DNA from: Sphaerolaimus hirsutus
Lineage: Eukaryota; Nematoda; Chromadorea; Monhysterida; Sphaerolaimidae
NCBI GenBank assembly: GCA_964036195.1
Contig: OZ038453.1
Location: 4,851,469-4,915,468, forward strand
Direction: 5' to 3'
DNA length: 64,000 nt
In this document: positions 1-64,000 of the stretch, one piece after another
Layout: each line of letters starts with the position of its first letter
Numbering within the stretch: the first letter of the stretch is position 1
The notes under the pieces: generated by a model
Database searches by the model: none
What the model was told of the DNA's origin: nothing
Seen by the model: the letters and a program-made list of their open reading frames with translations, nothing else
Position numbers and translations under genes: made by a program

Positions 1-251
1 AAAGGCACCCTAGACACTCGAAAAAACCCTGATCTGTTTGGTAGACAAGGGAGAAATCAAAGTTGTTTAAGGTATGATCAATCAAAGGTATGTACGTTTA
101 CTCGAAAAATACGCGTATGCGAGTACGCGGTAAATACGTTTACATATACTTTTTTTAATTAACGTACTCACGTGTACGCGTACGTTTTTGTGGCATACGC
201 GTAAAGAAAACGTATTTCTGTGAATTCAATGTGGGACATATTTATAAGGTG
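1..251. repeat. AT-rich flank with tacgtttactcg repeat
   Basis: No gene seen. It carries a degenerate repeat of the type cgtttactcgaaaaatacg / gtacgcgtacgttt. Related copies lie near 4380-4560, 18850-19010, 47820-48330 and 60440-60545, so this is one dispersed low-complexity foldback family. Confidence 0.4.
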
Positions 252-1197
252 ACTACTAGTGATGTAAAGGCACCGGGGCACCGGTGCCCCGGTGCTGGGC
301 ACCGAAGGGCACCAGCACCGGTGCTGGTGCGGTGCCATTGCAATCTTCAGGGGTGCCATGCCGGTGCCGGTGCCATTTTTTTCAGAATAGCACCGGTGCC
401 GGTGCGGTGCGGTGCCATTTTTTTGCCGGTGCCAAAGGTGCTAGCACCAGGGCAAAGTAAAAGGCACCGGGAAAGGCACCGGCCAAGGCTTCATGTACTG
501 TGCAATTTTGTCCATAGTATGTGCTTATTCATATTTAAAAAAACGGCGATATATTTACCCAACCGTTTTTGCCTATTTTGTAAACCTCCCATCAAATAAA
601 TATACCTACTGTGAAATCCATTATACACGATACGTGATCTGATGAGCGAATCTAAAATTTTGTTGAATTTTAAATCATTTTTATATTTTATATTTATCTT
701 ACTTTTTTGTTCAAAATTTGTTGTCAGTTTATGACAGAGATAGTTCCATTCTCTGTACAGCAACGACTCCGATCAGTAGACAATAGTGGCTATGGACATT
801 GTAATGAATTAAATATTTTATCTTTCATTTGTAATAATTGTAATTGCTTCATAAAAGTGATTGCCACATCATTCTGATCATTTTAAGTGCTCAACCATCA
901 AAATCGGTTGAAAATTCATGGAAATATGCACTTCCAAAGGTGAGACCACTGAGAAACTGCCCGATATTTACTTCAGAAATTCCAGCCCGGTGCGGTGCCT
1001 TTCGGTGCTAGCACCGGCAACCCGCCAGTGCCCTTCGGTGCCGGTGCCATTTTTTCCAAAAGGCACCGGTGCCGGTGCGGTGCGGTGCCATTTTCTGGCC
1101 GGTGCCCCAGGGTGCCAGGTGCCCTTTTCATGCGTTGGCAAAGGTGCCGGTGCGGTGCGGTGCCATTTTTCCCGGTGCCTTTAACATCACTAGTGAC
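252..1197. repeat. GGTGCC-rich foldback element, possibly interrupted
   Basis: The left end reads ctagtgatgtaaaggcaccg and the right end is its inverse (cggtgcctttaacatcacta). Both ends are filled with variants of ggtgccggtgcggtgcc. The block 490-985 between them lacks the motif, so it is either an insertion or two half-elements lie side by side. A related copy is at 4834-5119. Confidence 0.5.
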
Positions 1198-1403
1198 TAC
1201 ACTGCAATGTACTCTATTTCCTCGAAATTGTTTCATAGTGTTAATTTTGAGGGGGGGGGGGGAGTTCAACAAGGGCGGGTATTTTGAGGGGGGTTTATTA
1301 CTTCACCAGAATGTTTTGGAACTCTCAGTGCTAATTCGTTGTTTGTCATGTACGCCGTGTCATTTCGGTAGAAAATATTCCCCATGTACAAGAGTACACC
1401 TAT

Positions 1404-4013
1404 GTATTTATAGAGTATACTCTTGACAGAGAAGATAAACAGAGACAAATTGAACGATTGGCGAAACAGGGCGGACAATATCAGATGCAAGAGATGTTCA
1501 AGAAAGTAAACAACATACGTGGAAGTGATAGAGACGTTGTACACACTATCTACAGTGAGGATGGCGTGCCAGCTGCATTCATTGAAGCAATGAAAACACA
1601 GATGGAAAAAGCTTGGCAGGCAGTAACTATGTCAAATCCAGGATGTGACTTGTCTGAGACAGGGACTATACCTAAAATTGAAGCGCCAGAAAGAACAACA
1701 CAAAAACTTACAGAACCAATCACACTTATAGAAGTTGAGAAAGCAATTATAAATCTGAAAAACAATAAATCAGCAGGTACGACAGGTGTATTTCATGAAC
1801 ATCTAAAACTACTAGAAGAAGACACAGCAAAAAATAGATCCGTGAAGCGTGTGGAAGTGGGCTGGATGCGCGTGAAGTGGTGCGCTTCCACACGCTTCCA
1901 CACGCTTCCACCAACATCACGAGATTATGGGTGAAGTGTCTTCCACACGCTTCACCTATCTTCACTGCGCGCTTCACGCGCATCCAAATATGTGGAAGAC
2001 ACTTCACGCTGCTGGCGCTTCCACACGCTTTCCCCGCATATAAATTTGTGTGGGAGCGCCATATTAAGAACCGTGAAGTGCCTTCACGCATTTTTTCATG
2101 ATGTGTGTGGAAGCGCTGGCAGCTTGGTGAAGCGTTCGGGAAGTGTTGGCGTGAAGACACTTCCCGACGCTTCACCGCGCATCCACACACCCATTTTTTT
2201 GCTGTGAGACTATCAAACAACTCTCTGTGCAATTTATAATAATTGGCTTGAGGGGGGCCAGATACCAGAGGAAGCTGCTTTATGTAAAATGATACTCTTA
2301 CATAAAAAAGGCAATAAAGGTAACTTGAAAAATTACTGTACACTTGGGCTATCGTGTAATGTTAAAAAGGTATACATGTCAGTACTCAATCGGAGGCTGA
2401 TTAGATGGCTTGAAGAAAATGATGCATTGACGGAGATGCAAGGGGGGTTCCGCCCGGGGAGACGAACACTTGATAATGTACAGATATTAAAGACTTGTTA
2501 CAATTATGCTCAAGTGAATGGTAATCCATTTGTTACATGCTTCATTGATGCGGTCAAGGCCTTTGACCGTGTGGACAGAGAAAAACTATGGAAGAAAATG
2601 ACGATGATGGGAATACCCAGCATACTGGTAACAGCAAAAGCGAATGTGCACATAAAGACAAAAGCGGTGATGACATATGGGGGGTTCGAAAGTGACACAA
2701 TGGCCTACCCAATTGGTGTGGCACAGGGGTGTGCCCTAAGCCCGACACTCTATGCAATATATATTCATGATCTTGCAAACGAGCTTCTAAAAACAAAGAT
2801 GGGAGCTAAATGTGGACGGGGCGACGAGAAAATACCTGCACTTTTCTTTGCTGATGACATTGTAATAATGGCATCGAGAGACAGCGAGCTCGAACATCTT
2901 ATGAGTGTATTCAGTGCCTGGGCCTGGAAATGGAGCGTGAGTATAAATTCATCGAAAAGTGAAGTACTGCGATGGGGCGACAGTAAAATCTCAAAACGAA
3001 AATGGTATATTGATATAGGGGGTACAAAAAACAGCAAGAGGGAAGTGATAAAAGAAACAGATCAGATAAGATACTTGGGGGTGCTAATAAACACAGGTGC
3101 AGATCCGTTTAAAGATCACAAAACTAATGTTCTAACCAAAATGAAAAGGTTGAGTACATTACCCTTATGTGCAGCCAAAGGGACAATTACACCACTCCAC
3201 ACGGCTTATATAACATGGAAAGCCTATGTGGAACCAGGATCAATGTATGGGGTAGAAATAACCGGCTTAGACACTAGCCAATTAAAAGAGATGGACAAAA
3301 TATATGTACAAACAATGAAAAAGGCTGCTAGGCTACCAATTAGTTGTAGCAGCAGCTCAATGCTATATGACATCAACGGCATACTACCATCTGATAAATA
3401 TAACCAATTACTACTAACTAATGACAACTACATGCAGCGAGCGTGTAGGACAAGATGGCTGGTGAGAGCACATGAAACTGATAAGCTGATTTCGGGAAAT
3501 TCACGTATGAAAATCAATAATACTAACAGGACGTTAGTGAATCAATGTATTGAGTCATCACAGATCAATACAGTTATTCAAAATCTGAGAGGATCAGATA
3601 TAAAAGCCTATATACATAGGAAAAGGTTGGTATGTGTATGTGATAGACTTATGGGAGAAACAGCAGTTACTAACAGAGGTGGTGTGCTCTATCAAGTGGA
3701 AATTAAAAATATTTACTATAACGAGCTGAATTGGCTAGCTGCAAGATACAATGCACTTTGAACCAGGTGTGGAACCAAAAGAAAAGTCTGTAGGCATTGT
3801 TCGAGCAGCCATGTAAAAATAGTTGCGAACTTGCACCACATTCTTTATGTATGTCAGGCTAATATAACGGAACGTGAAAACTTGAAGAAAATTCACTGCT
3901 CTATACCATGTGATTGGAAGGTAAACCCACTCGGATCAAAACTATGCCATGCTCACAGAGGGGGGATAGATAGGATGATACGTGATTGCGTGGTGCAAAT
4001 TACAGATCGATAA
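1404..4013 (+). pseudogene. reverse transcriptase ORF of LINE copy 1, broken
   Basis: The reading frame is open from about 1404 to the foldback insertion at 1823, resumes at 2207 and runs to a TGA at 3759-3761. The same frame then continues to a natural stop at 4011-4013. RT motifs are visible: LLHKKG, QGGFRPGRRT, FIDAVKAFDR, GVAQGCALSPTLYAIY and LFFADDIVIM (catalytic ADD). The part after 3761 holds a CxxC...HHxxxxC zinc-like motif aligned with copy 2. The internal TGA aligns with a region that is coding in copy 2, so it is a premature stop, plausibly a CGA to TGA change. There are two lesions: the insertion and the stop. Confidence 0.85.
1823..2206. mobile_element. GTGAAGC foldback element with AGA duplication
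   Basis: The termini are cacagcaaaaaat and attttttttgctgtg-like inverse ends, and the interior is inverted runs of cgtgaagcgtgtggaag / cttccacacgcttcac. It is flanked by AGA at 1820-1822 and 2207-2209. Removing it plus one AGA rejoins the RT frame, and the rejoined stretch has the same length as the sister retrotransposon. Related copies: 7676-7870, 10045-10995, 12905-13080, 25262-25340, 26160-26460 and 48620-48700. Confidence 0.85.
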
Positions 4014-4215
4014 ATTGATCAATATCGATATACATAATGAGTGTGATAAGTGTTGCATGTGTCAGGGTGAGGCTGATCCCCCTCAGCTAGCCCTGGCAGA
4101 GGTAGGAGAGAGAGGGGCGGAACCCAGCAATGGGTATGGCCCTACATCTCAGGTTATACATTATAATAATAATAGAGTTACCTATATAAGTATATATGTA
4201 AATGTAGATGGTATA

Positions 4216-4833
4216 AACCCTGTTCTAACGTGACTCGGTCATTGTTTTAACGTGTGACCTTCATTTCACAGAACACAAACTGAAAGTTTTGTTGTTTACG
4301 TTCTCTTTACACTCAATTGGGGGGGGGGTTTGACGGGGGTCTATTAGGTAATTCGTAGTGACCATTTTGAGTGGGGTACTTGGAAAACGTACCCAGTTCT
4401 ACATATTCTATGAAGAAAAGTGCTCGCTTTTGCAATTTACTGGGAATAAATTTTGTACACACTTTTACGCGTACATACAAGTAAAAAAAAGTATTTTATG
4501 TTTTCTATACTTTGTGATGAGTAAAATAAAAATACTTTACGTTTACATATACTTTTTTAAAAGTCCAGTAATTCTAACAACTCTGGGAGAAATAGCTCAC
4601 CTAAAGATTTTTTTCACGTGCTGTAATACACCGAAATATTATTTTCAGTTCTTTCACCACACCCTTGAATTAGGTAGTTTCCTATCTCATATGAGTTTGC
4701 CTACTTTTTGTGTATAGTTTAGGTAAATTTTTTTAAATTTTAAAAATTACATGACAAGTTTTTTTATCGTGAAACATTGTTTGAATAATCCAAGAAGAAT
4801 AAGGTGAGATAACAGTGGCCAAAGCGCCGCCAT
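4216..4833. other. AT-rich spacer with repeat fragments
   Basis: No gene seen. It holds a short piece of the ccgtatt family (about 4220-4340, with a G-run) and a tacgtttacatatactttt repeat near 4440-4560. Confidence 0.4.
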
Positions 4834-5119
4834 CACTAGTGATGGGAAGGCACCGGGACCGGGGCACCCACACCGCACCAGCAAGCTGGTGCTGGTGCGG
4901 TGTGGTGACCTTTTTAGAGGATGCCTTTCGGTGCAAGCAAGCGGTGCACTTACACGGTGCCGGTGTAAGTTTTGCAAAATAGCACCAGTGCCGGCTGCCG
5001 GTGCGGTGCGGTGCCATTCTTTTGCCCGTGCCAATGTTGCCAGGTGCCCTTTCTGAGGACTGGCAGAGGTGTCGGTGCGGTGCGGTGTCATATTTCCCGG
5101 TGCCTTTTCCATCACTAGC
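4834..5119. repeat. GGTGCC-rich foldback element, compact copy
   Basis: Left end ctagtgatgggaaggcaccg, right end cggtgccttttccatcacta. The interior is ggtgcc-type repeats in both orientations. It is the shorter relative of 252-1197. Confidence 0.6.
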
Positions 5120-5506
5120 CATCCACGAATAAGTGAGGCCTTTGTAATGTCTTTTGAAACTTTGACTCATATTCAGAAAAATCTGATAAGATTAGACAAA
5201 AATGCACACTATCATAAATAGTCGAAAATGCACAACTTTTTGAGTTCCGTTTGACTTGAGAAAAGCAATTAAAACAGCGATAAGTATTCTACAATACATC
5301 AATAAAATAAAGAAAAAAATAAAAGATGACCAAAGCAGCAACAACTCCCAGTGGGCACCCAGGAACGGAATTTAATTCACCCGAAATTGTTTCTATCTCG
5401 GGGAGTCTAATTAATTCTATTAATTTGCAAAGATATAATCACTTGTCAAACTTGTGGCTGTGGCAATCCCGCACCCTGTAAAGTGTTTTGAGTCACATTT
5501 CATGTA

Positions 5507-5619
5507 CCGTATTTCCTCGAAATACCTCCAGGGGGGTTTATTTTTTCAGAGTGGAAATTTTGAGAGGGGGTATTTCGAGGGGGAGTTAATTCAAGGGGGG
5601 GTTATTCGAGGAAATACGG
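5507..5619. mobile_element. CCGTATT foldback MITE, TA-flanked
   Basis: Ends ccgtatttcctcgaaatacc and its inverse ttattcgaggaaatacgg, flanked by TA on each side. The interior is G-rich (aggggg) blocks. This is the shortest complete member of the most abundant family in the window. Confidence 0.75.
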
Positions 5620-5875
5620 TAAATTTGTCAATTGTCATGCAAAACGTCATACAAATTTGTAAATCTAAAAAGGTCCGTAAACAATCCCTTTTTTAAAATT
5701 TTAATTGACATTTTACATGACATTTGCACTCGGACTCGACTGCACTTTACAATGTGCTGGACTGCCACGTAAAAACCACACCTTGTTTTTTATCACAAAC
5801 ACAAAACTTTCAAACACAAAAAATCAGGCTCCCCCCAAAAATCAAATAAATCGGGAAAATTAAACTCCGCCCCAG

Positions 5876-5975
5876 GAAGGGACACTTGGGCTAACCAACT
5901 AGAGTTCATACTTTCCTGTGTGGGCTACGCTGTGGGCACTGGCAATGTCATTCGATTTCCGTATTTGTGTGGCAG
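5876..5975 (+). CDS. SLC6 exon: TM1
   Basis: Acceptor cccag, donor ggcag|gt. It encodes [14 protein letters not shown] then [14 protein letters not shown], the unwound TM1 that forms the Na+ and substrate sites. Leu to Thr and Trp to Ile changes lie inside the normally near-invariant motif. Confidence 0.93.
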
Positions 5976-8900
5976 GTTGGCTTTTAATTACTTGTCAATT
6001 TTGTGGTGGGGAATTATTCAAGGCTTTACGGGGGGATTATTTAAGGGAAGGGGCTATTTGGTTCGAGGGTTTTGAATGAGGGAATTGTTCAAGTGGGGGA
6101 GTATTCAAGTGCATTATGCGAGGGAGTCATTCAAAGGGGGAAGATTCTAATATGGGGAGTTATTCAAGGGGGTACACAAAAGGAAAATTCTTCAGATAGG
6201 GGTCATTTAATGGACATCAAACGAGGGAAATGTATCACAGGGTAAAAGGGCAAGAGGGTAAAAATCACAGTAATAATTCATGCACATCAAGATAGATAGA
6301 TATGTATTCAATGAGGTACACCGTGGGGGAATTTCAAGGGGGTATTTTCAAGGGGGTGAATGTGAGAATAGTTCAAGGGGTACACAGAGGGGGAGTTTTA
6401 AATGGGGACAAAGCGATGCATAATTAGAGGATAGTTGAACTTGTGTTCACTTTTAATTGGTACCTACCTCATTGTTTAATTTCATTTTTTCATGTAGATC
6501 CGGCGGCGCGGCCTTCCTAATTCCCTACGTAATAATGATGGTCGTGGCCGGGCTGCCGGTGTTCTACATGGAGTTGGCACTGGGCCAATATTCTGCCGTC
6601 AACCCGACGCTGTGTTTCCGCAGAATGGCGCCCGTTTTGGGGGGTTAGTGGTTGTATTATTGTTTTTTATGGTGGTAGAAACGCGCGCCAAGGTTTTTTT
6701 TGGCGCTGGCGCCAATTGCCATGGCGTCAGGCGAAAGAGTAACTGGTAAATTGGTGAATGCATTTTCCCCCAGATATTTTATTATTGCTCGACGGAAAGT
6801 ACATTATGCATCAGCACATATTTATGTTTTGTGGTTTTTGCCGGAGTTTTACATTTCTCCTGAATTTTGATTTGATAACAGAAGATGCACAAAACATTCA
6901 CAAAGAAGACAGCATTCTCAAAGTTTTATAAAATTTTCTAGAAAATAGAAAATTTCAGCAAATTTCCTATGATTTCCGAAATTTTCCACTCGAATTTCCA
7001 ATGTTCAAATTCCCACCAAAAACTGTATTGCAAACTGTATCCGCAGGTCTCGGCTACACGATGTGCTTCATCTGTTCAATTACAGCACTTTATTACAACA
7101 TGTACATCGCTTGGGCCATCCGGTGCCACTCCCAGACACTGTAACATGTACTAAAAAATGTCAAATGTCATGCAAAGTGTCTAAGGTCATGTAAAATGTC
7201 TGATGTTATGTGAAATGGCTTGGAAAGTATCAAATGTCATGCAAAGTGTTATCAATCATGTAAAATGGCCTGGAAAATATCGAATGTCATGCTGTGTCAA
7301 CAGTTATGTAAAATGGCCTGTAAAATGTCAAAAGTCATGTAAAATGCACCTGAATGAAGTAAAATGATAATGTGCGTCATAAAAAGTTTGCAATTTTCCG
7401 GGGCATTTTCCATGACTTTAGATTGAGACACTTTGCATGTCATTTTACACTTTAGAGGACATTTTACAGTGTGCGGGAGTGCCCCCAGATATATGTTTGC
7501 CTCTTTTGCCACGACTCTACCATGGACCGGGTGCGAGAATGAATGGAATACTTTCAGTGAGTTTTGGTTGAGGGTTTTATTTTTGATTGAATGGTCTTTG
7601 TGCCTGTTTGAAATTTGAAAGCGAACACGACTTCTGGGGGTGAAATTCATGTCAGGAGTTTCCGCAAAAATCAGGTTTGTTAAGCTTGTGGAAGCGGGCT
7701 GGATGTGCGAAAATGGCACGCTTCCACACATTTCCAACACCCCCCCACTGGCATTACGAAATTTTGAAATTTACAGTGAAGCCACTTCCCGATGTTCCAC
7801 TTCCACATGCTTCACATAACTTCACACACGCTTCACGTGCTTCCAAAATTGCGGAAGACTCTTGTCGATGTTGAGGCATCAAGCGGGAATTAGAGCTCAG
7901 CGTCGATTCGACGTGAAATGATGACGTGAAATGACGTCGTGAAATTAATTACACGAGTGTGGATCATGCTACGGGTCTACAATTTTCTAAGGATAATATA
8001 TATGAATCAATACCTTAATCGTGTCCAATACTGAGTGTTATCAGCCACAACTAGAGCGAATTGAAAAATTCAATTTTTATCATTCCACGTCATCATTTTA
8101 CGTCAGGGAACAACTTGACATTTCACGTCAGACTATTGCAAGCAATAGTCTGACGTGAAATGTCAAGTTGTTCCCTGACACTGTGACGTGAAATGATGAT
8201 GACGTGAAATGATAAAAATTGAATTTTTCAATTCGCTCTAGTTGTGGCTGATAACACTCAGTATTGGACACGATTAAGGTATTGATTCATATATTATCCT
8301 TAGAAAATTGTAGACCCGTAGCATAATCCACACTCGTGTAATTAATTTCACAACGTCATTTCACGTCGTCATTTCACGTCGAATCGACGCTGAGCTCTAA
8401 TTCCGGCTTCACATGCATCATGGAATTTGCATGCACAGAAAAAATGGGTGTGTGGATGTGTCAGATATTTTACATGTTTTACTAATCTTCTATTTTCCGT
8501 TTTTCCTTCCTTATTTCACCACTCGTCGGATCTCTGCAGTGGAAAATTGCTGTGCACCGTTCCTAGGCCCAATGCATGCTTAATTAGTTAATGAGATGGA
8601 TTTGAGGTACGGGGAGTTGACACACAATACAGGAACAGTCACCAGTACCCCTTGAGGTCGTGGCAAGTTCCCAAGGACGGACACGTCAACTTACAGGCTG
8701 TTTCGTATCTGCCGACAGTTTACTTTGGTTAATTGTTAGATCTAGATAAAAATAAACTAAAAGCTCTAGTAAGCTTCAAGCAGTTAGTATGCTCCAGAGG
8801 GACCGAAATGGTTTGCATGGGAAATTTATTTATCAAATAATCTGAGTCAAATCACAATAGCACAAAATGAGTCGTAGAACCTCTAGTGGGTGCAAAAATT

Positions 8901-11900
8901 GCAAAAACAGCACATTTTATAATCATCAGTAAATCATCATAATACTAATGAATAATAAATTTAAGACACAACAAAATATAATAATTGAATGAATTCAAAG
9001 GCAAGAGGTTGATCAAGTGAAAACCACAAAATGCAAAGCGTAATAATTAATTGGAAAAATGAAATACATGATAATCATATCAATAGCAATATTGTGAACA
9101 GCGTAAACTTATAAAAACAGGGGAGCATAAATACAATGAAGAATCTTTCTTATTTATTTCACTAATTATCACTTTCAAAGTGTCAAAAAGTGGGCTTTTA
9201 TTTTTGTATTACAGTAACAACTTGAACAGGTGGTGTATCGCTATGTTATCACCACGCGCCGCTAGACAAAATTATTTCAGTTGCCCACCTGACCAAGGTT
9301 ATTGAAATATGTTTTGTGGTTTTTTTTCAAGGTAATATCATTGCCGGGTAATGGGTGGAAACGTACGGGCGCAGTACGCACTGCAACGACACTAGCACTT
9401 CTGAGTTCACCAGATCACCCTAGGTGATGGGACTTTTAATTGGCACTGCAGTGCTCTTCACTATCTGCTGTGCTCTGCATGTGTCGCGTGTACATAATAT
9501 CTAGTGATAAATTGATTTTTGCCACTTGTCCACCCATTACTGATTCCTAAGTAAAATTCACTCGGTCGGGGGGAAACAAAGGTTATCTCAGGCTGCTAAA
9601 ACGTGCTAACAAAGCGAACACCTTTTTTACGTGACAAAAGTTCCATACATTTCAAGCCCATTTCTAGGCACAACACTTTCAGTGGTTACATTTTTGGTCA
9701 AGAACTTAAGTAAATGGAATGGAAAAATAAAAATTCCAGCAACTGGTTAGATCCTACTAGAATTATACTCTAAACATGCTTAATAATTAAAATGTGGGGG
9801 TAATTAATGTATAATTAATGGGAAAAATTAAAAAAAATGTTTCATGGCCGCTGCAAGTTCCAGTCGGGCGTACCATCATGGGGGCTGCGGCTTCGGTGAT
9901 GGCGTTGCGGTGCACAGCGAACTTCGCGTTCTCTGTGACTGCACCACAAGTCTTCATTCAGTCACACATGGTTGTTTTCAAGTGTCAGGTTGTCTGCACA
10001 TAGTGGTCGTTTACATTTCAGGCATGGTTTACTAGCTGTATTTTCACCCACAGAAGCGTAGGGAAGCATGACGTGCCTTCACATCAACACTTCCCGATGC
10101 TTCACCAAGCATGCTAGTGCTTCCACACACATCACAAAAGCCACTTCACTCCTATTAATATGGAGCAGGCATGCATATGAGGCCTCTACTTTTAAAAGTC
10201 GACAAGTCCACAAAATGTGATTTTGAGTAAATCGCATTTTAAGTTTCCGATCCAACTCTAGGCCCGTGGTGCGTGTCCAATTTGGCCCTCTCATGCTTTC
10301 CATTAAGTTCCATATGTTGACAATAAAGTGTCAAATTTTCAGCCCCTGCTCTCAACCTTTATGTGAAAAATGGGGTGTCCATAAATTTCCATTCGGTCAG
10401 AGAGCAAAACTGTTTTTGGGAGGGAAATGGACTTGTCGAATTATTGCACTCGAGAACATTTTTGTACCCGCTGGCGTTGTGCCTGCCTTATGGGCAATTT
10501 ATGGACTTGTCGACTTTTAGAATTAGCTGTCCATGACGGACTTATCACATTTCTTGCTGATTTTTCCCAACAACAACGTAGACAAAGGGTGGACTTGTCG
10601 ACTTCTTGCCCGAAATTTTTGCATTTTTCCCCAAAAATGTCAAATTTGGCACTTTGCCATATGGGCATGTGAGGTCAAAAATTTTTGGAAAATGATTAAA
10701 AATGTGCGGAAGTGGCCCCAGATGACGTTTCTGCCCTGGGCCTAACTAGAAATTAATTATCATATTTTGGACTTGTCAAATTTTAGAAGTAGACGCCTCA
10801 TATGTGTATTATCGTGAAGCGTGTGGAGGCGCCAGCGTTGTGAAGTGTCTCCCACATTGTTGGAAACACTTGAAATGCATGGTCAAGCTAGGTGATGCAT
10901 GTGGAAGACACTTCACTCGAAATTTTGTGATGCTGGGGGAAGCGCGTGGAAGCACGCGTTTCACGAACCCATATTTTTGCTGTGATGAAGTCACTTAACT
11001 AGGGTGTCAAATTTCCGTTTCCGTTTTCCGTTTCCGCCTTTCCGCAGGAAAATTTTTTACCTTTCCGTTTTCCGTTTTCCGGCAGCCGAAAATTTTTTAC
11101 CTTTCCGTTTTCCGTTTTCCGGCAGCCAAAAATTTTTACCTTTCCGTTTTCCGTTTTCCGGCAGCTGAAAATTTTTTACCTTTCCGTTTCCGTTTTTCCG
11201 GCCCATTTTTCCGTTTTCCGGCTGAAAAATTTTTACCTTTCCGTTTCCGTTTTACCAGGCCATTTTTCCATTTTCTGCCTCGATTTTCAGTTTTCTGGCA
11301 TTTTTCCATTGTTTTTCCAATCTGTATTTATCTTCAATTGGCTCATCCCATTGTGTTGTTTTTGTCTCTTGGAGCAGCATTGACAACTGGGATTTCAGGG
11401 TCAGTGAAACAGGTGCTGTGAACCCAATTGGGTCATATGCTGACATCAATAATTTATCCAAGTTTCATCTGGTTGGTGTTGTGATGCTGTCAATTTGCAA
11501 TTTTGGTGTTGATATTGCCAGCATGTCCGTTCGGTGATTTTATTTCATGCCCATTACTGCGACAATTTTATTCACCTTTGGACTCCTGTCATTTTCTGCT
11601 ATTTCATTCATGACTGATCTGGAGTTTGACAGCCATTCCCTCATGTTCATAGAACATTGGTTAAATAAAGCTTTGACTTTGTAATATAGTTCTTATAGTA
11701 ATATGTTGTTTATTGTCACATTTAAATGGTATTTTATGACTGCTCCCAAAATTGCTGGGCTGCAGACAAGTCCAAACAGTATGCGTTCAAAATGAAGTAC
11801 TATTAAGTTATTTTCAGTTACTGGTTTTGAGGCATCTTTCAGCCAGAAAAATCGTGTGTAGTCTCTAGCTTGGTCATGCAATCCTATTTGCAAAAATGCC

Positions 11901-14900
11901 TTTTCAATATCGGCAATTAATGCTAGATTGCCTGCCCTGAACCTCAGGAGTAGGCCCAGTGCTAATGGTGTTGTAATCGGTCCTCTAAAAAGGCACTCGT
12001 TGAAACTGGGCTTACCTGCCGACCCATCGTACACGATTCTGCATGATGTCGATTTGCCCGGCTTGATTACTGGCTGGTGTGGCAGGTAATGAATCCCCTT
12101 GTTGTCTGTTTTGTCATCACAAATCTCAATTATTCCCTTTTCTAGTTGGTCATCCAAAACTTTCCTGTATTGTTTGAATAAGTTTGGATCTTTGTTGAAT
12201 CTTCTTATCAGTGATTTAAACCGTACCAAGGCTTCTGCTTTTCCCATGGGCAGGTCACTGATACTCTCTTTATACGGCCAGTCAATATAGTATCGTTTGT
12301 TGTTGTCGTTGAATTTTATGCTATTTATTATCATCTCCTCTGCAATGTCGTCATCAGGGGTCATCAGTGATTCCCATTGCTTCTAGACTGTGAAATTGTC
12401 GTAGTGTTTCCTTTCCTATGGCCACTATGGCTACTTTTTGATGATTTTTTGTTGGTTCAGTTAAGCTTGAACTACAAGTGAAGTTACAGGCATGATCCAT
12501 AGTTGCAGAATGTACAGCTACCACAATCAAAGCCAAACAGGCAAACCTGCATGCAGGTTTTCCTTCTGCAAATTTGTCTATTACCGTGCTAATTTCACTT
12601 TATTTTTTTCCGTTTCCGTGAAAACTTTGCTTTCCGTTTTCCGTTTTCCGGCATTTCATTTTTCCGTTTTCCGTTTTCCGGCCAACAATTTTTTTTTACC
12701 TTTCCGTTTTCCGTTTTCCGCTGAGTGAAATTTTTTTACCTTTCCGTTTTCCGTTTTCCGGCAGAAATTTTTTTTTTACCTTTCCGTTTTCCGTTTTCCG
12801 TAAAGTGAAAAAATTTTACCTTTCCGTTTTCCGTTTTCCGTAAAAAAAAAATTTTGACACCCTACACTTAACACTTTTTTACAAGGCACATAAATGTGAA
12901 TGTTAGTGAAGCATGTGGAAGCGCCAGCATCGTGAAGTGCCTCCACAATTTTGGATGCGCCTGTGGCGATGAAGTGTGTTGAAGGCACTTCACTGTGGCA
13001 CTCCACTTTATCTCATGATAAAATACTTGTGTAAGCGAGCCTCTTCACGCACATCCAGCCCGCTTCACGACGCATCACACTCTCATTCTTTGCTTGCTTG
13101 CAAATTTTTAAATAATATCCATATTTTCCAGGGTGCTACGACACAATAGTTGCGAAGACTTGTCTCAACAGCACCACAACACCGATTTATTTCAAGGGGA
13201 AATGTTGGCCCTCCAATTTCGAGGCCAATATAACCATACATGGAAAGGTGGAGACGATGAATGGCACTGAGCTGAACGACTTTTATGCAGATTTTCACAA
13301 CGATACTTCACCATCACTGGAATACAAGTTTGTGATGTTTATATTTTTGATTTTTTTATTGGGCCAAGAACTCCCAATTTTTGCTCAATTCAAATTTTCT
13401 TTTATGGATGATATTTGTTTGTGCCCGCAAGCTCAGTGTGAAAGCTGATTTTTACTGGGAATTTTAATTTTGGGAAAGCTTTTTTGTTGAAAAATGATAT
13501 CATTTTTGGCCTTTTTAGAAGTACTTTTTTGTGTACCCTTGCTTTCAGCAACACAAAAATTCTGCAAATGATTTGAATGCCCGTTTTATTAATAAAAACT
13601 CTTTTCAAAATGAAGATTCAAGAACAGTTTGTAAACATTGTGAACAGCATTGACAATAAATGTCAATTTTTGGAAAATAAATATAATAAAATATAATCTC
13701 AGGAAATTTCTCAAGAATAAAATGTAATTAAATCACTCTGAAAAATATATGAATAAAATGTAATTAAATCACTCTGAAAAGTATATAGATAAATATAAAT
13801 ATCAGAATTTGAGAGATTTTCTAATATTTTTAAAAAATCTCAGAAAATCTCTTAAAAAGTGAATATAATTAAATCTCTCTGAAAAATCGTGGAAAAAACA
13901 CAAAGCACGGAAAATCGGCTATTTACACAGGTCCTGGCTGGAGACCAGTCCCCAGCAAAAAATAATTTTTTTCAAAAGTGAATAATTGGCATGTATGGGT
14001 GGTTTGCTTGTTAATTGGATGAATTATCACCAAATTAGCATGCACAAAATTTTTGTGAGACGGTTACACGCGTTGATGCATTTTCTTTGTGGGAGTGTGT
14101 AATTTTTTTTGGATTTGTCTGAATTTTGGCATGTGAGTACTCCTTCGTTTACTGAGTATGAATGCCAAATTTCAGCTCAGCGCGGTTACCGGTTCTTATT
14201 GTATTTGTACTTAAATTTTTTTCAATCATTTTATTTTTGTATAGTGATTGAAATCCTGCCGGGGACCGGTCCCCAGCAATGTCAAAATGGCCCTGACCGG
14301 GGTCAAATGTCCCCGGTGAGAAAATTTTATTTTCAGTAAACAAAGAATTTTGGTCCCCGTCCCTGGCAGGGGACTAAAAATTTGTCTCCTGCCAGGGACA
14401 AATGTCCCCGGTCAGGGACCAAAATTCTGCTTACTGAAAAAAAATTTTTCTCACAGGGGACATTTGACCCCAGTCGGGGCCCATTCGACATTGCCGGGGA
14501 CCAGTCCCCAGCAGGATTTTGATCACTATAAAAAAATACAGTGATCAAAAAAAATTAAAGTATACATGAAATAAAAACCGGTAACTGCTCGGAGCTAAAA
14601 TGAAGGAGTACACGCATGCCAAATTTGAGACAAATCGGAATAATTTTATACACCCGCCCAAAAAAATATGCATCAGCGTGTGTAACCGTTTTGCAAAAAT
14701 TTTGTGCATGCTAATTTGGTGATAATTCACCTAATAAACATCCAAACAACCTATACACACCAATTATAGACTTTTGAAAAAAAATTATTTTTTGCTGGGG
14801 ACCGGTCCCCGGCTGGGGCCTGTGTACATAGCCCGGAAAATCTTATATTTTCTGAGATTTTTTAAATATAAATCTCACAGAGATTGTTTCAATGCTAATT

Positions 14901-17900
14901 GTGAATTTGCTTATGTTACTGACAAAATTTAAAAATACAATCAAAACATTTTTTTCCAATTGATGCAGAAAAATCCTCAGAAAAACATCCACACCAACCA
15001 ATTTAGTAAATTTTCAAATTTTCTGTCAAAATTTCCCCAATTTCAGCAACTACCTGCTCGGCTTTTCATCTGGGCTGGGAGATTTCGGGGCCCCAAGATG
15101 GGACATAGTTTTGTGCCTTTTAGCTGCCTGGATTCTCGTCTGGGGCACTCTGAGTAAGGGGGTGAAATCTGCTGGCAAGGTTAGGGAGGGTGGTAAAATT
15201 GACTTAAAAATTGGACATCTTTGGAAAAGATATTATAATATTAAATATGTCAGAAAATCACGGCTACCTATGATAATGTAAAGTCTGACATACCTGTCAA
15301 ATGTAAAGTCAAATGCAAAGTAAACTGTCAAATGCAGAGTAAAGTGTCAAATGTAAAGTCAAACGCAAAGGTAAGTGTCAAATGTATAGTAAAGTGTCAA
15401 ATGTAAAGTAAAGTGTCAACTATGTATCCAAATCTTATTTTTGGTATCCAAATCTTACATCTTTGTATCCAAATCTTATGTCAGAAATAAGATTTGGATA
15501 TGAAAACATATGATTTGGATACCAAAAAAAAGATTTGGATACAAAATTGACACTTTACTTTACATTTGACACTTTACTTTGCATTTGAGTTTACTTTTGA
15601 CTCTTTACTTTGCATTTGACTTTACATTTGACACTTTACTTTACACTTTACTGGGCTTGGGATTGCCACCTGGTAGATAAATAATTGAAAAGGCAATGGT
15701 GATTGATTGTGGGAATTTCATGTGGAAATTAAGTTACCATGCCATCATAAAACAACTTACAAAAACCTGGCACTTTGCCAACTAAATAAAACTTCCCACC
15801 ATCCCAGGTGGTCTACTTCACAGCCGTATTTCCATACGTCCTTCTGTTGATTCTGTTTATCCGTGGAATCACTTTGGAAGGGGCTTCAATCGGTCTGAAA
15901 TGGTTCCTGGTTCCGGATTGGGGAAAATTGAAGGATTCCAGCGTGTGGATGGATGCCGCAAATCAAATTTTCTTTTCTCTGAGCGCCGGAAATGGGGGTC
16001 TGATTACGCTGTCTAGCTACAATAATTTTGGTCATAATGTTTTTAGGTTGGATTTGGGGGGGGGGATTTTTTTTGGGTTGTTTTGTGTATTGACGTAAAA
16101 AGTGCCAAGCGCTAAAATGTCGCCACCCTCTGGTTTTATGGGAGCCATTTTCTAAAATATCTATATTTATCTGAAAAAAATGGCGACATGTGCAAAACGC
16201 CTGGTGCTGGCCTCAAAGCAAAACGCGTAATGGCGCTTTTAACACACTAGTGTCAACTTTCAGTTTCCGTTTTCCGTTTCAATTTTCCGGCTGCTGAATT
16301 CTTTTTTCCGTTTTTATGTTTCCATTTTCTGGCCGCTAATTTTTTCCCCTTGTTCTGTTTCCATTTTTCTGTCTCATCCGTTTTTTAGCACAGTTTTCTG
16401 TTTCCCCGCCATTTTTCCGTTTTCTAGCTCAATTTCCTGTTTTTCTGCTTTTTCACATTTTCCGGTTCAATTTTCCTTTTTTCCGCTTTTTTTCCGTTGC
16501 CGTCTCCGTTTTCCGGCAAGTGCAAAAAATTATCCATTTCTGTTTCACATAAAAATTTGTTTGGCACCCTACTAGTGACATTTCACTAGCACTTTTGAGA
16601 TTTTGAGGACAATATTATAAATTATTAAAATTATTAATTGGGTATATAAACACACAGGGACGCAATTTTCGTGGTGCTGTGCAATTGCGCGACATCATTT
16701 TTCGCTGGATTTGTCATTTTCTCAGTGCTGGGATATGTGTCCTTCAAAACTGGAAAGTCGAGTGAGTTTGAAGTTTTTGAAAAGTCTTTCTTCTTTGTTT
16801 TAATGTGGTTTTTACCATTTCGTTTCATCATTATTGACACACTGTAGATCGATCGATCACTCATGCTTATCAAAGCCTCAATACTTGACACTTATCACTT
16901 GATATTGGACACTTATTACCTACAACTTACCACTTTTTCTCGCGCCATGGGTAGATTTTGTGACATTTTGAACAAATAAATAAATAATTTTAATTATAAA
17001 TAAATACATGTACCCCCCCCCCTAGAATCGACCCCCCTCGAATTACCCGCACCCTTATTTCACTGCAAAGAGAATGTACATGACAAAACTGCAGTTGTCT
17101 ATCCATGTGACGTGACCTCCCCCCTCGAATTGACCCCTCAAAATTAACTGGCTAAAAATAAACCCCCAGGGGCTATTACAAAGAAATACGGTATTTAAAA
17201 TTGAATATATTCGGCGGACCGCATGCTATGCATTTTTCTGAAGGAAACACTCCACCATGACGCCATCATTAATAAAATAAAAATAATTCCAGCAAAAAAA
17301 GGAAAAACATGACGGGGAAAAACATTCCGTTTGTACGCGACTCTGCCTTTTTCTTTAAAAAAAACTTTTTTTTGTGAAAGTGCATATAAACACCTCCCCG
17401 GACAAGTTCACCACCCATTTTTTTATTTCACTTTGAATGCAATATCTCCGTCCATGGGGGTGTTATAAAGCTGAAACTTTGTATATATAAAGTTGTAAGA
17501 CCCCTCTACTCCCCAACAATGGGGGAGGTGCAGCGACTCACTACAGGGTGGGTCGCCGCACCTCCCCCATTGTTGGGGAGTAGAGGGGTCTTACAACTTT
17601 CTATATACAAAGTTTCAGCCTTATAACACCCCCATGGATGGAGATATCGCGTTCGAAGTGAAATAAAAAAATGGGTGGTGAACTTGTCACTGAACTTGAA
17701 ATGTATGGAAAGAAATTGCGCGCTTGCGCGCAAAATGTTTAAGAAACATCGAAAAATGTATTGGGAAAATTGCATTTTCCGGGACTTTTTAGGTCTCATC
17801 CCGGGAGGGGGGGGGGCTGCAGCCACCCCCCCGCCCCCCCCCCTGGATACGGCCCTGCTCGCGCGTGATCGACCAAGGCATGAATAATTTTGGGGGCATA

Positions 17901-20900
17901 CTTTGCGGTCCGCCGAGTATACCTACCTATTTTTTTCCAGTGGACCAGTTGGCGTCGAGCGGATCCGTTCTCGCGTACATCGTTTACCCAGAAGCGCTTT
18001 CGAAAATGCCGCTTTCCCAACTCTGGGCGGTGCTGTTTTTCTTCATGATTATTCTGCTGGGAATCGACTCGCAGGTGAGGGGGTATTTTGGTACCGTATT
18101 TGCTCGGAATACCCCCCTTGAATTAACCCCTCACCCTCGAAATACCCCAGGTCTTTTCAAGCTGTGAAAAGATAACCCCCCCCCCCTCGAAATACCCCCG
18201 TCTGGAAAAAAGTACATCATGTATGCAAGGTACATGATGTATTAATTGATGGCAAAAAAGTAACCCGCCCTCCAATAAGCCCCCGTCAACTACTGCCTCA
18301 AAATTTTCACTCTGTAAAAATAAACCCCCTGGGGGTATTTCGAGGAAATACGCTAGAAATCCTCATTGATTAAAAATATATAAAATAAATTTAAATGTTA
18401 TATTTTTACATTTTCAAAAACCTCAGAAAATCTCAAAAACGAGAAAAAATAATCCTGGAAAATCTTTCTTTCAACCCCATATTTTTGTATTTTTTCGGAA
18501 ATTTTTTCAATACAAAAAACCCAGACAATTTTCAAAGCTTATAAGTATCCAAAACTTGTTTTACACACCTTCACAGCTAGTGCTGGTGGAAACCCCAATT
18601 ACTGCAGCACTTGATGAGTATCCAGTTCTGAGAAAGCCCTGGTTGAAAACTTCTGTTGTTGCACTGGTATGCATAATTCTGTTTTTGCCAGGAATTGCCC
18701 TTTGCTGCCCTGGGGGTTGGTTGTTGTTGTTTTTTTTTGGGGGGGGGGGAACTTTTTTGCTGGAAGTTTTCATTTTTGTTTCTGAAAGCTGAGAGGAAAA
18801 TCGGTGAATTTTAGATTGATTTGAAAATTGACATCCGATCGTCTCATTATAAACAGAGTTGCTAAAGTACTGGACTTTTTTCAAAGTAAACGTAATTTTT
18901 ACTCACCACTGAGTACAGAAAACGTAAAATAAAAACTTTTTACTTTGACACTGAATAAAACCTGAGAAAATACGTTTTCTGGGAAAACGTAAAACTGAGT
19001 AAAACTGTCCACCCAGTAGACTACAACACTCATTTTCTCAAAAAAACACCTCGATCAACCCCCCCCCCAAAAAAAAACCCCCCAGGTCCCTACCTAATCG
19101 ACCTTTTCGACAAATTCGGGGGCGGCCTCCCAATGGTTTTCTCTGGCGCCTTCGAAGCGATCGTAGTATCCTATGTTTACGGCTGGCGTAGATTCCTCGG
19201 CGACATTCGACAAATGTTGGGACCGGCCAATAGTATGCTCAAAAAATTCACCGGCTATCCTGTGAATTATTATTGGATCGCTTGTTGGATCGCGCTCACG
19301 CCCCTGTTGTTGGTGGTTTGTGAGGGGGTGTCTTTTTGAGGGGGTGGTTTTTTGAGGGGGTGGCTTTTTGAGGGGGTGGCTTTTTGAGGGGGTGGCTTTT
19401 TGAGGGGGTGGCTTTTTGAGGGGGTGGCTTTTTGAGGGGGTGGCTTTTACAGGGGTTGGCTTTTTGAGGGGGTGGCTTTTTGAGGGGGTGGCTTTTTGTG
19501 GGGTGGCTTTTTGAGGGGGTGGCTTTTTGAGGGGGTGGCTTTTTGAGGGGTGGCTTTTTGAGGAAGTGGCTTTTTGAGGAGGTGGCCTTTCGAGCACCCC
19601 TTTCGAGGGGGTCTATTTGAGAGCGTGGCGCTCTAAGGGGTATATTTGAGGGGTTGGCATTTTGAGTAGGTATTTCGGGTGAAGTGATATTTTGAGAGGC
19701 TGCTTTCTTAGGGGGTAGACTTTTGAAGGGGTGGATGATGGTGGCTATATGGTGCGCTTTTTAAGGAGGGGTGAATTTTGAGGGGGGTGACTTTGGGGGA
19801 GGGTACCTTTTCAAAGAAGGCTTGTTGAGGGGTGGATTTTTTCATAGGGGATAGCCTTTTCAGGGGTTGACTTTTTGAGGGGGTGGTGTTTAGAGCTGTG
19901 GTGTTTCTATGGGTTGCTTTTCGAGGGGGTAGTCTTTTGACAGGTGTTGGTTATTAACAGGGGTGGTTATTTGTGGGGGGGGGGGTTAGGAGAAGTTAAC
20001 TTCCTTGAGTAACTTTTTCAGGAGCGTGGTTTTTTGAGTGGGGTGGCATTTGGTCAGTTGCAATGGGGCAATTTGGATTTGAAGTTGGGGCAAATTAGGG
20101 CCCTCTTGACATCAATTAGTCATATCATCCGACAACCCCATCTCCAAATACAACCCCCCCCCCACCCAGACAATATTCATTTTCTCATTTGCCACCTACA
20201 AACGGACCACCCGCGGCAGTTACACATACCCCACTTGGGCAGAAAGTTTGGGATGGCTAATATTTACATTCGCGGTTGCACCTATAATTGTGTGCCCCAT
20301 TGTGGTTGTTATTATGACCTGTGTGAAGGTTTGCAGACACGGGGGTTCCCTTAGGAGTGAGGTCGGTTTGGGAAAGGGGGTGCTTTTTTTTTGGGGGGGG
20401 GGTACACTGAACTTTTTAAACATGTAAAAAATAAAATAAAATAATTTTTTTTGGATAAGTGCCAAGTTACTATCACACATTGAACTGAACTATTGAACTA
20501 CACATTTTTATAAACCATCAACATTACAGCTGCGCAAACAGTTGCAACCCACTAGGCACTGGCAAAGGACCATTGGCTTCATCACTGAACCTGGAGATGA
20601 GGGAACCCAGGTGCCTGTTTTGGCCCTTATAGGGGACAGTCCCCGGTGAAAAATAAAATGTTTGAAAAGTCAAGTATTAGTCTGTATGGATTGTTTGCAT
20701 GTTAGTTAGGTTAATTATCACCAAATTTGCATGCACAAAATTTCTGCAAGATGGTTACACACGCTTACTGTTTGTTTTTTTGTTTGTTTTTTTTTTGGGG
20801 GGGGGGGTGTATACAAAATTCACATTCACTATACAAAAATACAGTGATTGACAATAATAAAAGTGTAAAAGAATAAGAATCACTAACCTCTCTGAGCTGA

Positions 20901-23505
20901 AATTTGGCATGCATACTCACCAAATCGATTAGTACACACATGCCAAAATTGAGACAAATCGAAAACTTTCTATACAACCCCCAAGAGGATATGTGTCAGT
21001 GTGTGTAACTGTCTTGCAGGAATTTTGTGCATGCAAATTTGGTGATAATAAACCCAATTAACATGTAAACAACCCATACAGACTAAGGCCCCGTTTACAC
21101 GGATTTTTTGTCACGACTCGACAACAATAAAACGTTCAATAAGTTGAGTAAAAAGGTTCCATATTCATTAGAAAAAGTGGTCCAGTATACCTTCTACCTA
21201 AGCGAATATGCAGGCCAAATTGCAGACTCGTGGTTGTAGCTCAAGATTTATAACGTCCGAAAAAAGTTTGCTATTGTCGCTGGCTGTCAGAGACAGTCCG
21301 ACAACTGTCCGACAACTGCAAAAGTTTTCAAACGCCTTTAACTCATGAGCTACAAGCACGATTGTGCAATTTGACATGCATGTTTGCCTAGGTAAGATGT
21401 AAATATAATTGACCACTTTTTCTCATAAATATGGAACATTTTTACTCAACTTATTGAACGTTTTATTTTTGTCGAGTCGTCACAAAAAATCCGTGTAAAC
21501 GGGGTCTAATTATGGACTTTTGAAAAAAAAATTTTTTCACCGGGGACTGGTCCCCAATAAGGGCCGCTGTGATTAGCCGTTGGAGGCTGGTATCACAATC
21601 ATATTTAGTGGGAATAATCAATTTTTCCATGAAATTTGTAAATTATTTATTTCAATGAAACATGTAACTAATCAATTTTTCCATAAAATTTATTTTATCA
21701 TGACACTGAAACTTACATCAAGCTGTATTTGACTCTCAACTTCCAAAGTGCCTTAAATTGTATTGTGCCTAATTTCAATACCTTACTCCAGTGTTGTGTG
21801 CCTTACATGTGCCTTAAATTCAAATTGAATTCGCACCCAGGAAGCAAGTGATAAAAAACAGGGACGAATTCAGGATTCAGTACCTTCAGGGGAATCTAAA
21901 AGTAAAGATTCAGGGACAGGCACGTCGGGAAGCAAGGAAAAAGGTGATGCCCATGAAAAACCTTCTCCTGAAGATACTTCAGGCAGCAAGCCATCAGGAT
22001 CTGAGGTTCTGTTTTTGTTCAGAGGGCACTCCCAGGCCCTTTAAATAACCAAAGTGTCAAAGACCCTGGAAAATGCCATGTGTCATGTAAAAGACCATGG
22101 TAAGTGTCAAATGTCATGTAAAAGACCCTGTAAAGTGTCATGTGTATCCAAAGCTTATTTTGTCATCCAAACAATGTCAAAAAGTAAGGTTTTGATAGAA
22201 AAAAACATAAGATTTGACACGACATTTGACACTTTACATGACCAATTATGTGTAAGTTCTCAAAATAAAAACAAATTCCATATTTAAGTTTTTCGAAAAT
22301 GAATATCTGTATTTTGAGTTTCCATGTTTTATTTCTTTCTTTTTTTTTGAATTCATAAAAACTCAAGTTTTTTGCCATTAACTCTAGTTTTTTCATAAAA
22401 ACTCCAACCGAGTTGCCATTTTGCAGGGCATTTTCCATGACTTTTGACACTTTGCATGACATTTTACATTTTACAGGGCTTTTTACAGGGTGTGGGAGTG
22501 GTACCAGATGGTTTCCCATCGTAACCAATAAAAACATCTCCCTGCAGAACCAAAAAGCAATAGTCAGTTCGGGAAGCACCGACACAATGCAGCCAAAACA
22601 GAAACTGGACCCTGACCAGGTGACAATTCAACAAGTGAAGAAGGAAAAAATAATTTGAGAAGTGAGAAGTTGAGGGGTTAAAGGGAAGTAAAATGAGAAG
22701 TGAAATGAGAAGTCAAAAAATAAGGGAAATGAGAAGGGAAATGAGAAGTGAAATGAGAAGTAAAATGAGAAGTGAAATGAGAAGTCAAATGAGAAATGAA
22801 ATGAGAAGTGAAATGAGAACTGAAATGAGATGTGAAATGAGAATTAAAATGGGAACTGAAATGAGAAGTGAAATGAGATGTGACTAAAGAAGTTAAATGA
22901 GAAGTCAAATGAGAAGTGAAATGAGGAGTGAAATGAGAAGTGAAATGAAATGTGAGAAGTGAAATGAGAAGTGAGAAGTGAAATGAGAAGTGAGAAGTGA
23001 AATGAGATGTAATGAGTTAAAAGCTAAGTAAGGTACTCACTTCACTTCTCATTTCCTGTCTCATTTCACATTTCACCTCTCAGATCACTTCACATTTCAC
23101 TTGTCGCCTCTCAAATGCATTTTCACTTCTCCACTTTTTGAATTGACCCCAGAACCAGGACCCAAATCAAAACGAAGGGTCAAAAAGCATCAGCGTCGGA
23201 AAGGCGTCCAGGTGCCAGTCCCAGACCCTGGAAAAAGCCCTGTAAAATGTCATGCAAAGTGTCAAAACTCAGTTGCCATTTTGCAGGGCATTTTCCATGA
23301 CTTCTGACACTTTACACATGACATTTGACACTTTACAGGGTCTGGGACTGCCCCCAGCAAAGTGACCGAACCCGAGGATCAAGTGACAAAGCACAAGACG
23401 CAAAAGTCCATCGACGACGACAATTTGGGCACGCAAAGTGACAAGCACGCGGTGGAAAGTGATAAGTGGGCGACGCAAAGTGATAAGTTGAGCGGTGCAA
23501 AGTGA
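5876..23505 (+). CDS. SLC6-family Na+/Cl--coupled transporter (5' exon missing)
   Basis: Joined coding exons: 5876-5975, 6498-6643, 7047-7122, 7489-7556, 13132-13327, 15047-15179, 15808-16046, 16658-16761, 17941-18074, 18577-18715, 19086-19315, 20170-20328, 20530-20610, 21841-22005, 22548-22619, 23153-23211, 23358-23505. All junctions are GT-AG with matching phases and give 749 codons including TGA. SLC6 hallmarks occur in family order: the TM1 motif, GQY in TM2, a Cys pair in the large extracellular loop, QIFFSL in TM6, LGIDSQ and VETPITA in TM8, and a TM12 ending at LRKQ. Members move amino acids or neurotransmitter-like solutes across the plasma membrane using Na+ and usually Cl-; the substrate here is unknown. 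Odd points: TM1 reads [10 protein letters not shown] where the family almost always has GLGNVWRFPY, TM6 reads SLSAGNGG, and there is a long Ser/Lys/Asp-rich cytoplasmic tail. Exon 1 begins in phase 1, so at least one upstream exon exists. I found no convincing start. Confidence 0.93.
6498..6643 (+). CDS. SLC6 exon: TM2
   Basis: Encodes [14 protein letters not shown] and then [11 protein letters not shown], the conserved TM2 with the Tyr and Gln linked to chloride binding in the family. Phase 2 in, phase 1 out. Confidence 0.93.
7047..7122 (+). CDS. SLC6 exon: TM3
   Basis: Encodes [11 protein letters not shown] and [14 protein letters not shown]. The YY of TM3, which lines the substrate site in the family, is present. 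The exon ends two bases into an Arg codon, exactly where a foldback element begins. Confidence 0.92.
7123..7488 (+). mobile_element. Introner: CAGACCC-family element = intron 3
   Basis: The whole intron is one foldback element. It starts GTGCCACTCCCAGACACTG, ends cgggagtgcccc plus CAG, and is filled with tgtaaaatgtcatgcaaag repeats and their inverses. The donor GT is the element's first two bases. The right flanking CAG is the acceptor; the left flank is CCG (one mismatch). Splicing joins AWAI-R-YMFASF in frame, as the SLC6 family alignment needs. Confidence 0.85.
7489..7556 (+). CDS. SLC6 exon: start of extracellular loop 2
   Basis: A 68-bp exon encoding [12 protein letters not shown] and then [10 protein letters not shown]. 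It matches the conserved LPW...C..WN...C segment and carries the first Cys of the loop disulfide. Donor is a perfect GTGAGT. Confidence 0.92.
7881..8409. mobile_element. GCGGGAATTAGAGCTCAG palindrome element
   Basis: A near-perfect 529-bp palindrome. The left arm begins aagcgggaattagagctcag and the right arm ends with its inverse, and they meet near 8140 at tattgcaagcaata. Both arms are rich in gacgtgaaatga. A single-arm copy lies at 33887-36110 and a diverged full copy at 61111-61529. Confidence 0.85.
8410..10044. other. AT-rich intronic DNA
   Basis: Nothing recognisable as a gene or full element. AT-rich, with a gcagtgctcttcac / tgagttcaccaga neighbourhood and short A/T runs only. Confidence 0.4.
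10179..10799. mobile_element. GAGGCGTCTACTT foldback MITE, copy A
   Basis: Ends gaggcctctacttttaaaag and inverse ttttagaagtagacgcctc, with internal repeats of ggacttgtcgacttttag. Flanked by ATAT on both sides (10175-10178, 10800-10803), a 4-bp duplication. It lies inside a GTGAAGC element. The second copy is at 42722-43334. Confidence 0.85.
11002..12862. mobile_element. TTTCCGTTTTCCG foldback element with captured retroelement
   Basis: Ends gggtgtcaaatttccg and inverse attttgacaccc, flanked by TA (11000-11001, 12863-12864). Both arms are tandem ccgttttccgttttccggc repeats. The centre (about 11250-12580) is a BEL/Pao RT fragment. A short copy without cargo is at 16250-16569. Confidence 0.75.
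11252..12540 (-). pseudogene. BEL/Pao-type retrotransposon RT fragment
   Basis: The minus strand has open segments separated by stops. One (12364-11693) contains [31 protein letters not shown] and FFWLKD, the RT signature of the BEL/Pao group. A second (11461-11252) contains [13 protein letters not shown], typical of the Pao connection region. Gag, protease and integrase are absent and there are several breaks. It is a non-functional internal piece. Confidence 0.8.
13132..13327 (+). CDS. SLC6 exon: extracellular loop 2
   Basis: Encodes [15 protein letters not shown] through NDTSPSLEY. It has four N-glycosylation sequons (NST, NIT, NGT, NDT) and the second loop Cys. The loop length and the S-P-S-x-E-Y ending before TM4 fit the family. 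Phase 1 in, phase 2 out. Confidence 0.92.
13328..15046 (+). other. SLC6 intron 5 with GGGGACCGGTCCCC foldback
   Basis: From 13930 to 14830 lies a long palindromic element. Its outer ends (cagtccccagcaaaaaataa and inverse) and inner blocks repeat the self-complementary motif ggggaccggtcccc. The centre (14250-14530) is itself a palindrome. A relative is at 20624-21570. The rest is AT-rich. Confidence 0.65.
15047..15179 (+). CDS. SLC6 exon: TM4
   Basis: Encodes [18 protein letters not shown], then [15 protein letters not shown] and SKGVKSAGK. The W..VLCLL.AW....KGVKS.GK pattern is diagnostic of SLC6 TM4. Confidence 0.93.
15283..15670. mobile_element. CAGACCC-family element, left end eroded (intron 6)
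   Basis: Alternating tgtcaaatgtaaagtc repeats, then their inverse. The right end is gggcttgggattgccac plus CTG. The expected left terminus is not visible. It lies inside intron 6 (15180-15807), away from the splice sites. Confidence 0.6.
15808..16046 (+). CDS. SLC6 exon: TM5-TM6
   Basis: Encodes [38 protein letters not shown] and [12 protein letters not shown]. This covers TM5 and the unwound TM6. The family consensus FSLG.GFG is changed to FSLSAGNGG, so two positions facing the substrate site are unusual. Confidence 0.94.
16250..16569. mobile_element. TTTCCG foldback element without cargo
   Basis: Starts gtgtcaactttcagtttccg, ends with inverse tttggcaccc and is TA-flanked. The arms are degenerate ttttccg / ttttctg repeats. 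It lies in SLC6 intron 7 (16047-16657). The earlier part of the intron (16090-16245) has a gcgcca-type repeat. Confidence 0.6.
16658..16761 (+). CDS. SLC6 exon: TM7
   Basis: Encodes [18 protein letters not shown] then [15 protein letters not shown], closely matching the [15 protein letters not shown] signature. The Ser of TM7 used for chloride coordination in the family is present. Confidence 0.94.
16762..17940 (+). other. SLC6 intron 8: foldback DNA
   Basis: It contains ccgtatt-family remnants near 16995-17195 (cccccctcgaattaccc). From 17395 to 17690 a palindrome with arms ccaccca...ggtgggt and caccccca/tgggggtg meets around gcagcgactcactacagggt. A short C/G-run block follows to 17850. Confidence 0.6.
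17941..18074 (+). CDS. SLC6 exon: loop 4 to TM8
   Basis: Encodes [20 protein letters not shown] then [17 protein letters not shown]. The LGIDSQ motif carries the TM8 Asp-Ser of the second sodium site. The usual GPGLAF is GSVLAY here. Confidence 0.93.
18092..18353. mobile_element. CCGTATT foldback MITE in SLC6 intron 9
   Basis: Left end ccgtatttgctcggaatacc, right end gtatttcgaggaaatacg. C-rich in the first half, with an atgtatgcaaggtacatgat centre. Both ends have diverged. Confidence 0.6.
18577..18715 (+). CDS. SLC6 exon: TM8-TM9
   Basis: Encodes [18 protein letters not shown] then [19 protein letters not shown]. It matches the VLVET.ITA..DE.P signature of TM8. Phase 0 in, phase 1 out. The donor ggg|gttggt follows a G-rich stretch, so the exact end is chosen by phase. 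Confidence 0.9.
19086..19315 (+). CDS. SLC6 exon: TM10-TM11 start
   Basis: Encodes [36 protein letters not shown] and [16 protein letters not shown]. This fits TM10 (FE.I.V.YVYG..RF..DI) and the start of TM11. The donor gtg|gtttgt is followed directly by a minisatellite. Confidence 0.92.
19330..19980. repeat. 16-bp minisatellite ggctttttgagggggt
   Basis: About 15 near-identical tandem copies of ggctttttgagggggt run from 19330 to 19590 and then decay to about 19980. It starts 15 bp after the exon donor. Long Pro/Lys-rich frames on the other strand are a by-product of the repeat. Confidence 0.9.
20170..20328 (+). CDS. SLC6 exon: TM11-TM12
   Basis: Encodes [32 protein letters not shown] and [24 protein letters not shown] is the family's TM12 entry motif. 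Acceptor ccacccag, phase 0 on both sides. Confidence 0.92.
20530..20610 (+). CDS. SLC6 exon: end of TM12 and proximal tail
   Basis: Encodes [17 protein letters not shown] then [13 protein letters not shown]...PT..W is the usual SLC6 segment right after TM12. Ends in CAG|GTGCC. Confidence 0.9.
20611..21840 (+). other. SLC6 intron 13 with nested foldback elements
   Basis: Begins GTGCCTGTTTTGG after a CAG and ends TTCGCACC plus CAG, so it is CAG-flanked like the introners, but the terminal match is only four bases. Inside, 20624-21570 is a ggggacagtccccggtgaaa foldback, itself split by 21087-21506. Confidence 0.6.
21087..21506. mobile_element. GGCCCCGTTTACACGG foldback MITE, TAA-flanked
   Basis: Left end ggccccgtttacacgg, right end ccgtgtaaacggggtc. 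TAA on both sides (21084-21086, 21507-21509). The arms include attgaacgtttt. The terminus and the TWA-type duplication are typical of PIF/Harbinger MITEs. Confidence 0.8.
21841..22005 (+). CDS. SLC6 exon: Ser/Lys-rich cytoplasmic tail
   Basis: A 55-codon exon, phase 0 both sides, starting [20 protein letters not shown] and ending [15 protein letters not shown]. Low complexity, acidic and basic residues mixed with Ser/Gly; no known domain. The donor gag|gttctg is moderate. Confidence 0.75.
22023..22504. mobile_element. CAGACCC-family CWG element inside SLC6 intron 14
   Basis: CAG on both sides (22020-22022, 22505-22507). Left end agggcactcccaggccc, right end acagggtgtgggagtggtac. Its left end is AG, not GT. 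Here the splice sites (22006 and 22547) lie outside the element. Without it the intron would be only 57 nt. Confidence 0.75.
22548..22619 (+). CDS. SLC6 exon: tail, 24 codons
   Basis: Encodes [18 protein letters not shown] then KLDPDQ. Phase 0 both sides. Acceptor ctgcag. It ends CAG|GTGAC, where an element-derived intron begins. Confidence 0.7.
22620..23152 (+). mobile_element. Introner: GTGACAATTC element = intron 15
   Basis: The intron equals an element. The left end GTGACAATTCAACAAGTGAA and the inverse of the right end (gggtcaattcaaaaagtgg) match at about 17 of 22 positions. CAG flanks both ends (22617-22619, 23150-23152). The interior is an inverted minisatellite of aaatgagaagtg (22680-23010) and its complement. 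The GT is the element's own terminus; the acceptor is the right CAG. Confidence 0.8.
23153..23211 (+). CDS. SLC6 exon: tail, 19 codons
   Basis: Encodes [19 protein letters not shown] plus two bases of the next codon. Phase 0 in, phase 2 out. The donor is CAG|GTGCCAG, the start of the next introner. Confidence 0.75.
23212..23357 (+). mobile_element. Introner: CAGACCC-family element = intron 16 (146 bp)
   Basis: Element 23212-23354 has the left end GTGCCAGTCCCAGACCCTG and the right end cagggtctgggactgcccc. CAG at 23209-23211 and 23355-23357. The middle has a short inverted agttgccattttgcagggca. Splicing at the element's GT and the right CAG rejoins GCGTCCAG|CAAAGTG, exactly the pre-insertion exon with one CAG. 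Confidence 0.9.
23358..23505 (+). CDS. SLC6 terminal exon
   Basis: Encodes [38 protein letters not shown] and [10 protein letters not shown], then TGA. The acidic/basic tail contains threefold (Q/E)SDK repeats that follow a coding repeat of caaagtgataag in the DNA. That repeat continues past the stop. No PDZ-type terminus. Confidence 0.75.
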
Positions 23506-24562
23506 TAAGTTGAGTGTCGGTTGAGTTGAGTGTAGGGGGGTTAGGAAGTGAAGTGATGTCAATTCTGCAAGTGGGCACGTTATTCAAGTGTTTGTGGGCG
23601 TTTCCCATCGGAGAGTTGGTGGAGGGGTGTGTTTCATTTCAAACACCCTTGATTTTTATCTAGGTACCTATTCAACTTTCACACTCACAAGTAAAATTTT
23701 TTACAGTATTCACAGCCACATGTCTTTGTGTAACCGTTTTGGGCACTTTCAACTTGGCAAACGATTAATCTCCTTTTTTACATCTTACACCTTGGTAAAA
23801 CCTGAGTTCACTGTTTTCACTTACCTATTTACCAACAAAAATTTTCACATCAGTTTTTTCATTTGTTCACTTGTCGAACTGACACCATAGAGTCCAGCCC
23901 CAGGGTTGTTTTACCCAGAAATGTTTCTACTTGACACCTGTTGCAGCTGTGACATTACCTAGTGATGCAAACATCACCAGGGGGCAGTCCCAGACCCTGT
24001 AAAATGCCCTGTAAAATATCAAATGTCATGCAAAGTGTCAAAAGTCATGGAAAATGCCCCGCAAAATGGCAACTTGGTTGCCATTTTGCAAGGCATTTTC
24101 CATCATTGTTGACACTTTGCATGACATATTTTACATTTTACAGGGCTTTTTACAGGGTCTGGGAGTGCCCCCTGACATTACTAGTCATGTAAGCCATGTC
24201 AATATGAAAATTTGAGCAGGCTGGAAATGTTTTGGAAGAATGTGATAAAACTACCCTGGGGATAGGCTTGAAAGATGTTTTCACATAAAATTCTGGTGTA
24301 GTTTTTGGTAGACAAAACCATTGTGTGGGTGTAGTAATGTTGGGAATGCTCTGAACTGCTCTAGGTGTTAAAAATATGGATTCTGATTAAAAAATAGTAA
24401 TGTTTATCCTTGTTTGAGTGTCAACAAATTCCCCCAGTTTACTGACAGTGAAAATGTTTTACCTTTCAGTTTTCATATATATTTCTGTTAGGTTATTTGT
24501 TGACACCCTAAAATTCTGTACTTCGCATACTGATTCGATTACTGAAATAAAGGAGACAACTA
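23506..24562. other. Intergenic DNA after SLC6
   Basis: No gene seen. 23981-24171 is a CAGACCC-family copy (left flank CAG, right flank CTG). The remainder is T-rich, and the SLC6 poly(A) signal was not identified. Confidence 0.5.
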
Positions 24563-25171
24563 GGGATGGCACAAAACTGTTTTTAACGACCCTGTTTAAA
24601 AAAACGTTTTTTTTTAAAACGTTTTTCATATAAATAAAATGGGTTTTTTTAAAGCTCCCAGATTTGGTTATGGGTCTACACATACATATCAGTACTCTGT
24701 GACGTTAAATATAGCCATAGAATAGCTGTGGAGCCATGGGATAGCATTATAAGTGGTAATTTCTGTCACAAATACCCATTTTTGTCGACTTGTTACGCAT
24801 ATCGCCATTTGTCGAATGTTTGTGACTTCAAGTCAAGTTTTGCATGGAATAGTGCTTAAATAAGGTTATAAGAAAAGGCTAATACATTGACAGTGATTTT
24901 TCACAATGTAGAAGTATGTGGGAGCACATTTGCTCGATATTATATCCTACACTAACATATCATGGCTTTTTATGACACAGTAGTATAAACAAATGGAAGC
25001 TTTCACACTAAAAATGCCTCAAAACCAATGAAAACAACCACCAATGGTAATGTGTATGTGAAATTGCGCGCTTGCGCGCAAAAAAATTGCAAAATACCTA
25101 GTGCTTAGTACTAAAAATTTCGGCTGCTGTTTTTTTATATAAAAAACGATTTAAAAAAACCGTGCCATCCC
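24563..25171. mobile_element. GGGATGGCAC foldback MITE, TA-flanked
   Basis: Left end gggatggcacaaaactg, right end accgtgccatccc, with TA on both sides (24561-24562, 25172-25173). Near each end are matching ttttttaaaacg / gatttaaaaaaacc blocks. Confidence 0.75.
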
Positions 25172-25349
25172 TAGAGTCGTCTTAATATGAACAAAATGGA
25201 TTATTATTATTCTCTGTGTTGAATTGAAGTATACATCACTTTAATCTTTGTCTAAATTTATAAATACAGATAAAAGTAAGTGCGTGATGAGCGGTGAAGA
25301 GACTTCACGCAGACGCGCAATGTCAGCGTGAAGTCACATCACTAGGGCT

Positions 25350-25470
25350 CGAACTCGACTCGACTCGACTCGTGACTCGAGGGTAAAAACGGGTGCCAAC
25401 AAACTTGACTCGACTGAAAGAATTTGGGCCGTGATATCACCCAAACTCGACTTTGACAAAAAAACGAGTA
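25350..25470. repeat. ctcgactcgactcga microsatellite-like repeat
   Basis: A run of actcgactcgactcg and degenerate copies, next to a GTGAAGC element remnant. No coding potential. Confidence 0.6.
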
Positions 25471-25517
25471 GTATCACTGTTCCTCCAGAGGCTTCAGGAC
25501 ACTTAAATGAACACCAG

Positions 25518-26148
25518 GGGCCAGATTTAATAGTCCCTACAGATTTGTAGGGTAGGGCGTACGCCCGATAGATTTTTTAAAGTTCAGCCGCATCGACAAA
25601 CATGCACCGAGAGCAAGGCGGTTCGTAAAATACACGAAACAATCCCTCAAGGTCGCCGATATTGCAATATGACGAATATCGCTTCGATTTTGGCCCGGAA
25701 ATCACGATTTCGTCATTTCTTGGCCGTCTGCCAATTCGTTTATTATTTTATTTTGTCGGGCGGGTTACTCGCATAAGTCGCGCTTTTGTAGGCTCGTGCA
25801 TGCATTTATTTCTTGTCGCTGCCCTCATGTTTTCGGTTGTAGGCAGTGAACACTAAAAAAGTGGCCACCTGACTACACAAAAGCGCGACTCACGCGAGTA
25901 TCCCGCCCGACAAAATAAAATAAAAAAGTGAATCGGCAGACGGCCAAGAAATGACGAAATCGTGATTTCCGGGCCAAAATCGAAGCGATATACGTCATAT
26001 TGCAATATCGGCAACCTTAAGGGATGGTTTCGTATATTTTACGAACCGCCTTGCTCTCGGTGCATGTGCGTCAAAGCGGCTGAATTTAAAAAATCTGTCG
26101 GGCGTACGCCCTACCCTACAAATCTGTAGGGAGTATTAAATCTGGCCC
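25518..26148. mobile_element. GGGCCAGATTTAATA foldback element, CAG-flanked
   Basis: A long palindrome: left arm gggccagatttaatagtccc, right end gggagtattaaatctggccc. The arms are nearly identical through agggtagggcgtacgccc and the cgaatatcgcttcgattttg region. CAG at 25515-25517 and 26149-26151. It shares the CWG target and GGGCCAG terminus with the introner group. Confidence 0.85.
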
Positions 26149-26280
26149 CAGACGTGAAAGTCTGCTGAGGCGGTTCGTGAAGCCTTCGTGAAGATAGGCA
26201 AAGCGTGTGAAGACACTTCACCTCAAGCCTCGTGAAGCGTGTGGAAGTGGCTTCACGGAGGCTGCTTCAAGCGCATCCAG

Positions 26281-26428
26281 GGGCACTCCCAGACCCTGAA
26301 AAATGCCATGTAAAATGTAAAATGTCATGCAAAGTGTCAAAAGTCATGGAAAATGCCATGCAAAGTGGCAACCGTACGTTTGAAACTTTGCAAGACATTT
26401 GATATTTTACAGGGTCTGGGATTGGCAC
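26281..26428. mobile_element. CAGACCC-family CWG element, CAG-flanked
   Basis: Left end gggcactcccagaccctg, right end cagggtctgggattggcac, CAG at 26278-26280 and 26429-26431. It is inserted in a GTGAAGC element whose intact relatives read catccagcccgcttcac at that spot, which supports a CAG duplication. Confidence 0.85.
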
Positions 26429-26431
26429 CAG

Positions 26432-27289
26432 CGGGCTTCCACATAAGGCACGTGTCAAGGACGGTCATGTCCCATATATAATGCAAATACCGTATTTCTT
26501 CGATTTTATTGACCGCCAATGTATTGTTTCATAAGCCATTTTGGGGGGTCAATGTAAACGAGCAGGGCAAAGTGAATGAACATGGCAATGTATATCCCAT
26601 ATAGTATTTTCCATGTGCATTTCTTAATTAGATATGAATGTGGAACGAGTATAATGAAAACTACACTTTGCTTTCATCATAAATTAGGTAATTTAATTTA
26701 ATTTAAGATTAGAGTGGATCAACATACAAGCAATTTTGAAAAATTACTCATATATAAGGGACAACCAAGATAAGGTCTGGTCCTTCCACACAGGATACAG
26801 TATAAAGGCAATATACATTCAATGTCAACACAAGAATGAAGAAAATTCCAATGTCAACAAGAACATAGAGAATGTCACCTAACATTGTGTCAATCACCCT
26901 TTGTTATCAAGCAACTTGCCAATGGCACACCACCCAAATCCAAAGTGATTTATGAACCGGGAAATGATGTTCATCCCATGATCTGAAAAAATGTGCTGCA
27001 CCCGATATTATTTATTGAGGTCTTACACATGATCACATGGAAAACACCGTTGGAACCAATCAAAGATTTGTACAAAATATTTTGTTTGGGCAGAATAGCA
27101 TTGAGGAATTTGATCTATCCGCCCAAAGAGTGTGTATTTCCACATGCAATGCAATTTTAACATATGACAGTGTAAAATTTGTTTTTTGATTCTGTAATTC
27201 ATCACATCAATACCACCTGAATTGACCATTAAAAATTGACCACATTAATCACCACAAAATTTTCCATGCAAACATACTGCTGTAAATGA
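26432..27289. other. AT-rich spacer
   Basis: No gene seen. A ccgtatttcttcgattttat terminus lies near 26490, with no matching right end found. Confidence 0.4.
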
Positions 27290-30200
27290 CAAATGACAGT
27301 GCATGAATATATATACAATCGCCCTGACTGAGTATTATTCAGACTTAGGTGATTGTGATACTCAGCACTCATTTACCATTTACTGCAGCATTCAATTACC
27401 AGTACTATCCACAAAAGTATAACCCAGTGCAGACTAACTTATCTATAAAATCTCTGTGTCTGCTGCAAACATTTCCATCAAGTAAATCATATCTAGATGC
27501 ACAGTTATACATACATTTAAGAGTGGCAACATCATTTCGCATTCTGTCTAATTTTGGGCAGGTATAGAGTATATGGGTCACACTGCTAGGTATTTTGCAA
27601 TTGTCAGTGCTACATGCTAAACATAATTTTCTACCTGTAATCACGTGATCGCGAAGCCCATTGTGCCGTGCGGCAAACCAGTTTAACTGAGTGTATTTTA
27701 GGCTTTTTGGACTACATTGACTATGTGTTTCTGGGCGTATGACAGCAATCTTTTGGCTTTGCACTGCCTGCAGTGATGTCACACATCTATTTTGTTCAAC
27801 CATTCGTTTTAGGTTGATCTTTGTCAAACAAAGTGCTGTTTGGTTAGTGATTCTCACATGTTTACATGCCCCCCTAAATTGACTTTCTGATGTTTCACAT
27901 GTTTTTGAGAGTCGGGCATTCCCACATAATTTTTTGTCTGAATGAAGCGATATTTTGAGGAGTCTTGAATTATCTAGTAGATGCATGTATCTGTGATATG
28001 TTATGACCATTTGGTGATATTTGTCGGAGGGTAAATTCCCGCCCAGGTCAAGTGTTAAACTCGCTGAGCTACATGTGTTTGGCAAGCGGACACAGCGTTT
28101 CATTGTCTTGATGTATAATTTATCCATTTTAGATAGAATTTTTGCATCTGCACCGGTGACTTCTAATCCATACATACTTTGTGGCTCAACATATCCCTTG
28201 AAGCATATTTTTGCATAGTGCAAGGGCGTAACTGTCTTTTTAGAAGATAAAATCGCTAATGAACTGAATTTCAACATTTTAGTGTAAGAATCAAGTATAT
28301 GTTTGTGGAATGGATTATGCTCCGAGGTGATGGTTATGCCGAGGTACTTAGTCTCGTCACATTCATGTATTTCACCTTTGATTTTTTCAGCTGACCAGCC
28401 CAGGGGCCATTTCATCTGAGTTGAATGTTCCCCCCAGCGTAGAACCATGGATTTTGATGTATTTATACTTACGTTCCAGTTCCACGCCCAGTCGCTGAAG
28501 AGGTCTAATATTTTCAGCAACCCAAGTTCTGTATTTGACGTTAAACACACATCATCTGCAAAGAATAATCCAGGGATTTTACTTGTATTTTTGTCCAATT
28601 TCGCACCTAGTCCTGACTTCTGAAGTATGTGTGCCAAGTCGTGCATGTAAATGGCGTACAGTGTTGGGCTCAAGGCACAACCTTGCGCAACTCCATAAGG
28701 GTAATCAAGGTCTTCACTTGTATAGTCAGCATATGTCATTTTTACCTTAATATTCGAGTAAGCATTAGCAATCGCTGTTACCAGTTTGCTTGGTATACCC
28801 ATATCCATCATTTTTTCCATAATTTGTCTCTTACAACACGGTCGAATGCCTTCTCCGCATCCACAAAACATGTGTAAAATTTATTACCATTAGCCTTTGC
28901 ATAGCTATTGCATGTTTTTAGGATTTGAACATTATCACATGTTCTTCTGTTTGGTCGGAAACCCCCCTGCAGTTCTGTGAAGACATTGGTTTCTTCACAA
29001 ATTGTTATTAAACGCTGATTTAATAGTGTCATGTAGAGCTTCTTAGTGTTACATGAGATTCCTAGGGTTCGGTAATTTTTCATATTAGATTTTGGACCCT
29101 TCTTGTGAAGTAAAACCATTTTGCAAATTTTTGCTTCTTGTAGGATCTCTGACCCATTCAGCCATGAGTTGTACATCAACCGTAAATTTTCCTTGAATGA
29201 TACACTCATGTGCTTAAAGTACTCATGATGAATGTCAGTAGTCCCCGGTGATTTGTTATTTTTTAAATGTTTAATTGCATTATCTAGTTCTGACATTGAG
29301 AATTCTGAGCTGGCACCTGTATCGATTAGTACAGATGTATCTAGTAATTTGTCAACTGTTGGACATTCTGTGTTCCCTGGGTTCAGTTTCATAACTGTAG
29401 CCCAAGCTTTTTTCATTTCTACGTTCATTTTGGAGTGAGACTTTATTGGATCACCATTCATGTTTTCCATTGTGTGTACTATCGCCGAGTTAACATTTTT
29501 GTTTTTATTCACATGTTTATAGATGTGATTAATGTTTTTATGACTTGCTGAAACCAATTTATCCATAAGTTTTTCATTATTCTCCCGTTCTTTTCGTCTT
29601 TTTACCCGGCGTAATTCTGCTCTAAGTCTTGTTTGATTTTGTTTATGTTGAAGCTTCCCTGTTGTCTTAAATTTGCGGCGTTCCTTAGCCATACGCCGAT
29701 GCAGTTTTTGGATTTCTTTGTTAGGCCTATTACCTGAGCCTGTAGTTAATTGTTTGCGCCCAGTTGTAGACTTAATTGCTGCTTCATGAACACTTTTTAT
29801 CATATCTGTGTAATCTGTCGCATGAGCATTTCCCGTGCATGTATGAAATATCTCCCATTCATCTTGATTTGGTTTTAATATTCTAGCTTTTGGTTTTATT
29901 TTTTCTGGGTTCATGTTGATTTTCATGATTATAGCATGATGGTCTGAGATTAAAGGACATTGTTCACCACAGTCATCTATGCACCCTGTTATGTCAATAT
30001 CTGCTGAGGAGAAACAAAAATCAATTATTGATTCAGCATTTTTTCTTTCAAATGTCCACCGACCTTTTAAGCGTTCATTTAGCAGGGTTGGTGTATATTC
30101 ACATATCCAATCCCTGATTAATTTTCCATTTTCATTCACATCCTGTTTGTTTCCCAATATACCTAACTCATCGCATCCAATGTGACCATTGAAATCCCCT

Positions 30201-30823
30201 ATTAATATTGTTATCTCATTGTTCTGTTGGGATCGCACAAGAAGGTGTCCCAGTGTATCTAATATATCACTGTTTAATTTTTGCACTTCCATTGATTTTT
30301 TTGCCTTGCTGTTATTTTCTAAATAACAAGCAAAAATGTTATAAGCTTGCCCATGGTTCGTTAATATGCGAACACCTGAGATATAATCAGAATGCGAAGT
30401 AGTGTTCACTGTGTATCGCAATGTGTTTTTCAGATACATTGAAATACCGCCTGTTTTTTTGCCACTCTTAAATGTATGTACAGCTGTGTAACCCTTCAAT
30501 GAACCTGCATCAGTAGCACACATCAAGTTTGTTTCGACAAAGCAAAGCAGATCTGCTGCAGTGTTTGAAATAGCAGTCAAAACTTCACTCCACTTTCCTT
30601 TCAATGACCGCGTGTTTTGGTACAACATAGTAAGACCAGCTAGGACACCCAATGTGCCATTTTCAGAGTAAATAGAATAAAGCGATTCTAAATGTGTAGC
30701 ATTTACTAACTTGCACATGTATAAGAGTAAGCATATCCTAACAAAAAAGGAGCCTTGAGAAATGAAACCACACCTAGCAGTGCATGACAATCTTCCAAAG
30801 TAAGACATTGTAAAAACCGTCAA
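27290..30823 (-). mobile_element. non-LTR retrotransposon, copy 2 (near-complete ORF)
   Basis: Minus-strand LINE with an apurinic-type endonuclease followed by RT and a C-terminal Cys/His motif. It is more complete than copy 1. The exact 5' and 3' ends were not determined; the 3' end is placed near the tatatataca stretch at about 27300. Confidence 0.85.
27405..30823 (-). pseudogene. endonuclease-reverse transcriptase ORF, single frameshift
   Basis: The first frame (30823-28808) carries the endonuclease: LLCFVETNL, ILIGDFNGHIG and the C-terminal ISDHHAI. Then come the RT start motifs LLHKKG, QGGFRPNRRT and CFVDAEKAFDR. The second frame (to 27405) carries GVAQGCALSPTLYAIYMHDL, LFFADDVCL and a C-terminal CLAC...THILYTC zinc-like motif. 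The frames meet at an A-run (six T on the + strand, 28811-28816), where copy 1 suggests one base was lost. The lesion could be real or a sequencing error. About 1,140 codons, a usual size for a single-ORF LINE. Confidence 0.88.
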
Positions 30824-32344
30824 ATAAAAAAATAGAAATAAAATTACTAAAAATCGTTAATCTATGAAAAAAAAGTTCCACAAAAAGTGTTTTTGCTCTC
30901 AAAAATATCCCCATTTCCTTGTTTGTGTTAAACACTACACTAGGGGTTGCATGTTTTGCAGTGACCCATGTATGTGTTTGCCATTTCCCACAGCATTTTA
31001 CTCTTTTGACTCTTTGCAGGACATTTGACACTTTACAGGGCAGTTTACAATGTTTCGCAGTCCCCCATGTATGGGTATGCCATTTTGCACTGCATTTTAC
31101 ACAACTTTTGACATTTCGCAGGACAATTGACACTTTGCAGACAAATTTACAAACTTCAAAGGTGCATCTCATATTTGCTTGGCATTTTACAAGACATTTT
31201 GCATGACTTTTGACATTTTGCAGGACATTTGAAACATTATAGAACAGTTTACAAAGTTTTGGAGTGCCCCTTGTGTGTTTTTGCCATTTAGCATAACATC
31301 TTACATGACTTTTGACACTTTGCATGACATTTGACACTTTACAGGAGTGTTTATTAACTTCAGAAGCACCTCTTATATTTGCTTGGCATTTTACAAGACA
31401 TATTACATGACTTTTGAAATTTTGCAGGACATTTGAAACATTATAGAACAGTTTACAAAGTTTGGGAGTACCCCTTATACGTGTTTGCCATTTTACATTA
31501 CATTTTAAATGACTTTTGACACTTTGCATGACATTTGACACTTTACAGGAGTGTTCACAAACTATGGACTCTATAGAATTCATGTCCAGAGGGACACCGT
31601 GCACACGTCTTCCGGCACCGATGAATACTAAAATGCACTTACAAAATGCCAACTTCAAAATGTCATTTTCGTAAGTCCCAAAGTTCCACCAAAACACGGT
31701 AACACTAACCGCCGGTTGTTTGTCCATCACTATTTGAAAAAATGTCACTGCGCCAGCGTGATACCCCCGGACATTGCGTTCACGCTGGCGCGGTGCCGCG
31801 CTGCGTGTTGCGTGTCGAATGACGTTTTTATTTTTTTCTTGTGGTAAAAAAGATTTGGATACATGGTACATAAGTACTGCTTGGCATCGTGCCAAAAATG
31901 GACAACTCGGTAATAACGTTTGACCTGAATGTTCAATGTTGAGTAAGCACAATATACAGTGAGTTGAGCTCTTTGAGCGAGCAGGGCCACCCATCGGGGG
32001 TGTAAAAAGTTGCAGAATGTTCATGTTGAATCGTTCTTGTAACGTTTCAGGACATGATCTGGACAACTTTGGGTTAAAAGCCACTTGTTGGCAAGTCGCG
32101 ATGACTTTTTGGCACGATGCCATGCAAACGAAAAACGCCTCTGGAAGCGCTACGCGACTTCCTCGGGTCGTAGATCGTTCACTGTTTGACCATGGCGGTC
32201 CGAGCACTTCGTCGCACACCAGCAAACCCACCAAAACCACGCAAAAAAGTCGCTGCAGTCTGGTACAGGGTCTTTTACTTGACATTTGACATTTCACAGG
32301 GTCTTTTACACTTTGCAGGGTCTTTTACAGGGCCTGGGACTGTC
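30824..32344. repeat. tgacattttgcaggacatttg repeats and tandem 220-bp units
   Basis: CAGACCC-type interior repeats (gacactttgcatgacatttg) fill 30960-31570. From about 31150 a unit of roughly 220 bp recurs (cttggcattttacaagaca ... gcccctt). 31750-32250 has inverted pieces around tcgtgccaaaaatgga / ttggcacgatgcca. A long minus-strand frame here is a repeat artefact. Confidence 0.5.
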
Positions 32345-32472
32345 TCCTGATGTGCCAATGGAAGTTGTTAAATTTGGGATGTTTTCAGGCTATCTTGGAG
32401 ATACATGTGGTCATGAACAGTTAAAAAACTTTGGTGATGTTTTCTCGTTTTCCATAGATGCAAATTGCTATT
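32345..32472 (+). CDS. Candidate receptor exon (first part of ligand domain S1)
   Basis: Open frame with FGMFSGYLGD and FSFSIDANCY. In the iGluR/IR fold the next recognisable block is SYSVVHPSGN...GLLKNGKIDVA at 33643. This sequence would fit just before it, but I found no donor with the right phase before the stop. Treat as tentative. Confidence 0.3.
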
Positions 32473-32819
32473 AGAGTTTAGAAGTACCAAAAGCTAATAA
32501 AAAAAGGAAGTAATAAAAATTTCAACCAAAATGGCAGTAACATTAAGAAAAAAGTTATTTTTCACAAATTTCAAACTTTTTTCAAATTTCGTCTCAGATG
32601 ACCAGTTTGTGTCCTGACTTGAGTGAAAAAGTGACATAAAAATGAGAAAAATGTGAAATAACAAATAAAATAACAAAGCAGGTTCAGTACAAAGAACAGG
32701 TGATTGTCCATGGCCCGGAGTTGATGTGGAAACATTATCAATTTTGCTCAAATTTCTACCCTGGCAAGCACATGTTTTCACATTCCCAAGGCTTCCCTTG
32801 GGGTGAGTTTGGATGTTTT

Positions 32820-33064
32820 ATTGTGCCTACACACACTAGTTTTCACCGTGACTTCGTGCGAAAACTGTAATTTTTTCAAATGTAAATAAATGAACACGGT
32901 TGAACGATTTTATTCAAATTAAATTTGAATTGACATTAATGAAAGTTAAACTTTGAACATTTGAAAACTAAAGCACATATAGCATACAATTAGAGTAGGC
33001 TGGATGTCGCCATGTCGCCATTTCAGTTTTCACACCAGTCACGGTGAAAACTACTGTGTGTAGG
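32820..33064. mobile_element. CACACACTAGTTTTCAC foldback element
   Basis: Ends gcctacacacactagttttc and inverse gaaaactactgtgtgtaggg. It belongs with copies at 38430-38610 and 53905-54095 (gcgcacactagttttca). Confidence 0.65.
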
Positions 33065-33073
33065 GCCATTGGG

Positions 33074-33622
33074 TTGTTGATAAGGTTGAGATGGGATTAT
33101 TGACTTTTCAATATTGATATTACATATTCAATATTTGTCTCAAACTCAAGATCCAATATAGGTAATGATATGGACAGTCGGTATCGATGTTTGATATTAA
33201 AAATAGGTTATGGTCGATATTCGATATGAAAATTGTTGATATTCGATATTTTTTCAAAATTTTCTGCATCGATTTATGAGATTTGATATGAAAAAAGTAG
33301 ATACCGTAATTCCTCGAATTACCCCCCGGGGGTTTATTTTTTCAGAGTGAAAATTTTGAGAGAAAAACGTGAAAAATGCAACAATAACCACCATTTATAA
33401 GTTTTTACAGCATTATATAAGGATGTAGATGGTATAAACGATGTTCTAACGTAACACAGTAAGTGTTTTGAACGTCTGTTATGCATTTCCCGGACCACAA
33501 ATTCATAGTGCCCATTTTGAGGGGGGTATTTCGTGGGGGGGGATTTCGAGGAAAAACGGTATTCAATACTTGATATGAAAAAATTCGATATTTGATATTC
33601 GATGCGGTACACCATCCCAACC
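33074..33622. mobile_element. GGTTGAGATGGGAT / GATATTCGATATT element with inner MITE
   Basis: Left end ggttgagatgggattattg, right end gtacaccatcccaacc. The interior is a simple gatattcgatatt repeat. A ccgtaattcctcgaatta foldback MITE is nested at 33304-33559 (TA-flanked). The outer element ends about 20 bp before the next exon's acceptor. Confidence 0.6.
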
Positions 33623-33642
33623 GTAATGCTGAATTTTAATAG

Positions 33643-33816
33643 TTGTGGTGACTCAAAAATCACTGAAAAATCGTACAGTGTTGTTCACCCGAGTGGCAAT
33701 GTGGAGCCAGTAAATTCAAAATTGGGACTACTCAAGAATGGCAAAATTGATGTGGCCATGGAGCAGCTTCTTTTAAGCCCGGAAGCAAATAAACATTTCC
33801 CATTTATAGTCACCAG
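33643..33816 (+). CDS. IR exon: S1 ligand-binding half
   Basis: Encodes CGDSKITEKSYSVVHPSGN and LGLLKNGKIDVAMEQLLLSP, then NKHFPFIVTR. It resembles the L..G..D.A.....S.E.....PF stretch of S1. The end at 33816 implies a GC donor (ACCAG|GCGTGT) chosen by phase; GT alternatives (33819 or 33821) would shift the frame of the M1 exon. Confidence 0.6.
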
Positions 33817-36800
33817 GCGTGTACTTCAATTTACCTGATACTTTTTTGGGTAGTCATACTCATATCATCATAATTACGCATGCATAAAGCGGGAATTAGA
33901 GCTCAGCGTCGATTCGACGTGAAATGATGACGTGAAATGACGTCGTGAAATTAATTACACGAGTGTGGATCATGCTACGGGTCTACAATTTTCTAAGGAT
34001 AATACCGTATCTCCTCGAAATACCAGAGTTGCGAAAGTGTATTTACACTTACCCGAAATACCCAGGTAAATGGGTATTTATATTTACACTTACACTTACA
34101 CTTTCATAAAATACCCATACACTTTTTTTACACATTCCTGGGCAAAATACCCGGGTACAGAAAGTGTATTTTTTTTCTTTCAGATGGCCCTGTTTTATGC
34201 TTTTGAGAAAGCATAAAATAGGGTCATGTACAAAAAATGCATTGAATGTAGAAAATATGGCAAATGTGCAAACTAGCCTTTGATCTACAACCTTTGATCA
34301 GGGGCCAGTTCCGCAAGTAGACAAGTTAAGAGTTAAAAGTTAAGAGTTGAGTTAAAGGTTAAAAGTTGAGTCAAAAGTTGAGTTAAAAGTTAAGAGTTGA
34401 GTTAAAGGTTAAAAGTTGAGTCAAAAGTTGAGTTAAAAGTTAAGAGTTGAGTTAAAGGTTAAAAGTTGAGTTAAAAGTTAAGAGTTCAGTTAAAGGTTAA
34501 AAGATGAGTTAAAAGTTGATTTAATTAGACAAATGGGTCATTCGTTGCAGAAGCGCGATACGCTGATCTTCAATCATATTTTGTCCCCGCACGGCCATTT
34601 CGAAACAACGTTCGGCGATTTTTTCTTTTTTAGCGATAATTTTTTTGGATACGTTATTTTCAAATGACTTGCATTGGCACCATGCCAGCGAACAGCCGTA
34701 TCGATACCAATTTCATATTTTTATTTTTTTATATTTTTTTACCATCATTTTCCACTTGTCTCTTAACTCTCAACTCTTAACTCAACTCTTAACTCAACTC
34801 TTAACTCAACTTTTAACTCTTAACTCAACTTTTAACCTTTAACTCAACTCTTAACCTTTAACTCAACTTTTAACTTTTCTCTTAAATTTTAACTTTTCTC
34901 TTAAACTTTAACTTTTCTCTTAAACTTTAACTTTACTCTTAACTCGCCATTTGTCTTTTTACTCAACTCTTAACTTTTAACTCTTAACTTGTCCACTTGC
35001 GGAACCGGCACCAGTACTCATGGTATTTTACAGTTTCATCATACTTTTGTAAAAAAGGACAAGATCAATGGAAATTCACCAGCTGGACACAAAGTCAACT
35101 TTTGCATTGAGATTTGCTGCATGTCCGTTCTTGCATTTAAACAGTGTGTATCGCATTGCTTAATCAGTAAAATATCAACACTGAAAAACTGCGATTATCA
35201 GGGAACTTCATACCACTACAGTTTTTGTTACAATCTGAAATGTTTCATAAAAGGCTGTAAAATGTGAAATAATGCATGAAAATGATAAATAAATTGATTC
35301 AAAGGTGATAACAGCGGTGTTTTCTAATGCTCAACAGTGAGAGCTCTTTCTAAAAAAAAATTTTACACTTACACTTTTTTTACACTTTCCTAGGTATTTT
35401 TAAAATACCTTACACTTTTGGTATCCATACTCAAAATTTGGAAAGTTTATTTACACTTACACTTACACTTTCCAAAAATACCGGTATTTTAACAACTCTG
35501 CGAAATACCCCCCGGGGGGTGATTGTTTCATAGTGGTCCCGAGAGGGGGGGGGGGGGGGGGGTTAAACGAGGGGGGGGTATTTCGAGGGGGGGGTTATTG
35601 TTTCACAAGAAAATTTTTGAAAACCAAGTACGAAATTGTCGTCTGAAACGTACGCAGACGTCGAAAAATGCAACAAAAACCGCCATTTATAAGGTTCTGT
35701 AGACTAATATTAGTATGTAGATGGTATGTACACTGTTCTAACGTGACACCGACATTGTTTTAACGTGTGTTCTGCAGTACACTGAACACAAACTACAGTT
35801 ATTGTCATGTACGTTCCCTTTACACTCAATTTGGGGGGGGGTATTTCGAGGGGGGGGGGGTGATTGTTTCATAGTGGTCTCGAGAGGGGGGGGGGTCAAA
35901 CGAGAAGGGGGGGGGGGGGGGGTATTTCAAGGGGGGGGTATTTCGAGGAAATACGGTATATGAATCAATACCTTAATCGTGTCCAATACTGAGTGTTATC
36001 AGCCACAACTAGAGCGAATTGAAAAATTCAATTTTTATCATTTCACGTCATCATCATTTCACGTCACAGTGTCAGGGAACAACTTGACATTTCACGTCAG
36101 ACTACTGCTTGCAAAACTAGGGTTGGGAACCCGACCCGACCCGACATGACCCGATACCCGACCTCAATACCCGAACCCGAATCCGATACCCGCAAAATTT
36201 TTGAAACCGATACCCGATACCAGACCCGAAATTTTTTGGACCCGATACCCAAACCCGAAAATTTTGAAATTCCCAACCCTATGAAAACTGAAAATTTGTC
36301 AGTTCACAAAAAAGTCAGTTTACAAGACGCGCTTGAGATTCCTCAAAAAAATTGTCAGGAAAATTGAATTTCACCCCAGGAGTGTTCAAGGTGTTGTGGC
36401 AGCGTTGACAACGCGAAATCCATCGTCGATAAAAATTCGCGTGGCAAATTTCAGCGGCATGTTTGACAAAATAACCATATTTGACAAGTACACATTTTTG
36501 TGTCTGATAGGCGTCATATTCTTGGTTTACATAACTGCCAAGCTCTTCACAGGTGAGTCAATCTCAAAGTTTCATATATTTCATAAATTATCAGGATTAA
36601 TGGCCGGCCATTCATTACCAGCAAAAATTTAATTGACATTTTACAGGTAGTTTGGCACTTTTTGGCAATTTCTGTTTGCCTGCTTATTTAAACAGGAAAA
36701 AATCACACAAAATCTCTATTTCAAGGCACATCTACATGGAAATTCATAAGGGGAGTCTTTCCTGGCCAGACATCAGATATACAGAACCATTTTTTTGCCA

Positions 36801-39800
36801 GAAAATACATTATCCTACTGTCAGTGCTCAATGTGCTGTTTTATGGTCTTTATTCCAATATTTTGGTGCTCAATTTAGTCACACCGGTATGTTTTTTTGA
36901 TGTTTTTATTTTGTTTTGAAATGGTGAGGGCAGATTTTTGGATGTCTGATTGAGGAAGTGAGTACAGTTTGAGTATTGTATTGGTGATGTACAAATATTT
37001 ACAATAGCAAAGTTTTATCATCATGCAGGTAAGACAATTTGCACATTGAAGCTAGTGATAGAGACCAGGGGGCAGGGGGCACTCCCAGACCATGTAAAAT
37101 GTCCTGTAATATGTCTAATGTCATGCAAAGTGTTACAATTCATGTAAAATGTAAAATTTCTAATGTCATGCAAAGTGTCAAGAGTCATGTAAAATGTTAA
37201 AATGTCATGCAAAGTATCAAAATTTATGTAAAATGTACTGTAAAATGGCAAAAGATTCGTACTACTCCTATGACATCTTACAAGGCAGCTTGCAGTATCT
37301 AGTAGTGGCCCTTGGATCACTGAAATTATCCACAAAATTTACAAATCCTTGTATTTTACAAAATTAGGTACTGTATATCCTTGAATAAGTCCTCCCCCTT
37401 GAATAACACCCCCCTTGAATAAGTCTCCCCTGTTGGCCAGGTGAGGAAAAAATAACTCCCCCCTCGAATAACTCCCCCCTCTTGAATAACTCCCCCCTAT
37501 GTGTATTTAATGTGTATCCACGATGTGTATTTGAATGATTTGGATGCCAATGAAAACAAATTTTAGCATGAATACCTTGTTTTTGTTGTTGTTGAAGTGT
37601 TCAATACATGGATTACATGAGTTGATGGTATGCATTCATACAATGAATTATGTGCAAGTTCTGAGGGAAAAATAACTCAACCCCTTGAATAACATCCCCC
37701 CTTGAATAACTCCCCCTCCAAAGCCTCTGACGAAATAATAACTCCCCTGTGGTCTTATTCGAGGATAAACAGTATCTTGAATTTTCAGAACTTTGTAAAT
37801 TAGCACGCATTACAACGTAAATTCAAACTTTCAGCCGATATCCACCATGTTCAACAACATTGATGAGTTAATGGCTTTGGTGCAAAGCGGCGACATGAAA
37901 GTTATTAACCTGCAGTCGTCAACTGCTGTTATGACATTTAATTGGCCCGATATGTTCACTTTTGGATCCGAATTAATTAGATTTTTTAGAAAGCCCATTG
38001 CAGGGGCCAGTTCAAAGTTAAGAGTAACGAAAAATTTCTGTATCCGACTTCATATTTACTCTTTTTCTTCTTATCTTTATTACCTACAGTATTTCCTCGA
38101 ATTACTCCCGGGGGGTTTATTTCTTCAGAGTGAAAATTTTGAGAGAAAAACGTGAAAAATGAAACAATAACCACCATTTATATGTTTATACAGCCTTATA
38201 TAAGGATGTAGATGGTATGAACGATGTTCTAACGTAACACAGTAAGTGTTTTGAACGTCTGTTATGTATTTCCCGGACCACAAATTCATAGTGCCCATTT
38301 TGAGGGGGGGGGGGGAGTATTTCGAGGGGGTGGGGTATTTTGAGGAAATACGGTATATATTCTTTTCATATTCACGCGGAGTAATATAACGCTCTTCACG
38401 GCAGGGCGCATTGAGTCAGACACGAAAATTCACATTTTCACACGAAATTTTGAAAACTCACAAATAGGTAAGCTTAGAATGCGTTTGAGTTTTCTACAAT
38501 GAGGTGGCCATCAACTACAGTTGACGGAGATTACAAATGACTCATTGTGGAAAACTCAAACACGTTTAAAGCTCATGAGTTTTCGAAATTTCGTATGAAA
38601 ACTAGTGTGCGCGGGGCCGACTCTGCGCCTGTACGCACGTAAACCCGACACGCACATACGCTCGTAATGCACATAATAATACCCGGCACGCACATACGCC
38701 CTGCCGGGCCATGTGCGTGCCAGGTTTACGTGCGTGCCGAGTATATGTACATGCCCCCATGGGTTATGACCCCCCTACATAACCCCCCAATGACATGAAC
38801 TTTTGACATTTCACATTATTTTCAATTTACAAAAAAATTTCTTGTCAATTAACTACTTGGTGAATTGCAAAAAAAATCAAAGTTTTTGATTTTTCTCATC
38901 ACTTCATCAAGTGGTTAAGTGACAAGAAAAAATCAAAAATTATATTTTTTTGCAGTTCACTGACTAGTCATACTGAATACTGAAAAATCAGATTGATATC
39001 CCTTACCAATCAAAAGTTATAGCACTTCAAACTTCTGCCTTTCATCCATATCAATAACCGCAGGTCCAAATCAATATATGCACAATTATACATCACCGAT
39101 TTGACCTCAAAAATTAACTCTCCAATCATTTGTGATCATTTTAAAAGTCAATTGACAAAAATCAGTTGACAACTGAACAATTTAATGACATGCAAATTTT
39201 GTTATTTCTGGGCAACACCCAAAATTTTTTAGAAAAATTTATCTTTTTTGGACCCACCATATCTTAGGTCAGGGGAGTCATAGAAAGATGCCATTGCTTT
39301 TCACTTTAGCCCCGACATAAAGTTACATTATATTTAAATATCAACTATTTTCGCTCAGCGGTTGAGGAGTGGCGTTCATGCAAACACAGTCGGACCTCAC
39401 CTGAACAAATTTCCTTTATGAGACAATGGTGGAGAGCCTCAACTATTCTGGCCGCTAGTGCATATCAAAATTTTGAGTTTTCTTGTCATATTTCACGTCA
39501 AGTGGTCACAGACCCATGGTTACCACACTATCCCCCTGCCAGGCACGCACGTAAACTCAGCACGGACGTAAACCCGGCACGCACATGGCCCGGCACGCAT
39601 ATAGCACCAGCGTATAGGCGTATGTGCGTGCTGGGTTTAATTACGTGCGGGCCGGGCGTAGTGCGCGCCGGGTTTACGTGCGTACAAGGCCTGGCTCTGC
39701 GCGCCATTATCCACGAAAAATGATTTCGGTCGCAGACAAAAAAACAGACCGGGCAATAAAAATTCATCCCTGGCTCGCTGTATTTCGAATTCAAACGTAG

Positions 39801-42800
39801 ATATCCATACAAAGAGCTCCAAAATGGCACATTTGGATGTCTGCCAGAAAATGCCCAAGAAAGGGATTATACTTGGAAGGAAGTGCAACTGGGCAATACT
39901 GTCTTTGTCGCCTTACTGTTTGTACTCAATTTATGAGTTTACTTTTTGAGTTTCATGAAAAAACTCGATAAATTTCTATTGTATCCGAATTTCATCTATC
40001 TAACATCACACATTAATATAGGAATGGAATTGAGTATACTCGAGTGACCCCATTTACAGCTGCGTACCTATATTTATGTCATAGAGTTGGCAAAGAGCCA
40101 ATGATAAGTCGTGATAAGATCACACGGTGCAACATATTTAAACATTATTTGAGTTCAAGCCAAAACTGTTAAAATTGCCGAGGCAATTTATACTGAATAC
40201 TTCAATGTTTTTCTTCAGAAAATCAGCTTTTTTCTAAACAGCTTCCAAGGCAAGTTTGGCAACCACTTTCTGACTTGGTACCCGATTCCATATCTGCGGC
40301 TGTAGTGTTTTTTTAATTTTGAGAGATATTATTGACATCCATTTTTTACACTAGACTGGATATGGGCTGACGTATAAATCAACTTTTTTTTTGCCAAAAT
40401 CGCTAGGCGTTTGGCATCGATTCAGAAAGTAGGTGCGGAACCAGGCTTGAAAGGTGTTTATCTGTCCACGTTGAGAATTAAATTGTGCAGCCAAAATTTG
40501 CTCCATTGCAGAGAGGACATGCAGCCGGCAAAATTCTGCATATGTACTTGCTTGAAAAAATTGGCTCATCCAAGGAAAAAATAAAAAATGGTATAGTAAA
40601 CATTATTCAAAAGTATTTTGAAAAAACTTACTACTAAATATGTTCAAGCTCAATCTGGTGACTGAAAAGGATGTCATTTTTTCAAAACAAATTTTTCGAA
40701 AGTAAACGTCAGTTGTCATGTAAAGTGTCAAATGTCATGTCAAATGTAAATAAAGGGTCGATTGTCATTACAAATGTGAAGTGTCAATTGTCATACAAAG
40801 TGTCAAATGTAAAGTAAAGTGTCAATTGTGTAACCAAATCTTTTTATATCCAGATCTTATTATCAACGATTTAGATACAAAAACATAAGATCAGGATACA
40901 AAACGTGTAAGATTTGGATACACAATTGAACCCTATACTTTACATTTGACACTTTGCACGACAATTAACACTTCACTTTACATTTGCAATGACAATTGAC
41001 CCTTTCCTTTACATTTGACATGACATTTGACACTTTGCATGACAGTTGACACTTTACACTTTACAGGGTCTGGGATTGGCACTAGGGTTCAAACGGGAAA
41101 GGTTTTTTGGACCGGGGCCGGGACCAGAAATTTTCTAATGTCGGGACCGGGACATGGACTGGGAGGTCAGGACCGGGACCGGGACCGGGACTGGCTTTTT
41201 CCAATTGTCGAGACCCTGACAAAAAGTAACTTTTTGCAATTTTTTGCTAGACACTTTAAAAGTTGCTTTACAATGTTTTACATGGGAGAGTTCAAGGTTT
41301 AAAGTTCTGTAAAAATATAACCTTTGAGATACACCGATCCATGAGAAAATTTTATGACATCATGGGGACATCATTGGAAGAACAAGGATTGGACAAATTT
41401 ACACCCTCTTTAAAAAATACATATATTTTTAAAGAATAAAACTTGTTCAAGCACAAATGTCATCCTAGAGTAGTTGAGTTTGGCAGCGGTCCAAAAGGTG
41501 AGTATACGCCATAAAATTAGGAATTTTTCCTCTCTAAAAATACTTTTCACACCCAAAAATATCCAAATTATTTGCAGCGGGCGAGATGGAGAGAGGTATC
41601 ATTTTCAGAAAAAAATTCAATACCACAAAAATAACAGAATTTGAGCAGGCGCTCAAAAAATCTCTGAAGACAATAAAAGCTATTACACATCAATATTGGA
41701 ACAAAAAGAATGCATATTGTACACCAGTATCGGTTGGTTATACCGTAAATCCTCGAATAAGTCCCCGGGGGAGTTATTTTTTCCTCAGAATTTTTTGAGG
41801 GGGACTTATTCGAGGGGGGGAGTTAATTCTTCGTCTGAATATTGAGTAAAATACTTGATCAGTATATCATTTGAATGGGGTTAAGTAGGCTGCATAAACG
41901 TGTAAGCCAGAATAGAAATCCCGTAATTCATGCAATAAAATCAATGCTAGTGTGCATTAACTGCAAAATAATGAATGCTTTTAATGATCATATACATACA
42001 TACGTTTTTTATATGTTGACTTTGTTCCCACCCATAAAAGAGGGGGGAGTTATTCGAGTGGGGGAGTTATTTTTTTCTCAGTCAGTTTACAGGGGGGAGT
42101 TATTCGAGGGGGGAGTTATTCGAGTGGGGGGGACTTATTCGAGGATTTACGGTAAATACTATTATGACAAAAATGCATAGTTGTTTTTGACAAATTGACA
42201 AGCGCCAAGGGCGCCCTTTTTTTGAAAGTGACTCTATGAAACAGAATGTGTTCCACTTTCAAAACATTATGCGAATTTTTGACAAATTTATAAAATGAGA
42301 TGTACGATAAAAAAATGTGAAATGTGAAATATTTGGGGTGTCATGTAAAATGTAAAATTTCATGTGAAATGTAAAATGTCACACAAATTTGTCAAATGTA
42401 ATGTAAAATATAAAATGTAATGTAAATTTGTTGAATGTTATGTTAAAGTTACAAAGTCACGTGAAATGTGAAATATCACACGGATTTATCAAGTGTCACA
42501 CAGCTTTGTCAAGTATCACGTAAAACTGTATACAAATTTCTCATGTGCCCAATAAAATTTTCTATTGCCTTTTTTCATTTACAATATTTTCGATTTTACA
42601 TGGCATTTGATAAAATCGTGTGACATTCTACACTTTACATGAACATGAATGATGGCATTAAATTTAACATTATACTCAGGTAAATATACATTTGATCAAA
42701 TAATTTACCCAGCACACAATTGAGGCGTCTACTTCTAGAAGTCGACAAGTCCACAAAATGCGATTTTGAGTTAATCGCATTTTAATTTTCCGATCCAATT

Positions 42801-43534
42801 CCAGGTTCATCCTGCGTGTCCAATTTGGCTCTCTCGTGCCTACCATTAAGTTCCAAATGTTGACAATAAAGTATCAAATTTTCAGCCTCTTCTCTCAACG
42901 TATACGTGAAAAATGGGGTGTCCAAAAAATTCCATTTGGACAGGCCAAAACTGTTTTGGGGAGAGAAATGGACTTGTCGACTTCTTGCACTAACAAAAAT
43001 TTTTGTTCCTGGCCTGGATGATTCTCCCTTATGGGCAATTTATGGACTTGTCGACTTTTAGAAGTAGCTGTCCATGATGGACATATTACATTTCTTGCTA
43101 TTTTTTCCCATAAAAAGGATGAAGAGGATGGACTTGTCGACTTTTTGCTGAAATTTTTTAGCATTTTTCACAAAAAAATGTCAAAATTGGCACTATGCCA
43201 TATATGGGCATGTGAGGTCAAAAAATTTATGCAAAAATTATGAAAAATGTGCGGGCTAACCCCAGATGACGTTTCCGGGCCTAACCCAAAATTTTCATAT
43301 TTTGGACTTGTCGACTTTTAGAAGTAGACGCCTCAATTTCAGAACGCACTATGCACCAGCCGCAAGCCAATGAACATCGGCGATGCAGAGCCAATGATTG
43401 CGATGTTTGCAAATGGAATACTTTTGGCACTTTTTTTCTGTCTGATTGAGTATTTATGGTGCTGGGCAAAAACAATGCAATTTACAAGGGCCAGGGCCAG
43501 GGGCCAGTTCCGCAAATTGAGAAGTGAGAAGTAA
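33643..43534 (+). CDS. divergent ionotropic receptor (IR / iGluR superfamily), partial
   Basis: Recognised exons: 33643-33816 (S1), 36380-36552 (end of S1 and M1), 36696-36886 (pore and M3), 37835-38009 (S2 start), 41578-41726 (S2 end), 43343-43534 (M4 and C-terminus). Phases agree for M1 to M3 to S2 and for S2 end to M4. The domain order S1-M1-P-M3-S2-M4 and motifs such as GLLKNGKIDVA, YSNILVLNLVTP and FANGILLALFFCLIEY match the ionotropic glutamate receptor fold. The lost SYTANLAAF consensus and the missing S1 Arg point to the IR type rather than a glutamate-gated receptor. The expected role is a ligand-gated cation channel in sensory membranes (inference). The S2 middle (two to three exons between 38010 and 41577) and the N-terminus are unresolved, and one donor is GC. 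Confidence 0.75.
34024..35500. mobile_element. CAGAGTTG element (hAT-like), copy 1
   Basis: Ends cagagttgcgaaag and inverse aacaactctg. A perfect 8-bp duplication CGAAATAC lies at 34016-34023 and 35501-35508. The sub-terminal tttacacttacacttt repeats occur in both orientations. An 8-bp duplication with a CAG terminus suggests a hAT-type MITE. Copy 2, in reverse orientation, is at 43662-44454. Confidence 0.9.
34302..35011. mobile_element. AGTTCCGCAA CWG element, CAG-flanked (filled site)
   Basis: Left end gggccagttccgcaag, right end cttgcggaaccggcac, CAG at 34299-34301 and 35012-35014. The arms are inverted minisatellites of gttaaaagttgagttaa. The host copy at 43662-44454 lacks it and has a single CTG (the same site on the other strand) at 44151-44153. 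Confidence 0.92.
36120..36279. mobile_element. GGGTTGGGAACCC element with (cccgata)n core
   Basis: Ends gggttgggaaccc and tcccaaccc, TA on both sides. The core is cccgacccgatacccg repeats. It ends about 100 bp upstream of the IR M1 exon. Confidence 0.65.
36380..36552 (+). CDS. IR exon: M1
   Basis: Encodes SVQGVVAALTTRNPSSIK, IRVANFSGMFDKITIF, DKYTFLCLIGVIFLVYITAK and LFT. The hydrophobic M1 follows the short pre-M1 helix. Donor is a perfect GTGAGT, phase 1. Confidence 0.7.
36696..36886 (+). CDS. IR exon: pore loop and M3
   Basis: Encodes LFQGTSTWKFIRGVFPGQ, then FFARKYIILLSVLNVLFYG and LYSNILVLNLVTP. The Y(S/T).L...L..P ending is the IR-type M3. The pore loop lacks the Q/R-site context of classical AMPA or kainate receptors. 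Phase 1 in, phase 0 out (gtatgt donor). Confidence 0.75.
36887..37834 (+). other. IR intron with CWG element and TA-flanked MITE
   Basis: 37076-37315 is a CAGACCC-family copy (left gggggcactcccagacc), with its right end eroded. 37371-37772 is a TA-flanked variant of the ccgtatt family (ctgtatatccttgaataag / cttattcgaggataaacag). Confidence 0.6.
37835..38009 (+). CDS. IR exon: start of S2
   Basis: Encodes PISTMFNNIDELMALVQSGD, MKVINLQSSTAVMTFNWPDM and FTFGSELIRFFRKPIAGA. I..IDEL......+.V is the S2 opening. The exon end is uncertain: a CAG (38001-38003) is followed by gggccagttcaaag, a CWG-element terminus, and the nearest GT gives phase 1 at 38009. Confidence 0.65.
38087..38353. mobile_element. 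CCGTATT-family MITE
   Basis: Left end cagtatttcctcgaattac, right end attttgaggaaatacgg, TA-flanked. Shares a long internal stretch (gtagatggtatgaacgatgt) with the MITE at 33304-33559. Confidence 0.7.
38430..38610. mobile_element. Foldback with tgagttttcgaaatttcgt arms
   Basis: The arms cgaaattttgaaaactca and tgagttttcgaaatttcg are inverted, with gtttgagttttctacaatga inside. Closely related to 53905-54095. Confidence 0.65.
38624..39695. mobile_element. GCCTGTACGCACGTAAACCCG foldback
   Basis: Left end gcctgtacgcacgtaaaccc, right end gggtttacgtgcgtacaagg. Both ends have multiple cggcacgcacat units. The middle is AT-rich with no gene seen. Confidence 0.6.
39801..39936 (+). CDS. Candidate IR exon (S2 middle)
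   Basis: After acceptor aaacgtag an open frame reads YPYKELQNGTFGCLPENAQE and TWKEVQLGNTVFVALL to a stop at 39934. Position and composition suit S2, but phase with 37835-38009 needs a different donor. The true end is unknown. An exon-like stretch at 40219-40310 (acceptor ttcttcag) is open in two frames and could be the next piece. Confidence 0.35.
40698..41075. mobile_element. CAGACCC-family CWG element, left end eroded
   Basis: Arms of gtcaaatgtaaagtaaagtg and inverse, right end cagggtctgggattggcac. A gggaccgggaccggg low-complexity stretch follows at 41090-41200. Confidence 0.6.
41578..41726 (+). CDS. IR exon: end of S2
   Basis: Encodes GEMERGIIFRKKFNTTKI, ITHQYWNKKNAYCTP. E.G+...+.......... 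is the S2 segment before the Cys and M4. Phase 1 in; donor cca|gtatcg, phase 0. A TA-flanked MITE starts 16 bp after the donor. Confidence 0.65.
41743..42152. mobile_element. CCGTAAATCCTCG foldback MITE next to an exon
   Basis: Ends ccgtaaatcctcgaataag and cttattcgaggatttacgg, with TA on both sides (41741-41742, 42153-42154). A subfamily variant in which both ends carry the same substitution. Confidence 0.8.
42153..42721. repeat. gtaaaatgtcatgtgaaatgt degenerate repeats
   Basis: IR intron DNA. 42310-42660 has tgtgaaatgtaaaatgtc-like units and weak inverted copies. No gene seen. Confidence 0.45.
42722..43334. mobile_element. GAGGCGTCTACTT foldback MITE, copy B
   Basis: Ends gaggcgtctacttctagaag and inverse ttttagaagtagacgcctc. 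AATT on both sides (42718-42721, 43335-43338). Its right boundary is eight bases before the IR M4 exon, so the branch point and most of the pyrimidine tract must lie in element sequence. Confidence 0.88.
43343..43534 (+). CDS. IR terminal exon: M4 and C-terminus
   Basis: Encodes NALCTSRKPMNIGDAEPM, IAMFANGILLALFFCLIEYL and WCWAKTMQFTRARAR, then about 11 residues and a TAA that lie inside the CWG element at 43501-44511. F..G..LAL.F...EY is the M4 signature. Without the element the frame would end one codon later (agg atg taa), so the protein end is only slightly changed. Confidence 0.7.
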   Translation, partial: NALCTSRKPMNIGDAEPMIAMFANGILLALFFCLIEYLWCWAKTMQFTRARARGQFRKLRSEK

Positions 43535-44511
43535 AATGGCAAATGCGAAGTGAAATGGCAAAAGCGAAGTGAATTGAAAAGTAAAATGGCCAAAGCGAAG
43601 ATAAATTATTTTTTAGTTTTAGTTTTTTACTTCACTTTGGCCAATTCACTTGCCATTTTACCAGAGTTGTTAAAATACCGGTATTTTTGGAAAGTGTAAG
43701 TGTAAGTGTAAATACACTTTCCAAATTTTGAGTATGGATACAAAAAGTGTAAGGTATTTTAAAAATACCTAGGAAAGTGTAAAAAAAGTGTAAGTGTAAA
43801 AAATTTTTTCAGAAAGAGCTCTCACTGTTGAGCATTAGAAAACACCGCTGTTTTCACCTTTAGATCAAATTATTTCTCATTTTCATGCATTATCTCACAT
43901 TTTACTGCTTTTTATGAAACATTTCAGACTGTAACAAATACTGTAGTGGTATGAAGTTCCCTAATAATGGCACTTTTTCAGTGTTGATATTTTACTGATT
44001 AGGCAATGCGATACACACTGTTTAAATGCAAAAATGGACATGCAGTAAATGTCAATGCAAAAGCCAGTTGACTTTGTGTCCAGCTGGTGAATTTCCATTG
44101 ATCGTGTTCTTTTTACAAAAGTATGATGAAACTGTAGAAAACCATGAGTACTGATCAAAGGTAGGAGATCAAAGGCTAGTTTGTACATTTGCTGTATTTT
44201 CTACATTCAATGCATAACTGCATGTGTGCAATGTACAGTTATTTTTTGTACATGACCCTATTTTATATTTCTCAAAAGCATAAAACAGGGCCATCTGAAA
44301 GAAGAAAAATACACTTTCTGTACCCAGGTATTTTGCTCAGGAAAGTGTTAAAAAAGTGTATGGGTATTTTATGAAAGTGTAAGTGTAAGTGTAAATATAA
44401 ATACCCATTTACCCGGGTATTTCGGGTAAGTGTAAATACACTTTCGCAACTCTGCATTTTACTTCGCTTTTGCCATTTTACTTCTCACTTCTCAATTTGC
44501 GGAACTGGCAC
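43501..44511. mobile_element. AGTTCCGCAA CWG element in IR last exon, CAG-flanked
   Basis: Left end gggccagttccgcaaattg, right end caatttgcggaactggcac, CAG at 43498-43500 and 44512-44514. Native length is about 210 bp with inverted gagaagtgagaagtaaaatg. The rest is the nested element 43662-44454. Confidence 0.9.
43662..44454. mobile_element. CAGAGTTG element (hAT-like), copy 2 (empty site)
   Basis: Ends cagagttgttaaaatacc and inverse tttcgcaactctg. A perfect 8-bp duplication CATTTTAC lies at 43654-43661 and 44455-44462. In reverse orientation to 34024-35500, and without the CAG-flanked insertion that copy carries. Confidence 0.92.
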
Positions 44512-44648
44512 CAGGATGTAAAAAATCACTTAAACTTGTCTTTTCACTTGTCCAATTACATGTCCACTGGTGAATCGACATGGAGTCAGTATGTGAAAAT
44601 TAGTGAAGTGATACAGTTCAACTCGATGATTTACCCACTTGTAACATA

Positions 44649-45515
44649 CCGTATTACCTCGAAATACCCCCAGGGGGTTTATTTTTTCGCCAGCAAAATT
44701 TGAGGGGGGGATAATTCGAGGGGGGGGTTATTCGAGGGGGGGGTCTATTATTTCGCCAGAAATTTTCGGAAATTCCCCATACGCGGACGTAAAAAAATCG
44801 AACAATTACATTGATGTATATGTGTTTATACTCATATATAACTGTATACCGTATTACCTCGAAATACCCCCAGGGGGTTTATTATTTCGCCAGCAAAATT
44901 TGAGGGGGGGATAATTCGAGGGGGGGGTTTATTCGAGGGGGGGGTCTATTATTTCGCCAGAAATTTTCGTAAATTCCCCATACGCAGACGTAGAAAAATC
45001 TAACAATTACATAGATATGTATGTGTTTTTAGGCATATATAACTGTATAAACACATAAACGCTTCCCTAACATCACTCAATCATCAGTTTTAACGTGTGT
45101 TCTGCATTGTACAGATCACAAACTGGGGTATTCGTCATGTACGTTCTCTTTACACTCAATCTTAGGGGGGGTATTTCGAGGGGGGGGTTTATTATTTCCT
45201 CAGCCGAATTTTAGGGGGGTATTTCGAGGGGGGGGTTAATTCAAGGGGGGGGTTAATTCGAGGTAATACGGTATACACAAAAACCCTTCCCTAACGTCAC
45301 TTAATCATCAGTTTTAACGTGTGTTCTGCATTGTACAGATCACAAACTGCGGTATTTGTCATGTACGTTCACGTTACACTCAATCTTAGGGGGGGTATTT
45401 CGAGGGGGGGGGGTTTATTATTTCCTCAGCCGAAATTTAGGGGGGGTATTTCGAGGGGGGAGGGGGGGTTAATTCAAGGGGGGGGGGGTTAATTCGAGGT
45501 AATACGGTAATTGTG
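44649..45515. mobile_element. Compound CCGTATTACC foldback cluster
   Basis: At least two overlapping or tandem copies: left ends ccgtattacctcgaaatac at 44650 and 44851, right ends ttaattcgaggtaatacgg near 45268 and 45508. The blocks aaacccttccctaac and gttttaacgtgtgttctgc are repeated. Confidence 0.75.
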
Positions 45516-46050
45516 TATTTATTTAAACCTCTATTGGACATACGAATCGCTATATAATGAATGATACCATATTTGGTTGAATGAGGTCACGGGAAAACTT
45601 CACCAAATAAACCCAAAGTAAAAGTACCATGTGATAAATATGATGAGAAATTTTTTATGTTTGTTCTTTTATTCAGATGGGATATGGTAGAAATCATTGT
45701 ACTGTGTAAGGTCGCTGGAGTTATGTACCGTATGTACTTGAACAGTCCCCATCCCCTATAGTACTTCCTTCCTTTTAGGTATACGGAGTGGAGCGCATTA
45801 TTTGCGCATAACTCTACCATAATTTAATGAATAAAAACTTGTAAATAAAAACCGTAATAAATTATTCCATTATAAAAACGATATCCCCACTACAGTCTCG
45901 GATGAAAATGTACCGTATTTCCACGAATAACCCCCCTACCCTGTTTCCGCGTGCGCAAACTTTGAGGTGTAATTTTTTAGTAGTAACATCACATCGTAGT
46001 CTTTTTCATCGTTTTACCAGGCTTTCTTCTTTGTTTGAACGTTTTAGCAT
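45516..46050. other. AT-rich spacer
   Basis: No gene seen. A single ccgtatttccacgaataac terminus lies at about 45913. Confidence 0.35.
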
Positions 46051-46080
46051 AAGGGATTAAGACTTTTTTCCACCGGAAAT

Positions 46081-46317
46081 TTGACTTTGGATCACTGTCA
46101 AATGAGCAGCAAGGCACCCAGAAAGCTACAAAACAACATGTGGCATAAAAGCACCTTCATCTACAAGAATTCATCCCATGTATACCCCGACATGGGTCGC
46201 ACATTAGCATGGGAGACATTGAATTTTTTTGTTCCCGATCAGGAGGATAAATACATTTTTCCAGGAGTGTATGTGTATTGTACAACATTTGTTGGCTTGA
46301 TATTTGAACAAAAATAA
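46081..46317 (+). CDS. Unassigned exon-like ORF
   Basis: Open frame including MWHKSTFIYKNSSHVYPDMG and ETLNFFVPDQEDKYIFPG, ending in a stop at 46315. Composition is protein-like (aromatic, Cys, NSS sequon) and it is not part of a visible repeat. No family recognised; could be a terminal exon. Confidence 0.3.
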   Translation: MTLDHCQMSSKAPRKLQNNMWHKSTFIYKNSSHVYPDMGRTLAWETLNFFVPDQEDKYIFPGVYVYCTTFVGLIFEQK

Positions 46318-46554
46318 AATGTCATCATTTTGTGTTTTTTTCAACTGAGTTAGCGCTTAATAAAATTTTCAGAAATATAAAAATCGAATTTTCAAAGAAA
46401 GTTTTTTTAAAGTTTTAGAAGTGAGAAATATGGAAATATACCTTATCCGTAACTCTTTGTTACATTTGAAATTTGTCAATTAGATGGGAAATTTCAAAAA
46501 ACAAACATTTTCCATCGCTATTGGGCAGGTAGTAATGGAAAAGTGCCATGAATC

Positions 46555-47477
46555 ATAGCGCCTAGCGCCAATGGCGCCATGGTGCTATTAAAAAAATGTG
46601 TCTGGCGCCAGAAATAATTTGCGCCATAAATTATGACCTTGGCTCCACCCTTGAACGGAACAAGTTTTAAAAGAAAAAGGACATCAAGGCTAACAGCGAC
46701 ATGTGCTAAAAAATGGCGCCAGCGCCAAACGCCAATAAAACCATGGCGCCCTTCCTTCACCAATAGATATTAGACAGTTACCAACATAAACAAGTCTGGT
46801 TTTTTTCTCATTTTCATTCCGGTTTTTCAAACACGTGTTCTATCTTTACACGGTGGGTAAAACCGAATTTTTCTGTAGAAATTTTTATCATCAAACGAAA
46901 TTGTGGCAGATTTTCGAAACAACTGATTTTTTGGTGAAAAATACTTTCTACGGTATTTCTTTTTACACCAATCAAAATTTCCAACCGCAAAAACGCATAT
47001 CGACAATTGATATACATATCATAAAATACCCCCCTCAATTTGGCACTTTTTGCACCAAATTTGTAAAATTTCAGCGAAATGCTTCATCGATTCGATTCAC
47101 GCGCACACAAACACTGTATTGATTTTCCGATAAAACTCACTGATTACGAAATGCGTGTTTGTGTGTGCTTCCTAGCGCTGGCAAGTGTTGAAGTTTTGTA
47201 AAGTGCGAAAAGTGTTTAATTTTGAGGGTTTTTTGTAGGTTTTAGAGGGTTTAATTTTGAGTGTTTAATTTTGAAGGTTTGATTTTGAGTGTTAAAGAAA
47301 TGAATTTTAAACTTTTATTTTTTCACCACACAAGCACATATTTTGCTGCATGTGATATAAGCAGGATAAATGCTTGTGAAATGAGAAAAACCCTATTAAA
47401 CTACAAAAATGAATACAGAAGACATCAGGGTTGGGAATATTTTTTGTATTTGTTCAGGTATACTCGGTGGACATGAT
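46555..47477. other. ggcgcc repeats and AT-rich DNA
   Basis: 46557-46755 has inverted gcgccaatggcgccatgg / ccatggcgcc blocks. 46800-47477 is AT-rich, with overlapping frames on both strands and nothing recognisable. Confidence 0.4.
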
Positions 47478-47705
47478 ACTCTACCCTCGCACTGATTTGT
47501 GTCTCGTGTTGGAAGCGTGCCAATGAGTATTAAATCATGTGATTTCCGTAAAAAGATGAAAAATTCATTGATGTCAATATGTTAATGAATAACATTATGA
47601 CAAAAATCAATTTTGTCATCTTTTTATGACACTAGCACGTGTTAATCATCGTTGGTACACTTCCAGCGGGAACCACTGGTGGAAGGTGTAAAGTAACCGG
47701 AGTAT
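47478..47705. mobile_element. GGAAGCGTGCCAA foldback element
   Basis: The arms gttggaagcgtgccaatga and the diverged inverse ttggtacacttccagcgg flank an AT-rich centre. A second copy is at 62678-62930. Confidence 0.6.
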
Positions 47706-50098
47706 ATCAATCAGGCATTGGGTAATAAGAAGTTCAGATTCAGTATTGGGTGTCAAATCCAAAAAGTTTGTGGGTATTGGGTTCCAGTCAGGTTAGGTTG
47801 GGTTGGGTCCCCAACCTACCATAGTTGTTCAAACGTATTTATGTTTACTCAAAAAGTACGTATACTTGACTACTGAGTAAATACATTTACATGTACTTTG
47901 AAAAAGTACCTGTACTCGCTTTTACATATACTTTTTGAAAGTACCTGAGTACAGAAAGTGTATATATCAGCTAGGTTTTGTTATATGCTTATTCAAGGGA
48001 TAGATGGGGGAGAAGGGAGAAAAAGTGAATAATAGGGGAAAAAATTCTAAAAATAGCTTAAAATGGCAATAAACCCATGAACTAGTGTATTTGAAGGTTA
48101 CATGCTCAAAAAGGTAAGAAAAAATGGTGATTTTAAGTTAAATTGGGGCAAAATTCATCAAAAATACTCACTTTTACGATTTCTGGGTGGAAAAGTATTT
48201 TACTCATGTTTACACAAGAGTAAAAGTAAAAGAGTTTACTTTATGTTTTATGTACTCAAAGTGTGAGTTATAATAAATACTTTATGTTTACGTATCCATT
48301 GAAAAAGTCAGTACTTTTCACAACTCTGCAACCTACCACATTCTGCACACTTCACAAAATTTTAGGTGAATTGTGAATTTTTGGTGAATTTTCATTTCTA
48401 CAACACGCTTCACCTGTCATCATACACAAGTGTGCATCTACACCTTGAAAATTTGCACTAGGGCAATTTACACTTTGGGTGTTTCTGGGTATCAAGTGCA
48501 GGTTTGGGTACTTATTGGGGTATCGGTTTTAAGTCTGATTAGTAGAGTGAGGTTTGGGTATCTTGTTCCCTTCTAGTTCCCAAAAAATGTGTGGGTATCC
48601 GGTTTGTTCCCAAGCCTAGTTTCTTCACACTGACATTGACAACGTGTGTTTGCTCTCTGTGAAGACACTTCACGGCACTTCACGGCGCATCACACACCCA
48701 TTGCCGCTGAAAGCGATTTTTTTCGAAAACTAAAAGAAAGAAAACCCCCAAAAATTATCAAATTTAGGAATTGTAAAAAAAATTTCCATCGCCAGGTCCG
48801 TGTGTGCCAAAATGATGAATGCCTTTTTACATGTTAAAAAACATTGAAAATCTGTCAGATCGACATTGAATTTGTATATATAGATACAAAAATATGCAGC
48901 GACTTTCGATAACTTGTACTTTTGGCCTGTTTCAGAATAACTGAGACAGCGACGTTTTTTTCTCTTAGCATGATTTTTCCTAGATAAATTTTGATTCACC
49001 AATATTTTCTTGAGAGGTGGTTGAGTTTTTTTGTTGGACATTTTTATTTTGGCATAAGATATGTATCCACAATAGACATGAAATTACATAGGTAACCCCA
49101 TAATTTACCCCATACCCCACTTTTATGCCATTTTACAAATATTTGATTATATTTCAAAAGAACAATTTTTTATTAAGCAGCGTAAAATTTGTTTAACTCC
49201 CATTCACAAATAGATAACTTATTTCGGTTAATCTTTGAAATTTGTTTAATTTTTGAATTTTCGTTTTCTCAAAATAAAATTCTCAAAAAAAAACAATAAA
49301 CCGTCACTTCTCAAACGCACAAAATTCCATTGTCACAAATACCTAACACATTTGCATTGTGTATATATCATCACTTTTATTTACCCCGCGAAATTTCTGT
49401 AATATTCACAAACAATGTGGTTTCAAGTGGGCAGTCCCCTCACTCTTTAAAGCTGAAAAGTGCAAAAAGTTACAAAAAATAAGTGTCAGTATTGAACGAG
49501 TGAAACGTTTTGGAATAGGAGTCAGTTTCTGTCAATTTTATATGACGGTAGATAACAGTTTTTGAATTAGATTTTTAAAAATGACTGTATTCATTTTTAA
49601 CAGCTTAAAAGACTTTCTGTTTCAAAATATGATAATGTCTATAAAATTTTGCATTTCAACATCACCTATATTTATTTTCAAACGTAAAAAACGATTTCAA
49701 CCTACAAACAACTTATTTTATCCTACATTTCACATTGTAATATCTAAAATGAATGTTTTCTAATTAAAAAAAAATAGAAAACGCCCCCTGCACGATAAAT
49801 AATTGGTTATTGAGCGGTCTTTTCAATTTTGGTCATATTTTTTGAATGTATACCTAAAATTTTGGGATACATAAAGTCTACTCTTTGATTATATTGTTTT
49901 GATGATGTCACTCCCGATGAATGTCTTATTTTTATGTTATTTTCTGTCTACATTTAATAGGCACTTTTTAGTTTACAGTGTAGGCGTTTACTTCAAGGCT
50001 AGAATTATATTTAAACTGAAGATAGTATTTTAATAGTTGGAACCATAAAATAGTCATAGGATTTGTGCCGCGCATTAGTTTAGTGCACGCTGCAAATA
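47706..50098. other. Low-complexity elements and AT-rich DNA
   Basis: 47710-47820 and 48470-48620 are gggtattgggttccc-type simple repeats. 47820-48330 is the tacgtatttactcaaaaag family. 48640-48700 is a GTGAAGC remnant. 48700-50098 is AT-rich, with no gene seen. Confidence 0.4.
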
Positions 50099-50975
50099 CC
50101 GTATTTCCTCGAATCAACACCAGCCCATTGAATAACCCCCCTCGAATAAGCCCCCCCCCCCTTAGGAATGATGTATTTACATTATGTATTTATAAATGAT
50201 GTATTTATAAAATGTAAATATATTACTGGCTGCCAATTTCCATCACAACTGTAAAATGTCCATATTTAGACTGATTAGTTCAATTACCGTAATTACTCGA
50301 AATACCCCCCAGGGGTCTTATTATCTCGCCAGCAAAATTTGAGGGGGCTTATACGAGGGGGGCTTATTCGAGGGTTGTTTTATAAGTTCGTCAGAAATTG
50401 CCGTTAAGCATCATAGTAAAGAATAAGCTTTTTTGACATATTATACCAAAACGACGTGGTTTTCTTTCCTCAGCTCGCTCAGACCTTTGCGTGTTTCGGG
50501 GGGGCACTAATACGCACATCTGCCCGTTATGCACATTTGCCCGTTTTTTTTCACTTGACACATTTTCAAGTGATTTTCAGATATGAGTGAAGTGAAAAAG
50601 TTCACTAATGTCATTGCGCAACATTTTTTCACTTCACTCACATCTGAAAATCACTTGTAAAGTGTCAAGTGAAAAAACGGTCAAATGTGCGTAACGGGCA
50701 AATGTGCGTATTAGGCATGCCCCTTTCGGGGGGGGGGGGGGGGCGGTCGATTAAAGGGGGTAATTCGAGGAATTACAGAAATATATTTCGTATAATTTAT
50801 GTTTGACCACTTTAATTACCATCACTGAATCACTAAGAGTTTTTAAATGTGACAATTTGATAAACTGTGTTAATGAAATAAATGAATCATGATGTGTTAT
50901 TTAACAAACTATAATACCCCGTCAAATTTTGCGGGCGAAATAATAAACGCCCTGGGATATTTCAAGGAAATACGG
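50099..50975. mobile_element. Nested CCGTATT elements (three levels)
   Basis: Outer ends ccgtatttcctcgaatcaac and ttcaaggaaatacgg, TA-flanked. Inside at 50287-50778 is a ccgtaattactcgaaatac copy. Inside that, at about 50500-50723, is a palindrome with ends ggggcactaatacgcac and gtgcgtattaggcatgcccc. Confidence 0.7.
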
Positions 50976-51563
50976 TAGTATTATAGACAGATTTCTTTTT
51001 TTTACAAATTTACGCCGGCTACCTACAACTCGTTTTCACTTTTTTCATTTAGTTCCGATTCAATAATTTTAACAATTTCCATTTCGAATTAATCCCATAT
51101 GCAAGCCGCAAGGCAAGGCAATATGCTGCAAAAACTCTTTTGCAATCTTATTTTAGGTGCGATTTCTTTTAATTATCTGACCTGGGGGCAGTTATGCACC
51201 CTGTAAATTTAAGTGTCAAGTGTCAATCAAAACAAAGAAAGATTTTATTACAGAACTTTACATCACAATTCACACATTTGTATGTAGATCTGAAAATGCC
51301 ACAAATGCTATTCTTCCAAAAACGTTCCAAAAACTTCCGAACTTTCAGTTTCCATAAAAAAACAGTTTACACATTTGTATACTGTACAAAAATTAGATTG
51401 TTAATACAGCTGTATATGTAACTCGTTTTATTGACATTCAATGCCCGTAAAAATTTTGAGGCTCAAATGACTGATAAAAGTAATCTTCTCAACATTACAA
51501 TGTAGGAAAAAAATTGATCTTTGAGGTGATTTTGCTGCCTGGTGCTGCCTTTTGTGGTACCTG
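50976..51563. other. AT-rich spacer
   Basis: No gene seen. 51340-51560 resembles 54555-54665 (tttccataaaaaa.cagtttac ... gtggtac). Confidence 0.35.
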
Positions 51564-52019
51564 GGGGCAGTCCCAAGCCCTGTAAAGTGTAAAGTAAAGT
51601 GTCATATGTAAAGTCAAATGCAAAGTAAAGTGTCAATCAAAACAAAAAAAAAGATTTTATTACTGAAATTTGCATGACAATTGACAGTTTACTCTGCATT
51701 TGACTTTACATTTGACACTTTACTTTACACTTTACAGGGCTTGGGATTGGCACCTGGTGCCAATTCCAGTAGACAAGTGACAGCAAATTCACCTGTCTTT
51801 GTTAATTCACTTGACATTTACCACTCGCACTTGTTACTTGTCCACATATGGAATTTGCACCTGGTGCCAAATTCCAGACCCTGGAAAGTGTCAAATGTCA
51901 TGTAAAATGTAAAGTAAAGTGTCAATTTTCATACAATATTCAGTCATAACTTCTTCAAGGCATTTAAGGCATTCTTCTTGACATTTTGCAGGGTATTTTA
52001 CAGGGTCTAGGAATGGACG
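51564..52019. mobile_element. Three head-to-tail CWG elements sharing CTG boundaries
   Basis: Element 1 51564-51753 (gggggcagtcccaagccc ... gggattggcac), element 2 51757-51860 (gtgccaattccagtagac ... gaatttgcac), element 3 51864-52019 (gtgccaaattccagaccc ... ggaatggacg). The boundaries are CTG 51561, CTG 51754, CTG 51861 and CAG 52020. Confidence 0.8.
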
Positions 52020-52048
52020 CAGGTGTCAACATTTTCATAACGAAGATA

Positions 52049-52885
52049 CCGTAAATGCTCTATTAGGACGACCCCCCTCCAATAAAGCGACCTCTCCAAT
52101 AGTACGACCCCCTTTGGCACGTTGTGTAAGTATAAAGCGACCCTCTCCAATAATGCGACCCCCAAAGAAAAAAAAACAAAACAAAAAAATGGACGTAAGA
52201 AAATGATGTCGCAATCTTCGGACGCTGCTAATTCGGCAAATTTTGCCGCAAATTTAGCAAATTTTGTGGCTTTGTGGTGATTTTTGCTTTACAGTGTTGT
52301 TTTACGATGCCATGTTCATATGAGTTACCGTATTACCTCGAATTATCCCCCCCCCCTTGAATAAACCCCCCCCCTCGAATTAACCCACCCTCAAAATCGG
52401 CTGGGGAAATAATAAACCCCCCCTCGAAATACCCCCCCCTTCGGAACGATGTACGTCATGTACATAATAAATACGTCATGTATGCAATGTACATGATGTA
52501 TATTACAGTTTATCTGTATTGCAGCTACACATGGACATGTTTGTGTAGCTAATCTACGTTTTTATGTCCAAATATATCTTGTTTGGACACATTTACTACC
52601 TGTTTTGGGCATGCAAATGCCTACTATTTACTACGATCCTTACGAAAATTTCTGACGAAATAATAAGACCCCCCCTCGAATAAACCCCCCCTCAAATTTT
52701 GCTGGCGAAATAATAAACCCCCATGGGGGTATTTCGAGGTAATACGGTAAATGAACAGTTGAGTTGTTGAGGTGTCGAAAAATACAATGCGACCCTCTCC
52801 AATAAAGCAACCCCTCCAATAATGCGACCCCCAAAAATGTGCTGAAAACAATAAACCGACGGTCGCCTTATTGGAGCATTTACGG
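52049..52885. mobile_element. CCGTAAATGCTCTATTAGG foldback with nested CCGTATTACC element
   Basis: Outer ends ccgtaaatgctctattagg and ttattggagcatttacgg, TA at 52047-52048 and 52886-52887, with aataaagcgacc repeats. Nested element 52328-52747: ccgtattacctcgaattatc ... tatttcgaggtaatacgg, TA-flanked. Confidence 0.85.
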
Positions 52886-52887
52886 TA

Positions 52888-53904
52888 AATGAAAAAACAC
52901 AAACTCCATTTTTATGAGGATTGGGCAACATTCCAGACAACATAACTAATACGAAATTTTTTATTAATGCACAAACATACAAGATTTACATAAATATCTA
53001 TCAAAAATGTTTAATGCTGTAAAATTATTTATGCATTTTATGCTGTCTGTAGAAAAACGTCACTGTATATATTTACATTACGTACACATTAACATGTTTA
53101 CACTGTGTGTGAAAGTCAAACTTTTTATTGTCAGGTTTAATCTCAAGGTCTAATGTGATAAAAAGTTTTATCCATCTGTGGCTATCAAAAATAGATTTTC
53201 AGGGTGTATTTTTACTAAGTTCAAATTTAAACTTTGATCTTTGCAAATCATACTCAACTTAATGTTTACTTCACAGGATATTTTATCTTTGAGACAGTTT
53301 TTTCATTGAAAAAAATCTAAAAAAATTGTTTTCCAAAATTGCCGAAATCACCTACTTTATCATTAAAATCTCGGGCAAAATTGATGATCTACGAAATTAG
53401 TTTAAAAACTGCAATTTCTTTAACAGATAAATAGCTCAGCTGACAAAAACTCCAAAAACCCTTTATTTTTTCCTTTAAAGATTATACACTTACGGCAAAA
53501 TTTGGTTACTTAAACTTTGATTGGTTCCACGATCGAACATCATCACACGTCACGCATATAAAAAGTTTTAATACACGGTGCTCGATTTTTGTCGGACAGT
53601 AAAAAATTGTTAAAATTTGACCTAAAAAGCTTCATTTTTATCAAAATCTGTTGAAATTTAGAAATGTCTCCGGAAGCTTTACAATATTCATGAGAGCCAA
53701 GGTGCTATTCTTAAAAAATGTTTAAAAAACCCAAGAAAAGAAATTGTGTCATTTTGATGCCTTGCCCTTGCTGTGACTCAAAGATGGCACCAGGTACAAA
53801 TGGTGCCACAGCAAGGCACACTTTAGTGCCTTGCAAGGCACATTTTGGTACCCAGAAATGGAACCTTGGCAGTGGCACCAGTACCATGGCACCATTGTGC
53901 CTGC
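52888..53904. other. AT-rich spacer
   Basis: No gene or complete element seen. 53760-53900 has ggcaccagg / tggtgcca short repeats. Confidence 0.35.
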
Positions 53905-54095
53905 GCACACTAGTTTTCACAGGAAATTTCGAAAACTCACAAATCAGCCTAGAACGCATTTGAGTTTTCCACGATGAGGTGGCCGTCAACTACAGTTGAC
54001 AGACATTGCAAATGACTCATTGTGGAAAACTCAAACACGTTCAAAGCTCATTTATTAGTTTTCGAAATTTCGTGTGATAACTAGTGTGCGCAGGG
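53905..54095. mobile_element. GCCTGCGCACACTAG foldback
   Basis: Ends gcctgcgcacactagttttc and gataactagtgtgcgcaggg, with inner arms cgaaaactca / attagttttcg and the palindromic centre gtcaactacagttgac. Flanked by ATT on both sides. Confidence 0.75.
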
Positions 54096-54324
54096 CCATT
54101 ACATCCCAAAATATGACATCATCAAAAATATCAGGACAAAAAAGACACCCATTGATATCGCCAGCCCAAATGCCATACTTATGCAAGGGCAAAAGTGCAG
54201 ACACAAAGAACTTATATCTCACAACTTATGTACAATATACAATACATATTTACACCCTGAACTGCATAGTGAGTGTACATAAGTACAAAAATACAGGTGT
54301 ATTTGTATACAGTGCACACGCGGA

Positions 54325-54546
54325 TTGCATTGTATGTGCCTCCAAACCGCGTGGTATTATAGTACCGCAAATACGGAAGCAGAGACTATTTCCGACTTTT
54401 TACAGGATTCCGTGTGTCCCAAAAGTGGCGAGACATCTGCATTTTGGAAACATGTTTACAAATGTTATTTTAGAAGCTTCCCTGAATGGAAACTGAAATG
54501 TTTGAAAATGTGTTTTTTGAAAGATGGTATCATTTTCAACAGTTAA
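54325..54546 (+). CDS. Unassigned exon-like ORF
   Basis: Open frame with TEAETISDFLQDSVCPKSG, FWKHVYKCYFRSFPEW and LKMCFLKDGIIFNS before a stop. Rich in Cys and aromatic residues; not an obvious repeat. No family recognised. Confidence 0.3.
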   Translation: MHCMCLQTAWYYSTANTEAETISDFLQDSVCPKSGETSAFWKHVYKCYFRSFPEWKLKCLKMCFLKDGIIFNS

Positions 54547-55427
54547 ATCAATTTTAAGTTTCCATAAAAAATCAGTTTACTGATTGAAAGACACAGATTG
54601 CATTCATTAGTGCATAGTATTAAGATTGATTCATGAGGTTATTGTGCTGGTTTTTGTGGTACTAAATGTATGCAAATTCTAATATATGAATTTTGAAAAA
54701 TGGAAAAAATGGTCAAAACTGGCACAAAGTTTACCTGTCATGGCGATAAACACACGTGCAAATATGCACAAACACCAAATTTGCCACATCATACATCTAA
54801 ATGTTGTCACTTTGCCCACAATTTACCACTTGATTTTTCATTCACTTGTGCTGGAACTGTGAACTTTTCCCTTGATTTAAGTGATTTCTGTGATTCATCT
54901 GACTGAATGTTCACACTTTATGAGTCACCAGAAACTTCACCCCATATCACACTCCAATCTGGTCTATCTTGAATTTCTTGCTACAGACAGGTTTTCAGAT
55001 GGGTTTTCCATTAAAAACTTTCTTTATTTTACAGCACCCACAAGAACTATGTCTACTGTCCCACTACTTTCAGTACACCCCATATTCAAATCTCACACAT
55101 GATTTGGGCAGTTTTTGTCAGCGCATGTGCCGCGGCGATCGCAAAAACTCAGGGACACTCAAATGCAAAACTTATTTATATACACTTCTTACTTTACTTG
55201 ACTATTTGACGGCAACACTTTAACTAGACAACAGAGAATCTCTACACTTCTACTCTGCCGTAAATACAATAGAATACAATACAATAAAATTAGAGACACT
55301 CTAAAATTACATTGGCCAATTTCTCGCTACACTTTGAACAGAAAACTATTTCAAAAAAACGTGCCGCCATTGTCTATCTAAAATTGGGCAACAATAATAA
55401 ATATGTGCCAATGACAAATATTGTCAA
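54547..55427. other. Upstream region of the convertase gene
   Basis: No gene assigned. Moderate AT content and several short frames without support. A promoter was not identified. Confidence 0.3.
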
Positions 55428-55727
55428 TTGATTAACCTATCATTCCACCAAAAAGTGATCAGGACCAGTGACCATTATCAATTCAAAATGCTCGTACCCG
55501 GTACCAGCAAATCTCTGATGCAAAGTGTACAAATATGTCTATTTTCACTACTTCAAGTGTACAGAGTGTCCCAAGCAAGTGTGTCAGATTATGTGCCAGA
55601 GTTTGTGGAGGATTTGCATGCTCTCAATTTGCCCAATGGCAGGCAGATAGCTGTGCAATTGAAACAGGTCAATGAAACATTGGCAAGGGTTTTGGCTGCT
55701 GAGCATGATATGCAGATGTTGGGGAAG
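55428..55727 (+). CDS. convertase exon 1: signal peptide and prodomain start
   Basis: Three in-frame Met codons (55428, 55488, 55518). From 55518, MQSVQICLFSLLQVYRVSQA gives a short hydrophobic core with a plausible cleavage after SQA, so 55518 or 55488 suits a signal peptide better than 55428. Donor aag|gttgga. Confidence 0.75.
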
Positions 55728-57221
55728 GTTGGATGCTTTTTTATTTGTCTACTTTTTATATGACTGCACCATTGCCAATGATATGTGAATAGAAAAATGG
55801 CAACAATTTTTCTCTCATCACGCTCAATTGCTGATAAATTTGGTGTAAATACAAATTTTCATGTGATTTCATTCATTCAGTCTGATCAGTGTTCTGAGCA
55901 GACCACATGATTTGCACATAGACTATATTTTAATGAACAAAGTGACATTGAAATTTTGGCTACATAATTTATACCATATTGAAAGCAATATATTCCATAA
56001 AAAATGTATCTAAGAAAAAATGTATGTGCATCATGATCATAATTCAGTTAGAATATGGTAAATTTCACTGCAAGGTGTTATGATAATAGACTATTGATTG
56101 AATGACATGTACTATAATATTATATTCAAAATAATGTAAAAAGGATCTAACCTAAACAGAAAGTTTAGAAATGCTGGCATGTAAATAAAGCAACTATCCA
56201 ATGCTAAAATCAACCTCAATGATTCACATGATTCACATTACAGCATCAATTCAACCTACACAGAGAAAACCACCCCCCCCCCAAAAAAAAAACAAAAAAC
56301 AAAAACAACAACAACAACCCATTTACCATCCACAAACCCCCCCATTCACCCCCCCCCCCCATTCACCACCCCCAAACCCCCTCACCCCCCCCCCAGATCA
56401 ACTCCCTGGAAGGCCACTACATCTTCTCCCTAGGCCCCAGCCACAAACGTGCCCCCCGCGCATCCCACGGCCAGTACCAGCACACAGATCAGCACCACCA
56501 GATGGCAGCTGCCACATTGGCCCAGCATGACATGGTGCACTGGGCCAATGCTCAGAGGTTGTTGGTTAGGAAGAATAGGGCTGTGAGTGATTGGAATGAC
56601 CCTTGGTATAGGGCCCAGTGGCACTTGGTGGGTTTGGGGGGGGGGTGTTTTTGGATCTTTTGGGGGGGGGGAGGCATTGCAAGTGGCTAGGGATTTAGTG
56701 AGACTGAAAGGCTGCTAAAAGTAATTGATATTTTTGATGGACACACATACATGATAAAAGGAACATATTTTTCAATGTACAGTATCATGTTGAGTGACTA
56801 TTCAATGGGGATCTGTGTTTCCAAAAATGGGAAACACACTATAATTTAAATGTCATTTATATTTATATTGTGGAAACCTGCCAATATGTGTGAACCCTAT
56901 TCCTCATTTTATCCACTTTGTGCATGTCCCCCACAGACAAGCTGTGGAAAATGAAGTTGTGCAAAAAACACCAAACTTTTGTGTTTCCTATAGGCAGCAT
57001 TTTTTAGATTCAACTATGGTATAAAAATTTCACAAATTGCCCATCACAACATCCACATAAAAAAGTAACACTCAATTCATTGTGACATTTACTCAAAATC
57101 CCCAGAAAACATATAAATAATCACATGCATTCAGTCACACCATTTCAAACCCCCCCCCCCTTCAGAATCATGGCAGCAAACATGGTGCAAGCATGAAAAT
57201 CAAGGAAGCCTGGGCCCTGGG
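55428..57221 (+). CDS. furin/kexin-like proprotein convertase, 5' part
   Basis: Exons 55428-55727, 56397-56627 and 57166-57221 (running into the N gap), all phase 0. Prodomain: AVQLKQVNETLARVLAAEHD, then MLGK joined to INSLEGHYIFSLGPSHKR, HDMVHWANAQRLLVRKNR and NDPWYRAQWHL. This is the layout of convertase prodomains, ending at a basic processing site and NDP...QW.L. The third exon, NHGSKHGASMKIKEAWALG, is the start of the S8 catalytic domain; the Asp/His/Ser triad lies beyond the gap. The family cleaves proproteins at paired basic sites in the secretory pathway. RKNR in place of RKKR/RTKR is a slightly unusual self-processing site. The first Met is not certain. Confidence 0.85.
56397..56627 (+). 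CDS. convertase exon 2: rest of prodomain
   Basis: 77 codons, GC-richer than the surroundings, preceded by a long C-run acceptor (ccccccccccag). Carries a His/Gln-rich insert (YQHTDQHHQM) and the putative cleavage site RKNR before AVSDWNDPW. Confidence 0.85.
57166..57221 (+). CDS. convertase exon 3: start of catalytic domain, cut by gap
   Basis: Acceptor cccccttcag; encodes NHGSKHGASMKIKEAWALG. ..A.E.W..G precedes the catalytic Asp block in the family. It is truncated by unsequenced bases. Confidence 0.8.
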
Positions 57222-57421
57222 NNNNNNNNNNNNNNNNNNNNNNNNNNNNNNNNNNNNNNNNNNNNNNNNNNNNNNNNNNNNNNNNNNNNNNNNNNNNNNN
57301 NNNNNNNNNNNNNNNNNNNNNNNNNNNNNNNNNNNNNNNNNNNNNNNNNNNNNNNNNNNNNNNNNNNNNNNNNNNNNNNNNNNNNNNNNNNNNNNNNNNN
57401 NNNNNNNNNNNNNNNNNNNNN
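57222..57421. other. 200-N assembly gap
   Basis: A run of exactly 200 N, probably a placeholder for an unknown length. It removes the rest of a convertase exon and the left part of a ccgtatt-family MITE whose remainder is at 57422-57500. Confidence 0.98.
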
Positions 57422-57504
57422 CAACAAAAACTGCCATTTATAAGGTTCTGTAGACTAATATTAGTACGTAGATGGTATAAACACTGTTCTAACGTGATTC
57501 CGAC

Positions 57505-57836
57505 ATTGTTGTAACTGATGTAACTCGAGACCCATGGGTTTTACAATTGCTTTCGGGAGCCGATCTTGGGCTTGTCAAATCGCCTTTTCAACCCGTTGCT
57601 TTGAAACCAATGGAATTTGATGATGTGCATTCAAAGATTATCGATGAGAAAGTTCAGGAAATGATTCAAAGGTGCAATTTCCGAAGTTTCAGATATTGGA
57701 TTTGTTTGTCGGATTTTTACCGTTGTTCAAAAATCAGGCAAAATTAGACCCATTTTAAATTTATGTCCACTGAATAAATTTATTGTGGCACCTCGTTTCA
57801 AAATGGAGACAATTCACAGTCTGAGGACGGTGTTGA
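57505..57836 (+). pseudogene. DIRS-like reverse transcriptase fragment
   Basis: Starts near VTRDPWVLQLLSGA, continues to VALKPMEFDDVHSK, then after a frameshift near 57720 reads VQKSGKIRPILNLCPLNKF and PRFKMETIHSLRTVL. RPILNL..LN.F....FKMET is typical of the DIRS/Ngaro-type RT. It is bounded by MITE sequence on the left and a foldback on the right. Confidence 0.7.
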
Positions 57837-57838
57837 AG

Positions 57839-59003
57839 CCAACGATGGAAAAAAACACAGAAATTGAACACAGAAACTCATTGAGTTTCTGTGTTTTTGT
57901 TTTACACAGAAACACGGAAACTCATAAATTTTGAAAAACTCAAAACTCAATTGAGTTTTTTTTTTGGAGAACACAGAAACACAGAAACACGGAAACACAG
58001 AAAAGTTTTTTTGAGTTTTTGTGGGTTTTTTTCAGTGAAGCGGTTGAATGCACATTAATTCAGTTAAACTAAACAAGAAAAGATAAGCATGTAAAGTATG
58101 TAAATATGTACATAATGTATTCATATTTTATAATGGTACAAAAAAGAAATTCAAGATGGAATGCACATCTCATGGTGGATTTGACAATTTAAGTTTCGGC
58201 ACTTACATATACCTTATTACCTCGAATTAACCCCCCCTTGAATTAACCCCCCTCAAAATGGACTGGTGAAATAATAAGCCCCCCCTCAAAATAGCCCCCT
58301 CTGGGATGATGTACATCATGTATCCAATGTACATGATGTATTTTTTACTGCTAATTTGCATTGCAGCTACACATAGACTGTACTAGGTTGTGTAGCTATC
58401 TACATGTTTATTTGAAATATATCCTGTTTGTATGCATTTAAAACCTGTTTTGGGTACGTAAATGCGTACTATTTTCTATGATCATTACAAAACTTTCTGA
58501 TGAAATAATAAACCCCCATGGGGGTATTTTGAGGTAAATGGTAGTTGTAGTTCAAATCAATTCCGTAGTCTTCCATACAGTGCACATCCATTGAAGAATT
58601 TTGGAGTACTGCGTAAATTGTTGTTTCTGGGCATTTTGTTGCTGGTGTTGTGATGTTGATGTCCTCATTGTGGACATTTTTATGTACTTTTTTGAGACTT
58701 GAATGAATACACAAATGTTATGTGGGGTTAAAACATGTGTAAAACCAATATTTTATAAGAAAACCACTGTTTCCAGATAGAAATGCTGTAAATCAAATTT
58801 TTTGGGGGAAAACTCGATTTTTTTGGAAAAAACTCAAGTTTTTTAGAAAAAAACTCAAAAAACTCAAGTTTTTACAAAAAACACAGAAATAAAAACAGAG
58901 TTACTCAAGTTTTTTTCGAGAAAAAAACTCAAAACACAGGTATTCATTTTTGAAAAACTCAAAACACAGAAAGTGTTTTTTTGGAGAACTTACCCATCGT
59001 TGG
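57839..59003. mobile_element. CCAACGATGG foldback with acacagaaac arms
   Basis: Ends ccaacgatggaaaaaaacac and inverse acttacccatcgttgg. The arms are acacagaaactcattgag and aaaaactcaaaacacag repeats. It interrupts the DIRS-like fragment. A TA-flanked ccttattacctcgaattaac MITE is nested at 58212-58541. Confidence 0.7.
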
Positions 59004-59025
59004 GTGTCACATCAATACAAACATA

Positions 59026-59443
59026 CCGTATTCCTCGAAATACCCCCAGGGGGTTTATTATTTCGCCAGCAAAATTTGAGGGGGGGGATAATTCGAGGGG
59101 GGTATTCGAGGGGGGGGGGTCTATTATTTCGCCAGAAATTTTCGGAAATTCCCTATACTCAGACGTAGGAAAATCAAACAATTACATAGATGTAGATGTG
59201 TTTATAGGCATATATAACTGTTGATACACATAAACCCTTCCCTAACATCACTCAATCATCAGTTTTAACGTGTGTTCTGCATTGTACAGATCACAAACTG
59301 CGGTATTTGTCATGTACGTTCTCTTTACACTCAATCTTAGTGGGGTATTTCGAGGGGGGGGTTATTATTTCCTCAGCCGAATTTTAGGGGGGGGTATTTC
59401 GAGGGGGGGTTAATTCAAGGGGGGGTAATTCGAGGTAATACGG
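59026..59443. mobile_element. CCGTATT foldback MITE, TA-flanked
   Basis: Left end ccgtattcctcgaaatacc, right end ggtaattcgaggtaatacgg. The interior is shared with 44649-45515 (gttttaacgtgtgttctgc). Confidence 0.8.
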
Positions 59444-59970
59444 TAACACTAAAACAATGTTTGGTTTGCCAAAAACACACACATAAAAAATCTAGAAAAT
59501 TTTGTGAGAACATTGACCGTGGGGGTAATTTCTGGTAAAAATTAAGTTTACTGGTGATCTACCATTTTCTGGGGGTAAGTTGGAAAAAATCAGTAAAATG
59601 ATTTGTGATAAGCAATTTTAAACCTCACTTTGAAACCAAATCTGTGTTCAGTGAAAAATGGGCAGCAAGCAAAAGAGAGAAAAAAAACAATAAAATTTCA
59701 TTTTACAAACACATTGAACCTTATCAAGCAACATTTATCAACACAATCAATTTAATCGAGACAGAAACATTTGCATAATCGTTCACTCAGTAGGCGGAGC
59801 CAGTGATAAATCCCATTTGGTCACATAATTTCAGACTGTTGCATTTCGCCAAAGTTTTCTGTCACAAAATTCACGCGCGCATATCTGCTACTACTGGTGG
59901 TTGATCGATTTCCTGAAAATCAAGGGCATCTTGATAATAATTGGGAATTTTTTTGACCTTTAGAAGCATA
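59444..59970. other. AT-rich spacer
   Basis: No gene seen and no complete element recognised. Confidence 0.35.
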
Positions 59971-60367
59971 CCGTATTTCCTCGAAATACCCCCCCCCCCC
60001 TCTCGAGACCACTATGAAACAATCACCCCCCCTCGAAATACCCCCCCACCAGATTGAGTGTAAAGAGAACGTACATGCCAAATACTGCAGTTTGTGTTCT
60101 ACGTACTGCAGAACACACGTTAAAAGAATGTCGGAATCACGTTAGAATAGTGTTTATACCATCTACGTACCAATATTAGTCTACATAACCTTATAAATGG
60201 CGGTTTTTGTTGTATTTTTCGACGTCTGCGTACATTTCAAACGACAATTTCGTACTGGGATTTAAAAAATTTTCTTGTGAAATAATAACCCCCCCTCGAA
60301 ATACCCCCCCCCTCTCGAGACCACTATGAAGCAATCACCCCCCGGGGGATATTTCGAGGAAATACGG
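59971..60367. mobile_element. CCGTATT foldback MITE, TA-flanked
   Basis: Left end ccgtatttcctcgaaatacc, right end gatatttcgaggaaatacgg. Contains cctctcgagaccactatgaa twice, and the inverse of the gtagatggtataaacactgt block seen at 35700 and 57470. Confidence 0.85.
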
Positions 60368-60608
60368 TATGTGCGACTTATCAGGAGAAAAGCACATCTG
60401 TTGTCCCCCAGCAAAAAAAGTCAAAAATAACTCAATTCCACATTTGCCACGAAACAGGTATACTTGTTTTTACATTGTGTTTAAAAAGTACTCACTTACA
60501 CTATCATAGAAAAAGTACGTTTACTCAGGAGTAAAAGTAAAAAAAATTATATTACATTTGCATAGAGGTACCTTGAAAAAGCACTCTTGAGGGAATAACT
60601 AAACCTAC

Positions 60609-60803
60609 CTTCCTAATTAAATGCAGCACCAACAAAATGACATCATTTCCATAATCACTAACCAGATAGAATTCCACAGAATGAATTTCCAATTCAATCT
60701 CAACAATTGATGCATATTCATAATTAGCCAATTCTATTATCTCTATAAAATCAATAGATATCGAAGAATGACTGATTTCCATCTCAGACTTTTGAGTTGC
60801 CAT
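60609..60803 (-). CDS. Unassigned first coding exon (minus strand)
   Basis: ATG at 60803. 65 codons to a good donor AAG|GTAGGT. It encodes MATQKSEMEISHSSISIDFI, EIIELANYEYASIVEIELEI and DVILLVLHLIRK. Glu/Ile-rich with alternating charge, no recognised family. The TATA box and start-site motif upstream support a real gene whose other exons would lie below 60.6 kb; I could not find them. Confidence 0.45.
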
Positions 60804-60819
60804 TTCAGTTGACAGAATT

Positions 60820-60853
60820 GATTAAAAGTGAGCATACTGAACCGCCTTTTATA
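60820..60853 (-). promoter_or_regulatory. TATA box and initiator-like site
   Basis: On the minus strand actataaaaggcggttc (TATAAAAGG, 60845-60853) is followed about 23 bases later by gctcactttt, close to the arthropod TCAKTY initiator. The ATG at 60803 lies just downstream, giving a very short 5' UTR. Confidence 0.5.
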
Positions 60854-61110
60854 GTACCCAAACAGGCGCACATGCGAACTGAAAATGTGAGCCATAAGTA
60901 CTCATCTATAATATAAAAACAAAAGTTATGACTGCGATGAAATTATGGAGATACCATAATTCTTCTAATGAACCATATAATTCTATTTTTAGTCAACTTT
61001 CTACCTTCCCTTCTACTCTACTGGAGATGCAATTTGACATATTTTTTTTATTTCCTCAGGCAATTTTTTTGGAAGTTCTGCCAGCAGTTTACAGTTTTTT
61101 TTCGCCTTAA
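60854..61110. other. Spacer with a short plus-strand frame
   Basis: 60928-61110 is an open frame starting MTAMKLWRYHNSSNEPY. It could be a divergent first exon, but no donor or homology supports it. Confidence 0.25.
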
Positions 61111-61529
61111 AACCAGAATTAGAGCTCAGAATTAAAATGACGACGTAAAATTATGTCGTAAAATTTACTAAATCAAAATAGACCAAGGCACAGGGTCGAA
61201 ATTTCAGAATTGAATAGTATAGTAATTGTGTTTTATTTCCCAAAATTAAAAAAAATCATAATTTAATTAGTCATTAATTTCACGTCAAAATTGTAACATT
61301 TTACGTCAACAGTGTACATCAAACATTTTACGTCAACAAAATTTTTGCCTAAACTTTTGACGTAAAACTAATAACTAATTAAATAATGATTATTTTTTAA
61401 ATTTTTTTTTAGACATGACACAAATTATTAGAACTATCTAATTCTGAAATTTCAACCCCATCTCTTGTTCCATTTTGATTTAGTTAATTTTACGTTGTAA
61501 TTTTACGCTGAGCTTCTAATCCCGGCTTT
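61111..61529. mobile_element. GCGGGAATTAGAGCTCAG-family palindrome, diverged
   Basis: Left end aaccagaattagagctcag, right end cgctgagcttctaatcccgg, with arms of gacgtaaaattatgtcg type. Related to 7881-8409 at the termini only. Confidence 0.75.
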
Positions 61530-62191
61530 ACAGTCTTTATAGAGTGTCCTTTGAAACGCTTATTCATAGAATTTTATAGATCTTTGATAACAAATTATCA
61601 TTAAATCAATAAAACACCATGGCTAAAAAAACGTAAGTGTAATTTCTTTTCGGGACCCAAACTTCTATTTGAAGAAATACGGTAACGTCATGCGCAAATG
61701 GCGTTCAGTTATTTCACTGCCGCACAGAGAAACTTTTTTGTGTAGAACAGGAAAAAAACGTTTTTATTTAGAAATACGCACCAGGATAGCGTTCCGAAAA
61801 TCGGTGAATTTCTGAAAATAAAATACAGTGTATCCTAGAATAAGTGCCCAGGGGGGTTATTTTTTTCGTCAGAATTTTTTCGACTCAGTACTACCGTATT
61901 TCTTCCAATAGAACTTTGTGGAACATTTATTTAAATATTCTAAAAAAACTTGGATAAAGCTTAATAAAAAGTTTTTTTAATGATAATAATAAATTCATAA
62001 AGGATAAATATTTTTATATATTTTGATTAAAAAGTAAAAAAAATCCCTGGCATTTTTGGAACACTACCCTTAACGCACACAAATTTTTTTAACCGACTAC
62101 TGAGCAGTTTTTGCATTGATATGAAAGTTAAACTGTTATTGTTAAACTAGTATTGAAAAAATCGCGAGAAATTTATATTTTTAATTTCAGG
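61530..62191. other. AT-rich spacer
   Basis: No gene seen. Single ccgtatttcttccaatag and gaagaaatacggtaacg termini near 61895 and 61672. Confidence 0.35.
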
Positions 62192-62347
62192 AAATATCAA
62201 ACGTATTTATTCAAATTTTTGCCAGGATTTTCCTGTAATATTGATTTATATTTATTTGATGTGGGAAAAATTTAACAAATATCTCATTGATTTGCTCATG
62301 TATACGCAGCAAAAAATTGACGAAATGAACACGAGCTACAAACCCTG
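62192..62347 (+). CDS. Unassigned hydrophobic exon
   Basis: Acceptor aatttcag; the frame reads IKRIYSNFCQDFPVILIYI, YLMWEKFNKYLIDLLMYTQQ and KIDEMNTSYKP, consistent with a membrane helix followed by a charged segment. It ends at a CTG that is the target duplication of a CWG element. Family unknown. Confidence 0.35.
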
Positions 62348-62569
62348 GGGGGCACTCCCAGACTCTGTAAAATGCCCTGTAAAGTGTCAAATGTCATGCA
62401 AAGTGTCAAAGTCATGGAAAATGCCCTGAGAAATAGCAAACAAGTTGCCATTTTACAGGGCATTTTCCATTTTCCATGACATTTGACACTTTGCATGACA
62501 TTTGACACTTTGCATGACATTTGACACTTTGCATGACATTTGACACTTAACAGGGTCTGGGACTGGTAC
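62348..62569. mobile_element. CAGACCC-family CWG element, CTG-flanked
   Basis: Left end gggggcactcccagactctg, right end cagggtctgggactggtac. CTG at 62345-62347 and 62570-62572. The interior has four tandem tgacatttgacactttgca units on one side. Confidence 0.88.
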
Positions 62570-62677
62570 CTGTTGGAGGTGATGTGGCCACGCACACTAC
62601 CTCAATAGCCCACCACAAAAATTTGGAAAAACACAAATCTGTATAACACTTTGAGTTTACCAGAATGGATGATTCTT

Positions 62678-62930
62678 ATACTCCAGTCACTTTACACCCT
62701 GCACGCGCGGTTCCCGCTGGAAGCGTGCCAACGATTTTTTACACGTGCGATTTCCATAAAAAAAAATTGAAAAAAAGTCATCTCTGTTTTCACGCTAGAC
62801 GTTCACTTAATCACAATAATGATTTTTTCACCTTTTATACAAAAATCGCACGCTTTATCATCATTGGCACGCTTCCAACGTGAGACCTAAGTTAGTGCGA
62901 TGGCAGAGTATCATGTCCGTCGAGTATACC
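62678..62930. mobile_element. GGAAGCGTGCCAA foldback element
   Basis: The arms gctggaagcgtgccaacga and inverse tcattggcacgcttccaac, with cacgtgcgatttcc / aaaatcgcacg inside. Relative at 47478-47705. Confidence 0.7.
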
Positions 62931-63018
62931 GCCATCAACATTAGGTAGTTGACAAGCTCCTCATTATGGTAAACTCAAATCCTCAAATCCTGTGTACCAG
63001 TGTGCGCAGCGGCAATGG

Positions 63019-63180
63019 GCCCCCACACGCTAGTTGACATCAACACCAAATGTCAACTGGTGCCGATCCCGATTCAAAGCTTGCTGACGAAGCGACGAAC
63101 GACGTTCTAACGCGAGCTTTGAATTGGGAACGGAACCAGTTGACATTTTATGTCGATGTCAACTAGCGTGTGTGGGGCCA
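63019..63180. mobile_element. CACACGCTAGTTGACATC foldback
   Basis: Ends ggcccccacacgctagttga and tcaactagcgtgtgtggggc. The arms read ttgacatcaacaccaaatg and cattttatgtcgatgtcaa. A compact 160-bp MITE. Confidence 0.8.
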
Positions 63181-63550
63181 ATACGGTATACTCGACGGTC
63201 CGCCGAGAATGTGCAGAATCCTACCATAATTTAATTAATAAAATTTTGTGAAAAAGCTCGATATTAAAAACTGTAGAAAAATTTTGGTTCATTCGTTATG
63301 GTAGGTTCCCATACTAAGTGTGACGTCCGCCGAGTATGGTTTACCGGCTATTTCGAATTAAAATAAAAAATATTACCACATGAAAGGCTGAGCGATATAC
63401 CACTGGGCACTCAACACTTTTCAAAAGTTCCACATTTTTTACTTTCACATTTTCGGAATGCACAAGTTGTAGTTTGTAGTCCTTTATTTTATACAACCAC
63501 CCAAATTTTATATTCATTGTCTCAATAATTCTCAAACAACCAATGTGCAA

Positions 63551-63770
63551 AAAACTCTCAGGTAGCAAAGAAAACTTTTTTAGCCATGATTACAAAATTT
63601 CAAGTGTCCGACTAAAAAAATTTGGTGCAAAAAACGTAAAAAATAGAATTTTTGATGAATACGCTCGAAATTTACCAAAAAGCTCCAGTTTCAAGGTTCC
63701 AAAAAGTCCAAGATATATAAAAAAGAAACAAAAACCATGGAACCAGGTTTCAAATCAAGAAAAAATGTAG
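63551..63770 (+). CDS. Unassigned basic terminal exon
   Basis: Acceptor aactctcag; the frame reads SKENFFSHDYKISSVRLKKF, FDEYARNLPKSSSFKVPKS and PWNQVSNQEKM before TAG. Lys-rich, likely cytoplasmic or nuclear if real. No family recognised. The remaining 63771-64000 is AT-rich with nothing seen. Confidence 0.35.
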
Positions 63771-64000
63771 CATATTATGTTATCACATTCTCTCATGGCA
63801 ATTTTGTCACATAAAATGTACCAAGATCTCACATCAGCATTTTATTTACATAAATATGTGTAAACTGGTTAAATGAACAAAAGAAAAAAGTCTGAAATTT
63901 TCTTTAATACTGTCACCAGAATTTTTTTTGAAGAAGAAACCCTTGCAAGCAACAATCACCAAATGAGGTAAAATATATTAATATTTTGCTCGTAACTTAT

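Follow-up and report, generated by a model that had tools for sequence, protein, structure and literature searches.

A palindromic transposon family in the nematode Sphaerolaimus hirsutus very probably acts as an introner. Judged from its sequence, it would be a non-autonomous DNA transposon (MITE) that inserts at CWG and is removed from pre-mRNA when its GT end lies 5' in the sense strand. We studied it from a copy in an SLC6 gene within a 64,000-nucleotide stretch of contig OZ038453.1 (the window). The core claim of the first-pass annotation, that a transposon forms an exact intron with its own GT donor and a 3' end taken from the CWG duplication, was supported by domain matches at 10 insertions and a copy in transmembrane segment TM3, by the single orientation, by concordant target duplications and by empty sites. 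The origin of introns is a long-standing question, and here new introns apparently come from a mobile element. A very abundant animal transposon coincides precisely with coding junctions in ordinary conserved genes, always in one orientation, and the origin of its donor (GGGG to GTGC), the choice of acceptor (CAG or CTG) and the role of its hairpin are all addressable by transcript reads alone.

The SLC6-tail copy is a 143-bp element at 23212-23354 (+ strand), with its GT end 5' and a GGGG-type end 3'. As annotated, it lies exactly between two copies of CAG. The upstream target-duplication copy (23209-23211, +) forms the final three exon bases, and the downstream copy (23355-23357, +) is the predicted 3' end of the intron, with its AG as acceptor. 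The window sequence reads GGCGTC CAG, then the element (GTGCCAGTCCCAGACCC ... GGGTCTGGGACTGCCCC), then CAG CAAAGTG. The exon 5' of the element (23153-23211, +) has ACCCCAG immediately 5', and the final exon (23358-23505, +), which runs through the stop TGA, has a long open frame in the joined frame only. The gene 5' of the element is SLC6; hand-joined ORF pieces from the window match GlyT2 and other SLC6 transporters. Removal of the element plus one CAG gave the uninterrupted frame that had been described (68 residues joined), in a tail that had no Pfam match; support for the frame at this site consists of its openness and composition. The other joined frames were interrupted by stops, and retention of the element gave a stop 30 codons past the exon start. 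Splicing to an AG inside the element, 16 nt from its end, would put the tail in a different frame. The element RNA was predicted to form a hairpin (-62 kcal/mol) with 4-nt unpaired ends. We infer that this copy is a GT-AG phase-2 intron, GT and AG both being present. Alternatively, a truncated reading frame could simply run out at the element, or the element could belong to an older intron, and the frame beyond it would be open by chance. The missing homolog is consistent with this, and a 49-codon open run in a given frame is by our estimate not very rare; however, the exact CAG copies on either side, the stops in the other joined frames, the family-wide behaviour and this gene's other copy, in TM3, make such an accident very unlikely. 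Because the tail lacked a homolog, the stronger proof comes from other sites.

The second introner copy of the SLC6 gene (7123-7485, +; 363 bp) is more decayed, has its GT end 5' and lies in the conserved TM3. Joined across this copy, the exon aligned without gaps to dopamine and serotonin transporters, and its residues 7-54 matched profile positions 81-128 of Pfam SNF. The flanks are CCG on the left (7120-7122, +) and CAG on the right (7486-7488, +). The left CCG gives the codon CGA and a CAG would give AGA; both encode Arg, which would fit a coding left flank and an intronic right CAG.

A genome-wide search for GTGCC-type element ends, which the first-pass annotation had proposed, returned thousands of exact ends. 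CAG followed directly by GTGCCANTCCCAGACC occurred 2183 times and the CTG version 1900 times; a reversed-pattern control had 0 genome matches. The family consensus (189 bp) was a near-perfect palindrome with GTGCCA at one end and usually GGGGCA at the other. Its right terminus read GGGGCA in reverse complement and its left terminus GTGCCA, the left ends having been sampled by GT pattern. Among 74 distinct copies with CAG on the left, the right side was CAG in 55, CTG in 7 and neither in 12; among 30 with CTG on the left, it was CTG in 19, CAG in 6 and neither in 5. This left/right concordance (P = 9e-9, Fisher) demonstrates, as judged from the flanks, that the family duplicates a 3-bp CWG target on insertion.

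At the loci sampled, removal of the element restored OSCP1, cadherin, PAN, kinase, peroxidase, AMPK-gamma and chondroitin-synthase domains. Pfam searches of junction-spanning ORFs gave at least 8 matches in the sense CAG class (93 scanned) and 4 in the sense CTG class (40 scanned); none of 100 antisense junction-spanning frames matched. The 12 sense matches represent 12 insertions at 10 loci. Ten of the 12 cross the junction, those of the kinase (L077) and of PAN in L053 being below the Pfam cut-off; the CBS match of L108 begins only three residues ahead of the junction. Element ends equalled coding junctions, with boundaries taken from protein homology, in the 10 domain-crossing insertions and the TM3 copy. 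Retention of the element gave an in-frame stop at 13/13 junctions tested, a count that omits a fourteenth row whose peptide lies off its paired junction.

In a sample drawn by GT pattern, every recognisable coding copy read GT-first along the sense strand. A first codon model, for which SLC6 was the only training set, failed to distinguish sense from antisense (P = 0.23). The second codon model covered 83 copies and called 26 sense, 2 antisense and 26 uncalled with GC-rich flanks (26:2, P = 3e-6), and 11 sense, 3 antisense and 15 uncalled with GC-poor flanks; two of its 5 antisense calls were the duplicated loci L036 and L038. The exclusively GT-first orientation in coding sequence argues for splicing and against excision at the DNA level. 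Cutting of the elements from DNA rather than RNA, by programmed elimination or frequent precise excision, would suit a removal that is exact to one target copy and independent of the A or T in the target. However, a near-perfect palindrome should excise regardless of gene orientation, and Pfam matched 12 sense insertions against 0 antisense frames; we consider this explanation highly improbable.

We also observed empty sites. The paralogous PAN exons L053 and L054 have insertions 22 bases apart, and each is uninterrupted at the other's site. A second AMPK-gamma locus, on C2, is continuous at the point where L108 is split. The mutual empty sites and the AMPK-gamma paralog indicate that insertion would create an intron de novo in an exon.

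The annotation had further stated that the duplicated CAG becomes the acceptor. This would hold for the SLC6 tail and the CAG copies but not for the family as a whole: OSCP1, AMPK-gamma and chondroitin synthase 2 are split in the same way by copies flanked CTG/CTG. For the OSCP1 copy, residues 7-48 matched Pfam profile positions 48-89, equal in length. The AMPK-gamma alignment to PRKAG1 was gap-free near the junction. Chondroitin synthase 2 was gap-free at the junction, with weak similarity just after it and a 2-residue gap 12 residues downstream. AG was enriched on the acceptor side genome-wide (right-side ends: 1760 CAG, 1185 CTG; left: 2183 and 1900; P = 2e-7). CTG/CTG copies in coding sequence lack an AG at the expected position; their 3' splice site would have to be TG or an AG elsewhere, either within the element or past its end.

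Splicing of CTG-flanked copies to an ordinary AG, in the downstream exon with a few codons lost or inside the element with a few added, is a possibility that we hold tentatively. Among the 12 GC-rich CTG/CTG copies, the first downstream AG was in frame in 7 (a loss of 18 nt each in L033, L104 and L108, 27 in L086 and L094, 15 in L093 and 3 in L092), the final internal AG in 4 (L092, L093 and L103 gain 9 nt) and one or the other in 8. In L108, the shortened right end means that an ACAG acceptor would add 18 nt, in frame. Against such splicing, in most copies an ACAG acceptor would leave 19 extra nt and break the frame, and L083, L084, L100 and L101 are served by neither AG. Of the codons that would be lost, those of AMPK-gamma (VVFDTQ) match PRKAG1, and those of OSCP1 (MTMACK) fall within the Pfam match.

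The four copies without a frame-keeping AG (last internal or first downstream) would be explained if CTG-flanked copies were true GT-TG introns, spliced without AG under the guidance of the hairpin, with the CAG copies merely the canonical-looking half. The absence of junction gaps in the three CTG/CTG genes points the same way, as do exon-like GC on both flanks, as common in CTG/CTG (12/19) as in CAG/CAG copies (33/51), and predicted folds in which both 4-nt ends are unpaired (51/73 copies of size <=210 nt). GT-TG introns are, however, rare among known genomes. The acceptor-side enrichment of AG, the right-side CAG of L104 and L099 (CTG-left copies in coding-like sequence) and the frame-keeping AGs in 8/12 copies also weigh against this reading, which we find doubtful. 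We saw one U2AF2 locus and no sign of the duplication that the account of Fritillaria describes (PMC13326754). Among 15 profile matches, with exons scored singly and none at cut-off, only C6:10840437-10841607 reached the C-terminal part of the model (385-510), and a second U2AF2 locus was not found. That a palindromic NuwaI-type transposon gave rise to about a thousand or more introns, many TG-ended and defined by the hairpin rather than by a canonical 3' splice site, is distinctly unlikely, slightly more so because ordinary AGs could serve 8 of the 12 CTG copies. Exact splicing of the CTG copies would mean that a transposon breaks the AG rule genome-wide.

For the introner reading we propose that the element inserts at CWG, duplicating it, and would be removed by the spliceosome. 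The element end would supply the 5' splice site, C(A/T)G followed by GTGCCA, and the downstream CWG copy would be the 3' splice site, with AG where the target was CAG. GTGCCA is a weak donor; less certainly, a hairpin with four usually unpaired terminal bases per side may join the ends and aid it. The GT end seems to have arisen from a GGGG terminus of the NuwaI type, by changes at positions 2 and 4.

The broad survey of Gozashti et al. (2022; PMC9860276) describes introners in only two animal groups. Those of its introners that have DNA-transposon features resemble our family: both are short and non-autonomous, bear a TIR and/or TSD and coincide exactly with an intron, as our family is predicted to do. 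Unlike the introners presented there, it has a 3-bp CWG TSD and a long near-perfect palindrome, and many copies have CTG rather than AG at the 3' end; its host is an animal, a setting for which the survey lists two groups. As in the model proposed here, the Chrysochromulina introner, as summarised in that survey, carries its 5' splice site and co-opts the 3' site from the TSD, with a 4-bp TSD and no TIR. NuwaI, of the PHIS (PIF/Harbinger-ISL2EU-Spy) superfamily, is described with a CWG TSD and a TIR usually starting from GGG, in that account in animals only (PMC4482050). The annotation had suggested a CWG-targeting, Harbinger-like carrier. The CWG TSD and the GGG-type start, here at one terminus only (GGGG), fit the NuwaI description, but the other terminus has GTGC instead of GGGG, the family probably acts as an intron, and no transposase or Myb/SANT ORF was tied to it. 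DDE_Tnp_4 had 163 matches in the genome, and by eye none of the listed exact end-motif matches lay within 4 kb of four listed transposase matches (C1, 2-12 Mb).

Euglenid nonconventional introns are presented with end-joining base pairing, short direct repeats and a suggested MITE-like origin (PMC12621601), and diplonemid noncanonical introns are grouped with them for comparison (PMC6221363). Pairing would likewise join the intron ends here, as seen in predicted folds. Unlike the introns of those accounts, the family is a recognisable high-copy animal transposon with a 5' GT and often a 3' AG. The euglenozoan lack of conserved GT-AG borders was not seen: coding copies were all GT-first in the GT-pattern sample, with 0/100 antisense, and AG was favoured at the 3' end. 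The tunicate Fritillaria borealis is reported to have many introns outside the GT-AG rule and a U2AF duplication, and the authors suggest that divergence of splice sites might stem from introner transposons whose splice sites are weak (PMC13326754). Our host is also an animal with intron ends possibly outside this rule (the CTG copies), and it differs from that description in its single U2AF2 locus.

The family was present at many other sites in the window, as had been claimed. The 16-base end motif occurred 13 times (<=3 mismatches; 0.18 expected), a number reached by 0/100 shuffled windows, and BLAST gave 19 merged intervals spread over the window. A copy with both termini GGGG-type (23981-24171, no strand assigned) has CAG and CTG flanks and lies 3' of the SLC6 gene. 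The copies at 26281-26428 (-; CAG/CAG on +, or CTG/CTG on the GT-first strand), 51564-51753 (-; CTG/CTG on +, or CAG/CAG on the GT-first strand) and 62349-62569 (-; GTACC end, CTG/CTG on +) were examined for a coding junction, and none was convincing. A reversed copy within an intron of the same SLC6 gene (22023-22504, -) has a GT-type end, GTACC, downstream and CAG/CAG flanks. This one SLC6 gene holds both an older-looking copy, in TM3, and a younger-looking copy, in the tail.

We confirmed the 143-bp element that the first-pass annotation had placed between two CAG triplets. The element occupies 23212-23354, with CAG at 23209-23211 and at 23355-23357, and its ends read GTGCCAGTCCCAGACCC and, for the other end reverse-complemented, GGGGCAGTCCCAGACCC in the window. 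Sequence matches identified the gene upstream as an SLC6 transporter. Removal of the element plus one CAG left a single uninterrupted frame, as had been claimed; it runs for 68 codons and closes with TGA, and the remaining two joined frames contained several stops each. When the element was kept, translation stopped inside it. The SLC6 tail had no family match in Pfam; the tail copy taken alone is therefore suggestive of an introner, not proof of one. The end motif occurred 13 times in the window versus 0.18 expected, and thousands of exact ends in the assembly bear out the earlier statement that the family is found in many places. Other repeats lay in SLC6 introns: a simple repeat that fills 22640-23130 of the window and is built on AAATGAGAAGTG, after which comes the reverse complement, and a minisatellite seen in the ORF list (19250-19760, minus strand). 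A reverse-transcriptase-like ORF at 11693-12382 (minus) presumably resembles BEL/Pao retrotransposons.

When the window was searched by BLAST with the family consensus, a second copy appeared at 7123-7485; it is longer than the tail copy and shares its strand. After removal of 7123-7485 and the downstream CAG, the joined exon aligned without gaps over 48 residues with dopamine and serotonin transporters and matched Pfam SNF (E 2.5e-14). We take the SLC6 segment holding the 7122/7489 junction to be TM3. The right flank of this copy was CAG, and the left flank was CCG, not CAG. With CCG, the codon split across the junction is CGA; CAG would have made it AGA, and either encodes Arg. We infer a silent difference in the flank copy expected to be coding, with CAG kept in the expected acceptor copy. 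The two introners of this SLC6 gene thus seem to differ in age, one older and one younger.

Exact matches in the assembly numbered 2183 for CAG followed by GTGCCANTCCCAGACC and 1900 for CTG followed by GTGCCANTCCCAGACC; the same patterns read backwards gave 0 matches. We read 108 loci in all: 71 from the top of the CAG list of 2183, 30 from the top of the CTG list of 1900, and 8 found by similarity. All 101 pattern-derived loci came from the start of one chromosome (contig C1). With duplicates removed, 74 elements had CAG on the left and 30 had CTG. When the right end was allowed to shift by 2 bases, the right flank was CAG in 55, CTG in 7 and neither in 12 of the CAG-left elements, and CTG in 19, CAG in 6 and neither in 5 of the CTG-left elements. 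Judged by this concordance, the target duplication is CWG. The 189-bp consensus, built from 67 copies of 130-205 nt, was a near-perfect palindrome, mismatched at its centre and at its termini (GTGC vs GGGG). Four groups of copies had median divergences of 6.6 to 10.6% from this consensus, and the six coding-like CTG/CTG copies diverged by 5.3 to 10.9%. By extrapolation, the family would account for above a thousand introns genome-wide if between a third and half of the exact GT ends (4083) lay in exons. Two very similar C1 loci, L036 and L038, share one element at an identical junction, as if the locus had been duplicated after insertion.

For elements with CWG on both sides, we removed the element and one CWG and kept frames open across the junction, with at least 12 codons per side and at least 45 in total. 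This gave 134 frames on the GT-first (sense) strand and 101 on the opposite strand. At a Pfam E of 0.001, matches were found for 4 of 40 CTG-class sense frames and for at least 8 ORFs (11 families) among the 93 CAG-class sense frames scanned; none of the 100 antisense frames scanned matched. Many sense frames sent singly to Pfam were without a match, and 13 of 20 in two batches had none at E 0.01. Sense matches spanning the junction in the CAG class were OSCP1 (locus L033), cadherin (L070), PAN (L053 and L054, the former below the Pfam cut-off) and a kinase (L077, also below it). Those in the CTG class were a second OSCP1 site (L033), the AMPK-gamma CBS domain (L108) and two chondroitin synthase sites (both in L104, one flanked CTG/CAG and the other CTG/CTG). 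A peroxidase match at L006, a locus that came from the similarity search, also spanned the junction. The LRR (L021) and zinc-finger (L068) matches lay on one side of the junction only. An in-frame stop followed at the 13 junctions tested when the element was retained.

L053 and L054 were paralogous exons with elements 22 bases apart, each intact at the other's insertion site. AMPK-gamma at L108 was broken by the element at residue 38, and a second locus on contig C2, 76% identical, was unbroken over residues 8-82; L108 is therefore not the sole copy of the gene. The OSCP1 locus held two introners within 3 kb, one CAG/CAG and one CTG/CTG, and a structure search with OSCP1 returned no solved relative at E 0.01. 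On an animal chromosome, L006:1-3166 (reverse strand) contained a gene resembling those for class I heme peroxidase or catalase-peroxidase, broken by an introner at GGCDGA/RVRF, where the alignment with catalase-peroxidase was gap-free. This gene has further exon breaks, and we rejected the match as proof of intron gain after transfer. That the host is an animal is suggested by its genes: a FAT4-type cadherin, SLC6, chondroitin synthase, and an AMPK-gamma closest to PRKAG1.

The 12 insertions in the ten loci with Pfam matches were all GT-first sense (P = 0.0005 if independent). ORF length was uninformative as a sign of the coding strand in GC-rich exons, and a first codon model (531 SLC6 codons) gave no significant sense-antisense difference. 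A second codon model used 13 junction ORFs plus SLC6, with each locus left out of its own codon table. Of the 54 copies whose flanks are GC-rich, it called 26 as sense and 2 as antisense and left 26 uncalled; for the 29 with GC-poor flanks the numbers were 11, 3 and 15. These calls are partly circular for the training loci, as one background table came from all training ORFs. Both GC-rich antisense calls were the duplicated locus L036/L038, where the sense frame also appeared protein-like by eye. A requirement for GT at the 5' end argues for removal by splicing, and on the orientation of the 12 insertions together with the unmatched antisense frames we rejected removal at the DNA level.

The proposal that the duplicated CAG serves as acceptor fits the SLC6 tail and TM3 copies, but CTG/CTG copies interrupt conserved genes too. 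One lies in AMPK-gamma between STKL and VVFDT, with no gap near the junction versus PRKAG1. In OSCP1, 42 residues align to 42 profile positions, and in chondroitin synthase 2 there is no gap at the junction, with weak similarity just after it. Exon-like GC on both flanks was as frequent in CTG/CTG copies (12 of 19) as in CAG/CAG copies (33 of 51). Genome-wide, right-flank counts were 1760 CAG and 1185 CTG and left-flank counts 2183 and 1900 (P = 2e-7), the four counts coming from separate exact patterns and not the same element set. We read the CAG excess on the right, with the CTG/CTG copies in conserved genes, as AG being preferred at the acceptor and not required.

Exact splicing of CTG/CTG copies at a TG acceptor would account for their gap-free junctions. 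However, an ordinary AG would also keep the frame in many of the 12 CTG/CTG copies with GC-rich flanks: the first one downstream does so in 7 and the last internal one in 4; one or the other served 8, leaving 4 with neither. The shortened right end of the L108 copy puts an internal ACAG in frame. This check moved our view of a TG acceptor from doubtful to rather unlikely, and a downstream or internal AG may be the acceptor. An assembly search showed no duplicated U2AF2.

RNA of the SLC6 tail copy was predicted to fold into a hairpin of -62 kcal/mol, and four others into hairpins of -110 to -143 kcal/mol. All five predicted folds left 4 bases single-stranded at the 5' end, and the 3' end had three or four such bases. 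Among 73 copies no longer than 210 nt, 51 were predicted to have both 4-nt ends unpaired. The CWG/GTGCCA donor is weak, so help from the stem in splicing is plausible. In diplonemids, noncanonical introns are also base-paired, and an origin from MITEs has been suggested for them (PMC12621601).

Earlier work describes introners that bring their own 5' splice site and recruit the 3' site from the target duplication (PMC9860276). Among the open-access listings on introners and intron gain, none described an animal introner with such a carrier. NuwaI elements make CWG duplications, have termini usually starting GGG and have been found only in animals (PMC4482050). The Harbinger-like carrier suggested earlier thus fits NuwaI in its CWG duplication and GGGG end; GTGC would then be a derived terminus. 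DDE_Tnp_4 was abundant in the assembly (163 matches, many with near-identical scores), and we found no tie between these copies and the introner termini. Most listed matches, such as C4:1282978-1283610, had four in-frame TGA in about 633 nt covering only ~147 profile positions, perhaps from a shared internal intron or insertion.
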